Source: Clostridia bacterium
Lineage (GTDB): Bacteria > Bacillota > Clostridia > Christensenellales > Aristaeellaceae
Assembly: GCA_017516765.1 (NCBI GenBank)
Contig: JAFXBE010000039.1
Coordinates: 1-64,000, forward strand
Direction of reading: 5' to 3'
DNA: 64,000 bases
A program made the translations under genes and the position numbers. Position 1 is the stretch's first letter, and each line of letters begins with the position of its first letter. Positions 1-64,000 of this stretch are shown in pieces. Under the pieces are notes generated by a model. The model saw only the letters and a list, made by a program, of their open reading frames with translations, made no database searches and was not told the DNA's origin.

Positions 1-1653
1 ACTGCGGTGTATGTCGGCGATGAGTACGATGTGAGCAGTGCGGAAGCTGTTGCTACCATTACCACCGTGGATGGTGTGAAGTACGATTTCGACAGCGACA
101 ATACCGCTGCTAACGGTACAGCTTATACCGGCGCGATGCCCGAAGGCGGTGTGGAGATCACCCGTGTTTACAAGGAGCGCGCCAAAGCGGATGCTGTGGT
201 GCACTTTGTGAACGAAAGCGGCGATACTCTGCAAGACGATACCGCCCAGACCAATGTTTATGTCGGCGGTGAGTACAATGTAAGCAGTGCAGAAGCGGTT
301 GCTACCATCACTGTAAACGGCGTGATCTACGACTTTGACAGCGATGATACCGCTGCTAACGGGACTGCTTATTCCGGCACAATGCCCGCAGGCGGTGTGG
401 AGATCACCCGCACCTATGTGGAGCGCGGTAAGGCTACCGCCACCGTTCACTTCGTGGATGAAAGCGGCAACACCCTGCAGCCCGACACCGTCAGCGCAGC
501 CATCTACATTGGCAGTGAATACGATGTGAGCAGCGCGGAAGATGTTGCCACCATCACCGTGGATGGCGTTACCTACGACTTCGATCACGACGATACCGCC
601 GCTAACAGTACCGCCTATTCCGGCACAATGCCCGCAGGTGGTGTGGAGATCACCCGCACCTATGTGGAACGCGGCAAGGCTACCGCCACCGTTCACTTCG
701 TGGATGAAAGCGGCAACACCCTGCAGCCCGACACCGTCAGCGCAGCCATCTACATTGGCAGTGAATACGATGTGTCTGCGGCTCTTGCCCTGGAGACCCT
801 CACCAAGGACGGTCAGGAATACCGCTTTGTGGCGGACTACCTGAAGGGGCTCATCACGGTGTTTGCAGCCGACGAAACCGAGGCCGAGGATACCGACTAT
901 GCCGGTCTGATGCCCGAAGGCGGCGTAGAGATCACCCGTGTATACCGCGAGGTTGTGTATCACTATCAGCTGGTGCACGAATATGCCGCATATGATGCCA
1001 ACGGCACGGCTGTTTACACCGCAAGGGATATGTGGGATGTGATGACCACCCGCAACAAGATCCATACGATCCAGTCACCGGATACCTACGAGCACGGCGG
1101 TTACACCTTCCTTCGTGTCGGCGAGGCTGCCCGTACGGGCGATCTGACCGGCACCACCCCAAGCGCACCCTATGTGTTCACGGTTCGTTACGAGGTTCGT
1201 GAGGAAGCGCAGGAAAACGTGCCTACCCCCACTCCGACGCCCACGCCCGTTCCCGGAGCAACGGCTACTCCCACGCCGTCTCCCGATGCAACGCCCGAAC
1301 CCAGCGCAACGCCCGAGCCCGGCACATCTCCCGAACCCAGCACCACTCCCGCGCCCGGCACTTCCCCCGACCCCGGCGCCAGTCCCGCGCCCGGCGCTTC
1401 CCCCGAACCCAGCACCACTCCCGCGCCCGGCACTTCCCCCGAACCCAGTACCACTCCCGAGCCTGACGCAACGCCCAATGCCACACCGGAACCCACGCCT
1501 ACCCCGGGCATCATCCCTCCCGGTACGACTCCGCCTCCGGCACCGCCTCAGACCGGCGATGCGGGCGTGGATCACTGGCTGGTATGCCTGATCCTCTCCG
1601 GCACAGGACTGATCCTGCTGCTGACCGCCAATCGCCGCAGGCAGCACGGCTGA
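1..1653 (+). CDS. Sortase-anchored repeat surface protein, C-terminal part (5' end outside window)
   Basis: The reading frame is open to the first base, so only the C-terminal part is present. It starts with tandem MucBP/beta-grasp-like units of about 82 residues that contain VHFVDESGNTLQ, YDVSSAE and GGVEITRTY. Two units repeat almost exactly with a 246-nt period (compare 427 and 673). A non-repeated module follows, then a long Pro/Thr/Ser/Glu-rich stalk (about 1220-1535) that should span the cell wall. The end is a sorting signal: PPQTGD, a hydrophobic helix, and the basic tail RRRQHG. P replaces the usual L of LPXTG. I infer an extracellular adhesin or stalk protein linked to peptidoglycan by a sortase. 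No sortase gene is in the window. The ligand is unknown. Confidence 0.85.
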   Translation, partial: TAVYVGDEYDVSSAEAVATITTVDGVKYDFDSDNTAANGTAYTGAMPEGGVEITRVYKERAKADAVVHFVNESGDTLQDDTAQTNVYVGGEYNVSSAEAVATITVNGVIYDFDSDDTAANGTAYSGTMPAGGVEITRTYVERGKATATVHFVDESGNTLQPDTVSAAIYIGSEYDVSSAEDVATITVDGVTYDFDHDDTAANSTAYSGTMPAGGVEITRTYVERGKATATVHFVDESGNTLQPDTVSAAIYIGSEYDVSAALALETLTKDGQEYRFVADYLKGLITVFAADETEAEDTDYAGLMPEGGVEITRVYREVVYHYQLVHEYAAYDANGTAVYTARDMWDVMTTRNKIHTIQSPDTYEHGGYTFLRVGEAARTGDLTGTTPSAPYVFTVRYEVREEAQENVPTPTPTPTPVPGATATPTPSPDATPEPSATPEPGTSPEPSTTPAPGTSPDPGASPAPGASPEPSTTPAPGTSPEPSTTPEPDATPNATPEPTPTPGIIPPGTTPPPAPPQTGDAGVDHWLVCLILSGTGLILLLTANRRRQHG

Positions 1654-1690
1654 CCATCCGGGTTCTGAACAACAAATACAGCCAAAACTC

Positions 1691-1727
1691 ATCCCTCCGC
1701 AGAAAACGCTGCGGAGGGATCTTCTTT
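1691..1727 (+). terminator. Intrinsic terminator of the surface protein gene
   Basis: A perfect 12-bp stem (ATCCCTCCGCAG at 1691-1702, its complement at 1709-1720) with a 6-nt loop is followed by a T-rich stretch. It lies 38 bases after the stop codon. Confidence 0.85.
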
Positions 1728-1847
1728 TCCGGATCCTCCGATGCAAAAAGCCGTTTCTGTAAAGCTGCTCCCTTTCCCCGCGGTCGGCATATCCCCCGGC
1801 ACGGATGCATAGGCTTAAGCAAAGCAAGCCAAAGGAGCGGAAGCAAT

Positions 1848-3416
1848 ATGGATAAAAGACAGGAGACCCGAACCACAGACCCCTGCGCCAAAGAAGCGGA
1901 CATCCTCTGGGAAGACATCGCCATGTGCCGCTATCTGGGCAGCGGCTCCAGACAGGCGGTGGTGGAAGGTGAAGTGGCTCTGCCCGGCGGGCTTCGGGAG
2001 GAAACGGTGATCCTCTCGGCACAGGCCATGGCTGTGGCCGAGAAAAGCCTGCCCCAGACCGGACGCACCGATGTGGACGGCAAGGTGATCTTTCACGTTC
2101 TCTACACCCAGGGGGATCCCACGCGCATCAACACGCTGGAAGCAGCGGCGGATTTCAGCCAAGCCATCGAGCTGACCGGCGCACGCCCCGGAATGAGCGC
2201 CCCCGTATCCCTGACGGTGGAGCATGTGGAGGCCTCCGCCGCCGGCGGGCGGCTGAAGCTGATGGCCATTCTGAAGGTATACGTACAGCTGTTTACCGAG
2301 GAGCCGATGCACATTGTAAGCGGTCTTCGCGCCGCAGACGGACTGATGCAGAAGACCGAGACCCTCAAAACCAGCCGAACCTCCGCTCTGGGGCAGCAGG
2401 ATGTGCTGATCCGGGACGAATGCGAACTGAGCGAGGGTCTTCAGATCACCGATACGCTTTATGCCACCGCCACTGCCTCCGTGCAGGAGGTGATGGGCGG
2501 CGAGGAAAGGGCGGCTGTCTCCGGCACCATCGAGCTGGAGGTATACCACCTGAGCGCGCTCCCTTCCCGACCGCTGGTGGTGACCCGGCATTCCATCCCC
2601 TTTGAGGAGACATTGCTGCTCAGCGGCGAGGGCGGCGATCTGCTGACCGCCGATGCCGTCATCAAGGATGTGGCGGTGCTGTCTCAGGAAGGGCAGGAGG
2701 AGGGGCAGCGCACTCTGCGGGCAGAGGTGCTGATCGGACTGACTGCCCGCATGACCCGCAGCCGGGACATCTGCCTGCTGCTGGATGCCTACACCACCGG
2801 CGGCGACATGCTGCTGCCCACCGTACAGCCCACCAGCCGGGTGCTGGCGCAGCGTTCCTTACATACCGCCGAAAGCGGCAAAATGACTTTGCTGCTGGAT
2901 GGGCAGCCCGCTGTGCGCACCCCGCTGACAGCGACCCTGCGCCCCATCCTGACCGATGTGACCCGCAGCGGCGGCAAGCTGATCGCCGAAGGCATGATGG
3001 AAGTATCCCTGCTGTACATGACCGACGACACCCCCGCACCTCAGGCATACCGCACCGAGGAGCCCTTCCGCGTCAGCTTTGCCTGCGATCTGTGTCTGGA
3101 TGAGGCGCTGACCCTGCAGGTGACGGGCGTGGAGGCGGTCAGCATCACCAGCGACCGGGTGGAGATCAAATACATCCTGCACCTGAACTGCAGGGATATC
3201 GCCCTCGGGCAGGAACCGCTGATCTGCGACATCGTCCGTCAGCCTGCGCCGCAGGAGGAAAACGGGATCCTGATCTACTTCAGCCAGCCCGGAGAGCGGC
3301 TGTGGGATATTGCCAAACGGTACCGGGTAAGCTGTGACAGCCTGCGACGGATGAACCCCGTTCTGGAGGGGGCGGAAACCACCAACGGCGAACGGGTCAT
3401 TTTGTGGAGGAAATAG
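1848..3416 (+). CDS. SPOCS (DUF3794) and LysM domain protein, SipL-like spore-coat morphogenesis factor
   Basis: 522 aa. The start is ATG 1848, which has AAAGGAG 8 bases upstream; the open frame extends further 5' but has no ribosome site there. At least two and probably three SPOCS/DUF3794-type beta modules are visible (around QTGRTDVDGKVIFHVLY, and near the middle and end). The last 50 residues are a LysM domain (QPGERLWDIAKRYRVS then LRRMNP and NGERVILW). No signal peptide is seen. The order SPOCS modules then C-terminal LysM, and the length, match SipL of Clostridioides difficile, which binds SpoIVA in coat assembly. In this lineage such genes also occur in species not known to sporulate, so the family call is firmer than the function. 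Confidence 0.75.
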   Translation: MDKRQETRTTDPCAKEADILWEDIAMCRYLGSGSRQAVVEGEVALPGGLREETVILSAQAMAVAEKSLPQTGRTDVDGKVIFHVLYTQGDPTRINTLEAAADFSQAIELTGARPGMSAPVSLTVEHVEASAAGGRLKLMAILKVYVQLFTEEPMHIVSGLRAADGLMQKTETLKTSRTSALGQQDVLIRDECELSEGLQITDTLYATATASVQEVMGGEERAAVSGTIELEVYHLSALPSRPLVVTRHSIPFEETLLLSGEGGDLLTADAVIKDVAVLSQEGQEEGQRTLRAEVLIGLTARMTRSRDICLLLDAYTTGGDMLLPTVQPTSRVLAQRSLHTAESGKMTLLLDGQPAVRTPLTATLRPILTDVTRSGGKLIAEGMMEVSLLYMTDDTPAPQAYRTEEPFRVSFACDLCLDEALTLQVTGVEAVSITSDRVEIKYILHLNCRDIALGQEPLICDIVRQPAPQEENGILIYFSQPGERLWDIAKRYRVSCDSLRRMNPVLEGAETTNGERVILWRK

Positions 3417-3445
3417 AAAACCGCCCCGGGCAGGGCGGCAGACAG

Positions 3446-3490
3446 GCGGCGCAGCCGGATTCATCTCCGGCTGCGCCGCAGTTTCTTTTG
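3446..3490 (+). terminator. Intrinsic terminator after the SPOCS/LysM gene
   Basis: A 14-bp perfect stem (GCGGCGCAGCCGGA at 3446-3459 pairing with 3466-3479) and a 6-nt loop are followed by GTTTCTTTTG. Confidence 0.85.
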
Positions 3491-3518
3491 TATCCTATTG
3501 TTCAAACGCCCTTATGCC

Positions 3519-3977
3519 TCAGCTGCACTTCCCGTACCACAGGTACGCCCCCACCTTGGCGACCACCGCCACCGCCAGCAGCGACAGGGCGGTATAAAAT
3601 GCGGGCATGTTGGTCAGCGAGGTGGTGAGCACCACAAACAGCAGGGCGGCAAAAACAATATCCCACACCACGCCGCCGCTCTTCTCATACAGGAAACGGT
3701 TGCGCTCGTCCAGCTCCTGCTCCATGCAAGCCCGGAGCAACTGCGTATCCCGCAGGATCCGCTTGTTGCGGGCGATCTTGCAGCCTACCCAGATCATCCC
3801 CCCGAAGAAGATGATGCGGCTTACCGCCTCCGCCAGCGGGCTCATCATCCGGGAATCGCCCAGACCCAATTCGCCCACCAGCACCATATACACCAGCATC
3901 AACCCCAGCAGCAGCCACAGCCAGACATTGCGCCGCTTGAGTTTTTCGCTATAGGAAAGCTGTTTACAGGTTTTCAT
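3519..3977 (-). CDS. Small membrane protein paired with an XRE regulator
   Basis: 152 aa starting at ATG 3977; AAAAGGAGGA lies just upstream and inside the end of the regulator gene. About four hydrophobic helices are visible (WLWLLLGLMLVYMVLVGEL; a second near IIFFGGMIWVG; two at the C-terminus) with a charged segment between them (ARNKRILRDTQ...ELDERNRF). I do not recognise a specific family. It overlaps the upstream XRE gene by 14 bp, so the two are co-transcribed and probably translationally coupled. Small helix-turn-helix plus membrane-protein pairs of this kind are common in Firmicutes, often of unknown role. The function is open. Confidence 0.75.
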   Translation of the reverse strand: MKTCKQLSYSEKLKRRNVWLWLLLGLMLVYMVLVGELGLGDSRMMSPLAEAVSRIIFFGGMIWVGCKIARNKRILRDTQLLRACMEQELDERNRFLYEKSGGVVWDIVFAALLFVVLTTSLTNMPAFYTALSLLAVAVVAKVGAYLWYGKCS

Positions 3978-4194
3978 AGACCTGATCCTCCTTTTGCAGG
4001 TTTTCGGGCAGGCAGCACAGTTCCTCCACCGACACGCCGAACACCTGCGCAATGCGGTAGGCCAGCATCAGCGATGGGCTGTACTGCTCCCTTTCAATAG
4101 ATATGATGGTGCGGGAGGATACGTGCACCCTGTCTGCCAGCTGCTGCTGGGTCATGCCCGCTTGTATGCGCAGTTCTTTGATTCTTGTTACCAT
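3964..4194 (-). CDS. XRE/Cro-type helix-turn-helix regulator
   Basis: 76 aa. The start is ATG 4194 with CCGGAGGA 5 bases upstream; the longer frame runs back through the promoter and is not used. The protein is essentially one HTH_3 domain: IKELRIQAGMTQQQLADRV, then VSSRTIISIEREQYSPS and LAYRIAQVFGVSVEEL. There is no effector domain. It is the first gene of a two-gene operon with the membrane protein downstream. Tandem palindromes overlap its own -10 region, so negative autoregulation is the simplest reading (inference). Confidence 0.9.
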   Translation of the reverse strand: MVTRIKELRIQAGMTQQQLADRVHVSSRTIISIEREQYSPSLMLAYRIAQVFGVSVEELCCLPENLQKEDQVYENL

Positions 4195-4211
4195 ATGTCC
4201 TCCGGGGTATG

Positions 4212-4269
4212 TGAAGTTTGCTTCATATGAAGTTGACTTCATATTAACATGGTACAGAAACATTGTCAA
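4212..4269 (-). promoter_or_regulatory. Promoter and tandem operators of the XRE gene
   Basis: Read on the minus strand, TTGACA (4264-4269) and TAATAT (4241-4246) are separated by exactly 17 bases. Two related inverted repeats lie on and just past the -10: ATATGAAGT-TG-ACTTCATAT (4225-4244, perfect 9-bp arms) and TGAAGTTTGCTTCA (4212-4225), with half-sites 16 bp apart. The overlap with the -10 fits repression by the XRE protein. Confidence 0.8.
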
Positions 4270-4274
4270 GGGTA

Positions 4275-4308
4275 ACAAAAACTGCTGCAGAAAGACTCTG
4301 CAGCAGTT
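4275..4308 (-). terminator. Second minus-strand terminator downstream of the VanW gene
   Basis: An 11-bp perfect stem (AACTGCTGCAG at 4280-4290 with 4298-4308) is followed on the minus strand by TTTTTG. It also insulates the XRE promoter, which begins only a few bases further on. Confidence 0.75.
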
Positions 4309-4379
4309 CTGACATATCAATGATCAACAGCAGCCGAAGGATTATTCCTTCACCGCAAATCCCTGTTGTATGCTTCCGC

Positions 4380-4418
4380 AACAAACAAGACAACGCCCGC
4401 CGATTGCTGCGGACGTTG
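4380..4418 (-). terminator. Terminator of the VanW-family gene
   Basis: A 10-bp stem (4391-4400 with 4409-4418, one G-U pair) is followed on the minus strand by TCTTGTTTGTT. It lies 20 bases after the VanW stop codon. Confidence 0.7.
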
Positions 4419-4437
4419 CCAAAAGGATTTGTATCGT

Positions 4438-5562
4438 TTATTCCCCTTTGAACACCTGAATGCACAGCGTGCCTTCGCCGTTGCTTTCCGCCAGAATGCG
4501 GATGGGGAAATCGTAATCGTTACGGAAGATAAAGTTCAAATCTGTGGTACCCACTGCCGCATCCTGATGCATGGGCAGGTAGCGGGCGCAGCCGGGGCCG
4601 TGGGGGCGGCGGCGCAGGATGGTGATGCCGCTGAGCTGGCGCACCGTGTTGTACAGGGTGGAGCTGCTCTGGCAGGTTCCGCCGCCATAGCCCAGTTGGC
4701 TTCCGCCGTTGATGAGCACCGGAGCGGGATGGTAGCCGTTGGAGCGGCGGTAGGGACCGACCTGGGCATTGAAATCCAACTGCTCGCCGGGCTGCATGAC
4801 CCGGGTCATGGATTCGCAGGAGCGCACGATGTTCTTGCAGCGGCCGTCGTTGCCTTCTGCGCCGGTCTTGTATTCAAAGAAGCTGCAGAAAGCGGCAATG
4901 GGGGTATCGGCGCTCATGGGCTCCTCGGTGGGCGAAACCGTTACCAGATCGGTCAGCAGCGATGCCTCGATATAGCCGTAGCTGCGCCAGTAAAGCACCT
5001 TGGCAAAACCGTCCACAAACTCCAGCACTGCCACTTTGCTTCCCGCATTGGGCTTGATGGGGTTTACCTCTGCACGGGTAGAGGGAGCCTTGTAGATGGG
5101 GGCCTTCTCGGTAAGCGTAGCAACAAACTGGGCAGGCACCGTGCCGTAGGGCGGGGTGTTCTCGGGGTCGAGGGTGGTTACATCCTCATCGATCCAGGTG
5201 CGGATCACATAACCCACCTTGCCGTTGTACTCCGCCAGCACATAGGCAGGATACACCTTGTAAATGGTGATCTCCTGATTCTTCTTGATGGAGCACACGG
5301 TGCCGCTTTCGCTGCTCTGCTGCTCGCGCATGCGGATGGCGGTTCCCGTCGAGGTAAAGGGCTTGATGCGGGTGGTGTACAGCGGGGTAAGCCCTTCGAT
5401 ACTGGCGGGCTCTTCGGAGATCTCGCCCACATCTTCTTCGTCGTTTTCGGCAAAGCCTTCCATTTCTACGTTTTCCGGCAGGGGCTCCTCTGCGGTCTCT
5501 GCTGCGGCAAAGGGCAGCGCAAGGCACAGGCAGATGATCACCAATAGCAGTCTCTTCAGCAT
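4438..5562 (-). CDS. Secreted VanW-family protein with SH3-like repeats
   Basis: 374 aa. An N-terminal signal peptide (MLKRLLLVIICLCLALPFAAA) precedes an acidic linker. Two SH3_3-type beta modules follow at roughly residues 65-130 and 145-205 (TGTAIRMREQQSSES, APIYKAPS), and a VanW domain occupies the last 150 residues (FNAQVGPYRRSNGY, GYGGGTCQSSSTLYN, PHGPGCARY, DLNFIFRNDYDFPI). VanW-type proteins accompany some vancomycin clusters, but most, like this one, stand alone in envelope contexts with unknown activity. SH3 modules usually bind peptidoglycan. No van genes are nearby. The gene is monocistronic with its own promoter and terminators. Confidence 0.9.
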   Translation of the reverse strand: MLKRLLLVIICLCLALPFAAAETAEEPLPENVEMEGFAENDEEDVGEISEEPASIEGLTPLYTTRIKPFTSTGTAIRMREQQSSESGTVCSIKKNQEITIYKVYPAYVLAEYNGKVGYVIRTWIDEDVTTLDPENTPPYGTVPAQFVATLTEKAPIYKAPSTRAEVNPIKPNAGSKVAVLEFVDGFAKVLYWRSYGYIEASLLTDLVTVSPTEEPMSADTPIAAFCSFFEYKTGAEGNDGRCKNIVRSCESMTRVMQPGEQLDFNAQVGPYRRSNGYHPAPVLINGGSQLGYGGGTCQSSSTLYNTVRQLSGITILRRRPHGPGCARYLPMHQDAAVGTTDLNFIFRNDYDFPIRILAESNGEGTLCIQVFKGE

Positions 5563-5615
5563 AGGTGGTTTCCTTTCCTAACCCAAAAGGTGTACGGGCT
5601 GTTTCCGTCACTGCC

Positions 5616-5644
5616 ATCATAGCACAAAACCTGCCGGTCAGCAA
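5616..5644 (-). promoter_or_regulatory. Promoter of the VanW gene
   Basis: Minus strand TTGCTG (5639-5644), a 17-base spacer ending in GTGC, then TATGAT (5616-5621). The TGC before the -10 makes it an extended -10 promoter. Confidence 0.7.
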
Positions 5645-5689
5645 CCGTTTACCCATATTGCTTTTCCTCTGTTTCCGGCATTTTTTCGA

Positions 5690-5718
5690 TTGCAAGCAAA
5701 GCGTTTCCATGCTATAAT
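5690..5718 (+). promoter_or_regulatory. Promoter of the GNAT gene at 5783
   Basis: TTGCAA (5690-5695), 17 bases ending ATGC, then TATAAT (5713-5718): an extended -10 promoter 65 bases before the start codon. Confidence 0.75.
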
Positions 5719-5782
5719 GAGCGCCGTTTACACCCACCACTTGTTACATTCCCGGCAGCCCTGTCTGCCAAGGAGGCTCTTC

Positions 5783-6214
5783 ATGAACCTTAGCTATACC
5801 GACAGCATCGCTCCCGAAGACTTTATGCGCCTGCGCAACACCGTCGGCTGGACGCCCATTGCCATGGAGCAGATCGAAAACGGTCTGCGCAATTCCGCCA
5901 AGGTGATCTGCGTAAAAGACGGCGACGAGGTAGTCGCCATGGCACGCCTTTTGTGGGACAGGGGCTATCAGGCACAGCTTTGTGATGTGATGGTCATGCC
6001 CGCCTATCAGCGGCAGGGCATCGGACGGTACATGGTGACCCATCTGACCGACTGGCTGCAAAGCCAGCTGAAGCCCGGCTGGAACCTGAAGCTGAACCTG
6101 AGTGCCGCCCCGGACAAGGAGCCCTTCTACGAAAAGCTGGGCTTCCGCCGCCGCCCCTGCGAAAACGCCGGCAGCGGTATGGACAAATGGATGTCCGGGC
6201 AGGGCAGGGAGTGA
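5783..6214 (+). CDS. GNAT-family N-acetyltransferase
   Basis: 143 aa from ATG 5783, preceded by AAGGAGG. It is a single GNAT fold. The acetyl-CoA pyrophosphate loop is VMPAYQRQGIGRYMV, and the C-terminal GNAT motif is KEPFYEKLGF. The tail CENAGSGMDKW and the segment LKPGWNLKLNLSAAPDKEPFYEKLGF resemble the C-terminal half of the double GNAT at 34295-35263, so the two are paralogous. The acceptor cannot be told from sequence; small amines and antibiotics are usual for such short enzymes. It is monocistronic. Confidence 0.85.
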   Translation: MNLSYTDSIAPEDFMRLRNTVGWTPIAMEQIENGLRNSAKVICVKDGDEVVAMARLLWDRGYQAQLCDVMVMPAYQRQGIGRYMVTHLTDWLQSQLKPGWNLKLNLSAAPDKEPFYEKLGFRRRPCENAGSGMDKWMSGQGRE

Positions 6215-6300
6215 ACCCCTGCACCCCACGCTGCGCCGCCGGGCGGCGCAGGGCTTGGGCGATGTGCCCTCCGGGTGAAATATCTATATACCGGTTGATC
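6215..6300. repeat. GC-rich palindromic segment after the GNAT stop
   Basis: It contains the hairpin GCGCCGCCGGGCGGCGC next to CCCCTGCACCCC. It resembles the compound-palindrome repeats found after several other genes in the window (21945, 29738, 34107, 55993, 58957) but is the most diverged. Confidence 0.4.
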
Positions 6301-6301
6301 A

Positions 6302-6334
6302 AACGCTCCCGCAAGCGTTATGCGGGAGCGTTTT
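6302..6334. terminator. Bidirectional terminator between convergent genes
   Basis: A 12-bp stem (AACGCTCCCGCA at 6302-6313, complement at 6321-6332) is followed by TT on the plus strand and by TTTGATC on the minus strand. It serves the GNAT gene and the flavoprotein gene. Confidence 0.7.
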
Positions 6335-6354
6335 CCGTTGCCGACAGTTACCGG

Positions 6355-7053
6355 TTATGCCTTCCACGGGCGTTTCTGCCCCAGCCAGCCCTTCTGCCGC
6401 CAGTATTCCGTTTCTGCCGGGCTTGAACCCCAGCCCTGTTTCTGCATCATACGCATCATGGCAAAAAGCAGCTTTGTTTTCAGCCCCACTTTGGGCGGTC
6501 TGTCTGCGGACAGGTGTGTCGCCAGCTTCTGCACGGTCTTTGCGATCTTCGCTTTCTTTGCCTGCGCAACCGCATCCCAGCCGGAGGCCTGCACGCTGAA
6601 ACCGCAGGGATGCACCTCCGGTACGCCCCAGTGGCTGAGCATCAGCGTTACATCCTTGATGGCGGAAGCCGTACCCATGCCCGCAGCAGTGGAGACCACC
6701 ACCGCTTTTTTGGCAAACATGCATTCTCTGGGTCTGTGAACCATCCAATAGGTGAAGTTCAGTTCCATAAAAGCCTTCAAAGGCGAGGAGGCACGCATGC
6801 AGTAGGTGGGTGTGGTGAAGATGAGCAGGTCGGCTGCCTCCACCGCATCCATGATGCAGCGTTTTTCCGCATAGAAGGGGCAGAGGCTGTCATCGTCGAT
6901 GCAGCGCATGCAGCCTGCGCAGAAATGCCCCAGATCCTTCGGCAGAAAGAATTCCGTGATCTCCTTTTCGCAGCCGATGCCGTCGGCAATGCTGCGCCCG
7001 ATATGGTACGTGCTGCCCTTGTGGTTCTGCCCGTGGATGAGAACGATCTTCAT
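6355..7053 (-). CDS. Flavodoxin-fold NAD(P)H-dependent oxidoreductase
   Basis: 232 aa. The N-terminus MKIVLIHGQNHKGSTYHIGR is the FMN-phosphate loop of the FMN reductase/flavodoxin-like superfamily. FTTPTYCMRASSPLKAFME is the second flavin-contact segment. Several Cys residues (FCAGCMRC, LCPF, KRC, near residues 44-68) recall the iron-sulfur flavoprotein-like branch, although the spacing is not a canonical ISF cluster. The C-terminus, with LLFAMMRMMQKQGWGSSPAE, is an extension. It lies directly downstream of a TetR regulator (the genes abut at 7053/7054), which suggests it is induced by the regulator's ligand, for example a quinone or nitro compound (inference). Confidence 0.8.
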   Translation of the reverse strand: MKIVLIHGQNHKGSTYHIGRSIADGIGCEKEITEFFLPKDLGHFCAGCMRCIDDDSLCPFYAEKRCIMDAVEAADLLIFTTPTYCMRASSPLKAFMELNFTYWMVHRPRECMFAKKAVVVSTAAGMGTASAIKDVTLMLSHWGVPEVHPCGFSVQASGWDAVAQAKKAKIAKTVQKLATHLSADRPPKVGLKTKLLFAMMRMMQKQGWGSSPAETEYWRQKGWLGQKRPWKA

Positions 7054-7677
7054 TTACCTTACCTCCTTGGCATAAATGCTGCTGAACTGTCGGATGTGTT
7101 TTTCCAGAAGCGCAGTCACTTCCCCCTCCCGCTCCGGATGGCGGTCGCACAGGGAGAGCAGCATGTGGATGGGCGCATAAAACTGCAAAGCCATCACGTC
7201 GGGATCGTACTGCCGCAGCGCGCCTGTGCTGCCCAGATACGCAAACATGGCAGACTGATACGCCAACGGGTCGTCTGCATACTGCCGGGAGAGAAGCTGC
7301 GCCAGCTCCGGGTCGCGGAACTGTTCCACCGTCATCATCCTGCGGCAATTTCTCGCATAGTCGTCGTGCAGGAAAAAGGTAAACAGCCCCATGCCGGTTT
7401 TGACCAGTTCTTCTTCGGAGGCAGCCGAAAACATCCGGGCATCGGCCATGGCATCGTTGCCGTTCATCCGCAGCGCAGCCGCCTGCCGATCGTAGCTGCT
7501 TTTCAGCTCGGCAAGGATGGCCCCAAAGATCTCCTGCTTGCTTTTGTAGTGCTTATACAGCGAAGGGGCTTTGATGCCCACCGCATCGGCGATCTGCGCC
7601 ACATACACATTGGCGTATCCCCTTTCGGCAAAGAGCGCAAGCGCCGCATCCAGGATCTTCTTTTTGGTACCTCCCAC
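7054..7677 (-). CDS. TetR-family transcriptional regulator
   Basis: 207 aa if started at GTG 7677. An upstream ATG at 7719 is in frame, but it lies inside the -10 element (7715-7720) and so should not be transcribed. GTG 7677 has AAAGGAGG 9 bases upstream. The N-terminal TetR helix-turn-helix is clear: ILDAALALFAERGYANVYVA then QIADAVGIKAPSLYKHYKSK. The remainder is a helical ligand domain of unknown specificity. The gene is first in an operon with the flavoprotein and diverges from the GH43 gene. Two palindromes over its promoter are probable own operators. Confidence 0.9.
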   Translation of the reverse strand: MGGTKKKILDAALALFAERGYANVYVAQIADAVGIKAPSLYKHYKSKQEIFGAILAELKSSYDRQAAALRMNGNDAMADARMFSAASEEELVKTGMGLFTFFLHDDYARNCRRMMTVEQFRDPELAQLLSRQYADDPLAYQSAMFAYLGSTGALRQYDPDVMALQFYAPIHMLLSLCDRHPEREGEVTALLEKHIRQFSSIYAKEVR

Positions 7678-7694
7678 AGCATTCGTCCTCCTTT

Positions 7695-7743
7695 GGCTAA
7701 TCTCAATTAGCCTCATCATAAGCTAATTTGAATTAGCTGTCAA
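7695..7743 (-). promoter_or_regulatory. TetR promoter with two palindromic operators
   Basis: On the minus strand TTGACA (7738-7743) and TATGAT (7715-7720) are 17 bases apart. The whole spacer is part of a perfect palindrome AGCTAATT-TG-AATTAGCT (7721-7738). A second copy, GGCTAATCTCAATTAGCC (7695-7712), lies 26 bp downstream, just past the -10. Bound TetR would block polymerase. Confidence 0.85.
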
Positions 7744-7786
7744 GCCCCTGTTTCGGAATCCGCATCTTTTTCGGCGGGATTCTCTA

Positions 7787-7816
7787 TTGACGGCGGGGGG
7801 TGGGGCATTCTATCAT
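7787..7816 (+). promoter_or_regulatory. Probable promoter of the GH43 gene
   Basis: TTGACG (7787-7792), an 18-base spacer and TATCAT (7811-7816). It diverges from the TetR promoter, whose operators lie about 50-90 bp away. Confidence 0.6.
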
Positions 7817-7864
7817 ATACCTACAGGCAACAACACCCAACAGCCACAAAGGAGGTTTTTCCAT

Positions 7865-9208
7865 ATGCCCAACCCCATTCTGCCCCTGTGGGAATGCATC
7901 CCCGACGGCGAACCCCGCCAGTTCGGCGACCGCGTCTACATCTACGGCTCCCACGACCGCTACGGCGGCACCGATTTCTGCAACTACAAGCTGAAGGTCT
8001 GGTCTGCTCCCCTCAACGATCTGAACAACTGGGTCTGCCATGGACACAGCTTCCACACCCGCCCGGATACCGACCATCCCTCCAGCGTGCCCCACACCAG
8101 CAACGCCCTCTTCGCCCCCGATGTGGTGGAGAAGGACGGCAAGTACTACCTGTACACCTACATCGTGGGCGCAAAGGGCTGCGTAAGCGTAAGCGACAAG
8201 CCCGAAGGCCCCTTCACCTTCCTTTCCACCTACGACTATGCTCCCGAGGATGGCGGCGACGACGGCATCTTCAACGATGTGGGCGTGCTGGTGGATGACG
8301 ACGGCAAAGTGTACTGCTACTACGGCTTCGAAGGCTCCCACATGAACGAGCTGGATCCCGAAAGCATGTACAAGGTGATCCCCGGCAGCCTGATCAGCCC
8401 GGTGATGGATGCCAGCGAAAACGTGCCCGTGGAAGAGCGGTTCTTCGAGGCTTCTTCCCCCCGCAAGGTGGGCGATACCTATTATCTGATCTACTCGCCC
8501 CGCAAGGGCAGCCGTCTGGCCTACGCAACCGCCGACAAGCCCACCGGCCCCTTCACCTACCGGGGGTACATCATCGACAACGGCGTGGATTACCCCGCCG
8601 GCAACAACCACGGCTCCATCTGCAAGATAGGCGGGCAGTGGTATGTGTTCTACCACCGCATGACCAACAACTCCATCACCAGCCGCCGCGCCTGTGTGGA
8701 GAAGATCACCATCCTGCCCGACGGCACCATCCCTCCGGTGGAGATGACCAGCCTTGGCTTTGAAGAATCCCTGAATCCCTATAAGCCCGTAAAGGCCGAG
8801 CTTGCCTGCGTGCTGACCGGCGGCTGCTTCGTGCTGGAAAAGGATGTGTTCCGCCGTGTGGTAAGCAAGGTGGGCGAAGGCAGCGTACTGGGCTACAAGT
8901 ACTTCGACTTTGGTCTGGACACCTCCACCAGGACCATGGAATTTGCCGTGAAGGTGGTCGGTGCGGGCATGCGGGGCAAGCTGCACGTAATGATCGACGC
9001 TCCCACCGAAGAGAAGGGCGGCAAAAAGATCGGCGAGGTGGCCATCGACATGAGCGACGGCGTGTACCGCGGCCGTGTGGAAAACGTGACCGGGCGGCAT
9101 GCCCTCTATCTGGTGGCTGAGCTGGTGAAGCCCCAGGCCGAATGGATGGCAGATTTCTTCCAGGGACGCACCCTGTGTGAAGTGGAAGAATTCGTGTTCC
9201 TGAAGTAA
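7865..9208 (+). CDS. Glycoside hydrolase family 43-like protein with C-terminal beta domain
   Basis: 447 aa from ATG 7865, with AAAGGAGG upstream. The first 310 residues form a five-bladed propeller of GH43 type: IPDGEPRQFGDRVYIYGSHD (putative base Asp), FAPDVVEKDGKYYLYTY, FNDVGVLVDDDGKVYCYYG (Asp modulator), RFFEASSPRKVGDTYYLIYS (putative acid Glu) and YPAGNNHGSICKIGGQWYVF. The last 130 residues look like a carbohydrate-binding or beta-sandwich module. There is no signal peptide, so it probably acts on imported oligosaccharides; GH43 members are mostly arabinofuranosidases or xylosidases. The divergent TetR operon is its only neighbour by regulation. Confidence 0.88.
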   Translation: MPNPILPLWECIPDGEPRQFGDRVYIYGSHDRYGGTDFCNYKLKVWSAPLNDLNNWVCHGHSFHTRPDTDHPSSVPHTSNALFAPDVVEKDGKYYLYTYIVGAKGCVSVSDKPEGPFTFLSTYDYAPEDGGDDGIFNDVGVLVDDDGKVYCYYGFEGSHMNELDPESMYKVIPGSLISPVMDASENVPVEERFFEASSPRKVGDTYYLIYSPRKGSRLAYATADKPTGPFTYRGYIIDNGVDYPAGNNHGSICKIGGQWYVFYHRMTNNSITSRRACVEKITILPDGTIPPVEMTSLGFEESLNPYKPVKAELACVLTGGCFVLEKDVFRRVVSKVGEGSVLGYKYFDFGLDTSTRTMEFAVKVVGAGMRGKLHVMIDAPTEEKGGKKIGEVAIDMSDGVYRGRVENVTGRHALYLVAELVKPQAEWMADFFQGRTLCEVEEFVFLK

Positions 9209-9225
9209 ACAAACATCTTTCTTCT

Positions 9226-9262
9226 CCCCGGCGGGATCGTTACCCCGCCGGGGAATCTTTTT
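9226..9262 (+). terminator. Terminator of the GH43 gene
   Basis: A 10-bp stem CCCCGGCGGG (9226-9235) with 9244-9253 is followed by AATCTTTTTG. Confidence 0.85.
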
Positions 9263-9357
9263 GCCGTTTTTGATTACCCGGCAGGTGCAGATGTAACCGC
9301 CCCCGCGACGGTATCCGCTATCCGACTGTTTTTTCCATATATCGCCAGCGCATTTCG

Positions 9358-9386
9358 TTGACAAGCATTACCGCCGTTGTTATAAT
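9358..9386 (+). promoter_or_regulatory. Consensus promoter of the giant adhesin gene
   Basis: TTGACA (9358-9363), exactly 17 bases, TATAAT (9381-9386), matching the sigma-70/SigA consensus at all twelve positions. It leaves a leader of about 85 nt before ATG 9478. Confidence 0.85.
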
Positions 9387-9477
9387 GAAAAGTAACAATA
9401 TACCTCTCACCCGCCCCGCCGAAGGGGGCGCCGCGACAGCAGAAAATAGATATCCGCATGCAGGAGATGACACCATT

Positions 9478-12400
9478 ATGAAGGCATGGAAAACGATCCG
9501 TAAAAGCAGCTTCTTGGCTGTATGCACACTGGCGGTACTGCTTGCCGCAGCTTTGCTGCTGCAGCTCGCTTTGCCCCATTCCGCTCTGGCGCAGGGCACC
9601 GGGGACGAAAGCTTCGATATGGACGGCTCCAAGATCGAAGGCATCGACCTTTTCTGGCTTACCCCCGACAGCACCATTGACAACAACGGCAATCCCGTAC
9701 CGGATGCCGAGCTGAACAACAACGGCGCAGCCCGCAACGATCACCTCTACATCGCCACCGGTTCCGATGCCGAACTGGCGATGACTTTCCAATTTGAGGT
9801 ATCCTTCTCCGGGCAGTACAGCTATGCCCCCGGGGATATCCAGATCACCTTCCCTGCGCAGGTATGGCACGGACGCGACAGCTCCGGCGATGCAGGCGTT
9901 GTGGATATGACCTCGCTGATCGGCGGTATGGATCTTTCCGTGCCCGAAGCTCCCTCCACCAAGGGCGACTTCAACTGGCAGCTGGTGGACGGCAATTATG
10001 TGCTCACCAACACCAAGACTCTGGGCGCGACCAGCAAGGCCATGTTCCAGATGACGCTGATCGACCTGTTCCCCCACGATCTGGTGGATATGAGCGAGAG
10101 CGAACCCATCACCGTGCAGGTGGATGTGGTCACCAGCCGCGGCAACGTGATCTCCCGCACCTCCGACCCCATCACCGCGCAGGTGGATACCCATGCCGTG
10201 CTGAACAGCGTGAAGAAAGACTCCCGCAACGAGCTTTTCGAAGATGTTCCCGATCCTGCGACCCTGCCGGTTCAACTGCTGGAAAACCTGCCCGCAGGTA
10301 CCCTGCCGGAGGACTATCTCTACGTGCGCTGGTACACCTATGTATACCATCAGGGCAACCAGCCCTTCTCCCTTTCCCTGACCGACGAGCTGGATGCCGC
10401 CTATCTGCTTGAGGACATCAGCGGCGCCATGACCCCCGGCGAAAAGGTGACCGACAGTATCTTCCTTGGCTATGTGGATCCCCAGGGCAAGGCTTATCCC
10501 GCCGAAAACGGCAGCACGGTGGATGTGTGGCAGAAGAAGCACCACGCCGCCACAACCGCCGCCAACGACCATATGATGTACATCTGGTCCGCCTACCCCA
10601 AGGCAGCCTTCCATGTACCCACCGCCGAAGAGGATCCTGTTGCCTATATCATGTACAACACCGCTGCATGGGAGCTGAGCGAGTACGATGCCGCCGTCAA
10701 CGACCCCGGCTACGGCAAGCCTGCCGACGCCCGGGAGACCTCCGCAGGCGAAGACACCGCCCAGATCACCTACACGCCGGTGCGCTGGGAGCGTCCCACG
10801 GGTCGGTTCGAGGTGTTCAAGTACACCCACGCCAGCGGCATGAAGGACCGGAACTACGGCAACGGTCTGAACCAGCTGATCAACGGCGAGGATGTGGACG
10901 TGGAGTTCGTGATCAGCTCGGTGGGCTTCGGCTATCCCTGGACCAGCCACCGCACCAATCCGGACGATCCGTTCTATGTGGGCGATGCCGAAGTTACAGA
11001 GGAGGATTTCGGCATTCTCAGCTGGAAGCAGGTCATTGACGACTGCGATGTGTTCTTTGACCTTTCCGAAGTGCCCCTGACCGCCCGGGATTTCGAAACC
11101 GCATGGTTCGAAGTGCAGATCCCCCAGCGGCTGCGCTACCGCAAGGCCGGCGCAGACGAATACGGCTACAAGCCGGACGGCGAAGCCCTGAGCGCCAAAT
11201 CCATCAAGTACGGGGCTGTGGAAGCGGGCACCTATGCCTATTTTATCGATGACACCCTGCCCATTCCCGATGTGACGATCGAATATCAGGTAGACGGCAG
11301 CGGCGTCTGGCTGCCTGCCGCCACCGCCACCTGGGGCGAGACCGGCAAGAACCCCATGACCTTTGTGAACGTGCAGGAGAGCATCACCACCTCCGGGCGC
11401 CGCATCCTCTTCCCCGAAAACACCACCGATGTGCGCCACACCTTTGTGAGCGACGTGTTCGGCGGCAAGACCGTGGAAAAGAGCGATGTGGCCGCCCTTT
11501 ACTGGGATATGCGGCTGGGTGTTACCCTGAAGGCATCCGACGAGAACATTGCCATCGCCGAAAAGTGGTTCACCCTCACCGATACTCCCAGCACCAAAAT
11601 GCGCAACGATGTGCGTATGGAGGTTTACGGCTGGGTGGGCAACCAGGCCGGCGGCACCCCGCCCGAGGGCGTTCTGCTGGAGGTATCCGACGGATCCTTC
11701 TACGATTATTCCCGCGCCACCATCAGCGGTGCAAGCTACGGCGTTTCCATGTCCAAGGCGGTGGATTTTGACAACCGCAGTGTTGCCCAGGGCGGCGACA
11801 ACGATGTGGAGAACCGGCGCGCCATTCTCCATTACAGCGCAAAGGTCATGGAAAAGAGCAACATGACCGACCGGCTCCAGTACGACCAGGCTGTTGCCGC
11901 AGGCACCATTCCCGCAGAAACCGGCGGCATCTGGTACGACCTGCTGCCCGAAGGCGTTGTGCCCCTGCTGAATACCCTTGAAGTGCGCCCGGGCGATACC
12001 ATCCTCTCCCGCTACATTGTCGAAAACTACAAAAACAGCGGGCGTACCCTGCTGGTGGTGGAGTGCGACCTGACCCCCACCCCCGTGCTGGGCGACGGCT
12101 CCGTTTACATGGACAGCCCCACCCTTGCTTTTGATGCGGTCTATCCCTGGGATGCCATCATCGACCATCAGGGCGAGGCTGCGGTGAACTATATCGCCTT
12201 CGAATCCACCAGCAGCGGTCTGCGCTACGATACGCTGGGCACCATTACCGGGCAGCGGGGCGATGCGGACGATCCCACGGGCGGCAACAACATCACCACC
12301 CCCGAAATGCCCGAAGAGATCGCACAGGCCATGACCGATCTGGATCCCAACACGGACGAAAACCGTTTTGTCTACGCCAAGTGTGACGTAAATGTGGATG

Positions 12401-15400
12401 TGATCACCTCCGCCGTTTCCGGCATTACCAAGGCGGTCAAGAACGATCTGTACGGCATCTGGACGCAGGGTCTGGACGGGCAGGAGCAGGTAACGGTCTA
12501 TGAAGGCCAGAACTACACTTACCGCCTGCGGGTGGAAAGCACCACCGGTACCCGCACCAGCGACATCATCATCTACGACACCATCGAAAACTACCACATT
12601 CCCGCAAACGATGTGACCAAGCAGGATGATTACAACAACATCGATGAGAAAAAGGACTGGCAGGGCGACTGGCAGGGCAAGGGTCAGTGGCGGGGCACCC
12701 TGCGCAGCGTGGATCTGAGCGAGTTTGTAGAGGCTCAGGTCGCTCCCGTACTCTACTATTCCACCGTTGAAGACCTTACCTTTGCCGATTCCGACAGCGG
12801 CGACACCACCCAGGACGGCCGTCTGGAGATTTTCTCCAAAAACGAATACGACCTGACCAACACCGCCTACTGGCAGAAAGCCGAGTTGGATGCCTCCGGC
12901 ATGTGGCAGGCGCCCGCTGGCGTTACCGCCGTTGCGCTGGATGCCCGCAAGGCTGCCGACGGCAGCGATTTCGTGCTGGAGGGCGGCAAATCCCTGACCG
13001 GTTACCTGCACATGGTCGCCCCCGATGACGACAGCGACCCCGATGTATGGAACGCCAAGGGCGCATATGCCCACAAGACCGCCGATGACGGCAGCCCCCT
13101 TCAGGAAGTGGACTGGGAGAAGGCGCGCGACGAAAAGAACAACATGTACGCCTTCAACAACACCCGCCTCAAGTGCGTGCAGACCGGCAGCGGCAGTGCG
13201 GGCGAATCCTCCAACATCATGATCCGCAACGACTACACCCGTGTGGGCATCCTGCCCAAGGTGATCGGCGTGAGCAAGGCGTGGGAGGATCAGAACAACC
13301 ACGACAACATGCGCCCCGAAAGCATCACCCTGACGCTGGTGCGCAAGCTGCCCGGCGAGAGCTTCCGGGAAGTAACGGACGCCAACGGCGATCCCATCCG
13401 CCTTACGCTGGACGAAAGCAACAGCTGGACCGGCTGGCTGGAGCAGATCGACGTGGTGAACGAGGATGGCGAGTGCTACATCTACTCCTTCCGGGAGGAC
13501 GAAGTGCCCGGCTACACCTATGCCGTTACCCAGCCCGACGAAAACCGCTATCTGGTCACCAACACCCACCCCAACGAGCAAGTGACCATCCGCGGCGTTA
13601 AGCAGTGGAACGACTCCAACAACGCCTACAATGCACGCCCCGAAAGCATCCAACTGACCTTGTTCCGGGATGGCGAGCAGCTCTCCGAGCTGACGGTCTA
13701 TCCCGCTGCCGACGGTACCTGGAATTACAGCTTCGGCTCGCTGGACAAGTACGCTCCCGGCGGTGTGCCCTACGAATACACCATCAAAGAGACCTATGTG
13801 CCCAAGTACAGCTTCAATGCGGACGATCTGACCCAGCCGGTGAACGACTACACCCCCAAGAGCGATCTGACGGTGCAGAAGAAGCTGGTCAATACCACGC
13901 CGGCTGCTGCTCAGGTGCCCTTCACCTTTACCATCCAGCTGCTGGCAGAGCAGACCCGGCAGGAGATCGAAGCGGGCGCAGAGCCCATGCCCCTGATGGA
14001 CGCCTACCGCTACGAGATCTTCGCCCTTGAAGAGGACGGCAGCCGGACAGTGGTATCCGACGGCACGATCAGCTGCTCCGGTACCTTCCGGCTGAAGGCG
14101 GACGAAGAGATCGTGATCCGGGATCTGCCCACCGATTCCACCTACAAAATCGTGGAAGAACCCCAGACCGGCTTTATCCTTTCCGAAAGCGTCAACGCCG
14201 AAGGCATCCTGTATGCCGGCGGCGAGAACCGTGCCGAATTCACCAACACCTATACTTCCCGCGGCGGGTTGCAGCTGTACGGTCAGAAGACCCTGAACGG
14301 CGCAGCGTTGCGGAAAAACCAGTTCCGTTTCCAGATCGTGGACAAGACCGAGGGCAGCCCGACCAAGGATCAGGTTGTTGGCTCGGGTTATTCCGGCATG
14401 CCCGAAAGCCGGAAGGATGCCGCCACCGGACAGATCACCTCCACGGCTCCCATTTCCTTCGGGCAGCTGCGCTACACCCAGGCCGATGCGGGCAAGACTT
14501 TTGTCTACGAGGTATCCGAAGTGGCTGTGGAGCAGGGCGGCTATACCTATGACGAGACCGTCTACACCATCGAGGTGCATGTGGAGGACAACGGCGACGG
14601 CACCCTGACCGCCACCGCCGTGGATGCTGCCACCGGCAGGGATGTGACCCGGCCGGACGGCGCAAACATGCCCTTTGAGAACACCTACGAGGCACAGGGT
14701 TCCGTAACGCTGAAGGCATGGAAGACCTTCCCCGGCGGCACGCTGGAGGACGGTAGCTTTACCTTTGAACTGTACCGTTACAAAAACGGCGCACCCACAG
14801 AGCTGATCGGGACCGCGACCAACAACGCCGCCGGCGAGGTGATCTTCCCGGAGATCACCTTCGGGGAAGATGATGTGGCGCTGGGTGACGAACCCACCGT
14901 ATATTCCTACCTTGTGTGGGAGACCCAGGGCAGCGAGGAGGGCGTTGTCTACTCCAAGCAGGCCTATGTGTACCGGATCGCCGTTACGGACAACGGCGAC
15001 GGCACGCTGGGTATTGAGGAAAGCGTCAAGGCTGCCTCCCGCGAGTGCGCCGAGTGCGCCTACTGCAACGGCACCGGCATGATCGACAACAGTGTCTGCA
15101 CCACTTGCAACGGTACCGGCATCAACGACGGCGCGCTGACCGTTACCGATACGGAAAGCATGCCTGTTTTCACCAACCGCCCCGAAGACGGCAGCCTGAC
15201 CGTTACCAAGCAGGTGACCAACGATCCCAATCCCCTGCCCGATCAGGAATTCATGTTCACTGTTACCTTCTCGGGTCAGGTTCCTGCGGATCTGAGCTAC
15301 GAAAAGCCCGAACGTCAGGCGCCCGCGACCCCCGGCGGCAGCGGTGCGGGCAGCGGCAGCGAGGGCGGCAGCGGCACGGTTGCCAAGTACCATCTGCCCG

Positions 15401-18400
15401 ATGAGGAGCTGCAAAACAGCGAGCCCTTCGCCGTCTATGACCCCCAGACCCACGGGATCACCATTATCCGTATGACGAAAGACGCAGACGGCGTATACAG
15501 ATTCGAGGATTATGCCGTAGCCGAGAGCGATCTGACGCCAAAAACCCAATATTACGATATCTATACCGATCCCGACACCGGTCTGCTCTACCACCGCATG
15601 ACCAAACTGGAGACGGAGGATCTTTCCAACAGCTACAGCTCTCCCTACCCCTGGCGGGATGACTACACGATCCGCAGCGAAGCGACCAGCTTTACCATGA
15701 AGGGCGGCTTCAAGCCCAGCGCAGGCTACCAGATGTTCTACATGATGCGCAAGATAACGAAAATGGATGTTTCCATGCTGGATACCAGCCGAATCACCCG
15801 GATGTACGATGCATTCCGTTATCTGGACAACCTGAAAGAACTGGATCTGCGCATGCTGGATACCTCCAACGTTACGGAAATGTGCGGCATGTTTGCCTAC
15901 TGCGAGCGGCTGGAGACCCTTCTGCTGGACTTTGACACCACCAACGTAACGACCATGGACAGCATGTTCCGCAGCTGCTACAAGCTGAAGACACTGGATC
16001 TGTCCTCCTTCCATACCCCCAACGTGGAAGACTTTGGCGGCATGTTTGAAAATTGCCAGGAAATGGTCACGCTGGACATCAGCAATTTCGACACCTCCAA
16101 CACCGAGGACTTTTCCGGGATGTTCACGTATACCGACAAGCTGCAGGTGCTGGATCTGAGCCACTTCGATACCGGCAGCGCCACCAACATGTACCGCATG
16201 TTCAGCTACTACAACTGGTACCCCGGCCGCGAGCTGATCCTCGGCGAGGGCTTCCTTGCCGACTCCGACACCTTCTACTACATCGACGGTGAGGGTGAGT
16301 ACACCTCCACCTGCCCTTTCAGCAAGATCACCTTCCCGACGGGCAAGAGCATTTTCGTCGCCGATGCAAAATGGAAGGCTTCCAGCAGTTCGGTTTACAC
16401 CGGCTGGTGGGTGAACACCGCAACCGGCGAACGGCTGCAGGACACCCCTGGCAAGGGCATTCCCAGCGTAATGGATGCCATTATGCGCGAAGGCAAAGGC
16501 GGTACGTGGGAATTGGAGCTTGCCGGTTATCAGGTCAGCTTCGAGCCCGGCGAAGGCGGCGCAGGCTATACCCCCGATGCGTACTCCGCTACGTATTCCG
16601 ATTTGACCGCCCCCCACTACTTCTACCAATTCGGCAAGATGGTGGAATGCTTCACCGACGAAGCGGGCAATGTCTTCTACCCCGATCTCAACGACCGTAT
16701 CACCATCCCCGCAGACACCTATGCCGCCGGCGACCACATTACCCTGACAGCCCGGTGGAAGGATTACGAATTCCCGGTGGTCAACATGAACAACACGATC
16801 ACCTTCAAGCTGCGCGCAGGGGAGAGCCTTACCATCAACGATCTGCCCGCCGGTATCGAATACCACGTATCCGAAGAACCCCTTGACGGCTGGACGCTGC
16901 TCAGCAAGACCGGCGACACCGGCGCGATCGATTCGGCACAGACAGATGTATCCGTCTTTACCAACGAATACAAGAGCAGCAGGCGCATTGCCTATCTGGA
17001 AGCCAAAAAGCTGGTAAACGGCGTGCCTTCCGGGGCGGATGAGGAGTATACCTTTACCCTCAACCAGGGCAATACGGTGCTCCAGACCGTTACCAGCAAG
17101 GCCAACGGTGTGGTTCAATTTGCGCCCATCGAGCTGGAGGACAGATACGGCAACTACAGCTACCAGATCAAGGAAGTGCCCGGCAACGACCGGGATATGG
17201 TCTACGATTCCTCCACCGAATACGCCTACATCAACATGTCGTGGAATTCCGTCACGGGCGCTTATGAGCCGAAGGTCAGATACGGCAACAATACGATCCC
17301 CGTGTTCGAAAACGACCGTATGGGACAGCTGAAGCTGACCAAGCGGGTCGCGGGTACCTCCACCTCCATGGCGAACAGCAAATCTTTCAATGTGGAGGTC
17401 ACCTTTACCAGACCCGACGGTCAGCCCTGGCGCAACGGCTACAGCAACTACGTCTACAGCACCACCGGCAGCAGCTACTGGATCAACAGCAGCGGCACCA
17501 TCACCCTGTGGGTGAGCGCCGAGTATCCCGTTACGCTGAGGGACATTCCGCAGGGCGTTACCTATCAGGCCAGGGAGATCGGCACCTATACCCACTGGAC
17601 TGTTGACAGCAACGTATACACCGGTACCATTTCCGGGGATGAGCCCGCAGAAGTGGTCTTCACCAACCACTACACCGCCAAGGGCTCGGCGCAGATCAAG
17701 GCACACAAGTACTACTACAGCAGTGTGCCTCTGCGGGATGGCGACTTTACCTTCGAACTGCTCCGGGGCGTGAAGGATCCCGAAAGCGGGCAGTGGTCGC
17801 CCGGCGAAGTGATCGCTACCGCCGACAACAAGGCGGACGGCAGCATCACCTTTGGCCCCATCGAGTTTGATACGGAGGGACTCCATCGGTTCTACATCCG
17901 CGAGGTGGTCGATTCCGAGCACGGCGTCAGTTACGACAGAGGTACCTACTATGTGGATTACTATGCCTCTGATTGGGGCGACGGCACGCTGAACGTATAC
18001 AATTACAACAACTACGATCCCAGCTTCTACAACGGTGACACCAGCGGCTACCTGTATGTAACGAAGAAGGTGGTCAATGCCACCGAGGTCAACGCAGACG
18101 CCTCTTTCGTCTTTGACCTCTACCTGAAGAACAGGAACGGAGAACCCTATACCAACAGCTCCTGGGGCTATTACATCTACGATGTCAACGACAGCTACAC
18201 CTACCACTCCGCCCACATTACCGACGGCAAAGTGACCTTCAGTCTGAAGGACGGGGAGCGTTTCAGAGGCTATTTTCCCAGCACCTGCACCTACGAGGTC
18301 GTGGAGCGCCCCCTGCCCGGCTTTACCGCCAGCGGCAGCCCCTCCGGGCGAATCCCCAGCCAGTACGGGACTGTCAACGAGATCGTTACCAACACCTACG

Positions 18401-21400
18401 CTGCCGAGGGCGAATATGTTCTTGAAGCCAACAAGCTGGTAAACGGCGAAGCGCCGGAGGAAGGGCAGTTCATCTTCGAGCTCTACGGCAGCGACGATAC
18501 CCTGATCACCTCCGTTGCCAACGCCGCTGACGGCAGCATCACCTTCCCCACCCTCAGGTTTACCCAGAGCGATGTGGGCGAGGTGACCTACCGGCTGGTG
18601 GAAAAGAACACCGCCCAGCCCGGCATCGTCTATGACGAAAGCGTGCATACCGTCACCCTGACGGTCGCCGACAACGGCGACGGCACGCTGACCGTTACCG
18701 CAGACGACCTGCCCGCAGAGGGCATCCTCTTCGAAAACACCAGCAAGGACAGCGTGGATATCAAGGCCACCAAGGAATGGAAGGGCGACGAAGCCCATCC
18801 CGGTACCCGGTGCGATATCGTGCTGAACCTGTACAGCAGCACCTCTCCCGGCGAAAAGACACCGGTGGGCAGCAAAACCATCTCCGCCGAGGCAACGGGC
18901 GATGCGCTGACCGTTACCTGGGAAGACATGCCCCTGTTCCGGGAGGCGAACGGCGAAAAGCAGCCCATCACCTACACGGTGGAGGAGGAAATGCAGCTTG
19001 CCGAAGGCGAACCCGTTGTTTACACCCATCTGGTCACCGGCAGCGCTGAAGAGGGCTTCAGGGTCATCAACCGCTATACCGGCGCAGATGTGGTGCTTAC
19101 CGCCCGTAAGGAGCTGACCGGACGCGCATGGAAGGCGGATGACCTGTTCACCTTCGAGGTCTACGACAGCGAAAACCGGCTGGCTGCCACTGCGCAGAAC
19201 GCCGCCAACCGCACCGTCACCTTCCCCGCACTGTGCTTCAATATGGACGATATGGTGGGCGCAGTCAGAGACGAGGACGGCAACCGCATCAAGACCCTTA
19301 CCTACACCATCGTGGAAAAGGCGGGAGACATTCCCGGCATCATCTATGACGATGCCGCCTATACCGCCACCGTAACTTTGGTGCAGACACCGGAAGGCGA
19401 CCTGTCCGCATCGGTGGAATACGAGGCAGAGGACATCGTCTTCGTAAACACCTACACCGCCACCGGCAGTGCAGCCTTCTCCGGTACCAAGGTACTGGAA
19501 GGCCGCGCCCTGACAGCGGAGCAGTTTTCCTTCACCCTCACGGGCGAGAACGTGACAGAGACAGTAACCAATGCAGCCGACGGCAGCTTCGCCTTCTCCC
19601 CCATCGAATACACGCTGGCGGATGTGGGCGAGCATGAATACACCGTGAGCGAAGTAAACAGCGGGCTGCACGGCTACACCTACGACAGCACGGTTTACCG
19701 GATCAAGGTAACGGTTACCGACAACGGTGACGGCACGCTGACGACCGCCACCACCGTGAACGGCAGTGCGGCTACCCCCATCGCCTTCACCAATGCCTAC
19801 ACCCCCGACGGCAGCGTACAGTTCTCCGGCACCAAGAAGCTGGAAGGACGTGCGCTGGCAGCGGAGCAGTTCTCCTTCACCCTGACGGGCGAGGGCATGA
19901 CCGAGACGGTGACCAACGCAGCCGACGGCAGCTTCGCCTTCTCCCCCATCGAATACGCGCTGACGGATGTGGGCGAGCATGAATACACCGTGACCGAAGT
20001 GAACGGCGGGCTGCACGGCTACACCTATGACGAGACAGTTTACCGGATCAAGGTAACGGTAACCGACAACGGCGAAGGCGACCTGATCGCCACCTACACT
20101 GTGAACGGCGGTGCAGACACCCCCATCGCCTTTACCAACGCCTATATCCCCGACGGCAGCGTGCAGCTCGGCGGCACCAAGCAGTTGAACGGACGTACCC
20201 TTGAGGCGGAGCAGTTCTCCTTCACCCTGAGCGGCGACGGCATCACCGAGACGGTGACCAACGCAGCCGACGGCACCTTCGCCTTCTCCCCCATCGAATA
20301 TGCACTGGCAGATGTGGGCGAACACGAATACACCGTGACCGAGGTGAACGGCGGTGCAGACGGCTACACCTACGATGAGACGGTATACACCGTAAAGGTA
20401 ACGGTACGCGACAACGGCGCAGGCGACCTGATCGCCACCTACGCCGTAAACGGCGCGGAGGATACCGCCATCGCCTTTGAGAACACCTACGATGCCGATT
20501 GCACCCTCACCTTTGCAGGTGTGAAGACGGTAGGCGGCAAGGAACCCACCGAGGATCAGATCTTCACCTTCCGGCTGAAGGCCGAAGACGGCACCGTGCT
20601 GCAGGAGGTGGAGAACGACAAGGGCAGCATCCGCTTTGCTCCCATCTCCTACACGCTGGCAGATGTGGGCAAGACCCACCGCTACACCATTGCAGAAAGC
20701 AGCGAAAGCACCGAACAGTACCGCACCGACCCCAGCGTCTACGCCCTTACCGTGACGCTGACCGACCCCGGCACCGGCACGCTGGTAGCCGACTGGAGCC
20801 TGACCAAGGATGGCGCAGAAGCTGCCAACATCGTGTTCGACAACACGCCGCTGACCCATCTGGAGATCAGCAAGACGGTGGCAGGACGGGAAACCGATAT
20901 GGCGTTCAGCTTCCTGGTGACCCTGACGGATACCGACGGGAACCCGCTGGAGGGCACCTTCCCCGTAACGGGTATTGAAGCCGTCACCATCGCCAGCGGC
21001 GATTCGCTGCTTGTGAAGCACGGCGAGACCGCCCGGATCGGCGGGCTGCCCGTAGGCGCATGCTATACCGTGGAAGAAGCGGTTTACACTGCCTTTGACG
21101 CCTCTGTGAACGGCACAGCCGGAAACAAGGCGGAAGGCACTCTGCCCGCCGAAGGCGCAAAGGCCGCCTTTACCAACACCGGAAAGACCACCGGCTTCTC
21201 CGTAACCAAGAAGTGGGAAGGCGGCAGCGGTACCATCAGCCTGACGATCTATGCAGACGGCAAGAAGATGGTTCCCCAGCCCGCGGTGCTGAACAACGGC
21301 AGCAAGTACTCCTGCACCGGTCTGCCCATGTATACCGACGAGGGCACCGCCATCGTCTACAGCGCAAAGGAACGCTATGTGGACGGCTATGTGACCATCT

Positions 21401-21876
21401 ACCAGAACACCGAACCCCACACTCATTTCAGCTCTGCCGTCTACGACGGCGGTACCATCATCAACCGGGCCGTGACCAGCTTCCGGGTACGGAAGGTCTG
21501 GGAGGGGCTGGCAGAAGGCGAAAAGGCTCCCGACATCACGCTTACGCTGTACTGCAACGGCGAAAAGCTGAACAAGAGAACCCCCGAGCCCGATGCCAAC
21601 GGCTGGTATGTGTTCAAGAACCTGCCCATCCGCTACAACGGTGCGGATGCGGAGTATCTGGTCAAGGAGGAGCCCCTGCCCGGCTATGCCGTCAGCTACG
21701 GCGAGGCAGTGGAGGGGCAGGAAGCTCCGGCTTACGCCCTCAACGGCGGTACCATCGTAAACCGCAAGCTGCCCCAGACCGGCGACAGCGCAATGCCCGG
21801 TCTCTGGCTGGCGCTGGTTCTGCTCTCCGGCGCAGCCGTGGTATTGCTGATCAGACGCAGATACGGCAACCGGTAA
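9478..21876 (+). CDS. Giant LPQTG-anchored multi-domain adhesin (about 4,132 aa)
   Basis: The start is ATG 9478 with AGGAGA 10 bases upstream. A signal peptide (MKAWKTIRKSSFLAVCTLAV..., ending near ALA-QG at residue 39) is followed by about 1,200 residues of large N-terminal adhesin-like domains. Cna-B-type modules follow at about 1258-1458 (VSKAWEDQNNHDNMRPESI, VKQWNDSNNAYNARPESI), then many pilin isopeptide-linkage (FctA/Spy0128-like) modules. DnaJ-type motifs lie at 1860-1881. A BspA-like DUF285 leucine-rich block spans about 2081-2250 (LDTSNVTEMCGMFAYC units). Three near-identical 115-residue modules occupy nt 19467-20501. LPQTG at 4098-4102, a hydrophobic helix and RRRYGNR end the protein. 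It is a wall-anchored adhesin stabilised by predicted Lys-Asn isopeptide bonds. No codon is TTA, CTA or TCA. The ligand is unknown. Confidence 0.92.
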   Translation: MKAWKTIRKSSFLAVCTLAVLLAAALLLQLALPHSALAQGTGDESFDMDGSKIEGIDLFWLTPDSTIDNNGNPVPDAELNNNGAARNDHLYIATGSDAELAMTFQFEVSFSGQYSYAPGDIQITFPAQVWHGRDSSGDAGVVDMTSLIGGMDLSVPEAPSTKGDFNWQLVDGNYVLTNTKTLGATSKAMFQMTLIDLFPHDLVDMSESEPITVQVDVVTSRGNVISRTSDPITAQVDTHAVLNSVKKDSRNELFEDVPDPATLPVQLLENLPAGTLPEDYLYVRWYTYVYHQGNQPFSLSLTDELDAAYLLEDISGAMTPGEKVTDSIFLGYVDPQGKAYPAENGSTVDVWQKKHHAATTAANDHMMYIWSAYPKAAFHVPTAEEDPVAYIMYNTAAWELSEYDAAVNDPGYGKPADARETSAGEDTAQITYTPVRWERPTGRFEVFKYTHASGMKDRNYGNGLNQLINGEDVDVEFVISSVGFGYPWTSHRTNPDDPFYVGDAEVTEEDFGILSWKQVIDDCDVFFDLSEVPLTARDFETAWFEVQIPQRLRYRKAGADEYGYKPDGEALSAKSIKYGAVEAGTYAYFIDDTLPIPDVTIEYQVDGSGVWLPAATATWGETGKNPMTFVNVQESITTSGRRILFPENTTDVRHTFVSDVFGGKTVEKSDVAALYWDMRLGVTLKASDENIAIAEKWFTLTDTPSTKMRNDVRMEVYGWVGNQAGGTPPEGVLLEVSDGSFYDYSRATISGASYGVSMSKAVDFDNRSVAQGGDNDVENRRAILHYSAKVMEKSNMTDRLQYDQAVAAGTIPAETGGIWYDLLPEGVVPLLNTLEVRPGDTILSRYIVENYKNSGRTLLVVECDLTPTPVLGDGSVYMDSPTLAFDAVYPWDAIIDHQGEAAVNYIAFESTSSGLRYDTLGTITGQRGDADDPTGGNNITTPEMPEEIAQAMTDLDPNTDENRFVYAKCDVNVDVITSAVSGITKAVKNDLYGIWTQGLDGQEQVTVYEGQNYTYRLRVESTTGTRTSDIIIYDTIENYHIPANDVTKQDDYNNIDEKKDWQGDWQGKGQWRGTLRSVDLSEFVEAQVAPVLYYSTVEDLTFADSDSGDTTQDGRLEIFSKNEYDLTNTAYWQKAELDASGMWQAPAGVTAVALDARKAADGSDFVLEGGKSLTGYLHMVAPDDDSDPDVWNAKGAYAHKTADDGSPLQEVDWEKARDEKNNMYAFNNTRLKCVQTGSGSAGESSNIMIRNDYTRVGILPKVIGVSKAWEDQNNHDNMRPESITLTLVRKLPGESFREVTDANGDPIRLTLDESNSWTGWLEQIDVVNEDGECYIYSFREDEVPGYTYAVTQPDENRYLVTNTHPNEQVTIRGVKQWNDSNNAYNARPESIQLTLFRDGEQLSELTVYPAADGTWNYSFGSLDKYAPGGVPYEYTIKETYVPKYSFNADDLTQPVNDYTPKSDLTVQKKLVNTTPAAAQVPFTFTIQLLAEQTRQEIEAGAEPMPLMDAYRYEIFALEEDGSRTVVSDGTISCSGTFRLKADEEIVIRDLPTDSTYKIVEEPQTGFILSESVNAEGILYAGGENRAEFTNTYTSRGGLQLYGQKTLNGAALRKNQFRFQIVDKTEGSPTKDQVVGSGYSGMPESRKDAATGQITSTAPISFGQLRYTQADAGKTFVYEVSEVAVEQGGYTYDETVYTIEVHVEDNGDGTLTATAVDAATGRDVTRPDGANMPFENTYEAQGSVTLKAWKTFPGGTLEDGSFTFELYRYKNGAPTELIGTATNNAAGEVIFPEITFGEDDVALGDEPTVYSYLVWETQGSEEGVVYSKQAYVYRIAVTDNGDGTLGIEESVKAASRECAECAYCNGTGMIDNSVCTTCNGTGINDGALTVTDTESMPVFTNRPEDGSLTVTKQVTNDPNPLPDQEFMFTVTFSGQVPADLSYEKPERQAPATPGGSGAGSGSEGGSGTVAKYHLPDEELQNSEPFAVYDPQTHGITIIRMTKDADGVYRFEDYAVAESDLTPKTQYYDIYTDPDTGLLYHRMTKLETEDLSNSYSSPYPWRDDYTIRSEATSFTMKGGFKPSAGYQMFYMMRKITKMDVSMLDTSRITRMYDAFRYLDNLKELDLRMLDTSNVTEMCGMFAYCERLETLLLDFDTTNVTTMDSMFRSCYKLKTLDLSSFHTPNVEDFGGMFENCQEMVTLDISNFDTSNTEDFSGMFTYTDKLQVLDLSHFDTGSATNMYRMFSYYNWYPGRELILGEGFLADSDTFYYIDGEGEYTSTCPFSKITFPTGKSIFVADAKWKASSSSVYTGWWVNTATGERLQDTPGKGIPSVMDAIMREGKGGTWELELAGYQVSFEPGEGGAGYTPDAYSATYSDLTAPHYFYQFGKMVECFTDEAGNVFYPDLNDRITIPADTYAAGDHITLTARWKDYEFPVVNMNNTITFKLRAGESLTINDLPAGIEYHVSEEPLDGWTLLSKTGDTGAIDSAQTDVSVFTNEYKSSRRIAYLEAKKLVNGVPSGADEEYTFTLNQGNTVLQTVTSKANGVVQFAPIELEDRYGNYSYQIKEVPGNDRDMVYDSSTEYAYINMSWNSVTGAYEPKVRYGNNTIPVFENDRMGQLKLTKRVAGTSTSMANSKSFNVEVTFTRPDGQPWRNGYSNYVYSTTGSSYWINSSGTITLWVSAEYPVTLRDIPQGVTYQAREIGTYTHWTVDSNVYTGTISGDEPAEVVFTNHYTAKGSAQIKAHKYYYSSVPLRDGDFTFELLRGVKDPESGQWSPGEVIATADNKADGSITFGPIEFDTEGLHRFYIREVVDSEHGVSYDRGTYYVDYYASDWGDGTLNVYNYNNYDPSFYNGDTSGYLYVTKKVVNATEVNADASFVFDLYLKNRNGEPYTNSSWGYYIYDVNDSYTYHSAHITDGKVTFSLKDGERFRGYFPSTCTYEVVERPLPGFTASGSPSGRIPSQYGTVNEIVTNTYAAEGEYVLEANKLVNGEAPEEGQFIFELYGSDDTLITSVANAADGSITFPTLRFTQSDVGEVTYRLVEKNTAQPGIVYDESVHTVTLTVADNGDGTLTVTADDLPAEGILFENTSKDSVDIKATKEWKGDEAHPGTRCDIVLNLYSSTSPGEKTPVGSKTISAEATGDALTVTWEDMPLFREANGEKQPITYTVEEEMQLAEGEPVVYTHLVTGSAEEGFRVINRYTGADVVLTARKELTGRAWKADDLFTFEVYDSENRLAATAQNAANRTVTFPALCFNMDDMVGAVRDEDGNRIKTLTYTIVEKAGDIPGIIYDDAAYTATVTLVQTPEGDLSASVEYEAEDIVFVNTYTATGSAAFSGTKVLEGRALTAEQFSFTLTGENVTETVTNAADGSFAFSPIEYTLADVGEHEYTVSEVNSGLHGYTYDSTVYRIKVTVTDNGDGTLTTATTVNGSAATPIAFTNAYTPDGSVQFSGTKKLEGRALAAEQFSFTLTGEGMTETVTNAADGSFAFSPIEYALTDVGEHEYTVTEVNGGLHGYTYDETVYRIKVTVTDNGEGDLIATYTVNGGADTPIAFTNAYIPDGSVQLGGTKQLNGRTLEAEQFSFTLSGDGITETVTNAADGTFAFSPIEYALADVGEHEYTVTEVNGGADGYTYDETVYTVKVTVRDNGAGDLIATYAVNGAEDTAIAFENTYDADCTLTFAGVKTVGGKEPTEDQIFTFRLKAEDGTVLQEVENDKGSIRFAPISYTLADVGKTHRYTIAESSESTEQYRTDPSVYALTVTLTDPGTGTLVADWSLTKDGAEAANIVFDNTPLTHLEISKTVAGRETDMAFSFLVTLTDTDGNPLEGTFPVTGIEAVTIASGDSLLVKHGETARIGGLPVGACYTVEEAVYTAFDASVNGTAGNKAEGTLPAEGAKAAFTNTGKTTGFSVTKKWEGGSGTISLTIYADGKKMVPQPAVLNNGSKYSCTGLPMYTDEGTAIVYSAKERYVDGYVTIYQNTEPHTHFSSAVYDGGTIINRAVTSFRVRKVWEGLAEGEKAPDITLTLYCNGEKLNKRTPEPDANGWYVFKNLPIRYNGADAEYLVKEEPLPGYAVSYGEAVEGQEAPAYALNGGTIVNRKLPQTGDSAMPGLWLALVLLSGAAVVLLIRRRYGNR
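19467..20501 (+). repeat. Three tandem 345-bp repeats inside the giant adhesin
   Basis: Units start at 19467, 19812 and 20157, each 345 bp (115 codons). Each encodes a pilin-type module with GTK, the EQFSFTLTG block, TVTNAADG(S/T)FAFSPIEY, VGEHEYTV and YTYD. High nucleotide identity points to recent duplication or ongoing homogenisation. Confidence 0.85.
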
Positions 21877-21897
21877 TATTCCGGGTAACATAAGAAA

Positions 21898-21928
21898 GAG
21901 GGGCTGCGGCAGATCGCCGCAGCCCCTC
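21898..21928. terminator. First of two identical hairpins after the adhesin gene
   Basis: The stem GGGGCTGCGGC with GCCGCAGCCCC is GC-rich but lacks a T-run on the plus strand. An identical 30-base sequence recurs at 22089-22118. The two flank the intergenic repeat. Confidence 0.5.
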
Positions 21929-21944
21929 AAATCGTTGAAAAAGC

Positions 21945-22090
21945 GCGGGGTGCAGGGGGATCATCCCCCTGCCGGGTGTGGGCGGAGCCCACAATCCCTA
22001 CGCCGCAGCGTTTTCCTGCAAGCACAGTGAGCACCGAAGGTGCAAGATGTGCGACTTTGATCGAAAAGTATGGGTTTATCAGCAGTCTGA
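21945..22090. repeat. Intergenic repeat, copy 1
   Basis: A 146-bp element between the adhesin and tryptophan synthase stop codons. It opens with two palindromes (GGTGCAGGGGG-ATCAT-CCCCCTGCC, then GTGGGC-GGA-GCCCAC), followed by conserved blocks GCAAGCACAG, CCGAAGG and GCAAGATGTGCG, and ends ATCAGCAG-T-CTGA. Copy 2 is at 34107-34253. It is not coding. Confidence 0.8.
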
Positions 22091-22121
22091 GGGGCTGCGG
22101 CAGATCGCCGCAGCCCCTTTC
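22089..22121 (+). terminator. Second identical hairpin, with T-run on the plus strand
   Basis: The same 30 bases as 21898-21927, here followed by TTTCC. It lies 17 bases from the TrpB2 stop codon on the other strand. Confidence 0.55.
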
Positions 22122-22137
22122 CTGTATCCATCGTTTT

Positions 22138-23511
22138 TCATTCCACCTTCGGCAGCTTCGCAACAGCCTCTGCCAGCTCCCCATCGGTGGGGATATAATC
22201 GTCCATCCTGCCGTCATGGAACTTTTCGTAGCTCATCATGTCGAAATAACCGGTACCGGTCAGACCGAACAGGATGGTCTTTTCCTCGCCGGTCTGCTTA
22301 CAGCGCAGGGCTTCATCCATCGCCACTTTGATGGCATGGGAGCTTTCCGGCGCAGGCAGGATGCCCTCCACCCGGGCAAACTGTTCAGCAGCAGCGAATA
22401 CCTCTGTCTGCTTTACGGATACCGCTTCCATCAGCCCGTCATCGTAGAGCTGGGACAGCACCGGACTCATGCCGTGGTAGCGCAAACCGCCCGCATGGCT
22501 GGCAGAGGGGATGAAGCCGCTGCCAAGGGTGTACATCTTCGCCAGCGGGCAGACCATACCGGTGTCGCAATAATCATAGGCATACACGCCCCGGGTCAGG
22601 CTGGGACAGGAAGCTGGTTCTACCGCAACAAAACGGTAATCCGCCTCGCCCCGCAGCTTTTCGCCCATGAAGGGCGCGATCAGACCGCCCAGGTTGGAGC
22701 CGCCGCCCGCGCAGCCGATGATGATATCCGGCTTGATGCCGTACTTCTCCATGGCGGTTTTCGTCTCCAGACCGATCACCGACTGGTGCAGCATCACCTG
22801 CGTAAGCACGCTGCCCAGCACATAACGGTAGCCCTCCATAGAGGTTGCCGCCTCCACTGCCTCGGAAATGGCACAGCCCAGGCTGCCCGTGGTGCCGGGA
22901 TGCTCTGCCAGAATCCTTCTGCCCACGGCGGTCTCCATGGACGGGGACGGGGTGACCGATGCGCCGTAGGTGCGCATCACCTCCCGGCGGAAGGGCTTCT
23001 GCTCGTAGCTGCATTTGACCATGAACACCTTGCAGTCCAGCCCCAGATAGGCACACGCCATGGACAGCGCCGTGCCCCACTGGCCTGCGCCGGTCTCGGT
23101 GGTCACGCCCCTGAGCCCCTGCTGTTTGGCGTAGTATGCCTGCGCGATGGCGGAATTCAGCTTATGGCTGCCGGAGGTGTTGTTGCCTTCAAACTTGTAG
23201 TAGATCTTTGCAGGGGTCTGAAGTTTTTCCTCCAGACAGTAGGCGCGCACCAGCGGTGCGGGGCGGTACATGCGGTAGAAATCCAGAATGGGCTGGGGAA
23301 TGGGAAAATAGGGTGTGGTATCGTCCAGCTCCTGCCGGATCAGCTCGTCGCAGAAGACGCCGGACAGATCCGCCGCCGTCATGGGCTGTAAGGTCTCCGG
23401 GTTCAGCAGCGGCGCAGGCTTGTTGTGCATATCGGCACGCAGGTTGTACCATGCCTTGGGCATCTCGTTTTCTTCCAGATAGATTTTGTAGGGGATCTGC
23501 TTTGTTGCCAT
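22138..23511 (-). CDS. trpB: TrpB2-type tryptophan synthase beta chain
   Basis: 457 aa; ATG 23511 has GAGGAGG upstream. It is a PLP fold-type II enzyme. The Schiff-base lysine lies in NTSGSHKLNSA, the substrate loop is TETGAGQWGTALSMA, and GCAGGGSNLGG is the phosphate-binding loop. The length (about 457 rather than 400) and N-terminal extension (AWYNLRADM...PETLQPM) are those of the TrpB2 subgroup, which condenses indole with serine and often lacks a TrpA partner. No other trp gene is nearby, so it may salvage indole, which is plentiful in the gut (inference). Expression is under the T-box just upstream, whose specifier reads UGG, Trp. Confidence 0.92.
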   Translation of the reverse strand: MATKQIPYKIYLEENEMPKAWYNLRADMHNKPAPLLNPETLQPMTAADLSGVFCDELIRQELDDTTPYFPIPQPILDFYRMYRPAPLVRAYCLEEKLQTPAKIYYKFEGNNTSGSHKLNSAIAQAYYAKQQGLRGVTTETGAGQWGTALSMACAYLGLDCKVFMVKCSYEQKPFRREVMRTYGASVTPSPSMETAVGRRILAEHPGTTGSLGCAISEAVEAATSMEGYRYVLGSVLTQVMLHQSVIGLETKTAMEKYGIKPDIIIGCAGGGSNLGGLIAPFMGEKLRGEADYRFVAVEPASCPSLTRGVYAYDYCDTGMVCPLAKMYTLGSGFIPSASHAGGLRYHGMSPVLSQLYDDGLMEAVSVKQTEVFAAAEQFARVEGILPAPESSHAIKVAMDEALRCKQTGEEKTILFGLTGTGYFDMMSYEKFHDGRMDDYIPTDGELAEAVAKLPKVE

Positions 23512-23562
23512 GGTTCGGTTCCTCCTCTTCTGATTTTTGCTGAGGGGAGGTTTTTCTGCAAC

Positions 23563-23605
23563 AAAAAACCCGTCCCCCCAGACATGAGTTGTCTGCTGGG
23601 ACAGG
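23563..23605 (-). terminator. Regulated terminator of the T-box
   Basis: On the minus strand CCTGTCCC pairs with GGGACGGG and AGACA with TGTCT, followed by six T. The 5' arm lies just after the T-box core, so the two structures are mutually exclusive. Confidence 0.85.
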
Positions 23606-23852
23606 AGAAAATGCTTTTTCCTGCGGTGCCACCCGGCTTGATGCACCCTTTATGGTGCACCCACTTTGCGCATACCGACATATGCCGACGGTTGATAACG
23701 GAGAGTCCCGCTCCGTCTTGCATACTCCGGCAAAGCCGTTTCTGCTCGCCCTCGGAAGTCCATTCAGCCAAGCGTTCTCCGCCGCAATTCCACTATCTGC
23801 GGCTCTCTGTGGGAGAAGAGGGATGGCTTACTCACTCTTCCTCAACGGTTTA
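23563..23852 (-). promoter_or_regulatory. T-box leader with UGG (Trp) specifier
   Basis: Read on the minus strand, the leader begins with stem I sequence GAGGAAGAGTGAGTAA. The specifier loop holds GAA-TGG-A with TGG at 23762-23760, bounded by GGAAG/CTTCC and AGCCA/TGGCT helices. The T-box core GGGTGGCACCGCAG is at 23634-23621. A terminator follows at 23605-23563. Uncharged tRNA-Trp should stabilise the antiterminator and switch trpB on. Confidence 0.93.
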
Positions 23853-23857
23853 TGGGA

Positions 23858-23886
23858 ATGATACACCCACGCTTTAGCGTTGTCAA
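23858..23886 (-). promoter_or_regulatory. Promoter of the trpB T-box transcript
   Basis: Minus strand TTGACA (23881-23886), 17 bases, TATCAT (23858-23863). Transcription would start just before stem I. Confidence 0.8.
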
Positions 23887-23928
23887 GCGGCAGTGTGAAA
23901 TTTTGTGGGCAAAGCCGCCGGGTGCAGC

Positions 23929-24300
23929 TTATGCTTCATCCGCAAAGAATCCTGCGTTTTCCAGCTCTTTGGCGATCCACGAAGGGGTGTAGAAGGCGGG
24001 GCGGGCATCCGGACGATAGTTTTCCTGCACCTGTGTGCCGGGCTTCTCATCTTCGATATACACCAGAGCGACGCCGCCTTCGTGCAGGATGGCGTACCAG
24101 TGGTAATACCGGTTTTCGTGGATGCTGTCGTAAGAATCGAAGCAGGGGAAGCGTTCCCGGAAGTACAGCACCCGGCGGCCGTAGTTGTCCCGGTAGGCGG
24201 GGATCTTATAGCCGCGGTACAGAACACCCTCCTGCTCGTCCAGCTTTTTCGCCCTGAGCTGAGCAAGGCTCAGATATGCCTTTCCGGCTGCCGTGAACAT
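23929..24300 (-). CDS. Hypothetical 123-aa protein
   Basis: The start is taken at ATG 24300, with AAAGGAG 10 bases upstream; the upstream in-frame ATG at 24321 overlaps this ribosome site. The protein is soluble and rich in Tyr, Arg and Asp/Glu (GYKIPAYRDNYGRRVLYFRE, YYHWYAILHEGGVALVYIED). The C-terminus TPSWIAKELENAGFFADEA is helical. I do not recognise the family; the alternating beta pattern suggests a small alpha/beta fold. It lies upstream of, and in the same direction as, the trpB T-box transcript. Confidence 0.65.
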   Translation of the reverse strand: MFTAAGKAYLSLAQLRAKKLDEQEGVLYRGYKIPAYRDNYGRRVLYFRERFPCFDSYDSIHENRYYHWYAILHEGGVALVYIEDEKPGTQVQENYRPDARPAFYTPSWIAKELENAGFFADEA

Positions 24301-24438
24301 TGCAGATCCGCTCCTTTCCAAACACCCTGAAGCACATTGGGGATATCACAGGCATTCGCCGTCGGCACGGGGGGTTCCTGCAAGAAAGGAGCAGGTATCC
24401 CCCGGGAGAGACGCATGGCACAAGTGTTTTCCCGCCGA

Positions 24439-24467
24439 TTGTGCTTTCGGCGTCGGCGTGATATCAT
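24439..24467 (+). promoter_or_regulatory. Probable promoter of the small repeat-domain gene
   Basis: TTGTGC (24439-24444), 17 bases, TATCAT (24462-24467). The architecture is like that of the promoter at 24914, in front of its larger paralogue. The rest of the 24301-24559 gap holds a hairpin near 24370-24402 and nothing else recognisable. Confidence 0.55.
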
Positions 24468-24559
24468 CATGCATAACAAATAACATTTGGTATTACAAAC
24501 CATTCAGCGGCGTGCGGAAGACCGCCAAAAACCGAATTTTCACCAAGGAGCTGTGAAGC

Positions 24560-24880
24560 ATGAAACCCGATGCCGCGAACAAGTTTTTCTCTTTTTTCAC
24601 AAGCCCGAAACCGACCGCCGCCCCTGCCGGTAACGACCCGGTCAAAGGCCCGGTCTGCAATACGCAGCAGGATCTGGTTGCGGCTTTGACAAGAAAAGCC
24701 ACGCGCACGCCTGCAAACATCACACTTCCCATCGGTACACCGTTGTACGAACGGTGCGGCTCAGGCGAATGGATCACTGAAGCCCTCCTCGATGCCGGGC
24801 TGGACTGGGATTCCTATACCTACCGCAAGCAGTCCGGACGCTGCTCCATCACCTTTGAAAACATCCGTCGGTATCAATAA
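24560..24880 (+). CDS. Small free-standing copy of the transglutaminase-protein repeat domain
   Basis: 106 aa from ATG 24560 (AAGGAG upstream). It has no signal peptide or membrane helix. Residues 9-18 (FFSFFTSPKP) and the region from VCNTQQDLVAAL to the end match the first repeat of the neighbouring 636-aa protein: LYERCGSGEWITEALLDAGL against [20 protein letters not shown], then DWDSYTYRKQ against [10 protein letters not shown]. It is therefore a single repeat unit encoded on its own, either a partial duplication of its neighbour or a partner or decoy of it. The family is unknown to me and the cellular location (cytosol?) is uncertain. Confidence 0.7.
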   Translation: MKPDAANKFFSFFTSPKPTAAPAGNDPVKGPVCNTQQDLVAALTRKATRTPANITLPIGTPLYERCGSGEWITEALLDAGLDWDSYTYRKQSGRCSITFENIRRYQ

Positions 24881-24913
24881 CCCCCGACGGATACATCTCT
24901 CTGATTGGCGATC

Positions 24914-24942
24914 TTGCGATCGGACCGGCTGTATGATATCAT
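24914..24942 (+). promoter_or_regulatory. Promoter of the transglutaminase-like gene
   Basis: TTGCGA (24914-24919), 17 bases, TATCAT (24937-24942), 54 bases before ATG 24997. Confidence 0.6.
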
Positions 24943-24996
24943 TTGCACAGCATCTGTCCGCCCGTTTGCCAAACCGTTCTGCAAGGAGTGTGCTTC

Positions 24997-26907
24997 ATGT
25001 CAGCTGCATATGCCCGAAAGAAAAACAAAAGCTGCCTCGGCAGGCTGCTGAAATTCCTGTTGATCCTCTGTTTCCTGATCGTCCTGTTCTTCTATGTAAC
25101 GAACAATGATTTTCGTGAAAACATCAACTGCGGTGTGACCGGTCTGGTTGCGAACGTAGCCGACTATGTTTCCTCGCTGCAGGAGCCGGGAAGCCCGGGC
25201 TTCAGCCTCTCCGGGCTGTGGGATGCCCTTTCGAAAGAAATACCCGGTTTTTCGCCGGAGGCGCTCTGGTCGATCATGACAAATACGGCGGAGGACACCG
25301 TTTCTTCTTTCACAAGTCCGAAGCCGACCAACGGTTCCTCCGGCGTTTCCACGACCCAGAAGCAGAACACCGCCGAAAACGTGCTGGCGGCCCTGTCCGG
25401 TTCAGCGAACAAAACATCGGTCTGCAGCACCCGGGACGAGCTGATAGCCGCCATTGCGGAAAAATCAGCAACCAAACCCACCAGCATCAAGGTTTCCATC
25501 AGTTCGGCGCTGTATACACAATGCGGTTCCGTTGACTGGGTAACAGAGATCCTGTACGACGCGGGCATCGACTGGGCTTCGTATACCTACAGCCAGTCTT
25601 TCGGCAGCTGCACCCTCACTTTGAACAAAATCAAATATCTGGATGCCGTGCCCTGCACCAGCCTGTACCAGTTCAAAACCCTGCTGAAGGGCGCCGAATC
25701 CACCGGAAGCATCTCCATACGCCCCTCGGCATCCCTCTATACCCAGCTGAAGGAAGATGACTGGGCGCTTCTGTATGCTGCTCAGGGCGAATGCGGCATC
25801 ATTGACGGCAGCTTCAGCAGTTACAAGGAACCCAAACGTGTTCTGGTTTTCTCCGATCTGGTCTTTGCTGACAATTTCTACAGCGTTTCCTCCGTTACCG
25901 AGATCAAAAAGCATTTCCTCGCCAGCACCCGGACAGGAGCCGATTCCATTGCCTTCCATTGCAGCGATCAGCTGTTTTCAAAACTGACCGCCCATGTTGA
26001 CGCCAAAAATCCATCCATCATGAACACCATCGCCTCCAACTGCGGTGTGACGGATGGAAACTGGGCGTACAGCAGCGCCAAAAACCTGTATTATTCCACC
26101 GGGCTGGATTATTTCCCCGGGGCGCGGATCGTCTGCCTGTACAGAAACAACCGACTGAACGAGCTGACAGCCCGGGAACGCACGCTTTACAACAAGGCAG
26201 CCGAAATCGCTTCCCGGTGCAGACGCGCATCCGCAGACGATTACGAGCTGATCCTCAACATTTGCCGGGAGATCTCCGCCATGGCGGATTATCGGCTTTG
26301 CACCGACCCGAACTGCGATGGCTGTGAGCTGGACAATGCGTACGGCGTAATGCTCAACGGCGGCGGCGAATGCGACTCCTTTACCGATACCTTTTACCTG
26401 ATCGCCGCCCTTGCGGGGCTGGATGCAGGCTACCAGCACGGCGACGTAACGGAGATCTACAACAGCGACGCCGGCAGCAGCGGGCATATCTGGAACACCG
26501 TGACCCTGAACGGTAAAAGCTACTTCGTGGAAATGACCGGCGCCAACACGACCGCAGGCGGCGACAGGATCACCCCGTACTGGATGCTGCTGGGGAATGA
26601 TGTAGCCCAGTTGACCCATATCTGGGACAAGAGTACCGCCTTCCACCAGTTGGCATCCACACTGGACGACAGCTATTCCTACTACCACAGGGAAAACTGC
26701 GCCTTTACCACCCCGGCACAGGCTGCCGCCTGCATCAAAAAATACAGAAACAGCGGTCTTGCCTGTATCGATGTGATGATCATCAACCAATCCTCGCTTT
26801 CCAACGAAAAATGTCTGCAGCAGCTGCTGGATGGGCTGCGCATCGGTGGCAGTTACTCCCACACCTTCATCGCCAACAGGATCTACGTAACGTACTATTA
26901 CAAATAA
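24997..26907 (+). CDS. Membrane-anchored transglutaminase-like protein with three tandem N-terminal repeats
   Basis: 636 aa from ATG 24997 (CAAGGAG upstream). A basic N-terminus (ARKKNKSC) precedes one membrane helix ([18 protein letters not shown], about 19-36), so the bulk is outside. A Ser/Thr/Pro linker follows, then three related 75-85-residue repeats (about 141-217, 218-294, 295-379). Each has a Leu-rich helix, an (I/S)-x-(L/F)(Y/F)-(T/S)-(Q/K)-L or similar strand and a D/N-W-x-Y or F segment. The C-terminal half is a transglutaminase-like cysteine domain: Cys459 in [13 protein letters not shown], His497 in SSGHIWNTV, and Glu512 (YFVEMT) where Asp is usual. It could be a peptidase or cross-linker at the cell surface. 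The substrate is unknown. Confidence 0.8.
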
Positions 26908-26912
26908 CCCAC

Positions 26913-26956
26913 TGCCCCCGGCTGCCGCACAGGTTCGGCAGCCGGGGGCATGTTAT
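26913..26956 (+). terminator. Terminator of the transglutaminase-like gene
   Basis: A 15-bp perfect stem (TGCCCCCGGCTGCCG at 26913-26927 with 26936-26950) is followed by a weak T-tract TGTTAT. Confidence 0.75.
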
Positions 26957-27013
26957 CGCTGCGGTTTCCAAAAAAACCGCCGCAAGAAATATGCAGAAAT
27001 CCCAGCCGACCCC

Positions 27014-27042
27014 TTGCACATTCCCCACCCATGTGCTATACT
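27014..27042 (+). promoter_or_regulatory. Promoter of the rpsB operon
   Basis: TTGCAC (27014-27019), 17 bases ending GTGC, TATACT (27037-27042): an extended -10. About 100 nt of leader follow before rpsB, with CCGCC-CAAT-GGCGG hairpin potential near 27081. An S2-type autoregulatory leader is possible but unproven. Confidence 0.75.
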
Positions 27043-27145
27043 TTATCCGATTACGCACCTTTGTGGTTCGCATGCTTGTGCCGCCCAATGGCGGTGGCTG
27101 TGCGGTGTGGCCCAAGGGGTGGAAAAAACAAGGAGGATACCCAAA

Positions 27146-27886
<741 letters not shown>

Positions 27887-27960
27887 GAAACAATACAGGC
27901 ACGGGCACACACCGCTGTGCCCTGCCCTTCCGATTATTTTGTAAAGGAGCGAGAATTCCT

Positions 27961-28902
27961 ATGGCCAACATTACTTCTCAGATGGTTAAGGAACTGCGTG
28001 AAATGACCCAGGCCGGCATGATGGACTGCAAGAAGGCTCTGATGCAAGCCGATGGCGATATGGACAAGGCTGTTGAGTGGCTGCGCGAGAAGGGTCTCGC
28101 CGCTGCCGCCAAGAAGGCCGGTCGTATTGCTGCCGAAGGCGTTGTTGCCAGCTACGTTTCCGATGATGCCAAGGTTGGCGTTGTGGTGGAAGTAAACTGC
28201 GAGACCGACTTCGTTGCCAAGACCGACAACTTCATCAACTTCTCCAAAAACGTTGCCAAGCACGTTGCTATGGCTAACCCCGCCGATGTTGACGAGCTGA
28301 TGAACCAGCCCTTCGTGGACGACCAGAGCAAGACCATCACCGACCTGGTGAGCGATGCCACCGTTTCCATCGGTGAAAAGATCTCCATCCGCCGCTTCGC
28401 CCGCTACGAGGTGCAGGACGGCGCTGTGGAAACCTACATCCACATGGGCGGCAAGATCGGCGTTCTGCTGCAGGTTGCCAACGACAACGCTGCTACCCTG
28501 ACCGCTGACGAGTTCAAGACCTTCTATCACGACGTGGCTCTGCAGATCGCTGCCGCCCGTCCCACCTATGTGCGCCCCGAAGAAGTGCCCGCCGAGACCC
28601 TGGAGAACGAGCGCAAGATCCTGCGCGCCCAGGCTCTGGAAGAGGGCAAGCCCGCCGAGATCGTGGATCGCATGGTCGAAGGCCGCGTAAAGAAGTACTA
28701 CAAGGACGTTTGCCTGCTGGAGCAGCCCTTCGTTAAGGACGGCGACAAGAGCATCAAGCAGGTTATGGCCGAGACCGCCAAGGCTATCGGCGCCAACCTG
28801 GATCTGGTCAAGTTCGAGCGCTTCGAGCGCGGCGAAGGCATCGAGAAGCGCAAGGACAACTTCGCTGAAGAAATCGCTGCCCAGATGGCTGCCATGAAGT
28901 AA
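27961..28902 (+). CDS. tsf: Translation elongation factor Ts
   Basis: 313 aa; ATG 27961 follows AAAGGAGCGAG. The N-terminal UBA-like domain ([19 protein letters not shown]) and the EF-Tu contact region ([15 protein letters not shown]) are intact, and two core subdomains follow. EF-Ts is the nucleotide exchange factor for EF-Tu. It is separated from rpsB by 74 bases without a terminator, so the two are co-transcribed. Confidence 0.99.
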
Positions 28903-28948
28903 TCGACCCCATAAAGGTTTTTCATCCATGGTCAGGCATTGACCTTGT

Positions 28949-28980
28949 GGCACGCAGGCTTTGCTTGCGTGCCATTTTTC
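28949..28980 (+). terminator. Hairpin between tsf and pyrH
   Basis: An 11-bp stem (GGCACGCAGGC at 28949-28959 with 28963-28973, one G-U) and a 3-nt loop are followed by ATTTTTC. It probably lowers pyrH expression relative to rpsB-tsf rather than ending the operon. Confidence 0.75.
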
Positions 28981-29009
28981 ACACCAACATGACAAAGGAG
29001 GATGTTCCC

Positions 29010-29723
29010 ATGCCGGTACCCTACAAGCGCGTGATCCTCAAGCTCAGCGGCGAGGCGCTGGGCGAAAACGGAAAGGGTTTCTGCCACGAAAAGTTCGAAG
29101 ATGCAGCCAAGATGCTCATCGATATCCGAAATACCGGCGTGGAGCTGGCGGTGGTCATCGGCGGCGGCAATGTATGGCGCGGCCGCCGCGGCGCAGCCAT
29201 GCGCATGGGTACCGTAGCTGCCGACCAGATGGGCATGCTGGGCACCCTGCAGAACTGCCTCTATATGCGCGATACCCTTGCCCACATGGGCGCAAAGGCT
29301 ACCGTGATGACCGCTGTGGATATGCCCCGCTTTGCCGAGCCCTACAACACCGTAAAGGCGCTGGAGCTGCTCGCTCAAGGGCATATCGTGCTGTTTGCCT
29401 GCGGCATCGGCAGCCCCTGCTTCTCCACCGACACCACCGTGGTGCTCCGTGGTATCGAGCTGGAATGCGACGCCCTGCTGATGGCAAAGAACATCGACGG
29501 CGTCTACACCGCCGACCCCAACAAGGATCCCTCCGCGACGCTGATCCCCGACATTTCCTACACCGAAGCCGCTGCCCGCGACCTGAAGGTGATGGACGCA
29601 GCCGCCTTCAGCCTGCTGCGCGAAAACAACGTGCCCCAGCTCCGTGTCTTCGGTCTGGAGCCCGCCGAGAACATTATCAAGGTGCTGAACGGCGACCCCA
29701 TGGGCACCGTGCTGCATCCGTAA
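29010..29723 (+). CDS. pyrH: UMP kinase
   Basis: 237 aa from ATG 29010 (AAAGGAGGA upstream). It is an amino-acid-kinase fold protein with RVILKLSGEALGE at the N-terminus, VVIGGGNVWRGR, and the UMP-binding segment DTTVVLRGIELECDALLMAK followed by DGVYTADPNKDP. It phosphorylates UMP to UDP in pyrimidine synthesis as a hexamer. It follows tsf as in most bacteria. The next usual gene, frr, is absent here, and the downstream gap contains repeats instead. Confidence 0.98.
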   Translation: MPVPYKRVILKLSGEALGENGKGFCHEKFEDAAKMLIDIRNTGVELAVVIGGGNVWRGRRGAAMRMGTVAADQMGMLGTLQNCLYMRDTLAHMGAKATVMTAVDMPRFAEPYNTVKALELLAQGHIVLFACGIGSPCFSTDTTVVLRGIELECDALLMAKNIDGVYTADPNKDPSATLIPDISYTEAAARDLKVMDAAAFSLLRENNVPQLRVFGLEPAENIIKVLNGDPMGTVLHP

Positions 29724-29737
29724 AGATCCGATGGGTG

Positions 29738-29790
29738 TGATGCAGGGGCGCTGCCCCTGCACCCCGCCCAAGGGGCTGAGCCCCTTGGGA
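29738..29790. repeat. Compound palindrome after pyrH
   Basis: Two adjacent palindromes: TGCAGGGG-CGCT-GCCCCTGCA and CCAAGGGG-CTGA-GCCCCTTGG. The same order occurs at 55993-56042 after the oxidoreductase operon. Confidence 0.7.
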
Positions 29791-29845
29791 ATCCCGCTTG
29801 CTGCGCCCATTTCATGGGCGCAGCGGGGATTCGTATTCTGTGTAA
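29789..29845 (+). terminator. Terminator after pyrH
   Basis: A long stem, GAATCCCGCTTGCTGCGCCCAT against ATGGGCGCAGCGGGGATTC (29814-29832), with a 3-nt loop. The T-tract is weak. Confidence 0.6.
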
Positions 29846-30095
29846 GGACTGCTTTCTGACCGCCGGTCGGCATATGGGCCTCCCGGCTCACGGGTGAGGC
29901 GTTTTTGCGGTGACAGCTTATTCTGCTCCGTTTCCACAGCGCCGGCGTTTTTCTACACATCATCCCTTTATCCCCCTCAGCCGCATGCAATGCGGCTGAT
30001 AACAGGATTCTTAAGGAACGAAGTTCCTTAAGCGGTGGGTGTGGGAGGCAGCGCCTCCCACCGTCCCCCCCACCCCAAAAAGGAAAGGAAACACT
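29846..30095. other. Non-coding gap before the MATE gene
   Basis: No supported ORF. It holds three hairpins: GCCGCATGCAATGCGGC (near 29981-29997), CTTAAGGAACGAAGTTCCTTAAG (30010-30032) and GTGGGAGGCAGCGCCTCCCAC (near 30041-30061). The last resembles the second palindrome of the intergenic repeat family. No convincing promoter was found. Confidence 0.5.
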
Positions 30096-31526
30096 ATGCT
30101 CAAGAAGCTTCAAGCCCTGTTTGCCCCCAGGGATCTGACCGTGGGCAACCCCATGACAGGCATTGCCATGTTTGCCGTACCCCTTTTGATCGGCAATCTG
30201 GCGCAGCAGCTGTACAACACCGTGGACGCCATCGTAGTGGGCAACTATGTAGGCGACGCTGCGCTGGGCGCAGTGGGTCTGGGCGGTGCGGTGCTGAACC
30301 TGATCCTGGTGCTGTTCATGGGCATTTCCACCGGTGCGACCATTGTGGTAAGCCAGTATTTCGGTGCAAAAGACCGGGAGCGGCTGAGCCATGCAGTGGG
30401 AACCACCATTACGCTTACGGTTATCAGCGGCATTATCATGTCTGTTGTGGGTATGCTGCTGTCCCGCCCGCTGCTCAAGCTGCTGGGCACCTCCGATGCC
30501 ATGATCGGGCTTGCTACAGATTATCTGGTCATCATCATGCTGGGTCTGGTAGGCAACGGTCTGTACAACATCTTAAGCGGCGTGATGCGCGGTCTGGGCG
30601 ATTCCACCAGCCCACTGATCTATCTGATGGTCGCCTGCTTCCTGAACATTATTCTGGATCTGCTGTTTGTAGCCGTTTTCGGCATGACCACCGACGGTGT
30701 TGCATGGGCTACCATCATTGCCCAGGCGGTATCTGCCGTGCTGTGTGTACGCCGCCTGTGGAAGATGACCGAGGTACTGGATCTGAACCGCAGCACCTTG
30801 CGGATGGATAAAGCCATCGTACAGCGGGTAGTCAAGCTGGGCGTGCCTGCGGGGCTTACCCAGATGATCTTTGCCCTCTCCAACATCCTTGTCCAGTCCC
30901 TGACCACCTCTCTGGGCGACTTTGTGGTTACCGCCACCACTGCCATTATGCGTGTGGACGGCTTTGCCATGATGCCCAACTTTACCTTCGGTATTGCCGC
31001 CACCACCTTTACCGGGCAGAACGTGGGCGCAAAGCGCTGGGATCGGGTAAAGCAGGGTGCAAAGGATACGCTGCTCCTTGCCGTTGGTACCGCCACGGTG
31101 CTGGTTGCCGGCATTCTGTTCTTCGGCAAAAACCTGATGCAGATCTTTACCTCCACCCCCGAGATCGTGGAGCTGGGCGTGGGCATGATGCGCCTTCTGG
31201 CTGTTGGCTACATCGCTTTTGCCGTTACCCAGACCTGGCAGGGCGTAATGCGGGGCGCAGGCGAAACCATGATCCCCATGTGGATCAGTATTGTGACGAC
31301 AGTTATCATCCGTATGCCGCTGGCCTATCTGTGGGCGTACCTGACCAGAAGCCCCCAGTGGCCCAACGGCAACCCGGTTTGCCTCTACGGCTCGCTGCTG
31401 ACGGCGTGGATCGCCGGCTGCCTGCTGAGCACGCTGGTCTATTTCAAAGGCAAATGGCGTAAGCGAACCGAGGATGCTCTCAAAGACGACCCCGAGGAGA
31501 GGGACGAGAGCATCCTGCCTGCCTGA
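30096..31526 (+). CDS. MATE-family multidrug/metabolite exporter
   Basis: 476 aa from ATG 30096 (AGGAAAGGA upstream). There are twelve predicted membrane helices in two homologous MatE halves: MFAVPLLIGNLAQQLYNTVD and the second-half counterpart KLGVPAGLTQMIFALSNILV. GMTTDGVAWATIIAQ and the short basic cytosolic tail (KWRKRTEDALKDD) are typical. MATE proteins export cationic drugs or metabolites in exchange for Na+ or H+; the substrate here cannot be told. The gene lies 33 bases before argS and may share its transcript. Confidence 0.93.
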   Translation: MLKKLQALFAPRDLTVGNPMTGIAMFAVPLLIGNLAQQLYNTVDAIVVGNYVGDAALGAVGLGGAVLNLILVLFMGISTGATIVVSQYFGAKDRERLSHAVGTTITLTVISGIIMSVVGMLLSRPLLKLLGTSDAMIGLATDYLVIIMLGLVGNGLYNILSGVMRGLGDSTSPLIYLMVACFLNIILDLLFVAVFGMTTDGVAWATIIAQAVSAVLCVRRLWKMTEVLDLNRSTLRMDKAIVQRVVKLGVPAGLTQMIFALSNILVQSLTTSLGDFVVTATTAIMRVDGFAMMPNFTFGIAATTFTGQNVGAKRWDRVKQGAKDTLLLAVGTATVLVAGILFFGKNLMQIFTSTPEIVELGVGMMRLLAVGYIAFAVTQTWQGVMRGAGETMIPMWISIVTTVIIRMPLAYLWAYLTRSPQWPNGNPVCLYGSLLTAWIAGCLLSTLVYFKGKWRKRTEDALKDDPEERDESILPA

Positions 31527-31559
31527 GAAAACCACACGACATGAAGGGAGCAACCAACC

Positions 31560-33284
31560 ATGGATACCAAACAGAGCCTTGCTGCATTGATCGCAGAAAC
31601 CATTGAAAACTGCTACATGGGCATCGACGGTCTGCCCACTGCCGAAGAGATCGGCGGTTATCTGGAGATCCCGCCCCAGAAGGAAATGGGCGACTATGCC
31701 TTCCCCTGCTTCAAGCTGAGCCGCGCCCTGCGCATGGGGCCGCCCCAGATCGCTGCCACACTGGCCGGCGCCATCGACGCGGGCGACCTGTGCACCGCCA
31801 AGCAGCTGGGCGGCTATCTGAACTTCTTCCTCAATCGCGACAACTTTGCCCAGAAGACCTTGGACAACGTGCTGGCCGCCGGCGAAAGCTACGGCGCAGA
31901 CACCATGGGCGAGGGCAAGACCGTCTGCATCGACTATTCCTCCATCAACATTGCCAAGCGGTTCCACATCGGTCACCTGTCCACCACCATGCTGGGCCAC
32001 AGCCTTGGGCGCATCTACCGCCATCTGGGCTACAAGACCGTGGGCATCAATCATCTGGGCGACTGGGGCACCCAGTTCGGCAAGCTGATCTATGCTTTCA
32101 AGACCTGGGGCAACGAGGCGGACGTGGAAGAGAAGGGCGTGCCCGAACTGACCCGCCTGTATGTAAAGTTCCACGAGGAAGCCGAGAAGGATCCCACCCT
32201 AGACGACGAAGGCCGCCGCTGGTTCAAGGCCATTGAGGACGGCGATCAGGAGGCGCTCCGGCTGTTCAACTGGTTCAAGGATCTGACCCTGCGGGATGCC
32301 AAACCCGTCTACGACCTGCTGGGCGTGGAGTTTGACAGCTACAACGGCGAATCTTTCTACGTGGACAAGACCGACCGGGTGGTAAATGAGCTGCGGGAAA
32401 AAGAGCTGCTCACCCTTTCCGAGGGCGCATCCGTTGTGGATCTGGACGAGGAAAACAGCGGCATGCCCCCCTGCCTGATCCTGAAGAAGGACGGCACCAC
32501 CATCTATGCCACCCGCGACATCGCCGCCGCCCTGTACCGCAAGGACACCTACGACTTCGACAAGTGCCTCTATGTGGTCGCCTACCAGCAGGATCTGCAC
32601 TTCCGCCAGTTCTTCAAGGTGATCGAGAAAATGGGCTACGAATGGGCCAAAGATCTGGTACACGTTTCCTTCGGCATGATCAGCGTTGCGGGCCAGAGCC
32701 TTTCCACCCGCAAGGGTCACGTGCTGTTCCTGGAGGATGTGCTGAACACCGCCATCCAGAAGGCGCGGGAGATCATCGAAGAGAAGAGCCCCAATCTGGA
32801 GAACAAGGACGAGGTCGCCAAGCAGGTGGGTATCGGCGCAGTGATCTACGCCGACCTGCAGAACGGTCGCATCAAGGATATCGACTTCAACTGGGATCGG
32901 GTACTCAACTTTGACGGCGAGACCGGCCCCTATGTGCAGTACACCCACGCCCGCTGCTGCAGCGCCCTGCGCAAGGCCGAAGGGCTGGAGGAAGCCGCCA
33001 TCGACTACTCCGCCCTCAGCGACGACTACGCCCAGGAGCTGCTGCGCCAGCTGAGCCGCTTCCCCGACACCGTCAAGGAAGCCGCCAACCGCTACGAGCC
33101 CAGCATCATCACCCGCGCGGTGACCGAGCTGTGCAAGGCCTACAACAAGTTCTACTACGAAAACCGCATCATGGTGGACGAGGCCGGTGTACGCGCCGCC
33201 CGCGTTGCCCTGACCCGCGCCGTGAAGAACACCATCAAGACCGGCCTGTACCTGATCGGTATGGAAGCCCCGGAGAGGATGTAA
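31560..33284 (+). CDS. argS: Arginyl-tRNA synthetase
   Basis: 574 aa from ATG 31560 (AAGGGAG upstream). It has an N-terminal Add-1 domain, the class I signature with KRFHIGHLSTTMLGHSLGRI, the KMSKS counterpart in LSTRKGHV, and the C-terminal DALR anticodon domain beginning at YVQYTHARCCSALRKAEG. It charges tRNA-Arg. It is followed after a single base by the SpoU methyltransferase gene, so the two are co-transcribed. No T-box is seen upstream. Confidence 0.98.
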   Translation: MDTKQSLAALIAETIENCYMGIDGLPTAEEIGGYLEIPPQKEMGDYAFPCFKLSRALRMGPPQIAATLAGAIDAGDLCTAKQLGGYLNFFLNRDNFAQKTLDNVLAAGESYGADTMGEGKTVCIDYSSINIAKRFHIGHLSTTMLGHSLGRIYRHLGYKTVGINHLGDWGTQFGKLIYAFKTWGNEADVEEKGVPELTRLYVKFHEEAEKDPTLDDEGRRWFKAIEDGDQEALRLFNWFKDLTLRDAKPVYDLLGVEFDSYNGESFYVDKTDRVVNELREKELLTLSEGASVVDLDEENSGMPPCLILKKDGTTIYATRDIAAALYRKDTYDFDKCLYVVAYQQDLHFRQFFKVIEKMGYEWAKDLVHVSFGMISVAGQSLSTRKGHVLFLEDVLNTAIQKAREIIEEKSPNLENKDEVAKQVGIGAVIYADLQNGRIKDIDFNWDRVLNFDGETGPYVQYTHARCCSALRKAEGLEEAAIDYSALSDDYAQELLRQLSRFPDTVKEAANRYEPSIITRAVTELCKAYNKFYYENRIMVDEAGVRAARVALTRAVKNTIKTGLYLIGMEAPERM

Positions 33285-33285
33285 C

Positions 33286-34062
33286 ATGAAAGAGCTGACC
33301 AGCCTGAAAAACCCTGTGGTACAGGCTGCCCGCGCTCTGGACACCGCAAAGGAGCGCACCCGTCAGGGTGCGTTTCTCTGCGATGGGGAGCATATGGCGG
33401 GCGAAGCCCTGACCGTATGCCCGGAGCGGGTGCGCACCCTGTTTGTGGAGCAGGGCTGTGAGGAACGCTTTGCCGCCCTGCTGGCCAAAGCCCCCGCCGG
33501 GGCAGAAGTCTATGCCGTACCCGGCAACGTGATGGCTGCCATTTCGCAGGTAAAGACCCCGCAGGGTATCGCCGCCGTGGTGGAACTGCCGGGCAGCGTA
33601 CCGCTCAACGAGCAGACCGGTCGGCTGATGCTGCTGGAAAACGTACAGGATCCCGGCAATGTGGGCACCATTCTGCGTACGCTGGATGCCGCAGGCTTTT
33701 CCGGCTGCATCCTCACCCCCGGATGCGCAGACCCCTTTGCGCCCAAGGCGCTCCGTGCCACCATGGGCAGCGCGCTGCGGATCCCCATCACTTTTGCGGA
33801 GGATACGGCAGCGGCGGTTCGTTCTCTGAATGAACGGGGCTATGCCACCATTGCCGCTGCGCTGGACGGGGAGCCTTTCTACGAGCGGGAAGCCCTTGGG
33901 GAAAAGGTGTGCGTGCTCATCGGCAACGAGGGGCAGGGGCTGACCCGGGAAGCGCAGACCGCCTGCACCCACCGTTACAAGCTGCCCATGCGGGGCGGCT
34001 CGGAATCGTTGAACGCAGGCATTGCCGCCGCCGTGATGATGTATGATCTGATGAACCGGTAA
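33286..34062 (+). CDS. SpoU/TrmH-family RNA 2'-O-ribose methyltransferase
   Basis: 258 aa; ATG 33286 is one base after the argS stop. An N-terminal substrate-binding domain (SLKNPVVQAARALDTAKERT...FLCDGEHMAGEAL) precedes the SPOUT knot with motif 1 LENVQDPGNVGTILRTLDAA, motif 2 VLIGNEGQGL and motif 3 LPMRGGSESLNAGIAAAVMM. These are the S-adenosylmethionine-binding knot residues. It probably methylates 23S rRNA or tRNA; the exact site is not predictable. The coupling with argS keeps it in a translation context. Confidence 0.93.
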   Translation: MKELTSLKNPVVQAARALDTAKERTRQGAFLCDGEHMAGEALTVCPERVRTLFVEQGCEERFAALLAKAPAGAEVYAVPGNVMAAISQVKTPQGIAAVVELPGSVPLNEQTGRLMLLENVQDPGNVGTILRTLDAAGFSGCILTPGCADPFAPKALRATMGSALRIPITFAEDTAAAVRSLNERGYATIAAALDGEPFYEREALGEKVCVLIGNEGQGLTREAQTACTHRYKLPMRGGSESLNAGIAAAVMMYDLMNR

Positions 34063-34066
34063 CTGA

Positions 34067-34098
34067 AGACCCGCCGCATAGCCTGCGGCGGGTCTTTG
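34067..34098 (+). terminator. Terminator after argS and the methyltransferase gene
   Basis: The stem AGACCCGCCGCA with TGCGGCGGGTCT is followed by TTGTT. Confidence 0.8.
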
Positions 34099-34106
34099 TT
34101 ACAAAT

Positions 34107-34253
34107 GCGGGGTGCAGGGGGATCATCCCCCTGCCGGGTGTGGGCAGAGCCCACAAACCAACTCGCCGCGTGTTACTTTTGCAAGCACAGCGAGCGCCGA
34201 AGGCGCAAGATGTGCGGCTGGAATCGAAGCCTATGGGTTCATCAGCAGCCTGA
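34107..34253. repeat. Intergenic repeat, copy 2
   Basis: A 147-bp copy of the 21945-22090 element. The first 40-odd bases are identical except for one position (GTGGGC-A-GAGCCCAC), and GCAAGCACAG-C-GAGC, CCGAAGG and ATCAGCAG-C-CTGA are conserved. It again lies between the stops of two convergent genes. Confidence 0.8.
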
Positions 34254-34292
34254 CCCGCCGCAGGAGCGTATCCTGCGGCGGGTGTTTTGTTT
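34251..34292 (+). terminator. Second hairpin flanking repeat copy 2
   Basis: The arms ACCCGCCGCA and TGCGGCGGGT equal those of the hairpin at 34067-34098, but the loop differs. A T-rich tail (GTTTTGTTTCTT) follows on the plus strand. Confidence 0.65.
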
Positions 34293-34294
34293 CT

Positions 34295-35263
34295 TCAGCC
34301 CTCGTCGGCATGGATCCATTTCGCCATGCCGGAGCCGTTCTGTTCGTTGGGGTAGGCTGCAAAGCCCAGCCTTTCGTAAAAGCCCTCCTTGCCCGGTGCG
34401 CTGGACAGCTCCAGATAGCTGTGCCAGCCGGGCTTGAGCTGTTTGCGGATGTAGTCTTCCACATGGGCGAAAAGGGCTTTGCCCACTCCCCTGCCCTGCA
34501 CAGCGGGATGCACCACGAAATCCTTCAGAAAAAAGGACATGGCCCCATCGCCCAAAAGCCGTGCCATGGCTACGGTCTGCCCGTTCAGGCGGGCAGAAAA
34601 GACCGCATAGCTGCCTGCAAGTGCAGTATGGGTCAGATCGGCAGGCGGTTCGCCCCAGCCCGCAGCGGCAAAGAGCCGGATAAAATCATCGGCAGACAGT
34701 TCGTTATCAAGGATCTCCAATCGGCTGTGATCGGTATTCGGCATCAGGCTTCCTCCCTTTTCGGTTCTGCAATGGGTATGGACACCAAGCGGGCAGACCA
34801 TCAGGTATTCCTCGTCGGTTTCCCGGAGTGTTTCAAAGCCCAGCCGCCTGTACAGCGCAGCCGCCCGGTTGGTCTTCTGCACTGCCAGCGAGGCTTTGGC
34901 ATAGCCTTGCTGCCGAAGCTGCATAAGCAGGGTCTGCATCAGCAGCGTGCCCACGCCCCTGCCCCGTTGCCCCGGCAGCACCGATATGGCGAAGGAGGGG
35001 ACACCGTCCTCGATATGCCCGTAATCCGGCATGTCCCGCACCCATGCCGCACCGATGACCTGCCCGTTTTCCACTGCAGCCAGACCGTGGTCGTGGGTTC
35101 GGGTACCGAAGCCATCGATATAGACCTGCAGCTCCGGCTTTTCCAGAATACTGCGGGGTGGGGGTTCCATCCCTTCGGGCACATGGATGGCGTGATAGAG
35201 AAAGGTTTGGAGGATCTCTGTATCTTCGGGGCGTATGGCCCGGAGGGCGATCTGTTTATCCAT
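34295..35263 (-). CDS. Tandem double-GNAT acetyltransferase
   Basis: 322 aa with two GNAT domains. The first (about 1-165) has SVLPGQRGRGVGTLL as its acetyl-CoA loop and AALYRRLGFE. The second (about 180-322) has VHPAVQGRGVGKALF and EGFYERLGF. The second half and its ending GSGMAKW match the free-standing GNAT at 5783-6214. Its ATG overlaps the stop of the upstream ABC-F gene (ATGGATAA), so the two are translationally coupled. Co-expression with a ribosome-protection factor hints at an antibiotic-modifying role, but the substrate is not shown by sequence. Confidence 0.88.
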   Translation of the reverse strand: MDKQIALRAIRPEDTEILQTFLYHAIHVPEGMEPPPRSILEKPELQVYIDGFGTRTHDHGLAAVENGQVIGAAWVRDMPDYGHIEDGVPSFAISVLPGQRGRGVGTLLMQTLLMQLRQQGYAKASLAVQKTNRAAALYRRLGFETLRETDEEYLMVCPLGVHTHCRTEKGGSLMPNTDHSRLEILDNELSADDFIRLFAAAGWGEPPADLTHTALAGSYAVFSARLNGQTVAMARLLGDGAMSFFLKDFVVHPAVQGRGVGKALFAHVEDYIRKQLKPGWHSYLELSSAPGKEGFYERLGFAAYPNEQNGSGMAKWIHADEG

Positions 35264-36761
35264 GGGCTATGTTCTCCTTTCGGTCAAGTTCCACCACTTC
35301 TGCCTGAGTATTTGCCAAAAAGGTACGGTCGTGCTCCACAATCAAAAGTGTTGGTGCGTATTCGAGGATCAATTCCTCCACCTGACGTCTGGAAAGTACA
35401 TCGATATAGTTGAGGGGTTCGTCCCACACATACAGGTGTGCGGGGGTGGACAGGCTGGCCGCCAGCAGCACCTTTTTCTTCTGCCCCTGCGAGAAATGCT
35501 CCAGCGGGCGGTCGAACTGTTCCCGGCTGAGCCCCATATTGCGCAGGATGGCTTTGAACAGGGTCTCATCCAGCGAACGGGCGGCGATATAGTCCCGGAG
35601 GGAGCCGTTCAGCCCGTCGGTGGACTGGGGTACATAGGAGATGATTAACCCCGAAGCGACGGATACATCGCCCCGCAGAGAACCGCCCACGCCGCACAGC
35701 GCCTTGAGCACGCTGCTCTTGCCGCAGCCGTTGGCGCCCCCAAGGGCGATGCGCTGCCCCTGCACCACCTGAAAGCGGATGTTTTCGCATACGGTGCGCC
35801 CATCGTAGACCACTGCGCCGTTTTCCACCGAGATGAGCCGCTGCTTGGGGTGGCGCAGCGGCATCAGCTTCAATTCCCCCACCTGCTCCATATTTTTGAG
35901 CAGCTTGCTCTTTTCCTCCAGTTCTTTCTCCCGGCGGCGTTGGATGCCCTTGGCACGCTTCATCAAAGCCTCACTGCGGGCACCCACATAGCCCCGGTCA
36001 AGCGCCGCCACTTCACTTTCCGCCACATGGAACTTTCCCTTTTCCGCACTGCGGCTGAAATCGGCTGCGCGGCGTGCGCTCTGCCCCAGACGGGCGATCT
36101 CCCGGCGCAGGGTCTCATTCCGGGCGGCTTCGCTTTCGTTCTGCAGATCGAAGGCGGTCTCCCAGCTGTCGTAATTGCCCTGCATCACGGTGATCTTTGA
36201 TCTCTCCATCGCCATCACATGGTCGATGCAGCGGTTGAGGAACGCACGGTCGTGGCTCACCAGCAGAAAGCCGTCCTTGCGGCTCAGATAATCGGCGACC
36301 AGACCGCGCCCGTGCAGATCCAGATGGTTGGTGGGTTCGTCGATCAGAGGATACACATCGTCACGGGCGAAAAGGGCGCAGAGCATGGCCTTGGTCTGCT
36401 CGCCGTTGCTCAGGGTACGGAAGGGGCGTTCCAACGCCTCCTCGCTGCCGAAAAGCTGGTTCCATTCGCACAGGAAGCGCCAGTCCTCCGTATCGGGGGC
36501 GGCGGCGCGGAGCACATCCATGGTGGTGCGGGAGGGATCCGGCACAGAATAGGGAAAATAAACTGCTTTCAGCGGCATATGGATGCAGCCGCCGCTGTCC
36601 AGCTCGCCGCAGAGCAGGCGCAGCAAAGTGGTCTTGCCCCGCCCGTTGCGCCCGGTAAGCCCCAGCCGCCAGGAGGAATCCAGCCGGGCGGTAAGGTCGG
36701 TAAAGACAGGATCGGCGCTGCCATCGTAGGTGTAGGTGAGATGTTGAATGGTGATGTTCAT
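35256..36761 (-). CDS. Lsa-like ABC-F ribosomal protection ATPase
   Basis: 501 aa. The start is ATG 36761, 7 bases after AAGGAGG; the ATG two codons earlier is too close to that site. It has two nucleotide-binding domains without membrane helices. The first has GLTGRNGRGKTTLLR, the signature LSNGEQTKAML and IDEPTNHLDLHGR. The second has GGANGCGKSSVLK, HFSQGQKKKVLL and WDEPLNYIDVLSRRQVEEL. The interdomain linker is basic (KRAKGIQRRREKELEEKSKL). The WDEPLN(Y/F)ID wording and the layout are typical of Lsa proteins, which eject lincosamides, streptogramins A and pleuromutilins from the ribosome. A structured leader with an apparent attenuator precedes it, as in known resistance members. Confidence 0.88.
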   Translation of the reverse strand: MNITIQHLTYTYDGSADPVFTDLTARLDSSWRLGLTGRNGRGKTTLLRLLCGELDSGGCIHMPLKAVYFPYSVPDPSRTTMDVLRAAAPDTEDWRFLCEWNQLFGSEEALERPFRTLSNGEQTKAMLCALFARDDVYPLIDEPTNHLDLHGRGLVADYLSRKDGFLLVSHDRAFLNRCIDHVMAMERSKITVMQGNYDSWETAFDLQNESEAARNETLRREIARLGQSARRAADFSRSAEKGKFHVAESEVAALDRGYVGARSEALMKRAKGIQRRREKELEEKSKLLKNMEQVGELKLMPLRHPKQRLISVENGAVVYDGRTVCENIRFQVVQGQRIALGGANGCGKSSVLKALCGVGGSLRGDVSVASGLIISYVPQSTDGLNGSLRDYIAARSLDETLFKAILRNMGLSREQFDRPLEHFSQGQKKKVLLAASLSTPAHLYVWDEPLNYIDVLSRRQVEELILEYAPTLLIVEHDRTFLANTQAEVVELDRKENIAHG

Positions 36762-36813
36762 AGGCATACCTCCTTGGGAAAAAGCCAAGGGAGCGGCAGA
36801 ATTTTTCGCAACG

Positions 36814-36845
36814 AAAAAAACGAAGCCCGCAGACGCGCTTCTTCG
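36814..36845 (-). terminator. Attenuator-like terminator in the ABC-F leader
   Basis: On the minus strand CGAAGAAGCGC and GCGGGCTTCG form a stem with a small internal loop, followed by seven T. It lies about 55 bases before the ABC-F start and downstream of the promoter, so full-length transcription needs readthrough. Confidence 0.75.
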
Positions 36846-37003
36846 TATTCCTGCCAAAGCAAGCCAAACACACCGCCCGGGTTGCCCGGCGGCAGCAATG
36901 GCTTATGCTCCCTTTCTGAAAAAAGGTGTGGCAGGATTACTTGCGCATCTTTCCAACTCCGTTTCTGCATGGTTTGTTTGAACATTCGTTCAATGTCGGG
37001 TTG
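36846..37003 (-). promoter_or_regulatory. ABC-F leader region with a mini-ORF
   Basis: A tiny ORF ATG-CGC-AAG-TAA (36948-36937, Met-Arg-Lys) has GGAG 8 bases upstream. It is followed by a strong hairpin (CCGCCGGGC with CCCGGGCGG, about 36881-36901). The segment CCTGCC just after the mini-ORF can pair with GGCAGG at 36850-36855, just before the terminator. The arrangement fits ribosome-mediated attenuation. Confidence 0.6.
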
Positions 37004-37033
37004 ATTGTAGCACAGGGGCGGCGGGGGTGTCAA
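37004..37033 (-). promoter_or_regulatory. Promoter of the ABC-F operon
   Basis: Minus strand TTGACA (37028-37033), 18 bases ending GTGC, TACAAT (37004-37009). Transcription begins about 240 bases before the ABC-F start codon. Confidence 0.8.
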
Positions 37034-37067
37034 CAAAAAACAACCCTCCGCCGCAGGGGCGAAGGGT
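37031..37067 (-). terminator. Terminator of the cyclophilin gene
   Basis: Minus-strand stem ACCCT-T-CGCC with GGCG-G-AGGGT, then TGTTTTTTG. The T-run overlaps the -35 of the ABC-F promoter. Confidence 0.75.
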
Positions 37068-37081
37068 CGCAAGCAGATGGA

Positions 37082-37741
37082 TCAGGGCTTTTCGATCAGC
37101 CGGATGGCGGTGATCACGGGCTGGTTTTCGGCGGCAACGCTGCCGTTGTAGTCGACGACCGGGGTATCCTTGCAGATGGCATCCACGATCTCGATGCCGC
37201 TGAGCAGTCTGCCGAAGGCTGCATAGCCGCCATCCAGCGAGGGGGCTGCCTGATGCATGATAAAGAACTGGCTGCTGGCGGTATCAAAGCCCGCTGCGGA
37301 ACGGGCCATGGACAACACGCCCCGCTCGTGCTTGATGGGGTTCTGGAAGCCGTTCTGGGCAAACTCGCCTTTGATGTTCTCTTCTGCGCCGCCGTAGCCG
37401 TTGCCCAGCGGGCAGCCGCCCTGAATGACGAACCCGGCATACACCCGGTGGAAGGTGAGCCCGTTATAGAAGCCGGACTCGATCAGCTTGACAAAGTTCT
37501 GCACGGTGACGGGGGCTGCATTGCCGTAAAGCTCGGCGGTCATGGTACCGTAGTCTGCCACATCGATGGCGATATAGTGGGTGGGGATCAGCGCAGCATC
37601 GCCGGAAGCGCCCACCATGGGGTTGCCGCCCTCCCGGTTGGCATCGCCGAATACCACCACCGCCACCACGGCGGCAATGGCCAGCAGGATCACAACGGCG
37701 GTAAGCACAAAGACTTTTCGGTTCTCTTTGGTCAGTTTCAT
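37082..37741 (-). CDS. Membrane-anchored cyclophilin-type peptidyl-prolyl isomerase
   Basis: 219 aa from ATG 37741 (GGAGAG upstream); the longer open frame upstream crosses the promoter. A basic start (KLTKENRKVF) and one helix (VLTAVVILLAIAAVVAVVVF) anchor the protein. The cyclophilin domain follows: GLTFHRVYAGFVIQGGCP with the catalytic Arg, SSQFFIMHQAAPSLDGGYAA and FGRLLSGIEIVDAI. It would fold or refold exported proteins at the outer face of the membrane. It is monocistronic. Confidence 0.93.
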   Translation of the reverse strand: MKLTKENRKVFVLTAVVILLAIAAVVAVVVFGDANREGGNPMVGASGDAALIPTHYIAIDVADYGTMTAELYGNAAPVTVQNFVKLIESGFYNGLTFHRVYAGFVIQGGCPLGNGYGGAEENIKGEFAQNGFQNPIKHERGVLSMARSAAGFDTASSQFFIMHQAAPSLDGGYAAFGRLLSGIEIVDAICKDTPVVDYNGSVAAENQPVITAIRLIEKP

Positions 37742-37807
37742 GGTTTCTCTCTCCAATCGCGGAAAAACTTGGTTCGGCGGGCTGTGCCGAAGCCAGTCCG
37801 CCCTCCC

Positions 37808-37836
37808 AGTATAGCAGGGAACGGGCGGTTGCACAA
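37808..37836 (-). promoter_or_regulatory. Promoter of the cyclophilin gene
   Basis: Minus strand TTGTGC (37831-37836), 17 bases ending CTGC, TATACT (37808-37813): an extended -10. Confidence 0.7.
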
Positions 37837-37849
37837 GCAGCCACGGCTT

Positions 37850-37893
37850 GTACAAGAAAGGGGCTGCCGCAGTACTTTGCCCTGCGGCAGCCC
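37850..37893 (-). terminator. Terminator of the GNAT gene at 37899
   Basis: A 12-bp stem (GGGCTGCCGCAG at 37861-37872 with 37882-37893) is followed on the minus strand by CTTTCTTGT. Confidence 0.75.
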
Positions 37894-37898
37894 GCCTG

Positions 37899-38429
37899 TT
37901 ATTCTTGGGTAAGCGACAGCCGGTAGAAGCGGCGCATGCGCCCGTCGTAGGCGGGCATGGTGCACACCACCCGATAGCCGAAACGCTCAAAATTGCGCCA
38001 GGAAGCCCCGTTGCCCGGGTCTACCGTGCAGTACATGGCGGTGCCTCCGCCCTGCTTTGCCAGCCGGGTGAACAGGCGCAGGAACGCCGTCTGGATGCCC
38101 CGGCGGCGCATGGCGGGAGCCACCATCACATCATGGAAGTCGTAGCTGCCCTCCACCGGCAGCCCCAGCTTGCGGGCGTAGCTGTGCTCGCCCCGCTTTT
38201 CGCCGGGGGTCATCTCGGCAAAGCCGGCAAGGGTATCGCCGTCAAAGAACCCCCAGGCTTCCCCGTCCACGGCGGCAGAGGCAAACTCCCATTCCTCGGA
38301 GGGGTAGTACCATGCGGGATCCTCCAGCGTTGCCATGACCTGCTCCTGCAATGTCAGCATGGCGGGAACATCCCGGGTGGTGAGCATGCGCAGGGTGAGC
38401 CCTTCGATCCTTGGGGCGGTATCTTGCAC
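37899..38429 (-). CDS. GNAT-family N-acetyltransferase
   Basis: 176 aa starting at GTG 38429 (GGAAGGA upstream). It is a single GNAT domain with the acetyl-CoA loop VAPAMRRRGIQTAFL and a C-terminal NFERFGYRVV. The N-terminal strand (LTLRMLTTRDVPAMLTL) is typical. GASWRNFERFGYR suggests a small-metabolite or peptide acceptor, but no specificity can be claimed. It lies 27 bases downstream of the DUF4349 gene and may be third in the sigma-factor operon. Confidence 0.85.
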   Translation of the reverse strand: MQDTAPRIEGLTLRMLTTRDVPAMLTLQEQVMATLEDPAWYYPSEEWEFASAAVDGEAWGFFDGDTLAGFAEMTPGEKRGEHSYARKLGLPVEGSYDFHDVMVAPAMRRRGIQTAFLRLFTRLAKQGGGTAMYCTVDPGNGASWRNFERFGYRVVCTMPAYDGRMRRFYRLSLTQE

Positions 38430-38456
38430 GGCGATCCTTCCTTTGCTTACAGAGTT

Positions 38457-39701
38457 TTACTCTTCCTCGCCCTCGTTTTCGGGCTGCATGGCATTGAGCA
38501 TGCTCTTGCGGTTCTTGCGGCGCACCAGAACGATCACCAGCACCACAACGGCAACGGGCAGGATCACCGGCAGGGCCATGGTCAGGAATACCAGCAGGTT
38601 GCGCCCGAAACGACCGATGCCCTCCAGAGAGGCCTTCAGAGCTGCGCCCAGACGCTGCACAAGGGTCAGCTCCTCGTCGTCGGCATCATCCTGAGCAACG
38701 GTCTCGTTCACATCCACGTAGACATAGCTCATATCCACCCGGCGGTTGATGTTCAGCTGCTTGCTTTCGTAACGGTCCAGCTGGTACTGGGTATCGGCGA
38801 TCTCGCTTTCGATCTCCAGAATATCGCTCACCTGTTCCGCCTTGGCAAGCAGGGTGTTGAGCCGCTCCATCTTGGTACGCAGGGTCTGAAGACGGGTTTC
38901 GTTATCGTAGTATTCGACGGTTTTGTCTTCGGTGCTTTCGCTGCGGGAGGTGACCCTGCCGTAGCCGGTAAGCCCGGTCACAAACTCATCCAGCCGGTCA
39001 GAAGGCACGCGGAAGGTGAAGTTGGCGTTACGCCCGTAAGCGCTGCCCGCCTCGCCGCTCTGGAACATGTTCTCGATATAGCCGCCGAATTGGGTAAGCA
39101 GGTTCTGGATGCCTGCGATGTCGGCATCGTAGTTTTCGGTGCGCAGGCTGACGCTGACGGTGCGGATCAGCTTGCGGTCGTCGGTCTGGGCGATCTCCGC
39201 ACCGCTGTCGCCGGCGATTTTGACGGCTGCGGTATCGTAGGAGGCCGACTCGTAAACGGCTTCTTCCATCGCCATATCTGCGCTGTAGTTGCTCATCAGC
39301 GCAGTGCCGCCGTCGGCGGGGGCGGCAGAGGACATGCTGTAATTGATGCCGCCGTTGCTGCTGCCGGTCTTTGCGCTGCGGGCTTCCTTGCGGTACAGGT
39401 CGCCGATGCTTTCGTCCTCCAGAGTGCCTACCCAGCCTGCGCCCAGCACCAGTACAAGGGCCGCGGCAATGGGTAATACGGTTTTGAGCCAGATGTTCTT
39501 CTTCTGCTTCATTTGTGTCTTCTCCTCTCTTCGAACAGCCGCCCGCCAGTTTCTCTCAAACTGAAGGGAGGGTGTTTCTGCATACAGGTCGGCAAGGGCA
39601 GCGTCGAGGTCCTGTTCGTTTTCGTAGTGGTTCATACCGCTTGCCTCCTCTCTATCCGGAACAGACGAGGCAGCGTCCCGGTTGGTTCCCAAATTCTCCA
39701 T
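38457..39701 (-). CDS. DUF4349 membrane protein, probable anti-sigma factor
   Basis: 414 aa from ATG 39701, one base after the sigma gene stop, with GGAGG upstream inside that gene. The first 70 residues are cytosolic and charged (HYENEQDLDAALADLYAETP, WRAAVRREEK), as in anti-sigma N-termini. One helix (LPIAAALVLVLGAGWVG) leads to an extracellular DUF4349 region with a long coiled coil (about residues 240-320: RLQTLRTKMERLNTLLAKAE). A second C-terminal helix (FLTMALPVILPVAVVVLVIV) and basic tail end the protein. Coupling to an ECF sigma gene supports signal-controlled sigma release (inference). Confidence 0.85.
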   Translation of the reverse strand: MENLGTNRDAASSVPDREEASGMNHYENEQDLDAALADLYAETPSLQFERNWRAAVRREEKTQMKQKKNIWLKTVLPIAAALVLVLGAGWVGTLEDESIGDLYRKEARSAKTGSSNGGINYSMSSAAPADGGTALMSNYSADMAMEEAVYESASYDTAAVKIAGDSGAEIAQTDDRKLIRTVSVSLRTENYDADIAGIQNLLTQFGGYIENMFQSGEAGSAYGRNANFTFRVPSDRLDEFVTGLTGYGRVTSRSESTEDKTVEYYDNETRLQTLRTKMERLNTLLAKAEQVSDILEIESEIADTQYQLDRYESKQLNINRRVDMSYVYVDVNETVAQDDADDEELTLVQRLGAALKASLEGIGRFGRNLLVFLTMALPVILPVAVVVLVIVLVRRKNRKSMLNAMQPENEGEEE

Positions 39702-39702
39702 T

Positions 39703-40224
39703 TTATTTTTCCTCCGCTTGCAAAAGCGACTTGAGCGCTTCCCGGGCGCGGCTGAGACGGCTTTTGAGCGTGCCCTCCGCAATGCCTGTGGCTGCTGCCA
39801 TATCGCTGTAATTCATCTGCTGACCGTAGTACAATTCGAGCAGAAGCTGCTGCTCCGGCTTCAGCCGGGCAACCGCCTGCCACAAGGCCTCTTTGGCTGC
39901 CTTGCGGGCGTACTGCTCGTCGGGGGTGGGAGCGGGGTCGGCGGTCTCCTCCCAGCCCTCGGGCATGGGCTGCTGACGGCGCATCCGCGCGCTCTTGAGA
40001 ATATCCAGACAGGTGTTGTGGGCGATGCGGAACAGCCAGGTCGCCACCCCGTCGCCGGTGAGGGTATCGAAAGCGCGGAAGGCGCGCAGCATGCTTTCCT
40101 GGGCAGCATCCTCTGCCTCCTGCGGATGCCTGAGCATATGCAGACAGTGCCGGTAAACCATGGGCGCATAAGGGCCGCAGCGGCGTTCGAACGCTTCGGC
40201 GGTGTATTCCTCTTTGCGGCGCAA
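39703..40224 (-). CDS. ECF-type RNA polymerase sigma factor
   Basis: 173 aa if started at TTG 40224, which has AAAGGA 10 bases upstream. GTG 40233 is an alternative but is only one base from that site. Starts further upstream fall in or before the -10 element. The sigma-2 region (MLRHPQEAEDAAQESMLRAF, WLFRIAHNTCLDILKSARMR) and sigma-4 region (LKPEQQLLLELYYGQQMNYS, TGIAEGTLKSRLSRARE) are complete; regions 1 and 3 are absent, as in the ECF class. The next gene is its probable anti-sigma factor. The signal is unknown. Confidence 0.93.
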   Translation of the reverse strand: MRRKEEYTAEAFERRCGPYAPMVYRHCLHMLRHPQEAEDAAQESMLRAFRAFDTLTGDGVATWLFRIAHNTCLDILKSARMRRQQPMPEGWEETADPAPTPDEQYARKAAKEALWQAVARLKPEQQLLLELYYGQQMNYSDMAAATGIAEGTLKSRLSRAREALKSLLQAEEK

Positions 40225-40261
40225 GGCGCTCACATCCTTTCTGTGCTTCGTTGGCAGCCCT

Positions 40262-40290
40262 ATTATACGATGATTCCCATGCCGGTGCAA
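40262..40290 (-). promoter_or_regulatory. Promoter of the sigma-factor operon
   Basis: Minus strand TTGCAC (40285-40290), 17 bases, TATAAT (40262-40267). It diverges from the promoter at 40308. It looks like a housekeeping promoter rather than an ECF one. Confidence 0.75.
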
Positions 40291-40307
40291 GTACACAGAT
40301 GTTTCAA

Positions 40308-40336
40308 TTGCGGTGTAGACCCGGGAGTGCTATAAT
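40308..40336 (+). promoter_or_regulatory. Promoter of the LTA-synthase-like gene
   Basis: TTGCGG (40308-40313), 17 bases ending GTGC, TATAAT (40331-40336): an extended -10, 39 bases before the start codon. Confidence 0.75.
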
Positions 40337-40374
40337 GTGTAGGATTTTGATGTTATGCAAGGAGTGTACACAGG

Positions 40375-42663
40375 ATGCGCACCAAACTGCCCCGCCTGCT
40401 CCTCTGGTATCTGCTGACCCCGCTGTGGCTGGTTCTCTGCCTGGAGGGCTTTACCCGGATGGATCCCTTTGCCGCCCTGTGGTGGATGATCCGCTATCCG
40501 CTGGCGATGCTGTTTTCCTTTGGGCTGCTGGCGGGTCTTTGCGCATTGCCTGCCCTGTGCAGAAGCACCAAGAGTCATAACCTGTGGCTGCTGATTGGCA
40601 CCATTGCCTGCTCTGTCTACGGCATCGTGAACCACTACAAGCTGATCTTCCGCATGGAGCCCATCCTGCTGACCGACGTGACCCAGATCAGGGATGCCAT
40701 CGAGGTGACTGCGCTGGGCTTCGACATCAACTGGGCGCTGGTGGCGGTGGTGGCTGCCGTCTTCATTGCGCTGGCGGTATGGCTTTCCCGCCGGAAAGGC
40801 GAAGGGGTGAAGCGCAACTGGCTTCTGCCCCTGTGCGGCATTGCGCTTGTGGTGTATCTGGTGAGCATCGGCAAGTTCTCACTGATGATTCGCCACAATG
40901 CCACCGACATGAACGAGCAGGCGCAGAAAAACGGCAGCCTGTTCACCCTGATCGCCATGGACAAGTACCGCCATTCCATGATGGATCTGACCTACCGGCA
41001 GGATGATGTGGAAGCTGCCTACAGCCGTCTGGCACAGGAAGCCCCCGCCGAAGACCCGAATGCGGAGAAACCCAACATCATCTTTGTGCTGGCGGAGTCC
41101 TTTACCGACGAAAGCATCCTCGGGCAGTATCTGGAGCTGACCCAGCCTTTGATGCCCTACTATCAGAGTCTGATGCAGGAATGCCGCAAGGGGCTTGTGT
41201 ATGTGCCCAAGGCGGGCGGCGGCACCAGCGAGAGCGAGTTTGAGGTGTTGAGCGCGCTTCGCTCCAAATATGCCCTCAACCCCTACTCCATCGGTCTGCC
41301 CCCCATCCGCAGCACGGCGGATATCCTGACCGACAAGGGCTACACAGCCACCGCGCTGCACTGGCATCAGGGGGTGTTCTACAACCGCTATGCCAACCTG
41401 CGCATGCAGGGCTTCGACTCCTTCCACACGCTGGATACCTCCTGCTACCCCTTTGAACGCATCGGCTCCTATGTAACCGACGAGGAGCATTTTGATGCCG
41501 TGATGGATCACCTGCGGCTGAGCGATACCCGCGACTTTATCTTCTGCCTGACCATGCAGAACCACGGCGGCTACACCTATTTCGACTTCCGGGAGAAGTA
41601 CGGCGCACCCACGCCCTTTACCAACACGTTCAGCCCGGAGACCGAAAAGGTGGCAGCCAACTTCTGCTACCTGCTTACCCGGACCGACCGTGCGCTGGAA
41701 AAGTGGATCGAAGAGCTGCGCGCCTTTGAAGAACCCACCGTGGTGGTGTTCTTCAGCGACCATCTGGCGCCCCTTGGCACCGATGTGCTCAAGGAGATGG
41801 GGCTGCCCATGAGCGGCGAAGATGCCCACTGGGTGCCCTACTTTGTCTGGAGCAACTACGGCGGCATCCAACCGGGCGAAAGCGACCTGTATGCCTACCA
41901 GCTGGCCCCCAGCGTGCTCAGCGAGCTGGGGCTGTGCGACGACCCCTTCTTTGCCTATGTGGAAAAGCTGCGCAAAGAAGGCATCAACGAGGACGAGACC
42001 TACGATCTGCTCAGCTACGATGCCCTCTTTGGCGAGCAGTACGCCTACAGGGCTGCGGGCTTCAGCCCGGTGCAGCCCGGGTATCAGGTGGGCGGCAGCA
42101 TGGAGGTAACAGGGTTTGAGGCGATGCAGCTGGACGGGCAGATCTGCGTGCGCCCCCTGATGGGCAGCCTGTACCAGCGTTATACACTGCTGCTGGACGG
42201 CAAACCCGCAGAGGATAACCTGATCGCCGAAACGGATAAGCCCTTCACCCTTTCGCCGGTGATGAAGGACGAAACCGGCAAGGAACACAACCGCAGCCAG
42301 AACGTTTCCTTTGCAAACACCGACGATCTGCTGGCACAGGTGCAGCCCCTGCGCTGCGGCAGCATCGCCCTGGGGGACATGAGCTTCTTCCATGTAAAGA
42401 ACGCCGGAAAGGTGACCGTATGGGCAACGGAAGAACCCATCGGGCTGTGGGCGCATACCGCCCTCAGCGACCGGGAAGCCCTGTGGCGCAAACAGGAGAC
42501 CGGGCGCATTGGCGGCGTGCAGGAATACGGCATCGATACCGAAGGGCGGCTGTGGGTGGCGGTGCCCGGGGATGTGCCCCTGACCGCAGAAGCCGTGCAG
42601 CAGTGGCTGAAGGACGCCGATGCCCGGCTGTGGCTGCTGGATCTGCCGGAGGATGCCCAATGA
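40375..42663 (+). CDS. LTA-synthase-family sulfatase-fold membrane protein
   Basis: 762 aa from ATG 40375 (AAGGAG upstream). About five N-terminal membrane helices (to residue 165) are followed by an extracellular alkaline-phosphatase/sulfatase domain. PNIIFVLAESFTDES carries the putative catalytic Thr (about 236), HWHQGVFYNRY follows, and FFSDHLAPLG holds the metal ligands Asp-His (about 461). This matches phosphoglycerol transferases that build lipoteichoic or related polymers. Residues from about 560 to 762 form an extra beta-rich C-terminal region not found in standard LtaS. The next gene starts inside its stop codon (ATGA). Confidence 0.9.
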   Translation: MRTKLPRLLLWYLLTPLWLVLCLEGFTRMDPFAALWWMIRYPLAMLFSFGLLAGLCALPALCRSTKSHNLWLLIGTIACSVYGIVNHYKLIFRMEPILLTDVTQIRDAIEVTALGFDINWALVAVVAAVFIALAVWLSRRKGEGVKRNWLLPLCGIALVVYLVSIGKFSLMIRHNATDMNEQAQKNGSLFTLIAMDKYRHSMMDLTYRQDDVEAAYSRLAQEAPAEDPNAEKPNIIFVLAESFTDESILGQYLELTQPLMPYYQSLMQECRKGLVYVPKAGGGTSESEFEVLSALRSKYALNPYSIGLPPIRSTADILTDKGYTATALHWHQGVFYNRYANLRMQGFDSFHTLDTSCYPFERIGSYVTDEEHFDAVMDHLRLSDTRDFIFCLTMQNHGGYTYFDFREKYGAPTPFTNTFSPETEKVAANFCYLLTRTDRALEKWIEELRAFEEPTVVVFFSDHLAPLGTDVLKEMGLPMSGEDAHWVPYFVWSNYGGIQPGESDLYAYQLAPSVLSELGLCDDPFFAYVEKLRKEGINEDETYDLLSYDALFGEQYAYRAAGFSPVQPGYQVGGSMEVTGFEAMQLDGQICVRPLMGSLYQRYTLLLDGKPAEDNLIAETDKPFTLSPVMKDETGKEHNRSQNVSFANTDDLLAQVQPLRCGSIALGDMSFFHVKNAGKVTVWATEEPIGLWAHTALSDREALWRKQETGRIGGVQEYGIDTEGRLWVAVPGDVPLTAEAVQQWLKDADARLWLLDLPEDAQ

Positions 42664-43580
42664 AGTACATCCGACCGGCGGCTAAGGGCGACCTGACCCG
42701 GATCGCCGAAATACTGGTGTTCAATTATCGGCTCAACTTCTACCCCATCTTCCGGGACGACGGCTTCTACTTCGGCGAGATGCAGGTGCCTGCACTGGCG
42801 GCGGAGCTGGAAAGCGGGCTTGGCTCCCTGTATGTCTACGACGACGGCGTGGTGAAAGGCTTTGTGCAGCTTTGCGGCAGCGAGGTAAAGCGGCTGTTTG
42901 TAGAGCCTGTGCTGCAAGGGCAGGGCATCGGCGCAGCGTTGCTGGGATATGCGGTGGAGGAACACGGAGCGGACACCCTGTGGGCTTTGGAGAAGAACAC
43001 CTGCGCCATCCGGTTTTATCAGCGGCACGGGTTTCGGCTGACGGCAGAGAGGATGCCGGAGGAAGGGACGCAGGAGGATCTGGTGCGGATGGAGCGGAAA
43101 GCCGAGGCAACGCCGGACAGCCTGAAAATCGTAAGGCTGCTTCCGGAGCAGCTGCATTGTCTGACGGCGTTATTTGACTATAACGATGTTCCGCAGATGA
43201 TAACCGAATGTACCCGGGAGATGCAAAACGGAACCATCGACATTTTTGTTCTGTATGTGAATGATGTACTGACAGGCGAGCTTCACGTCCGGTACGAGAG
43301 CGATGATGCCCGGTTTGCCCTGCGGGGCAGACGTGCGTATCTGTTCGCCTTCAGAGTCCGGCAGGATTCACAGAGCAGAGGTTTTGGCTCTTATCTGCTG
43401 AAAACGGTTCTGGCAACCCTGCAAGAAGAGGGATACCGCGAATTTACCGTCGGTGTTGAGGATGACAACCTGCGGGCGTTGCATATTTACCGAACCCATG
43501 GCTTTGACGAGCTTGTTCTCAGAAAGCAGGAATCGTATCAGGGTGATGCTTACGAATACAATCTGTATCTGAAAAGCTGA
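42660..43580 (+). CDS. Tandem double-GNAT acetyltransferase
   Basis: 306 aa; ATG 42660 overlaps the upstream stop as ATGA. The first GNAT domain (about 1-150) has RLFVEPVLQGQGIGAALL and IRFYQRHGF. The second (about 155-306) has YLFAFRVRQDSQSRGFGSYL and LHIYRTHGFDEL. From about nt 43110 the DNA is visibly less GC-rich at third positions than the first half, which suggests the second domain was joined later from another source. Substrates are unknown. Translational coupling with the LTA-synthase-like gene is seen in the sequence; a shared role is inference. Confidence 0.87.
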   Translation: MKYIRPAAKGDLTRIAEILVFNYRLNFYPIFRDDGFYFGEMQVPALAAELESGLGSLYVYDDGVVKGFVQLCGSEVKRLFVEPVLQGQGIGAALLGYAVEEHGADTLWALEKNTCAIRFYQRHGFRLTAERMPEEGTQEDLVRMERKAEATPDSLKIVRLLPEQLHCLTALFDYNDVPQMITECTREMQNGTIDIFVLYVNDVLTGELHVRYESDDARFALRGRRAYLFAFRVRQDSQSRGFGSYLLKTVLATLQEEGYREFTVGVEDDNLRALHIYRTHGFDELVLRKQESYQGDAYEYNLYLKS

Positions 43581-43620
43581 GCGATCTCCCCCGCTGCCAT
43601 GCGGTAATCCAGAACGAACA

Positions 43621-43652
43621 AAAACCGCCGGACATTCATCCGGCGGTTTTGC
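43621..43652. terminator. Bidirectional terminator between convergent genes
   Basis: A 12-bp stem (AAAACCGCCGGA at 43621-43632 with 43639-43650) carries A and T tracts, so it works on both strands, for the double GNAT and for apgM. Confidence 0.9.
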
Positions 43653-43660
43653 TATTCACA

Positions 43661-44944
43661 TCAGATCTGCTCAAACAGCACGCGCATCAGGTCGGTGCCA
43701 TCCATGAGCACGGGTTCGCTCTTCATTTCCTCTTCGCAGAACTTGCGGGTGGGCATGGGCTTGCCTTCATTGATGGTCTTGGTTACGAAGCGGCTGTCGT
43801 ACACCGCATAGGGCACGGGGCTGCCGTCGTGGGTGCGGGTGGTGAGCAGCGTGGGATGGTCGGGCAGCAGCAGCAGACGGAAGTCTTCGCCCCGCTTGTG
43901 CATCTCGCTGAGGATGGGCCCCACCACGCGATATTCCACGTTCTGGATGGCCTCCAGCTTCTTGCCCAGATCGCCTGCATGCGCCATCTCGTCGGGGGCT
44001 TCCACATGGACGGCGGCAAAATCGTCGCCGTTGGCCAGCGCCTCCAGTGCACAGGCCACCTTGCCTTCGTAGTTGGTATCCAGATCGCCGTTGGCGCCTT
44101 CCACGTGCGGGGTCTTGAGCCCTGCCAGACCGGCGATGCCCCATACCAGCGGCACCGCGCTGACCACCGTGCCGTGATGACCGTACTTTTCCTTGAAGGA
44201 AGGCAGGTTCATGGCGGTGGCTGCGCCCCAGGGCCAGATCATATCGGCGGGCAGCTTGCCCTCGCTGACGCGCTTCTGATTGATGGGATGATCCTTGAGC
44301 ACCTCGTAGCTGCGCTTCATCAGCAGGCATACATCCTGCATCATCTTCACGGCAGCCTGATCGGCGGTCTCCTTCTCCAGATGGGGCATGTACTGCTCAA
44401 TGCGCTGCTCCAGCACGTTGTGGGGCTCGGTAAAGCGCACGGCTGCCAGATCCTTGGCATCGGAATGCATCACGCCCACATGGCGGAAGGTGTCCGTTAC
44501 GGTGATCTCCATACCGGCATCCTGCATCAGACGGGCAAACTCGGCATCCGCCAGCAGATCGTTCATCAGAGTGGTGGCTTCCACACCGTGGATGTTGCCG
44601 CCGTTGTGGCTGTGGATCACCAATTCGCCCTCACCGTCGGGGGTGACGGCGCACAGGTTGACGCGGAAGCTGATGCAGCCCTCCGGCACGGTAACGCCCA
44701 TACCGGCGGCCTCCAGCACGCTGCGGCCTGTGTAGTAGGTCTTGGGGGAGTAGCCGAAGATGCTCAGAATGGCGGTATCGCTGCCTGCGGGCAGACCGTG
44801 GGGCACCGTGAGGGCGCGGCCGCAGAAGCAGCCCGCACAACGGTCGAAAGAATTGAGCGCCAGCGCCTCCAGCGGGGTCTTGCCCGCCAGCTGGGGCAGA
44901 GAGGTATCGGCCATACCGTCGCCAATGACCAGAATGTACTTCAT
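43661..44944 (-). CDS. apgM: Cofactor-independent phosphoglycerate mutase, archaeal type
   Basis: 427 aa from ATG 44944 (AAGGAAG upstream). It belongs to the alkaline phosphatase superfamily: KYILVIGDGMADTSLPQLAG with the first metal Asp, PAGSDTAILSIFGY with the catalytic Ser/Thr region, and VHVEAPDEMAHAGDLGKKLE and LLLPDHPT for the second metal site. The length and wording fit ApgM rather than bacterial GpmI. It interconverts 2- and 3-phosphoglycerate, although some members act on phosphonopyruvate-like compounds. It is last in a minus-strand run with kduI and an amidase-like gene. Confidence 0.92.
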   Translation of the reverse strand: MKYILVIGDGMADTSLPQLAGKTPLEALALNSFDRCAGCFCGRALTVPHGLPAGSDTAILSIFGYSPKTYYTGRSVLEAAGMGVTVPEGCISFRVNLCAVTPDGEGELVIHSHNGGNIHGVEATTLMNDLLADAEFARLMQDAGMEITVTDTFRHVGVMHSDAKDLAAVRFTEPHNVLEQRIEQYMPHLEKETADQAAVKMMQDVCLLMKRSYEVLKDHPINQKRVSEGKLPADMIWPWGAATAMNLPSFKEKYGHHGTVVSAVPLVWGIAGLAGLKTPHVEGANGDLDTNYEGKVACALEALANGDDFAAVHVEAPDEMAHAGDLGKKLEAIQNVEYRVVGPILSEMHKRGEDFRLLLLPDHPTLLTTRTHDGSPVPYAVYDSRFVTKTINEGKPMPTRKFCEEEMKSEPVLMDGTDLMRVLFEQI

Positions 44945-44980
44945 GGATCCGTTCGCTTCCTTTTGGTTGGATTTTCCCCC

Positions 44981-45832
44981 TTACGGGGCGTAGATGATAT
45001 CGTCCCGGAGGCGGTAGAGGGTGGCTCCATGCTTTTTGCGGCAGAAGGCATCCACAAACCAGTCGATCTCCTTGACGGCATCGTACTGCACATAGCCGTA
45101 ACGGTCGCCGTTGCGCTTCTCGCCCTTCATGTTGCTGTCGCACCAGCGGACGGTATCGGTCTCGGGATCGTAGTCGGCAATGTAGATCATGCTGTGGGCG
45201 CCTACGCCGTAGTAGTAGTTGGCTGCCATCTGGAAATAGTCGCCCCGCTTGACCTGCTGGAGGAATTCCCGGGCAAGCTGCCGGTTTTCCTCTTTGCTCA
45301 GGCTATCATTATATACGAATTGGGCGGCAATGTAAAATGGGTTGCCATCCGAGGCGGGTACATCCTTCCATTCCACGCCGTAGACCGGCACGGTGCACTC
45401 CTTTTTGGGGCGGTTATCGGGGATGACCAGCTTTACATCGGGAAACTCTGCCATGCGGTACTTGGCGGCGTTCTGCCGGAACAGATAAACCGTGAAGTTC
45501 TTGCACACATAGATATCGCCGCTGTACTGGGCGCGCTGGGCGCGTCCCCCGGTCTGCTCATACTCCAGCTTGGCAAGGGCGATAATGTCGTCGATAAAGG
45601 CATCACGGGCAGACTTGTCCCCCTGGGGAAGCGTTTCTGCGGAGGGGTCGGCTGCCTGTGCGGGATCCGCCGGGGTGGATTCGTCGGTCACGCCCTCGGT
45701 CTGGGAGAGGATCTCGCCATCGCTGTCGGTAACGGTGATGAGCACCTCTGCCGTGGCGCTCAGGCTGAAAAAGACCAGCAGGCAGACCAGCACAAGCGCC
45801 AGTCTGCCGCGAAGGGTTTTGTCGTTGATCAC
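44981..45832 (-). CDS. Secreted amidase/CHAP-like cysteine hydrolase (putative)
   Basis: 283 aa. The signal peptide (LALVLVCLLVFFSLSATAE) is followed by an acidic Pro/Thr linker (about 40-75) and a papain-like domain. Cys110 (DIYVCKNFTVYLF) at the start of a helix, His213 (YGVGAHSMIYIAD) and Asp232/Asn234 (RWCDSNMKG) have the order and spacing of amidase/CHAP enzymes. The same pattern is seen in the dockerin protein at 50595. The likely role is cutting peptidoglycan or a surface peptide. It sits between kduI and apgM, 17 bases after kduI. The catalytic assignment is by pattern only. Confidence 0.65.
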   Translation of the reverse strand: MINDKTLRGRLALVLVCLLVFFSLSATAEVLITVTDSDGEILSQTEGVTDESTPADPAQAADPSAETLPQGDKSARDAFIDDIIALAKLEYEQTGGRAQRAQYSGDIYVCKNFTVYLFRQNAAKYRMAEFPDVKLVIPDNRPKKECTVPVYGVEWKDVPASDGNPFYIAAQFVYNDSLSKEENRQLAREFLQQVKRGDYFQMAANYYYGVGAHSMIYIADYDPETDTVRWCDSNMKGEKRNGDRYGYVQYDAVKEIDWFVDAFCRKKHGATLYRLRDDIIYAP

Positions 45833-45848
45833 AGAGTTTGCTCCTTCT

Positions 45849-46694
45849 TTAGCGCAGCTCGGTGGTGGGGATCACGTCCATATCATCGAAGGCCTGATTC
45901 TCGCCGCCCATCGCCCAGATGAAGGTGTAGTTGCTGGTACCTGCGCCGGCGTGGATGCTCCAGCTGGGGCTGATGACCGCCTGCTCGTTCTGCATAACGA
46001 TGTGGCGGGTCTCGTCGCCCTGACCCATCATGTGGAAGACCACGTTGTTCTCGGGCACTTCGAAGTAGCAGTAGACCTCCATGCGGCGCTCGTGGGTGTG
46101 GGCGGGCATGGTGTTCCACACGCTGCCGGGCTCCAGCACGGTCATGCCCATGGAGAGCTGGCAGGTCTTGAGCACATCGGGGTGGATGAACTGGTTGATA
46201 ACGCGCTTGTTGCTGGTTTCCAGTGCGCCCAGAGGCTTCTTGGCGGCATCCTCGATCTTGATGAGTTTGCTTTCGTAGCTGCAGTGGGCGGGGGCGCTGA
46301 CCATGTAGAACTTGGCGGGCTTGCTGGAATCGCCGCTGGAGAACCACACGTCCTTGACGCCGCGGGTCAGGTAGAGGCAATCCTTGTAGCCCATCTGGTA
46401 GGTCTCGCCGTCGGCGATGACCTGACCCACGCCGCCCAGATTGAAGATGCCGATCTCGCGGCGCTCAAGGAAATACTCGGTGCCGAAGTTCTTCCAGATG
46501 TCGATGCCCTTGTTCAGGGGCACGGTCTCGCCGACGGGCATAACACCCAGGGTGACCATACGGTCCACATGGCTGTAAACGGCGACCACTTCGTTCTTGA
46601 CAAACAGGGTCTCGATGAGGAATTCCTTACGGGTCTCTTCGGTGTTGTAACGCTTGAAATCCACGGGGCTGCAGCTGTAACGGATATCCATCAT
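45849..46694 (-). CDS. kduI: 5-dehydro-4-deoxy-D-glucuronate isomerase
   Basis: 281 aa from ATG 46694 (AAAGGAGGA upstream; a second ATG follows directly). It is a double cupin with the zinc site in AHTHERRMEVYCYFEVPE and the C-terminal SIHAGAGTSNYTFIWAMGGE. DIRYSCSPVDFKRYNTEETR at the N-terminus is the KduI signature. It converts 5-keto-4-deoxyuronate to 3-deoxy-glycerohexo-2,5-diulosonate in breakdown of pectin or glycosaminoglycan disaccharides. kduD and the lyases are not in the window. It links this locus with the GH43 and CE1-type genes as glycan users. Confidence 0.95.
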   Translation of the reverse strand: MMDIRYSCSPVDFKRYNTEETRKEFLIETLFVKNEVVAVYSHVDRMVTLGVMPVGETVPLNKGIDIWKNFGTEYFLERREIGIFNLGGVGQVIADGETYQMGYKDCLYLTRGVKDVWFSSGDSSKPAKFYMVSAPAHCSYESKLIKIEDAAKKPLGALETSNKRVINQFIHPDVLKTCQLSMGMTVLEPGSVWNTMPAHTHERRMEVYCYFEVPENNVVFHMMGQGDETRHIVMQNEQAVISPSWSIHAGAGTSNYTFIWAMGGENQAFDDMDVIPTTELR

Positions 46695-46765
46695 GGTTGT
46701 ATGTTCCTCCTTTGCATTGTGGAAGGGTTGTATTACGGTTGGCGCACGGCTTGCGCATCGTCTTC

Positions 46766-46794
46766 ATGATAGCACATCGGGGGAGAAAAAAACA
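46766..46794 (-). promoter_or_regulatory. Possible promoter of the kduI operon
   Basis: Minus strand GTGC-TATCAT (-10 at 46766-46771) fits the extended -10 pattern of the window, but the -35 region (TGTTTT) is weak. Confidence 0.4.
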
Positions 46795-46870
46795 GTTTGG
46801 TTTTAGGTTTTTACATGGGGATATCGGATATGTTTTCTGTTTTGAGTGTGTGCAAACGGCGGTTCTTTCG

Positions 46871-46899
46871 TTTACAATCTATTGCACTTTCTGTATACT
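46871..46899 (+). promoter_or_regulatory. Promoter of the membrane protein gene at 46949
   Basis: TTTACA (46871-46876), 17 bases, TATACT (46894-46899). Confidence 0.7.
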
Positions 46900-46948
46900 G
46901 TATATGCACCGGGGCATTGAGCATACCGGGGAAACGGAGGCTGCGAAG

Positions 46949-47584
46949 ATGAAGAAAACGAACAGGGGTGTTATTGCGGCAGGGCTGTGCCTGCTGGTGT
47001 ACCTCATCAACGAGCTGGTAATGATGATCGGGTATCTGCGTATGCACTATTTGCTGGTTTCGGATGCCGGGCTGTCGGCGCAGGTTCTGGAAGCTGCCAA
47101 CCTGAGCTTTGCCCCCACGCTGATCTCCTCTGTTGTGCGGGTGCTGATCTATCTGCTGCTGGTGCTGTACTGCTTCCGTCTGCATGGCAGCAGGATCGGC
47201 GCAGGGCTCTTTGTCCTTGCCTTTTTGCTGGAAGCTGCCCGTAGCGGACGGATGTTCGTTGACAACATCAGCAATGGCTTTGTGAACATGGATACGGTGT
47301 GCCTTGCGCTTATGCTTGTCTTCTGCCTTGCCATGGTGCTGCTGAAGGCCGTCCGAAGCAAGCTCATCTGGGGGCTGGGCGGCATCGCGCTGGGGATTCA
47401 CCTGCTGCTGACGATTGCGGACGCGGTTGCGGACATCAGCATCATGCTCCGGAACCAACCCATCGCCTCGATCCCGTGGTGGTTGCAGATCGTCACATGG
47501 GGTTTGGCATTGTGCCGGATCGCCGGCTTTTTCCTGCTTTGGCGGCAGGAAAGACCTGTGCCGCCCGAACCCACGCCCGAATAA
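46949..47584 (+). CDS. Six-helix integral membrane protein of unknown function
   Basis: 211 aa from ATG 46949 (CGGAGG upstream). Six hydrophobic segments are visible (for example GVIAAGLCLLVYLINELVMM, VVRVLIYLLLVLYCF, LALMLVFCLAMVLL, WLQIVTWGLALCRIAGFFLL). Short basic loops are visible and the C-terminus is Pro-rich (RPVPPEPTPE). I see no catalytic or transport motif and do not recognise the family. It is monocistronic with its own promoter, diverging from kduI. Confidence 0.75.
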   Translation: MKKTNRGVIAAGLCLLVYLINELVMMIGYLRMHYLLVSDAGLSAQVLEAANLSFAPTLISSVVRVLIYLLLVLYCFRLHGSRIGAGLFVLAFLLEAARSGRMFVDNISNGFVNMDTVCLALMLVFCLAMVLLKAVRSKLIWGLGGIALGIHLLLTIADAVADISIMLRNQPIASIPWWLQIVTWGLALCRIAGFFLLWRQERPVPPEPTPE

Positions 47585-47727
47585 ACTTTTTGGCTGCTGC
47601 GGCTTCCCGGCTGCGGCAGTTTTTTTGTGCGTTTCTTTGTGAATGGGTTTTCGCCGCCGGATGCATTTGGATATTTTTTGCTTAACCTCGTTACAGCCGG
47701 GACATACCGGGCAGCCCCCATCCGTGC

Positions 47728-47733
47728 TATAAT
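47728..47733 (+). promoter_or_regulatory. Extended -10 in front of the esterase gene
   Basis: GTGC-TATAAT, 48 bases before the start codon. No good -35 is seen at the expected distance. Confidence 0.5.
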
Positions 47734-47780
47734 GAACAAAACAACGTTACCCAACTGACACAGAACGGAGGATGACCCCC

Positions 47781-48854
47781 ATGAAAAAGCAATGGCCTCT
47801 GGATACCGCGGTTTCCTTTGACCCCTACGCCGGCGAACCCAACCGGGACGGCGACCAGGGTTACGAAATTCTGGAGGGCGGCAAGGTGTTTTTCCGCATC
47901 AAGGCCCCCAATGCCAAGGAAGTAGCCATCGACCAGTTCGGCAACCTGCAGCCCCTGACCAAAGTGGATGAGGAAATGTGGGAAGGCACCGTCACCTTCG
48001 GCGAAGGCTTTAAGTATTTCTTCCTGAAGATCGACGGCGCGGATGTGCTCAACCCCTATCTGCCCATCGGCTACGGCTGCTGCCGCCCCATGAACTTTGT
48101 GGATATTCCCGTGACCGGCGAGGACTGGGACGGGCTGGAGGGCATCCCCCACGGCAGCGCTGCCCGGCATTACTACCCCTCCACCGTGACCGGCAAGGTG
48201 GAAAGCTGCCTGGTGTACCTGCCGCCCCGTTTTGACGGCGCAAAGAAGTACCCGGTGCTCTACCTGCAGCACGGCTACGGCGAAAACGAGACCGGCTGGG
48301 TATATCAGGGGCATCTGCTGCGCATTGCCGACCAACTGCTCAGCAAGGGCGAGATGCAGGAAATGATCATCGTCATGGGCAACGGCATGACCCAGATCAA
48401 CTTTGCCGAAAGCGGACGCATGCTCTTCCCCGAGGTGCTGCTGAAGGATCTGATCCCCTATATCGAGAGCAATTTCAACGTATACACCGACAAGTGGCAC
48501 CGCGCCATGGCGGGGCTGAGCATGGGCAGCTACCAGACCAGCATCGTTACCCTCAGCAACCCCGATCTGTTCGGTTATGCGGGCGTGTTCAGCGGCTTTC
48601 TGCGCTTCCCCCGGGGCGGCGAGGAAAAGCATCTGGCGCTTTTGGACGACAGCGAGAAGTTCAATGAGAGCTTCAAGGTGTTCTACCGCGCCATGGGCAC
48701 CGAAGACCAGTTCTACGGCAGCTTTGCCGCCGATGACGAGATGCTGGCGGATAAGAATGTGAATATGATCCGCCGCACCTTCCCCGGCGGGCACGACTGG
48801 AGCGTATGGCGCCGGTGTATTCACGATTTCCTGCCCATGATCTTCAAGGATTGA
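47781..48854 (+). CDS. CE1-type (feruloyl/acetyl-xylan) esterase family protein
   Basis: 357 aa. The start is ATG 47781, 9 bases after ACGGAGG; ATG 47772 overlaps that site. The first 115 residues form an immunoglobulin-like E-set domain (VFFRIKAPNAKEVAIDQFGN), common at the N-terminus of this family. The alpha/beta-hydrolase domain has LYLQHGYGENETGW, the nucleophile Ser in MAGLSMGSYQTSI, and the His in FPGGHDWSVWRRCIHDFLP. There is no signal peptide, so it would act on imported feruloylated or acetylated oligosaccharides. It is monocistronic. Confidence 0.9.
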   Translation: MKKQWPLDTAVSFDPYAGEPNRDGDQGYEILEGGKVFFRIKAPNAKEVAIDQFGNLQPLTKVDEEMWEGTVTFGEGFKYFFLKIDGADVLNPYLPIGYGCCRPMNFVDIPVTGEDWDGLEGIPHGSAARHYYPSTVTGKVESCLVYLPPRFDGAKKYPVLYLQHGYGENETGWVYQGHLLRIADQLLSKGEMQEMIIVMGNGMTQINFAESGRMLFPEVLLKDLIPYIESNFNVYTDKWHRAMAGLSMGSYQTSIVTLSNPDLFGYAGVFSGFLRFPRGGEEKHLALLDDSEKFNESFKVFYRAMGTEDQFYGSFAADDEMLADKNVNMIRRTFPGGHDWSVWRRCIHDFLPMIFKD

Positions 48855-48872
48855 CGGGTGGAGATAAAGCGT

Positions 48873-48908
48873 CCCCCCTCCGCGTGGCGGAGGGGGGATT
48901 TGTTTGGG
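48873..48908 (+). terminator. Terminator of the esterase gene
   Basis: An 11-bp stem CCCCCCTCCGC with GCGGAGGGGGG (48887-48897) and a 3-nt loop are followed by ATTTGTTT. Confidence 0.85.
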
Positions 48909-48924
48909 GGAACTGCAAAAGGTG

Positions 48925-48965
48925 CAAATCACAAAAGGGGATGCGGAACCGATCCGCATCCCCTT
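48925..48965 (-). terminator. Terminator of the cohesin-like operon
   Basis: A 13-bp stem (AAGGGGATGCGGA at 48935-48947 with 48953-48965) is followed on the minus strand by TTGTGATTTG. Confidence 0.75.
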
Positions 48966-48978
48966 CGTTTATGTGTGG

Positions 48979-50574
48979 TTAATCCATCAGAGACTTCAGC
49001 TCTTCCACATGCTGCTTATACGCTTCGGTTGCATAGGGAAAGCTGTCCAGTCCGCGTGCATCTTCACGATACAGGGCGAGACCGTTGAAGTACAGGAGCA
49101 CCTTCGTATCGCCGCCCAGCTGCTCGTCAATGCTGATCGCCTCACCGAGGGTGTAGCCGGTCAGCTGGCTTTCTTCCAGCGTGGTAACAGAAGCCAGATC
49201 CTCAAAGAAGGTGAAGAAATCCCTCTTCATTACTACCCGTTTGCTTGCTTCGTAGGTCACCGTCACCTTACCATCGGCTACATTCACGGTAAGCGTACCG
49301 ATTACGTGCTTGTTGGCTGCAATAAGGTCAATGGTCTGCTCGCCGTCAACGGACAGATCCACAGGCGTGAACATGTACCATTCATCGGTGAGATCGCCTT
49401 CATCGCGGAAACGGATGCCAGCGGTGGTGACTGTTCTATTCTTCCACTTGGCAAAAGGGATCACCTTGCTGTCAACCGTTGCATTGCAGACAGAGCAATA
49501 CTTTTCCTTCAAGCCATCGATGCCATCGGTTGCTTCCTTTACGGTCACCCAGTCGCCAGGCTTGTGACCCAGAGCGGCGATTTCTTCGGTCTTGGTAACG
49601 TCGCCGCACACGGTGCAGGTGTAGGTCTTTACGCCCTTTTCGGTGCAGGTGGCTTTCGTAGTTTCCTTACCGCCGTCGTCCTTGTGACCCAGAGCGGCGA
49701 TTTCTTCGGTCTTGGTAACGTCGCCGCACACGGTGCAGGTGTAGGTCTTTACGCCCTTTTCGGTGCAGGTGGGAGCCTTGGTTTCCTTACCGCCGTCGTC
49801 CTTATGACCGGAAGCGGCGATTTCTTCGGTCTTGAGCACCGTCTGGCACACGGTGCAGGTATGGGTCTTTACGCCCTTTTCGGTGCAGGTAGCTGCTTTG
49901 GTTTCCTTGCCGCCGTCGGTCTTGTGACCGGTTGCGGGCAGCACCTGCTTTTCAAGCTCTTTGCCGCACACAGAGCATACACCGGTGGTGTATCCATCTT
50001 CAGTGCAGGTGGGGTTTACCGTTTCGCCATTGGCTGTGGTATGACCCTTGGCAGCGATGGCTTCTGTCTTGGTTTCACCGCACTGGGTGCAGGTGAAGGT
50101 CTTCACACCGGCGGTCTCGCAGGTAGCAGCGGTGGTTTCGGTGCCGTTGTCCCAGGTGTGAGTGCAGGTGGGGGCGGGGATGGTTACTGTAGTACCGCCG
50201 GAGACGCTTACGCCCGTAGCCGAAACACTAATTGTGTAGTCCCCTGCTGGTGCACTATTACTTACTTTGTAAGTTACAGTTCCAACAACACCTGTTGGCA
50301 AGGGACTAATAAAGTCAGAAGACATTACCGAAAAGCCTGCGCCATCCCGTTGTGGCGGTGTAGCCATTACGCCGCCCATAGTAACTACCGCTTTCTGAAA
50401 AATCAAAACGCTGTCATTACTTGCATTTACATAAATATCAGCAGAAGCACTGTTACTGGATGTGATCTTTACATTAACTGTAACAGTATCGCCAGGCGCA
50501 TACTCCTTAGCGTATACAACGGACACAACGCTCAAAAGAACCAAACAGAGACAAAACGCAACTATCTTTTTCAT
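48979..50574 (-). CDS. Secreted cohesin-like protein with Cys-pair repeats
   Basis: 531 aa from ATG 50574 (AAAGGAA upstream). A signal peptide (KKIVAFCLCLVLLSVVSVVYA) is followed by a cohesin-type beta sandwich at about 24-130 (YAPGDTVTVNVKI, VVGTVTYKVSNSAPAGDYTI). About six Cys-pair repeats of 40 residues follow (TCTEKGVKTYTCTVCGD, KTEEIAALGHKDDGGKE). The remaining 150 residues are a further domain of unknown type. No anchor is visible at the C-terminus. Cohesins bind dockerins, and the gene just upstream (20 bases away) encodes a dockerin, so the two products are likely partners. The DNA is AT-richer than its surroundings in the cohesin part, but the Cys repeats are GC-rich. Confidence 0.72.
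   Translation of the reverse strand: MKKIVAFCLCLVLLSVVSVVYAKEYAPGDTVTVNVKITSSNSASADIYVNASNDSVLIFQKAVVTMGGVMATPPQRDGAGFSVMSSDFISPLPTGVVGTVTYKVSNSAPAGDYTISVSATGVSVSGGTTVTIPAPTCTHTWDNGTETTAATCETAGVKTFTCTQCGETKTEAIAAKGHTTANGETVNPTCTEDGYTTGVCSVCGKELEKQVLPATGHKTDGGKETKAATCTEKGVKTHTCTVCQTVLKTEEIAASGHKDDGGKETKAPTCTEKGVKTYTCTVCGDVTKTEEIAALGHKDDGGKETTKATCTEKGVKTYTCTVCGDVTKTEEIAALGHKPGDWVTVKEATDGIDGLKEKYCSVCNATVDSKVIPFAKWKNRTVTTAGIRFRDEGDLTDEWYMFTPVDLSVDGEQTIDLIAANKHVIGTLTVNVADGKVTVTYEASKRVVMKRDFFTFFEDLASVTTLEESQLTGYTLGEAISIDEQLGGDTKVLLYFNGLALYREDARGLDSFPYATEAYKQHVEELKSLMD
49558..49920 (-). repeat. 120-bp tandem repeats in the cohesin-like gene
   Basis: Period 120 bp (40 codons). The 90 bases at 49561-49650 and 49681-49770 are identical, and a third unit around 49801-49890 is close. 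They encode the TEKGVKTYTCTVCGDVTKTE repeat. Confidence 0.85.
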
Positions 50575-50594
50575 AAGTCCATTCCTTTCTTTAT

Positions 50595-52361
50595 CTATAC
50601 AAGTTCTACATCAAATCCAGAAATGTGCTGCATAATTCTCAGCGCATCTGCTGTATTGACTTCACCATCACCGTTGCAATCAGCATTTCTCATATTAGGA
50701 TATACATCGAATCCTGAAACGTATTGCATGATCATCAGTGCATCTGCCGTATTTGCTGCGCCATCCTCGTTTGCATCACCCGGTACACGTGCACCAATAT
50801 CACCGGCGGGCGGTTCCTCTTCTCCACCGGGCGGTTCGGGGGTAGGTACTGTTTCCAACGTTCCCGGATTGCCAACGGTAAAGTCGCTGGAAACAAAATT
50901 GTATTCATTGCCGAACTTGAAGGTCTTGCCTTCGTAGGTAAAGCCGAACTGTGCATTCAACTCATAGCGGTACCAGCCGGTAGATCCATTCAACTTTCTG
51001 ACCAGCACGATGCTGTCCATCGTTTTGCCATCAATTTTGGTATTCTCCAAATTGATGGTGCGCGTACTGACGGCGGGCTTCAATGTGCACGGCGAGCCGG
51101 TAGCGCTTACGTCTTTTTCCGTTTCTCGGTCAATGACGCGGGCAGTCAGGCTCAGGAAGGGAACATCCGCTTTTACATCGCCCTTAAACAGGAAACCATA
51201 AGACGATGTTACCTTGATATCGCCTTGGGGATAAGTGGTGGAATGGGACGGCTTGGTGACATGGGATACAAAATCCATGTTCTGAACATCGGCACCCTTA
51301 TCATAGAAATTAAGGAAACTGCCATCTGCCAGTTCTGCCCAGACATTACCGTAGGAATTGGTTACAAAACTCTTTACCTTAAAGCTTTCTCCAGCCGGAT
51401 AAGTTTTTGCCTTGTCAGAGTCGGAATAAGGAGCGATACGGGCTGTTTGATCCTTCTTGTTTTTGAAGTTGGCAGACAGCGAGAACAGATCGCTGTATTC
51501 CCATACCGTTACATCGCCTTCCCAAACAAAGCCACCGCTTGCAATTTTGTACCATGTGTTGCCATGCTTATTTTTCACTGCACCGACAATCTTCACAGTA
51601 TTGCCTTTGGGAACAGAATCGCTTTTATCATTGCTGTTTTCATAGGGCTTTTCTTTAACGTAGCACTGGTCTTCGCCAGATGCAGGCTTTATACTCACAC
51701 CAATCCGTTTTTTGTTATCGACGGTGGTATAGTCCTGAGTAAACGTCGGTGCATCTTGCCAATAAATATACTTAATGTATTTTTTTCCATAACTCGCTAT
51801 CTTTGCCCAGGTGTGATAGACAATTCGCGTGTTACCTTTGCCATTATAGTTGCCCTCATAAAAGTAACCGCCATTTCCATCACTGCCCAATGCCAAAAAC
51901 AGCATGGTATGACCGGTTCCGCCATCACTTGCATCAGGTGTTGATACTGCATCTATTCTCAGTACGGCACCGGGTTTGGTTTGAGCGAAAAACTTCTTCA
52001 AATTCGCTTCGGTACACAATCTTTCATCTGCAGAAAGATTACGCAGCAGATTATTCTTTGTGGCTGAATTCCGGTAATAGAAATCTGTTCCCCAGATTTT
52101 TTTATAGATTGCCGCCGTATATCCCCAACAGCACTGATGTTTTCCGCTTCCTACAGCAGAATTATTACATGTCAGATTTGTATTTGCGGTTTTTACCGCA
52201 GTGGAGTGCGAAACACAATCTGCAGTTATTGTTGCGTTACCAACCTTGAAAGATGTCTCCGCCTTCGCCTTCGGCGCATACCCCACAACGCCGAACATCA
52301 GCACCGCAACCAGCAGAGTCGCCAGACACTGGGACAGCAAACAATGCTTCCTTCCACACAT
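50595..52361 (-). CDS. Secreted dockerin protein with amidase-like and SH3-like domains
   Basis: 588 aa. The start is ATG 52361, 8 bases after GAGGAG; the ATG two codons earlier is too close, and longer starts lie in the promoter. A signal peptide (about 1-35) precedes an amidase/CHAP-like domain: Cys77/Cys78 in GKHQCCWGYTAAIY, His151 in GGTGHTMLFLAL and Glu169/Asn171 in FYEGNYNG. Two SH3-like repeats follow (PKGNTVKIVGAVKNKHGNTW, PAGESFKVKSFVTNSYGNVW), then a beta-rich region, a Pro/Glu linker and a type I-like dockerin (about 528-588). The dockerin has two calcium loops, DANEDGAANTADALMIMQY and DCNGDGEVNTADALRIMQH. It probably docks onto a cohesin, such as the next gene's product. Confidence 0.85.
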   Translation of the reverse strand: MCGRKHCLLSQCLATLLVAVLMFGVVGYAPKAKAETSFKVGNATITADCVSHSTAVKTANTNLTCNNSAVGSGKHQCCWGYTAAIYKKIWGTDFYYRNSATKNNLLRNLSADERLCTEANLKKFFAQTKPGAVLRIDAVSTPDASDGGTGHTMLFLALGSDGNGGYFYEGNYNGKGNTRIVYHTWAKIASYGKKYIKYIYWQDAPTFTQDYTTVDNKKRIGVSIKPASGEDQCYVKEKPYENSNDKSDSVPKGNTVKIVGAVKNKHGNTWYKIASGGFVWEGDVTVWEYSDLFSLSANFKNKKDQTARIAPYSDSDKAKTYPAGESFKVKSFVTNSYGNVWAELADGSFLNFYDKGADVQNMDFVSHVTKPSHSTTYPQGDIKVTSSYGFLFKGDVKADVPFLSLTARVIDRETEKDVSATGSPCTLKPAVSTRTINLENTKIDGKTMDSIVLVRKLNGSTGWYRYELNAQFGFTYEGKTFKFGNEYNFVSSDFTVGNPGTLETVPTPEPPGGEEEPPAGDIGARVPGDANEDGAANTADALMIMQYVSGFDVYPNMRNADCNGDGEVNTADALRIMQHISGFDVELV

Positions 52362-52384
52362 ATTCATCTCTCCTCTCAGCAACA

Positions 52385-52442
52385 AATACAACATATGTTG
52401 TATTTCTGGCAACACTATACAACATACGTTGTATTCTGTCAA
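52385..52442 (-). promoter_or_regulatory. Promoter of the dockerin operon with two palindromic operators
   Basis: Minus strand TTGACA (52437-52442), 17 bases, TATAGT (52414-52419). Operator 1, ATACAACATACGTTGTAT (52417-52434), fills the spacer and touches the -10. Operator 2, AATACAACATATGTTGTATT (52385-52404), is a perfect 20-bp palindrome. The centres are 31 bp apart, three helical turns. Confidence 0.85.
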
Positions 52443-52470
52443 TACGAAATCATGAAGGAGATGGAAAATT

Positions 52471-52710
52471 TTGCATTACCCGAGACTGCGGGATTTACGC
52501 GAGGATCACGACATGACACAGGACGAACTGGTTGCCAAGCTTGGGATGCACAAAACCACCTACACCAATTACGAACAGGGGAAAAGAGAGATCCCCTTTC
52601 AGCTGGTCATCCGGCTGGCAAAGCTCTACAATGTAAGTCTGGATTATATTGCCGGGCTGTCCTCCACGCCAAAGCCGCTGTTTTTTTCAAACATCTACAG
52701 CAAAAAATGA
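52471..52710 (+). CDS. XRE-family repressor divergent from the dockerin operon
   Basis: 79 aa from TTG 52471, 10 bases after AAGGAG; the nearby ATG is in another frame. It is one helix-turn-helix domain: LRDLREDHDMTQDELVAKLG, then HKTTYTNYEQGKREIPFQLV and LAKLYNVSLDYIAGLS, the SinR/Xre type. It is divergent from the dockerin operon, with the ACAACATATGTTGT-type operators between them, so it is probably the regulator of both. The signal that relieves repression is unknown. Confidence 0.85.
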   Translation: MHYPRLRDLREDHDMTQDELVAKLGMHKTTYTNYEQGKREIPFQLVIRLAKLYNVSLDYIAGLSSTPKPLFFSNIYSKK

Positions 52711-52746
52711 GTTGTTTTCCACCTTACGGAAGACAGCTCGTTTTTG
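52709..52746 (+). terminator. Terminator of the XRE gene
   Basis: The stem GAGTTGTTTTCC with GGAAGACAGCTC (two G-U pairs) is followed by GTTTTTG. The 5' arm overlaps the stop codon. Confidence 0.75.
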
Positions 52747-52765
52747 TTTCGGAGATTATTGTTCC

Positions 52766-52953
52766 GGCACCCTCAGCCAGCTTCGCTGACAGCTCCCTCC
52801 TGCGGAAGGAGCCTTTTCGGCTGGCTGATTCCTAACGAACCGGCCAAGAGAACAAAACACTACCAAAGGGGCCGTCAGACCACCCCGGCAACTGTCAATT
52901 CCATAAAGCCCCTTCTTCAGAGGGAGCTCCCGGCGAAGAAGTGTTAGGGTGCC
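52766..52953. mobile_element. MITE-like element with imperfect terminal inverted repeats
   Basis: The 188-bp non-coding segment begins GGCACCCT and ends AGGGTGCC. The two ends stay complementary further in: CTTCGC-N-ACAGCTCCCTC-N-GAAGGAGCC at the left matches the reverse of the right end, with mismatches. Hairpins lie inside. No transposase is encoded. The rest of the 52711-53082 gap holds only the XRE terminator and the next promoter. Confidence 0.55.
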
Positions 52954-53019
52954 TCGACACGGGACTCGCCCCCGCCCACTCTTCCTTTTGTCCTAGCTTT
53001 GTTCCTCCCCTTTCACACA

Positions 53020-53047
53020 TTGACTTTCCATGAACAAGCGGTATAAT
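53020..53047 (+). promoter_or_regulatory. Promoter of the oxidoreductase operon
   Basis: TTGACT (53020-53025), 16 bases, TATAAT (53042-53047), 36 bases before the start codon. Confidence 0.75.
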
Positions 53048-53082
53048 AAACTGCGTATACACTCATCAAAGGAGGTATCGGT

Positions 53083-53289
53083 ATGGCAACCGTTACGGTC
53101 AACGAGGATGTCTGCAAGGGCTGCGCGCTGTGCGTGGATGCATGCCCCAAGCACATCATGGAAATTGACAAGTCTCACCTGAACAAAAAGGGCTACCATC
53201 CCGCCCATTGCGCCGACATGGAAGCCTGCATCGGCTGTGCTTTCTGCGCCACCATGTGCCCGGATGCAGCCATCACCGTTGAAAAATAA
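53083..53289 (+). CDS. 2-oxoacid:ferredoxin oxidoreductase, delta (ferredoxin) subunit
   Basis: 68 aa from ATG 53083 (AAAGGAGG upstream). It is an 8Fe ferredoxin-like protein with two CxxCxxCxxxCP motifs, CKGCALCVDACPKHI and CIGCAFCATMCPDAA, which hold two [4Fe-4S] clusters. It would pass electrons from the catalytic subunits to free ferredoxin. It is first of four tightly packed genes in the order delta-alpha-beta-gamma, typical of Vor/Kor enzymes in anaerobes. Confidence 0.93.
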   Translation: MATVTVNEDVCKGCALCVDACPKHIMEIDKSHLNKKGYHPAHCADMEACIGCAFCATMCPDAAITVEK

Positions 53290-53309
53290 GAAGGAAGGTC
53301 GTTAAGCCC

Positions 53310-54683
53310 ATGAGAAAGCTTATGAAGGGCAATGAGGCCATCGCCGAGGCGGCCATCCAGGCCGGATGCCGTTTCTTTTTCGGCTACCCCATCACCCCCC
53401 AGAACCAGATCCCCGAATACATGAGCAAGCGTATGCCCCAGGTGGGCGGCTGCTTCCTCCAGTCTGAAAGCGAAGTGGCAGCCATCAACATGGTCTACGG
53501 CGCAGGCGGCGCAGGCGCACGTGTGATGACCAGCTCCTCCTCCCCCGGAATCAGCCTGAAGCAGGAAGGCATCAGCTACATCGTTGGCGCTGAGGTGCCC
53601 TGCGTGATCGTCAACATGGTGCGCGGCGGCCCCGGTCTGGGCAGCATCCAGCCCGCCCAGAGCGACTACTATCAGGCCACCCGCGGCGGCGGACACGGCG
53701 ACTACCGCATGCCCGTTCTCGCCCCCGGCTCCGTGCAGGAGGCCGTTACCCTGACCCAGGACGCCTTCGATCTGGCAGACCGCTACCGCACCCCCGTTAT
53801 GGTGCTGGGCGACGGTCTGATCGGTCAGATGATGGAGCCTGTGGATATGGATCAGGCTGCCGACCGCAAGCCCGCCGAGGATCTGCCCGCGAAGACCTGG
53901 GCAGCCACCGGTCACAAGCCCACCGACGAGGCTCCCCGCGCCATCATCAACAGCCTGTACATCGATCCCGTGGTGCTGGAGCAGCACTGCATGAAGCTGC
54001 AGGCCAAGTATGACGCCATCGAAGCCGCCGAATGCCGCTGGCAGGAGGAAATGCTGGAGGATGCCGAGATCGTGATCGTTGCCTACGGCACCACCGCCCG
54101 TATCGCCCGCAGCGCCATGCGCAAGTGCCGCGAAAAGGGCATCAAGGTGGGTATGATCCGTCCCATCACCCTGTGGCCCTTCCCCGAAGCCGCCATCCGC
54201 GCCACCCTCAAGACCGCCAAGAAGTTCCTCTGCGTGGAAATGAGCACCGGTCAGATGATCGACGATGTGAAGCTGGCTGTGGAAGGTCAGCGTCCCGTGG
54301 AGTTCTACGGCCGCACCGGCGGTATGGTACCCACCGTGGGCGAGATCGTGGAAAAGCTGGAAAGCATGAACGGCGCAAAGACCGGTGTGGAGCAGCTTCT
54401 CAACCAGACCGGCGCTGCACTGGATCAGGCTGCCAATGCTGCCCAGAAGACTTTTGCCAGCATCGGTCAGAAGATCGAGCAGAAGGTGAACGATCCCGCT
54501 TTCGTGCAGAAGACCGAAGAGCTGAAGCAGAAGACCGGCGAGTTTGCCGGCAAGGCGCTGGACGGGCTCGCCAAGGGCGCGACCCTGCTGGGCGAAGGCC
54601 TCAACAAGGCTTTCGGCGCGCTGAGCGGTCTGGTAAGCGGCGAAAAGAAGAACGATAACAACGATAAGGAGGGCAACGAATAA
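53310..54683 (+). CDS. vorB: 2-oxoacid:ferredoxin oxidoreductase, alpha subunit (VorB/KorA-like) with C-terminal tail
   Basis: 457 aa from ATG 53310. The first 350 residues are a standard alpha subunit: [20 protein letters not shown] and [49 protein letters not shown], and a C-terminal [16 protein letters not shown]. It oxidatively decarboxylates 2-oxoacids (branched-chain or 2-oxoglutarate) to acyl-CoA with TPP bound by the beta subunit. An extra tail of about 100 residues (353-457) is helical and amphipathic ([40 protein letters not shown]), ending in a polar, Lys/Asn/Asp-rich stretch. This tail is not part of the family fold. VorB against KorA cannot be settled by sequence alone. Confidence 0.9.
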
Positions 54684-55435
54684 TGGCTGTTGTGTTCAAG
54701 AAGACCAATATGCTCACCGATAAGCCCTTCCACTACTGCCCCGGCTGCACCCACGGCATTATCCACCGTCTGGTGGCCGAGGTGCTGGAAGAGCTGGGCA
54801 TCGGCGAAACCGCCATCGGCGTTGCGCCCGTTGGCTGCGCTGTTTTTGCCTACGATTACTTTAACTGCGACATGATGGAAGCCGCCCACGGTCGTGCTCC
54901 CGCTGTCGCCACCGGCGCAAAGCGCGTGCACCCCGACAAGGCCGTGTTCACCTATCAGGGCGACGGCGACCTTGCCAGCATCGGCGCTGCCGAGATCGTT
55001 CACGCTGCCACCCGCGGCGAGAAGATCACCGTTATCTTTGTGAACAATGCCATTTACGGCATGACCGGCGGTCAGATGGCGCCCACCACCCTGCCCGGAC
55101 AGGTGACCACCACCAGCCCCTACGGTCGCGATACCAACCACTGCGGCTTCCCCGTGAAGGTGAGCGAGATGCTCTCCACCCTCAACGGCCCCGCTTACAT
55201 TGAGCGCGTAAGCGTGCACGATGTGCCCCACATCAAGAAGGCAAAGGCTGCCATCAAGAAGGCCTTTACCCTGCAGATGGAAGGCAAGGGCTTCACGCTG
55301 GTCGAAGTGATCTCTTCCTGCCCCACCAACTGGGGAAAGACCCCCAAGGAAGCCCTGGAATGGGTCAAGAGCGACATGCTCCCCGCCTATCCCCTCGGCG
55401 TGTACAAGGACATCACGGCAGGAGGCGAGGAGTAA
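54683..55435 (+). CDS. 2-oxoacid:ferredoxin oxidoreductase, beta (TPP-binding) subunit
   Basis: 250 aa; ATG 54683 overlaps the alpha stop as TAATG. TPP and cluster contacts are visible: HYCPGCTHGIIHRLVAEVL, GVAPVGCAVFAYDYF, the TPP motif GDGDLASIGAAEIVHAA with VNNAIYGMTGGQMAPTT, and VEVISSCPTNWGKTP. It decarboxylates the 2-oxoacid and, with alpha, reduces the clusters. The close coupling supports equal production of the subunits. Confidence 0.93.
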   Translation: MAVVFKKTNMLTDKPFHYCPGCTHGIIHRLVAEVLEELGIGETAIGVAPVGCAVFAYDYFNCDMMEAAHGRAPAVATGAKRVHPDKAVFTYQGDGDLASIGAAEIVHAATRGEKITVIFVNNAIYGMTGGQMAPTTLPGQVTTTSPYGRDTNHCGFPVKVSEMLSTLNGPAYIERVSVHDVPHIKKAKAAIKKAFTLQMEGKGFTLVEVISSCPTNWGKTPKEALEWVKSDMLPAYPLGVYKDITAGGEE

Positions 55436-55971
55436 TGGAAAAGCAATTTTTGATCGCCGGTTTCGGCGGACAGGGCGTTCTGCTGATCGGTCAGCTGATC
55501 GCCAAGGCTGCCATGCGTGAAGACTTTGAAGTAAGCTGGATGCCCAGCTACGGTCCCGAAATGCGCGGCGGCGAAGCCAACTGCGCCGTGGTGATCAGCG
55601 ATGAGGAGATCGGCTCTCCCCTGGTGACCGAGCCCCCCGTTCTGGTAGCCATGAACAAGCCCAGCCTTGCCAAATTTATGCCCAAGATGGCTCCCGGCGG
55701 CATCCTGCTCTACAACGCCTCCCTGATCGAGGATGTGGAGCTGCGGGACGATGTGACCGTGATCCCCGTACCCTGCAACCAGATCGCCGAAGAGCTGGGC
55801 AACCAGCGCACCGCCAACATGGTCATGCTGGGCGCGGTGCTGGGCGCGACCCGGTTCGTGGGTGCGGACTCCCTCAAGGAGACCCTCCGGGAGTGGCTGG
55901 GCGAGAAGCGCGCCGCCATGCTGGACATCAACTGGCAGGCCATTGAGCGCGGTCAGGCGCTGAACGCGTAA
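55435..55971 (+). CDS. 2-oxoacid:ferredoxin oxidoreductase, gamma subunit
   Basis: 178 aa; ATG 55435 again overlaps the previous stop as TAATG. GFGGQGVLLIGQLIAKAAM at the start, SYGPEMRGGEANCAVVISD and the C-terminal NMVMLGAVLGATRFV are diagnostic of the gamma subunit, which binds the CoA side of the reaction. It is last in the operon; a compound palindrome and a terminator follow. Confidence 0.93.
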   Translation: MEKQFLIAGFGGQGVLLIGQLIAKAAMREDFEVSWMPSYGPEMRGGEANCAVVISDEEIGSPLVTEPPVLVAMNKPSLAKFMPKMAPGGILLYNASLIEDVELRDDVTVIPVPCNQIAEELGNQRTANMVMLGAVLGATRFVGADSLKETLREWLGEKRAAMLDINWQAIERGQALNA

Positions 55972-55992
55972 GCGATTTTTTCAGGCGGTTGA

Positions 55993-56042
55993 ATGCAGGG
56001 GCTCTGCCCCTGGAAACCCGCACAAGGGGCAATGCCCCTTAT
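55993..56042. repeat. Compound palindrome after the oxidoreductase operon
   Basis: TGCAGGGGCTCTGCCCCTG followed by AAGGGGCAATGCCCCTT: the same two-palindrome order as at 29738-29790. Confidence 0.7.
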
Positions 56043-56061
56043 GGATCCTGACAAATGATAT

Positions 56062-56103
56062 GATCCCCCATGCAGACAGGTTGCTGCATGGGGGATCTTT
56101 TTC
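56062..56103 (+). terminator. Terminator of the oxidoreductase operon
   Basis: A 14-bp stem (GATCCCCCATGCAG at 56062-56075 with 56084-56097) is followed by TTTTTC. Confidence 0.9.
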
Positions 56104-56123
56104 GGTTATTGACGTTTCCGGGT

Positions 56124-57230
56124 TCAGCAGTTTACAGCGATCAGCGGGATGGTCATTTCCTCCGGGGTGATGCCGGCGTGGTTGCCCTTATGGTCGGAGG
56201 GGGCGTTGACGATATCCAGATCGGATACGGCGATGGCGATGTATTCCCCCAGCATGCCCTCCAGCAGCGGGTGGTTCTCGCCTGTGCCGAAAAGCTGTTT
56301 TTCCAGCACCTGCTCTTTGGTCAGCAGCATGAACTGCTCGGGGAAATGCTTGGCAAAGGCTGCTTCCAGCTGCTTTTCCATCCCGGGCTTCACAAACAGA
56401 TTGACCGTGCGCAGCTCGATGGAGGGCATGCGCACAAGGCACTCCGCAATCTCCGGATAGCGCAGCAGCTCTGCGCCGCGGGTGGAGATATGACCATGGT
56501 CGGCGGTGATCAGCAGCAGGGTATCCGTAAGGCGGGATGCCATCTCCGCAACCCGCTTTTCGATCTGCCGCATCAGCTGCCCCACTGCTTCCCCCTCCAC
56601 GCCGTTTTTGTGCATCAGGGTATCCAGCGCATCCCAGTAGGCGTAAATGTAGGACGGTTCATCCTTTGCGCACAGCTCCTCCACATCATGCAGGAAGGTA
56701 TCCAGCGATGGCAGGTTACCGGGCTGATACGGCGGCAGGAAAGGCAGACGGGCATACGTCTGTGTGCCGGTTTCGGCGATCCTGTCCTTCAGGCTGCGGT
56801 AAGGCACGTACGTCCAGGGCACATTGCATTCCTGAATGGCTTCGCCGGTATCGTTGTCTGCATTCCAATAGTAGATCACATTCCGATCCACCTGCGGGAA
56901 ATAGCCAACCCAGCCCAGCCAGCCGGACTGGTTGGGGGTGAGCCCGCTGAGCATGGCGGTGGTGGCCGCTACCGTGGTGGGCGGGAAGGTGGAGGAATAC
57001 GGAGTGACCAGATGGCTACGGAAGAAACCATCCGGCGCAAGGTGCATCTCCATATTGCTGACGCCCATGCCATCGATCAGCAGCACCAGTACATGCTTCG
57101 CGGGGTGTGCCTCCAGAAGCGCATCGGCGGCGGGCAGGGTGGGATTGGGCGGCGTGATCCCGTAATGCGCCAGCAGGGAGCATGCCAGATTGGCAATACA
57201 GTTTTGGTAATCCGGATACTGAACGGACAT
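56124..57230 (-). CDS. Alkaline-phosphatase-superfamily nucleotide pyrophosphatase/phosphodiesterase-like protein
   Basis: 368 aa from ATG 57230 (GGGAGG upstream); the longer frame crosses the promoter. LVLLIDGMGVSNMEMHL gives the first metal Asp, TPYSSTFPPTTVAATTAMLS the catalytic Thr loop, YAYWDALDTLMHKNG the Asp/His metal site, LLITADHGHIS the second Asp-His and DHKGNHAGI the last His. This is the type I phosphodiesterase/nucleotide pyrophosphatase branch. There is no signal peptide, so the substrate is cytosolic and unknown. It is monocistronic with a clear promoter. Confidence 0.88.
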   Translation of the reverse strand: MSVQYPDYQNCIANLACSLLAHYGITPPNPTLPAADALLEAHPAKHVLVLLIDGMGVSNMEMHLAPDGFFRSHLVTPYSSTFPPTTVAATTAMLSGLTPNQSGWLGWVGYFPQVDRNVIYYWNADNDTGEAIQECNVPWTYVPYRSLKDRIAETGTQTYARLPFLPPYQPGNLPSLDTFLHDVEELCAKDEPSYIYAYWDALDTLMHKNGVEGEAVGQLMRQIEKRVAEMASRLTDTLLLITADHGHISTRGAELLRYPEIAECLVRMPSIELRTVNLFVKPGMEKQLEAAFAKHFPEQFMLLTKEQVLEKQLFGTGENHPLLEGMLGEYIAIAVSDLDIVNAPSDHKGNHAGITPEEMTIPLIAVNC

Positions 57231-57270
57231 ATCCCGAACCTCCCTTTCGTTCGTGTTTGTTTTAGCGTAC

Positions 57271-57299
57271 ATCATAGCACAGATGGGGCAGGATTTCAA
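57271..57299 (-). promoter_or_regulatory. Promoter of the phosphodiesterase-like gene
   Basis: Minus strand TTGAAA (57294-57299), 17 bases ending GTGC, TATGAT (57271-57276): an extended -10. Confidence 0.75.
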
Positions 57300-57344
57300 C
57301 ACAAAAGAAGCCCCCGAACCGGTCATTCACCGATTCGGGGGCTT
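57300..57344 (-). terminator. Terminator of the acyl-carrier-like gene
   Basis: The stem AAGCCCCCGAA-CCGG with CCGA-TTCGGGGGCTT (57308-57322 and 57330-57344, one mismatch) is followed on the minus strand by CTTTTGTG. Confidence 0.8.
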
Positions 57345-57451
57345 GGGGTATATGCCGTCCGGCGAGCGGTAAAATCGACGCTTACGCGGCCTTTCCCGCC
57401 GGGAACAGCCTGTGGGGACAAAGGTTTTTCGGTGACACCGTGCTGCTGCCA

Positions 57452-57703
57452 TCAGATGTGGGGATCATCCGCGCCGATGCCCTGGGCTGCCAGATAATCC
57501 AGCAGGTCGCCAAGGGTGGAAAGCTCCTTCTCCCAGTCAAGGGTACGCCCACACTGCGCCTCGATCATCGCCACCAGCCCCAGACCGTCTTCTGCGGTAA
57601 GACACAGATCTTCCTCCAGACGGGTCCGGCGGGTAAAGGCGGTGTGGACTGTATCCGGTTTGAGCCAGATAAGCATCTCCCGCAGTTCTTCCATATCTGC
57701 CAT
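57452..57703 (-). CDS. Acyl-carrier-protein-like small protein lacking the phosphopantetheine serine
   Basis: 83 aa from ATG 57703; the ribosome site is weak, so the start is uncertain (ATG two codons later is possible). The four-helix pattern and key hydrophobic positions follow acyl carrier proteins: RLEEDLCLTAEDGLGLVAMI aligns with the helix-II region of ACP, and STLGDLLDYLA with the last helix. The residue aligned with the serine of the DSL motif is Ala, so it cannot carry the prosthetic group if the alignment is right. It stands alone and no lipid or polyketide genes are near. A structural or regulatory role is possible; a decaying gene is the alternative. Confidence 0.55.
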   Translation of the reverse strand: MADMEELREMLIWLKPDTVHTAFTRRTRLEEDLCLTAEDGLGLVAMIEAQCGRTLDWEKELSTLGDLLDYLAAQGIGADDPHI

Positions 57704-57802
57704 GGTTTATTGCCGGGCGTTGGTCTGCGCCCCTGCTCCTTTCTGCTTACCATGGTAAGGGACGGGGTTCTCGGAAGCATCAACTGTTCCTCAAGGATCG
57801 TT

Positions 57803-57839
57803 GAACATCAAAAGGAGGGAAGTGCGGCTTCCCTCCTTT
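57803..57839 (-). terminator. Terminator of the alpha/beta hydrolase gene
   Basis: A 12-bp stem AAAGGAGGGAAG (57811-57822) with 57828-57839 is followed on the minus strand by TTGATG after a T-run. Confidence 0.8.
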
Positions 57840-57867
57840 GATATGCGGATTGATATGCAATATTCTG

Positions 57868-58773
57868 TTATGCCTTGCTGTCCAGCCATGCAACCAGATC
57901 GCCCAGTACCTCGGCACGGTTGATCTCGTTGAGCATCTCATGCCTGCCGCCCTCGTACAGCTTCAGGGAGATATCCTTTGCCCCGGCGGCTTTCAATTCC
58001 TCGTACACCTTGCGTACACCTGCGCCGTTTGCGCCCACCGGATCCTTGTCGCCGCTGAACAGGTAGACCGGTACCTCCGGGTTGATGGCAGAGAGCTTCT
58101 CCGGGTAGAGCATACGCAGCCCGTCGAACATATCGCCGTATGCCTTGGCGGTGAACATGAAGCCGCAGAGCGGATCGGCGGCGTAGAGATCCACCTGCGC
58201 CGCATCCCGGGTAAGCCAGTCGCAGTCGGTGCGGGGATGATCCACAGCCTTGTTATTGGCGGAGAAATTCATATTGTGCAGCAGCTTGCAGGGCTTGGCT
58301 GCGCCGCCCAGCAGCCCCTGCACCGCGGCGATGATGCCGCCTGCGGTAAGGATGGGCTTGGTAAAGTGCCCCGTACCGCTGATGATGAGCCCGTCCAGAT
58401 CGCCATGGCGCAGGGCATAGCACCGGGCCACAAAGCTGCCCATGCTGTGCCCCAGCAAGAAATAAGGCACACCGGGGAACCGTTCCTGTGCCCAGCGGCG
58501 TACGCTGTGGGTATCGCTGAGCACCGCTTCCCAGCCGTTTTCATCGGCAAAATAGCCCTTGATCTTTGCCAGCCTGCCATGCCCCAGATGGGTATGCCCC
58601 ACCACATGGTAGCCTGCGGCATTGAGGGCAAGCGCAGCGTCGCTGTAGCGGGCAATATGCTCTGCCATGCCGTGCACCAGCTGCACAACGCCCTTTACCT
58701 GCCCTTCGCAGGGCCAGCAAAGCAACTCCAGCTCCTGCCCGGTTACGGAACGGATCGTGGTTTCCTGTACCAT
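57868..58773 (-). CDS. Alpha/beta hydrolase, monoacylglycerol-lipase-like
   Basis: 301 aa from ATG 58773 (GAGGGGGG upstream). VVQLVHGMAEHIARY is the oxyanion-hole segment (HGMAEH is typical of the serine aminopeptidase S33/lysophospholipase group). FLLGHSMGSFVARCYALRH holds the nucleophile Ser, YLFSGDKDPVG the Asp, and YEGGRHEMLNE the catalytic His. It is cytosolic. Members cleave monoacylglycerols or lysophospholipids. It is monocistronic with its own terminator. Confidence 0.9.
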   Translation of the reverse strand: MVQETTIRSVTGQELELLCWPCEGQVKGVVQLVHGMAEHIARYSDAALALNAAGYHVVGHTHLGHGRLAKIKGYFADENGWEAVLSDTHSVRRWAQERFPGVPYFLLGHSMGSFVARCYALRHGDLDGLIISGTGHFTKPILTAGGIIAAVQGLLGGAAKPCKLLHNMNFSANNKAVDHPRTDCDWLTRDAAQVDLYAADPLCGFMFTAKAYGDMFDGLRMLYPEKLSAINPEVPVYLFSGDKDPVGANGAGVRKVYEELKAAGAKDISLKLYEGGRHEMLNEINRAEVLGDLVAWLDSKA

Positions 58774-58888
58774 CAAAAGCCCCCCTCTTTGGTATTGGAT
58801 GAAATTTTGATAACTCAAATGCCGTATGCAGGTAATCATGTACTGTTACTATTCCCGACAGGCAGGGAAAATTCCTGCCGCAACAAAT

Positions 58889-58918
58889 GAAAAAACCGCC
58901 CGCCAATACAGCGGACGG
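58889..58918 (-). terminator. Terminator of the SDR gene
   Basis: Minus-strand stem CCGTCCGC with GCGGGCGG (58896-58903 and 58911-58918) is followed by TTTTTTC. It is separated from the SDR stop by the repeat at 58957. Confidence 0.8.
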
Positions 58919-58956
58919 CAACAATACATTCCCCCTGCGCCCGTGTAACGGGCGCA

Positions 58957-59012
58957 GCAAGAGGGGTGCAGGGGTCTCAGACCCCTGCCGGGGGCGTGGG
59001 GGCAGCGCCCCC
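58957..59012. repeat. Compound palindrome after the SDR gene
   Basis: GGTGCAGGGG-TCTCAGA-CCCCTGCC and GTGGGGGC-A-GCGCCCCCAC, with the same layout as the first 50 bases of the repeats at 21945 and 34107. It lies between the stop codon and the terminator. Confidence 0.7.
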
Positions 59013-59028
59013 ACATCCCTCCCAAGAC

Positions 59029-59781
59029 TCACTTCCCGTAAGGGCTGTCGAACTCCCGCTCGGCCTTGGCGACGGCATCTTCCAGCGTCATGCCGGCAAA
59101 GTTCTGCGCACCAAGGAAACGGCCGCACTTGCGGTCATCCACGAAAGCGCCCACCACGATGCCGGGGATGGCGCTTTCGGGGGCGTTGGGGGCATGCTGT
59201 CCGCCCAGATCGGTGCGGCACCAGCCGGGATCGGTCAGGTTGATGAGCACATCGGTACCCTCGTACTTCATGCCCAGATCGATGGTCACCTTATCCAGCG
59301 CGGCCTTGCTGGCGGAATAGCCCGCCTGCTGGGGATCCAGATTGATGCCGCTGGTGGTGTTGAGGATGCGCCCGAAGCCCCGCTGCTGCATCTTGGGCAG
59401 GAAGTGGTAGCAGATCATCATGGGGGCAATGGTGTTTACGTTGAAGCTGACCAGATAATCCTCCTTGGGGGTGGAGAGATAATCGGTGCGGTAGGCGATC
59501 TGCAGACCGGCATTGTTGAGCACGATATCCACAGGCACGTTCAGGGCATCGATATCGGCGAGCATTTTTTCCACGGCGGCAAGATCGTTCAGTTCGGCTA
59601 CCACGCTGTAGGCGGATACGCCCAGCGCTTCCACCTCGGCCTTTACCTTGGCGGTGCCTTCGAGAGTGCGGCTGTGCAGGATCAGGTTGCAGCCCTGCTG
59701 TGCCATAAAGACGGCGGTCAGATAGCCGATGCCGCGGCTTGCGCCGGTAATGAGCGCCCATCTGCCTTTACCATTGACCAT
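59029..59781 (-). CDS. Short-chain dehydrogenase/reductase
   Basis: 250 aa from ATG 59781 (GAGGAGGA upstream). It has a classical Rossmann fold: ITGASRGIGYLTAVFMAQQG (TGxxxGIG), VDIVLNNAGLQIAY (NNAG), LNTTSGIN with the catalytic Ser, and YSASKAALDKV (YxxxK). It is NAD(P)-dependent; the length is standard. Substrate unknown. The C-terminal DDRKCGRFLGAQNFAGMTLE is a family-typical lid. No operon partner is evident, as the next genes upstream belong to an ABC transporter. Confidence 0.92.
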   Translation of the reverse strand: MVNGKGRWALITGASRGIGYLTAVFMAQQGCNLILHSRTLEGTAKVKAEVEALGVSAYSVVAELNDLAAVEKMLADIDALNVPVDIVLNNAGLQIAYRTDYLSTPKEDYLVSFNVNTIAPMMICYHFLPKMQQRGFGRILNTTSGINLDPQQAGYSASKAALDKVTIDLGMKYEGTDVLINLTDPGWCRTDLGGQHAPNAPESAIPGIVVGAFVDDRKCGRFLGAQNFAGMTLEDAVAKAEREFDSPYGK

Positions 59782-59845
59782 TGTGTTTTCCTCCTCATGT
59801 TTGTGTATGGATTGCATCCCTGCGCCGGGATGCGGACAAACTGCT

Positions 59846-60673
59846 TTACTCGGGCTGGCGGGTGCCGCGCATGACCAGATAACCCAGCACCAGAGTGACG
59901 CCGCCTGCTACGCCCTGAATGGTCTGCCAGTTCTCGCCCACAAACTTGGCGGCCTTCTGCAGCCAGGAGATAAACTTGAGCATCAGCGCCACCAATTCGT
60001 TCTGCCCGCCGCTCTCCAGCATGGCGGATGCCTCGTTGATGGCGGGCAGGAGCAGGAGGGTAAACAGCAGCGCAGGCACGCCCACCAGCACCAGAATGGT
60101 GGGGATCTTCCAGCGGCGCAGGCAGCATGCCACAAAATAGAAGATCGCTGCGTATTCAAGGATCCACAACAGCTGCATGGGCAGTTCCTTCAGGGTGGAG
60201 AGAAGACCGCCAAGCAGGTATTCGCCCAAGGGGGCCGGGACCGCCATGGTAACATTCTTCCCCGCCTGCGCCAACAGAACGCCGGGAACGGCAAACACTG
60301 CATTGAGCAATGCGGACAGCACCAGATAGACTGCTCCCGTCAGGAACAGGGACAGCAGATTACTGAGCCACACAGAGGTGCGGGGTGTACCGAAGCGCAG
60401 AAGGAAGGTGGTTTCACTCTTGGCAACGGGGAAGCTGCAGCAGAAGATGAGCAGCAGCGCAACGGAAAAATCGGACTGGACGGGGGTAACGGTGGTTTCC
60501 AGCACACCGAGAAACGCCAGACCCAGATCCACGATCTGCACCGCCGCCATCACTGCCAGCAGGAACACTGCCAGCCTGCGCCTGCGCAGCCACTGGTAGC
60601 GCAGCGCACCGCCGAAGCGGGAAAGCCTGAACCAGCCTTTGTTTTCAACCACAGAAGCAAGACGGTTTTCCAT
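59846..60673 (-). CDS. ABC-2-type permease subunit
   Basis: 275 aa; ATG 60673 overlaps the ATPase stop as TAATG. About six hydrophobic segments (FLLAVMAAVQIVDLGLAFLG, SNLLSLFLTGAVYLVLSALL, IPTILVLVGVPALLFTLLLL, GVAGGVTLVLGYLVM) and a basic N-terminal cytosolic stretch (LRYQWLRRRRL) suggest the membrane half of an exporter. Sequence motifs are weak, as usual for this group. The partner ATPase is the coupled gene upstream. The cargo is unknown. Confidence 0.82.
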   Translation of the reverse strand: MENRLASVVENKGWFRLSRFGGALRYQWLRRRRLAVFLLAVMAAVQIVDLGLAFLGVLETTVTPVQSDFSVALLLIFCCSFPVAKSETTFLLRFGTPRTSVWLSNLLSLFLTGAVYLVLSALLNAVFAVPGVLLAQAGKNVTMAVPAPLGEYLLGGLLSTLKELPMQLLWILEYAAIFYFVACCLRRWKIPTILVLVGVPALLFTLLLLPAINEASAMLESGGQNELVALMLKFISWLQKAAKFVGENWQTIQGVAGGVTLVLGYLVMRGTRQPE

Positions 60674-61593
60674 TATTCATCCGCCTCCTCAATGTCCGGC
60701 TCGACGCCGTTGTGAGTCTGGGCAAGGAACACGAACAGCCGCTGCAGGCTGATGGGTGCGATCTGCACCTTGCCTTCTTCCTTGAGCCGCTGCCCTTCGG
60801 TAACGCTGTTGAGCCGCAGATGGCGCACCAGAGAGCCTGCCACCGTTTCCTCCCGGAGGATGGTCATGCCCTTGGTTTCCTCCCGCACGGCATCCGGCGC
60901 ACCGGAAACGCTCAGGTAGATCCGGTTGATGTCCTCCATCTGCGCCTGACAGAGCAGGTGACCCTTATCGATCATCACTGCGCTGTCCAGCACCCGTGCC
61001 ACCTCATCGATCAGGTGGGTGGAGAGCAGGAAGGTGCGATTGGGATCCTGCTGTTTTTCTTCCAGCAGCAGGTCGTAAAACCGTTCGCGCATGACCGCAT
61101 CCAGTCCCAGACTGGGCTCGTCGAACACGGTGAACAGTGCGCCGGAGCTGAGCCCCACCGCCAGCAGGGCGGCGGTCTTCATGCCGCGGCTGAAACCCTT
61201 GAGAGGCTTGGTATAGGGCAATTCAAACTGCTCCAGCAGCTCCATGGCCCGCTGCTTCTTCCAGCCGGGAAAGAGACCGGCGCAGACAAAGAACAGCTGC
61301 TTGATGTTCTTCAGCTTGCCGAAATCGGGGGTATCGCCGATCACGCACAGGCTGGCAAGGGCGGGGGTGTTGTTGTAGATGCGCTGACCAAACAGCCATG
61401 CGTTGCCTTCCTTGTGCTTCAACTGCCCGGAAACGATGCGCAGCAGCGTGCTTTTGCCTGCGCCGTTCCGCCCCAGCAGACCCACGATCTGCCCGGGGGC
61501 AATGGCAAAGGTGAGCCCGTCCAACGCCTGGGTCTTGCCAAAACGCTGGCTGAGCGCCTCCGCCTCAAAGACGGGAACGATTTGATCCTGCAT
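60673..61593 (-). CDS. ABC transporter ATP-binding protein
   Basis: 306 aa from ATG 61593 (AAGGAGG upstream). Walker A is GLLGRNGAGKSTLLRI, the signature GFSRGMKTAALLAVGLSSGA, Walker B LFTVFDEPSLGLD, and the switch His is in FLLSTHLIDEVARV. About 80 C-terminal residues form an accessory domain. The YtrB/CcmA-like ATPases that work with ABC-2 permeases have this layout, but the GntR regulator often found with Ytr systems is absent here. The permease gene overlaps its stop codon. Confidence 0.92.
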   Translation of the reverse strand: MQDQIVPVFEAEALSQRFGKTQALDGLTFAIAPGQIVGLLGRNGAGKSTLLRIVSGQLKHKEGNAWLFGQRIYNNTPALASLCVIGDTPDFGKLKNIKQLFFVCAGLFPGWKKQRAMELLEQFELPYTKPLKGFSRGMKTAALLAVGLSSGALFTVFDEPSLGLDAVMRERFYDLLLEEKQQDPNRTFLLSTHLIDEVARVLDSAVMIDKGHLLCQAQMEDINRIYLSVSGAPDAVREETKGMTILREETVAGSLVRHLRLNSVTEGQRLKEEGKVQIAPISLQRLFVFLAQTHNGVEPDIEEADE

Positions 61594-61611
61594 GGGAATT
61601 CCTCCTTGGTA

Positions 61612-61656
61612 TGCTGCAACAGAAACATTGCCCACGCGGGGAATGCGTGGGCAATG
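61612..61656 (-). terminator. Terminator of leuS
   Basis: A 12-bp stem CATTGCCCACGC (61626-61637) with 61645-61656 is followed on the minus strand by TTTCTGTT. Confidence 0.85.
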
Positions 61657-61669
61657 GAGCAAAAGCTGC

Positions 61670-64000
61670 TTACTTGACGATGATGTTGCACAGACGGCCG
61701 GGAACAAAGATCACCTTGGCGATGGTCTTGTCGCCCACCAGCGCCTTTACTTCCTCCAGCGCGGGCAGGGTCTTCTCGGCATCCTCACGGGTCATGTCGG
61801 CGGCGATCATCAGGCGGGTGCGGACCTTACCGTTAATCTGCACGGCGATCTCCACTTCGGTGTCCTTGCACTTTTCCTCGTCGTAGGTGGGCCATGCTTC
61901 GTAGGCAATGGTGTTGTCATGACCCATCTGCTGCCAGATCTCCTCGCCCACATGGGGAGTGATGCAGCTCATCATCTTGATGAAGCCTTCCGCATACTCA
62001 CGGGGGCAGGTACCGTTCTTGTAGACTTCGTTGACAAAGGTCATCATCTGGGCGATGGCGGTGTTGAAGCCCAGGGTCTCAAAATCGGCGGTGATCTTCT
62101 TGACGCTCTGGTGGTAGATCTTGGTGAGCTTGCCATCGTTGGCATCGGTGATGTTGGCAGGAACGGTGAAGAAGTTGAACACGCGGTCGATAAACTTTCT
62201 GGCGCCTGCCACAGCGGTGGAGCTCCAGGGCTTGGAGACCTCCAGCGGGCCCATGAACATTTCGTAGAGGCGCAGGGTATCGGCGCCGTATTCACGGACG
62301 ATATCGCTGGGGTTGACCACATACTTGGGGAAGCGCTTGCCCATCTTGATGCCGTTTTCGCCCAGGATCATGCCCTGATGCACCAGCTTCTTGAAGGGCT
62401 CCTTTACGGGGGAGAGACCCTGATCGTAGAGGAAGCGGTTCCAGATACGGGAATAGATGAGGTGACCCACCGCATGCTCGGGGCCGCCCACGTACAGGTC
62501 TACGGGCATCCAGTGCTTGAGCAGCTCGGGATCGCAGAACACCTGATCGTTGCGGGGGTCGATATAGCGCATGTAGTACCAGGAAGAACCGGCGGAACCG
62601 GGCATGGTGGAGGTTTCGCGCAGACCCTTGATGCCGTTCTTGTTGTACTTCTTCCACTTTTCGGCGTTCTCCAGAGGCGCCTGACCGCCGCGGCCCTTGT
62701 AATCCTCCAGCACGGGCAGCACCAGAGGCAGCTCCTCGTCGGGCAGGAAGACGGTCTCGCCGCTTTCGGTATAGACGCAGGGAACGGGCTCGCCCCAGTA
62801 ACGCTGGCGGGCGAAGATCCACTCGCGGAAGTGGTAGTTGGTCTTGCGACGGGCAACGCCCATATTCTCCAGCTTAACGGTGATGGCTTCCTTGGCTTCC
62901 TCCACGGTAAGGCCGGTAAACTCTTCGGAGTTGATCAGCTTGTAGCCCTTGCCCAGATAATCCTGCTTTTCGAAGGCGCACTCGGAAACGTCCCGGCCTT
63001 CGATAACCTGCAGCATGGGAATGTTGTGGGCAATGGCGTATTCAAAGTCGCGCTGGTCGTGGCTGGGAACGGCCATAACCGCGCCGGTGCCGTAGTTGCC
63101 CAGCACGAAGTCGCCGATGAAGACGGGCACTTCCTTGCCGTTGACGGGGTTGATGGCGTACACGCCCTTGAGTGGGCAGCCGGTCTTGGTCTTGGTGGCG
63201 TCGGTACGGTCGATCTCGCTCTTGCTGGCGGCTGCCTTGATATAGGCTTCCACCTCTTCGCGGTTCTCCACCCGATCCAGCAGGGATGCGGTGATCTTGC
63301 CGTCGGGAGCCAGCACCATGAAGGTGATGCCGTAGATGGTCTCGATGCAGGTGGTGTAGATGGAGAACTGACCGCCGCCCACCAGCTGGAAGTCCACCTC
63401 AACACCGGTGGATTTGCCGATCCAGTTGCGCTGGATCTCCTTGGTGGATTCGGGCCACTCGATCTCGTCCAGACCCTCCAGCAGCTTCTCGGCAAAGGCG
63501 GGCTGGTCGATGACCCACTGCATCATCATGCGCTTTTCCACAGGGTAGCCGCCGCGCTCGGATTTGCCGTCGATCACTTCGTCGTTGGCAAGCACGGTGC
63601 CCAGGGCTTCGCACCAGTTGACGGGCATTTCGATGCGCTTGGCGTAGCCGGCTTCGTAGAGCTTCTTGAAGATCCACTGGGTCCACTTGTAGAACTCAGG
63701 GTCGGAGGTAGCGATCACCTTGGACCAGTCGTAGTCGAAGCCCAGCTCCCGCAGCTGTGCGGAGAAGGTTTCGATGTTCTTCTGGGTAAAGCCGTTGGGG
63801 TGGTTGCCGGTATCCACGGCGTACTGCTCGGCGGGCAGACCGAAAGAGTCGTAGCCCATGGGATGCAGCACGTTATAGCCCTGCATGCGCTTCATGCGGG
63901 ACATGATATCGGTGGCGGTGTAGCCCTCGGGGTGGCCTGCGTGCAGACCCACGCCGGAGGGATAGGGGAACATATCCAGCACGTAGTACTTGGGCTTGGA
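61670..64000 (-). CDS. leuS: Leucyl-tRNA synthetase (N-terminus cut by the window end)
   Basis: 777 codons are present before the window edge, where the frame is still open (SKPKYYVLDMFPYPSG...). The class I HIGH motif appears in GVGLHAGHPEGYTATD. The CP1 editing domain, the leucine-specific insert and the anticodon domain are all present. The KMSKS position reads KMGKR (GENGIKMGKRFPKYVVNPSD), a variant I recall from some Clostridia. It charges tRNA-Leu and edits norvaline and isoleucine. About the first 20-30 residues lie outside. Any T-box upstream would also be outside. Confidence 0.98.
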   Translation of the reverse strand, partial: SKPKYYVLDMFPYPSGVGLHAGHPEGYTATDIMSRMKRMQGYNVLHPMGYDSFGLPAEQYAVDTGNHPNGFTQKNIETFSAQLRELGFDYDWSKVIATSDPEFYKWTQWIFKKLYEAGYAKRIEMPVNWCEALGTVLANDEVIDGKSERGGYPVEKRMMMQWVIDQPAFAEKLLEGLDEIEWPESTKEIQRNWIGKSTGVEVDFQLVGGGQFSIYTTCIETIYGITFMVLAPDGKITASLLDRVENREEVEAYIKAAASKSEIDRTDATKTKTGCPLKGVYAINPVNGKEVPVFIGDFVLGNYGTGAVMAVPSHDQRDFEYAIAHNIPMLQVIEGRDVSECAFEKQDYLGKGYKLINSEEFTGLTVEEAKEAITVKLENMGVARRKTNYHFREWIFARQRYWGEPVPCVYTESGETVFLPDEELPLVLPVLEDYKGRGGQAPLENAEKWKKYNKNGIKGLRETSTMPGSAGSSWYYMRYIDPRNDQVFCDPELLKHWMPVDLYVGGPEHAVGHLIYSRIWNRFLYDQGLSPVKEPFKKLVHQGMILGENGIKMGKRFPKYVVNPSDIVREYGADTLRLYEMFMGPLEVSKPWSSTAVAGARKFIDRVFNFFTVPANITDANDGKLTKIYHQSVKKITADFETLGFNTAIAQMMTFVNEVYKNGTCPREYAEGFIKMMSCITPHVGEEIWQQMGHDNTIAYEAWPTYDEEKCKDTEVEIAVQINGKVRTRLMIAADMTREDAEKTLPALEEVKALVGDKTIAKVIFVPGRLCNIIVK

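What the first reader, a model, noticed from the sequence alone, without database searches (positions are those of the whole stretch)
48979..52442. Regulated cohesin/dockerin pair with an amidase-like payload
Two adjacent secreted genes encode a cohesin-like domain (followed by Cys-pair repeats) and a protein ending in a two-loop dockerin after an amidase/CHAP-like and two SH3-like domains. A divergent XRE repressor and two palindromic operators control the promoter. Cohesin/dockerin systems are best known from plant-fibre cellulosomes; here the payload looks like a cell-wall or peptide hydrolase, and the scaffold is a Cys-repeat protein with no visible anchor. The part around 50.2-52.6 kb is AT-richer than the rest of the window, which suggests transfer. 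This could be a small surface or weapon system rather than a cellulosome.
Basis: partly seen in the sequence, partly recalled or inferred. Interest (0 to 1): 0.72.

Follow-up and report, generated by a model that had tools for sequence, protein, structure and literature searches.

The report
Switchable cohesin–dockerin wall-enzyme module
A gut-type Clostridia genome carries a single, tightly regulated plug-and-socket pair of secreted proteins, the kind of connector used by fibre-digesting bacteria, but here it seems to hold a swappable enzyme that probably cuts bacterial cell walls rather than plant fibre.

Summary
Gene A (48979-50574) has an N-terminal cohesin. It scores below the Pfam cut-off by itself, but its orthologues pass and its profile matches solved cohesins. 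Gene B (50595-52358) ends in a canonical two-loop dockerin. These are the only cohesin and dockerin found in the 3.0-Mb genome. A divergent 79-aa XRE regulator and two palindromic operators control the promoter; one operator fills the -35/-10 spacer, and no other comparable copy exists in the genome.

The same XRE/operator/B/A module recurs in three genomes of another genus. XRE is 85% identical, A and the B chassis 50-66%, but B's enzyme is replaced: M23 endopeptidase twice, an unrelated-looking thiol-hydrolase-like domain once. Across 13 loci, cohesin distance tracks the dockerin of the neighbouring gene (partial Mantel r = 0.62, 0 of 10,000 permutations reach it), not the rest of its own gene. 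Across the family, 62 dockerin proteins carry no GH, CBM, PL or CE domain.

Best reading: an inducible, mobile, non-cellulosomal cohesin-dockerin pair tethering an exchangeable peptidoglycan-directed hydrolase. The pairing is well supported. Peptidoglycan as target is likely only by analogy with M23. Weapon versus self-remodelling is undecided, and the window's enzyme domain matches no known family.

The parts
52471..52710 (+). XRE-family regulator (79 aa, HTH only, TTG start with upstream AAGGAG), divergent from the operon
   Evidence: Pfam HTH_3 3e-15; 85% identical in L003, L056, L057
52417..52434 (.). Operator 2, palindrome ATACAACATACGTTGTAT, fills the spacer between -35 and -10
   Evidence: conserved position in three other loci
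52386..52403 (.). Operator 1, perfect palindrome ATACAACATATGTTGTAT just downstream of the -10
52414..52442 (-). Promoter TTGACA-17 nt-TATAGT (11 of 12)
   Evidence: TTGACA-17-TATANN at the same place in all four loci
50595..52358 (-). Gene B, secreted dockerin-tagged payload protein (587 aa)
51741..52256 (-). N-terminal enzyme-like domain ('warhead') with invariant Cys and His (C43/H116 in alignment A5); no Pfam or PDB match; CHAP/papain-like only by motif
50871..51734 (-). Chassis of gene B: two SH3-like repeats (DUF5776-like) and an Ig-like part, 63-66% identical in three other modules
50598..50789 (-). Type I dockerin, two near-identical 12-residue Ca-binding loops
   Evidence: Dockerin_1 6e-11; the only dockerin in the genome
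48979..50574 (-). Gene A, secreted cohesin scaffold protein (531 aa)
50173..50505 (-). Cohesin domain
49450..50166 (-). Six tandem ~40-aa Cys/His repeats (C-x~10-C-x2-C ... GH)
   Evidence: sequence
48982..49443 (-). Conserved ~155-aa C-terminal domain, common in the family also without a cohesin; candidate envelope-association domain
48934..48966 (-). Intrinsic-terminator-like hairpin closing the B-A operon
   Evidence: the scan total itself is near shuffle expectation

Best explanation
The locus is a self-contained, inducible, horizontally moving two-protein cohesin-dockerin assembly. XRE binds the two palindromes, one inside the -35/-10 spacer, and keeps the B-A operon off. When repression is lifted, both proteins are secreted by their signal peptides. 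The Ca-loaded dockerin of B plugs into the cohesin of A. A stays with the cell envelope or forms a small surface matrix through its Cys repeats and C-terminal domain. B's interchangeable N-terminal hydrolase is thereby held at the surface, where it most likely cuts peptidoglycan bound by the SH3-like repeats. Shown here: gene content, promoter/operator architecture, conserved linkage, cohesin-dockerin co-variation, enzyme exchange. Inferred: repression by XRE, physical docking, surface retention, peptidoglycan as substrate, and whose wall is cut.
For: Single cohesin and single dockerin in the genome, in genes 20 bp apart. Cohesin identity through orthologues and solved structures. The same module in L003, L056, L057. 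Locus level: 10 of 11 cohesin-bearing gene A homologues have a dockerin gene next door against 0 of 8 without a cohesin, p = 1e-4; genome level 20/20 against 24/280, p = 2e-19. Cohesin distances follow the adjacent gene's dockerin after removing gene A background: partial r = 0.62, 0 of 10,000 permutations. Peptidase_M23 at the enzyme position in L056 and L057, E 7e-20 and 5e-22, with HxxxD and HxH motifs. Operators unique in the genome and conserved with the TTGACA-17-TATA promoter in four loci. No GH, CBM, PL or CE domain in 62 dockerin proteins of the family.
Against: The window's own enzyme domain matches no Pfam, PHROGs or PDB family, and its CHAP resemblance is weak. No sortase, SLH or known wall-binding anchor was found on gene A. 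No complex could be modelled: both AlphaFold models rest on two sequences, with mean pLDDT 52 and 35. No expression or binding data exist.
Confidence: 0.6

Rival explanations
1. Antibacterial weapon: the hydrolase is displayed or released by the cohesin scaffold to lyse competitors, with the enzyme and connector diversifying under competition.
For: Enzyme exchange on a conserved chassis, conserved regulator against divergent payload, patchy and mobile distribution; M23 is the lysostaphin/LytM type (Pfam name; general knowledge).
Against: No immunity gene in the cassette; no release device; no data on non-self targets.
Confidence: 0.27
2. Regulated self-remodelling: a wall hydrolase tethered to the producer's own envelope for division, autolysis, biofilm or spore-related wall turnover.
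For: Secreted wall-hydrolase-like enzyme with SH3-like domains, tethering and tight repression, no immunity gene needed.
Against: Absent from 15 of the 16 other genomes of the genus, hence dispensable; enzyme exchange is unusual for a housekeeping autolysin.
Confidence: 0.3
3. Nutritional or host-protein peptidase: the thiol-hydrolase-like domains (window, L003, L072, L098, L113; C39 in L022) degrade diet or host protein, like a peptidase branch of a cellulosome.
For: C39_2 and transglutaminase-like payloads in the same-genus system L022; R. flavefaciens cellulosomes hold dockerin-tagged peptidases and transglutaminases (PMC2930009, PMC3573020).
Against: M23 domains in two sister modules act on peptidoglycan as a rule; SH3-like chassis.
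Confidence: 0.2
4. Structural surface matrix only, with the enzyme domain inactive.
For: Most dockerin proteins of the family are LRR, Ig-like or InlB-repeat proteins.
Against: Invariant Cys and His across the enzyme family; intact M23 motifs in L056 and L057.
Confidence: 0.1

Closest known systems
Cellulosome (C. thermocellum, Ruminococcus flavefaciens) type I cohesin-dockerin
   Same: Cohesin and dockerin folds, Ca loops, adaptor cohesin-dockerin proteins in related loci (L022, L059, L061, L063, L064)
   Different: No GH, CBM, PL or CE payloads among 62 scanned, one cohesin only, no CBM, dedicated XRE control
R. flavefaciens FD-1 non-CAZyme dockerin proteins (group 4 dockerins, transglutaminase/LRR operons, NlpC/P60-like RflaF_05439; PMC2930009, PMC3573020)
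   Same: Dockerin-tagged peptidase-like, transglutaminase-like and LRR proteins, suggested surface role
   Different: There they sit inside a large cellulosome; here a stand-alone two-gene cassette with its own regulator and exchangeable enzyme
Mucinolysome of Limousia (PMC12997984)
   Same: Cellulosome-like cohesin-dockerin assembly in gut bacteria with another substrate
   Different: Mucin-directed multi-enzyme complex with CAZymes; here one payload and no CAZyme
Clostridium perfringens cohesin-bearing GH84 protein (PDB 2jh2, 2ozn, 2w1n)
   Same: Non-cellulosomal cohesin; 2jh2 has the highest target TM-score (0.54) among the listed matches of the gene A model
   Different: Glycosidase-based, no linked XRE module
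M23 (LytM/lysostaphin-type) and CHAP wall hydrolases with SH3-type domains
   Same: Enzyme and SH3-like layout in L056 and L057
   Different: Here fused to a dockerin and paired with a cohesin scaffold

Membership tests
Type I cohesin | Cohesin profile/fold | tested here: met
   Window domain 18.4 bits, below the cut-off alone; orthologues above; profile against PDB cohesins 1.4e-7; Foldseek prob 1.0 to cohesins from a low-confidence model
Type I dockerin | Two 12-residue Ca-binding loops with helices | tested here: met
   Dockerin_1 6e-11; loops DANEDGAANTAD and DCNGDGEVNTAD
Cellulosome | Several dockerin-tagged carbohydrate-active enzymes | tested here: not met
   One dockerin in the genome; no GH, CBM, PL or CE in 62 family dockerin proteins
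Cellulosome | Scaffoldin with cellulose-binding module or several cohesins | tested here: not met
   One cohesin, no CBM in gene A
Cognate cohesin-dockerin pair | Measured high-affinity Ca-dependent binding | not testable with these tools
   Indirect only: co-variation r = 0.62 and adjacency
CHAP/NlpC-type wall amidase (window enzyme) | Match to CHAP, NLPC_P60 or Amidase families or structures | tested here: inconclusive
   No Pfam or PDB match; hhalign to CHAP 23%, His/Glu/Asn motif aligned
M23 endopeptidase (sister modules L056, L057) | Profile match with HxxxD and HxH motifs | tested here: met
   E 7e-20 and 5e-22; motifs HLATD and HLH
Polymorphic toxin / contact weapon | Linked immunity gene | tested here: not met
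   No third gene in the operon; terminator-like hairpin follows gene A

The most novel reading that the evidence does not exclude
A polymorphic, mobile bacteriolytic system that uses a cohesin-dockerin snap-on joint, rather than fusion, to mount exchangeable peptidoglycan-cutting enzymes on the cell surface, induced by release of a dedicated XRE repressor, in which the connector specificity itself is exchanged together with its partner.
Probability: 0.25. Interest if true: 0.82.

Novelty: new variant of a known kind. Interest (0 to 1): 0.63.

Why it matters
Cohesin-dockerin joints are known almost only as the assembly device of polysaccharide-degrading machines. Here a whole bacterial family uses them with no carbohydrate-enzyme payload found, and one minimal version is a regulated mobile cassette with a swappable wall hydrolase. 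If confirmed, this would extend the cellulosome principle to bacterial antagonism or wall remodelling. It would also provide a natural set of apparently exchangeable connector pairs (13 co-varying pairs here) useful for designer assemblies.

Tried and rejected
Cellulosome: rejected, no CAZyme payloads. Anti-phage defence: PADLOC hits only the generic HTH. Phage origin: PHROGs hits only the HTH. AlphaFold of gene B: two-sequence alignment, mean pLDDT 35, unusable. AlphaFold of gene A: pLDDT 52, only the cohesin region informative. Identifying the enzyme domain by profile against PDB and Pfam: no hit; CHAP profile comparison weak. C-terminal domain of gene A against PDB: no credible hit. Empty-site test: in relatives the esterase and oxidoreductase genes that flank the cassette in the window lie on different contigs, so no clean empty site was shown. 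Modelling the complex: not possible with single-chain prediction restricted to window and L003 sequences; not attempted. Literature for dockerin plus peptidoglycan hydrolase: nothing matching apart from PMC3573020.

Full report
OBSERVATION. Gene A (48979-50574, minus strand, 531 aa) and gene B (50595-52358, minus strand, 587 aa from the ATG at 52358) lie 20 bp apart and both start with signal-peptide-like N-termini. Gene B ends in a clear type I dockerin (Pfam 6e-11) with two canonical Ca-binding loops. Gene A begins with a domain that hits Pfam Cohesin only at E 0.0026, below the curated cut-off. Three lines make it a cohesin nevertheless: orthologous genes pass the cut-off (L003 4e-8 and L022 3e-7; L059 1e-5); a profile of 17 relatives finds PDB cohesins first (5n5p 1.4e-7, 10uv 2e-7, 6kg8); and Foldseek of the low-confidence AlphaFold model returns cohesins at probability 1.0 with target TM-scores near 0.5. 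The cohesin is followed by six Cys/His repeats and a ~155-aa C-terminal domain.

UNIQUENESS. In the 3.0-Mb, 95.5% complete genome the window's dockerin is the only one at E <= 0.001 and the window's cohesin the only cohesin candidate. A lone pair, adjacent, is not what random occurrence of two common domains would give.

REGULATION. The divergent 79-aa XRE protein faces two palindromes, ATACAACATATGTTGTAT (52386-52403) and ATACAACATACGTTGTAT (52417-52434). The second lies wholly in the 17-nt spacer of TTGACA-17-TATAGT (52442-52414), give or take one base at its edge. No other site with 0-1 mismatch exists in the genome, and the remaining 2-3-mismatch sites are about as frequent as those of the control pattern. 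In L003, L056 and L057 the same TTGACA-operator-TATA arrangement and the second operator are conserved. A terminator-like hairpin follows gene A (48966-48934).

THE MODULE ELSEWHERE. L003 (Clostridiales isolate SIG368), L056 and L057 carry XRE, B and A in the same order. They belong to another genus of the same family, whereas 15 of the 16 other genomes of the window's genus have no cohesin match and no dockerin. XRE is 85% identical, gene A 50-62%, the B chassis 57-66%, but the N-terminal enzyme differs: the window has a domain of unknown family with invariant Cys and His, L003 another thiol-hydrolase-like domain, L056 and L057 an M23 peptidase with intact HxxxD/HxH motifs. Flanking genes are not shared, and gene B with the front of gene A is the most AT-rich part of the window. 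Together this indicates a mobile cassette with an exchangeable enzyme. More distant members place NlpC/CHAP-like (L072, L075) or C39-like (L098, L113) domains with related chassis; these calls rest on inspection of motifs only.

PAIRING TEST. Among homologues of gene A fetched only by similarity to gene A, 10 of 11 with a cohesin have a dockerin gene next door; the exception, L067, is cut by a contig end. None of the 8 homologues lacking a cohesin has one (p = 1.2e-4). Across 300 family genomes all 20 with a strong cohesin have a dockerin, against 24 of 280 others (p = 2e-19); these counts treat genomes as independent, which related genomes are not. In 13 loci, cohesin distances correlate with dockerin distances of the neighbouring gene (r = 0.59) but hardly with the C-terminal domain of their own gene (r = 0.11). 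The partial correlation given that domain is 0.62, with 0 of 10,000 permutations reaching it, and it is robust to dropping loci. For example, L003, L057 and L061 have mutually close cohesins and mutually close dockerins, while the nearest C-terminal domain of each lies in another locus. This is what cognate, co-exchanged binding partners would show. It does not prove binding.

WIDER SYSTEM. Larger assemblies exist in the same family. L022 (same genus) has dockerin-tagged transglutaminase-like, C39 and Ig-like proteins, a cohesin-dockerin adaptor and a gene A homologue. G238, G160, G259 and G206 have 12-19 dockerin matches each. In 62 scanned dockerin proteins the recognisable domains are BspA-type LRR, Big_2, InlB-type repeats, transglutaminase, C39, M23, FMN_bind, one kinase/ADP-ribosylglycohydrolase and one NAGPA. 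There was no glycoside hydrolase, polysaccharide lyase, carbohydrate esterase or CBM above threshold. This is a non-cellulosomal cohesin-dockerin system.

MECHANISM. Most likely, XRE represses the operon; on induction both proteins are secreted, B docks on A, and the enzyme is held at the surface where it cuts peptidoglycan. The substrate is inferred from the M23 sister modules and the SH3-like repeats. The C-terminal domain of gene A, present in many family genomes also without a cohesin, is the best candidate for envelope attachment, but it has no known relative. Whether the target wall is self or foreign is open: the exchange pattern favours antagonism, the missing immunity gene favours self-remodelling or a target that the producer lacks.

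COMPARISON. R. flavefaciens has dockerin-tagged peptidases, transglutaminases, LRR proteins and an NlpC/P60-like module within a huge cellulosome, and its authors suggested surface roles (PMC2930009, PMC3573020). Mucinolysomes show that cohesin-dockerin assemblies can change substrate (PMC12997984). No paper found describes a stand-alone, XRE-controlled cohesin-dockerin cassette with exchangeable wall hydrolases (the library lacks many subscription papers). Hence a new variant of a known kind.

LIMITS. Genomes are mostly draft assemblies; the two AlphaFold jobs rested on two sequences each; the enzyme domain of the window is unassigned; nothing is measured.

Noticed in passing
L022 1-12872: Same-genus cluster with several dockerin proteins (transglutaminase-like, C39, Ig-like), a 201-aa cohesin-dockerin adaptor and a gene A homologue: a two-tier assembly without carbohydrate enzymes.
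   Followed up: partly
L058 189-12720: Eight consecutive dockerin genes next to one cohesin scaffold gene; most payloads have no known domain.
   Followed up: partly
L100 2872-5625: Dockerin fused to a Pfam protein kinase and an ADP-ribosylglycohydrolase domain, beside a protein with two cohesin-like domains.
   Followed up: no
window 48982-49443: C-terminal ~155-aa domain of gene A is widespread in the family, also without cohesin or dockerin, and has no Pfam or PDB match; possible new envelope-association domain.
   Followed up: partly
L123-L145: Relatives of the window's enzyme domain, about 40% identical or less and lacking any dockerin in the proteins read, are common in one other genus (g16).
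   Followed up: partly
L091 3-10373: A 3456-aa dockerin protein with a NAGPA (phosphodiester glycosidase) domain, the only sugar-related payload domain seen.
   Followed up: no
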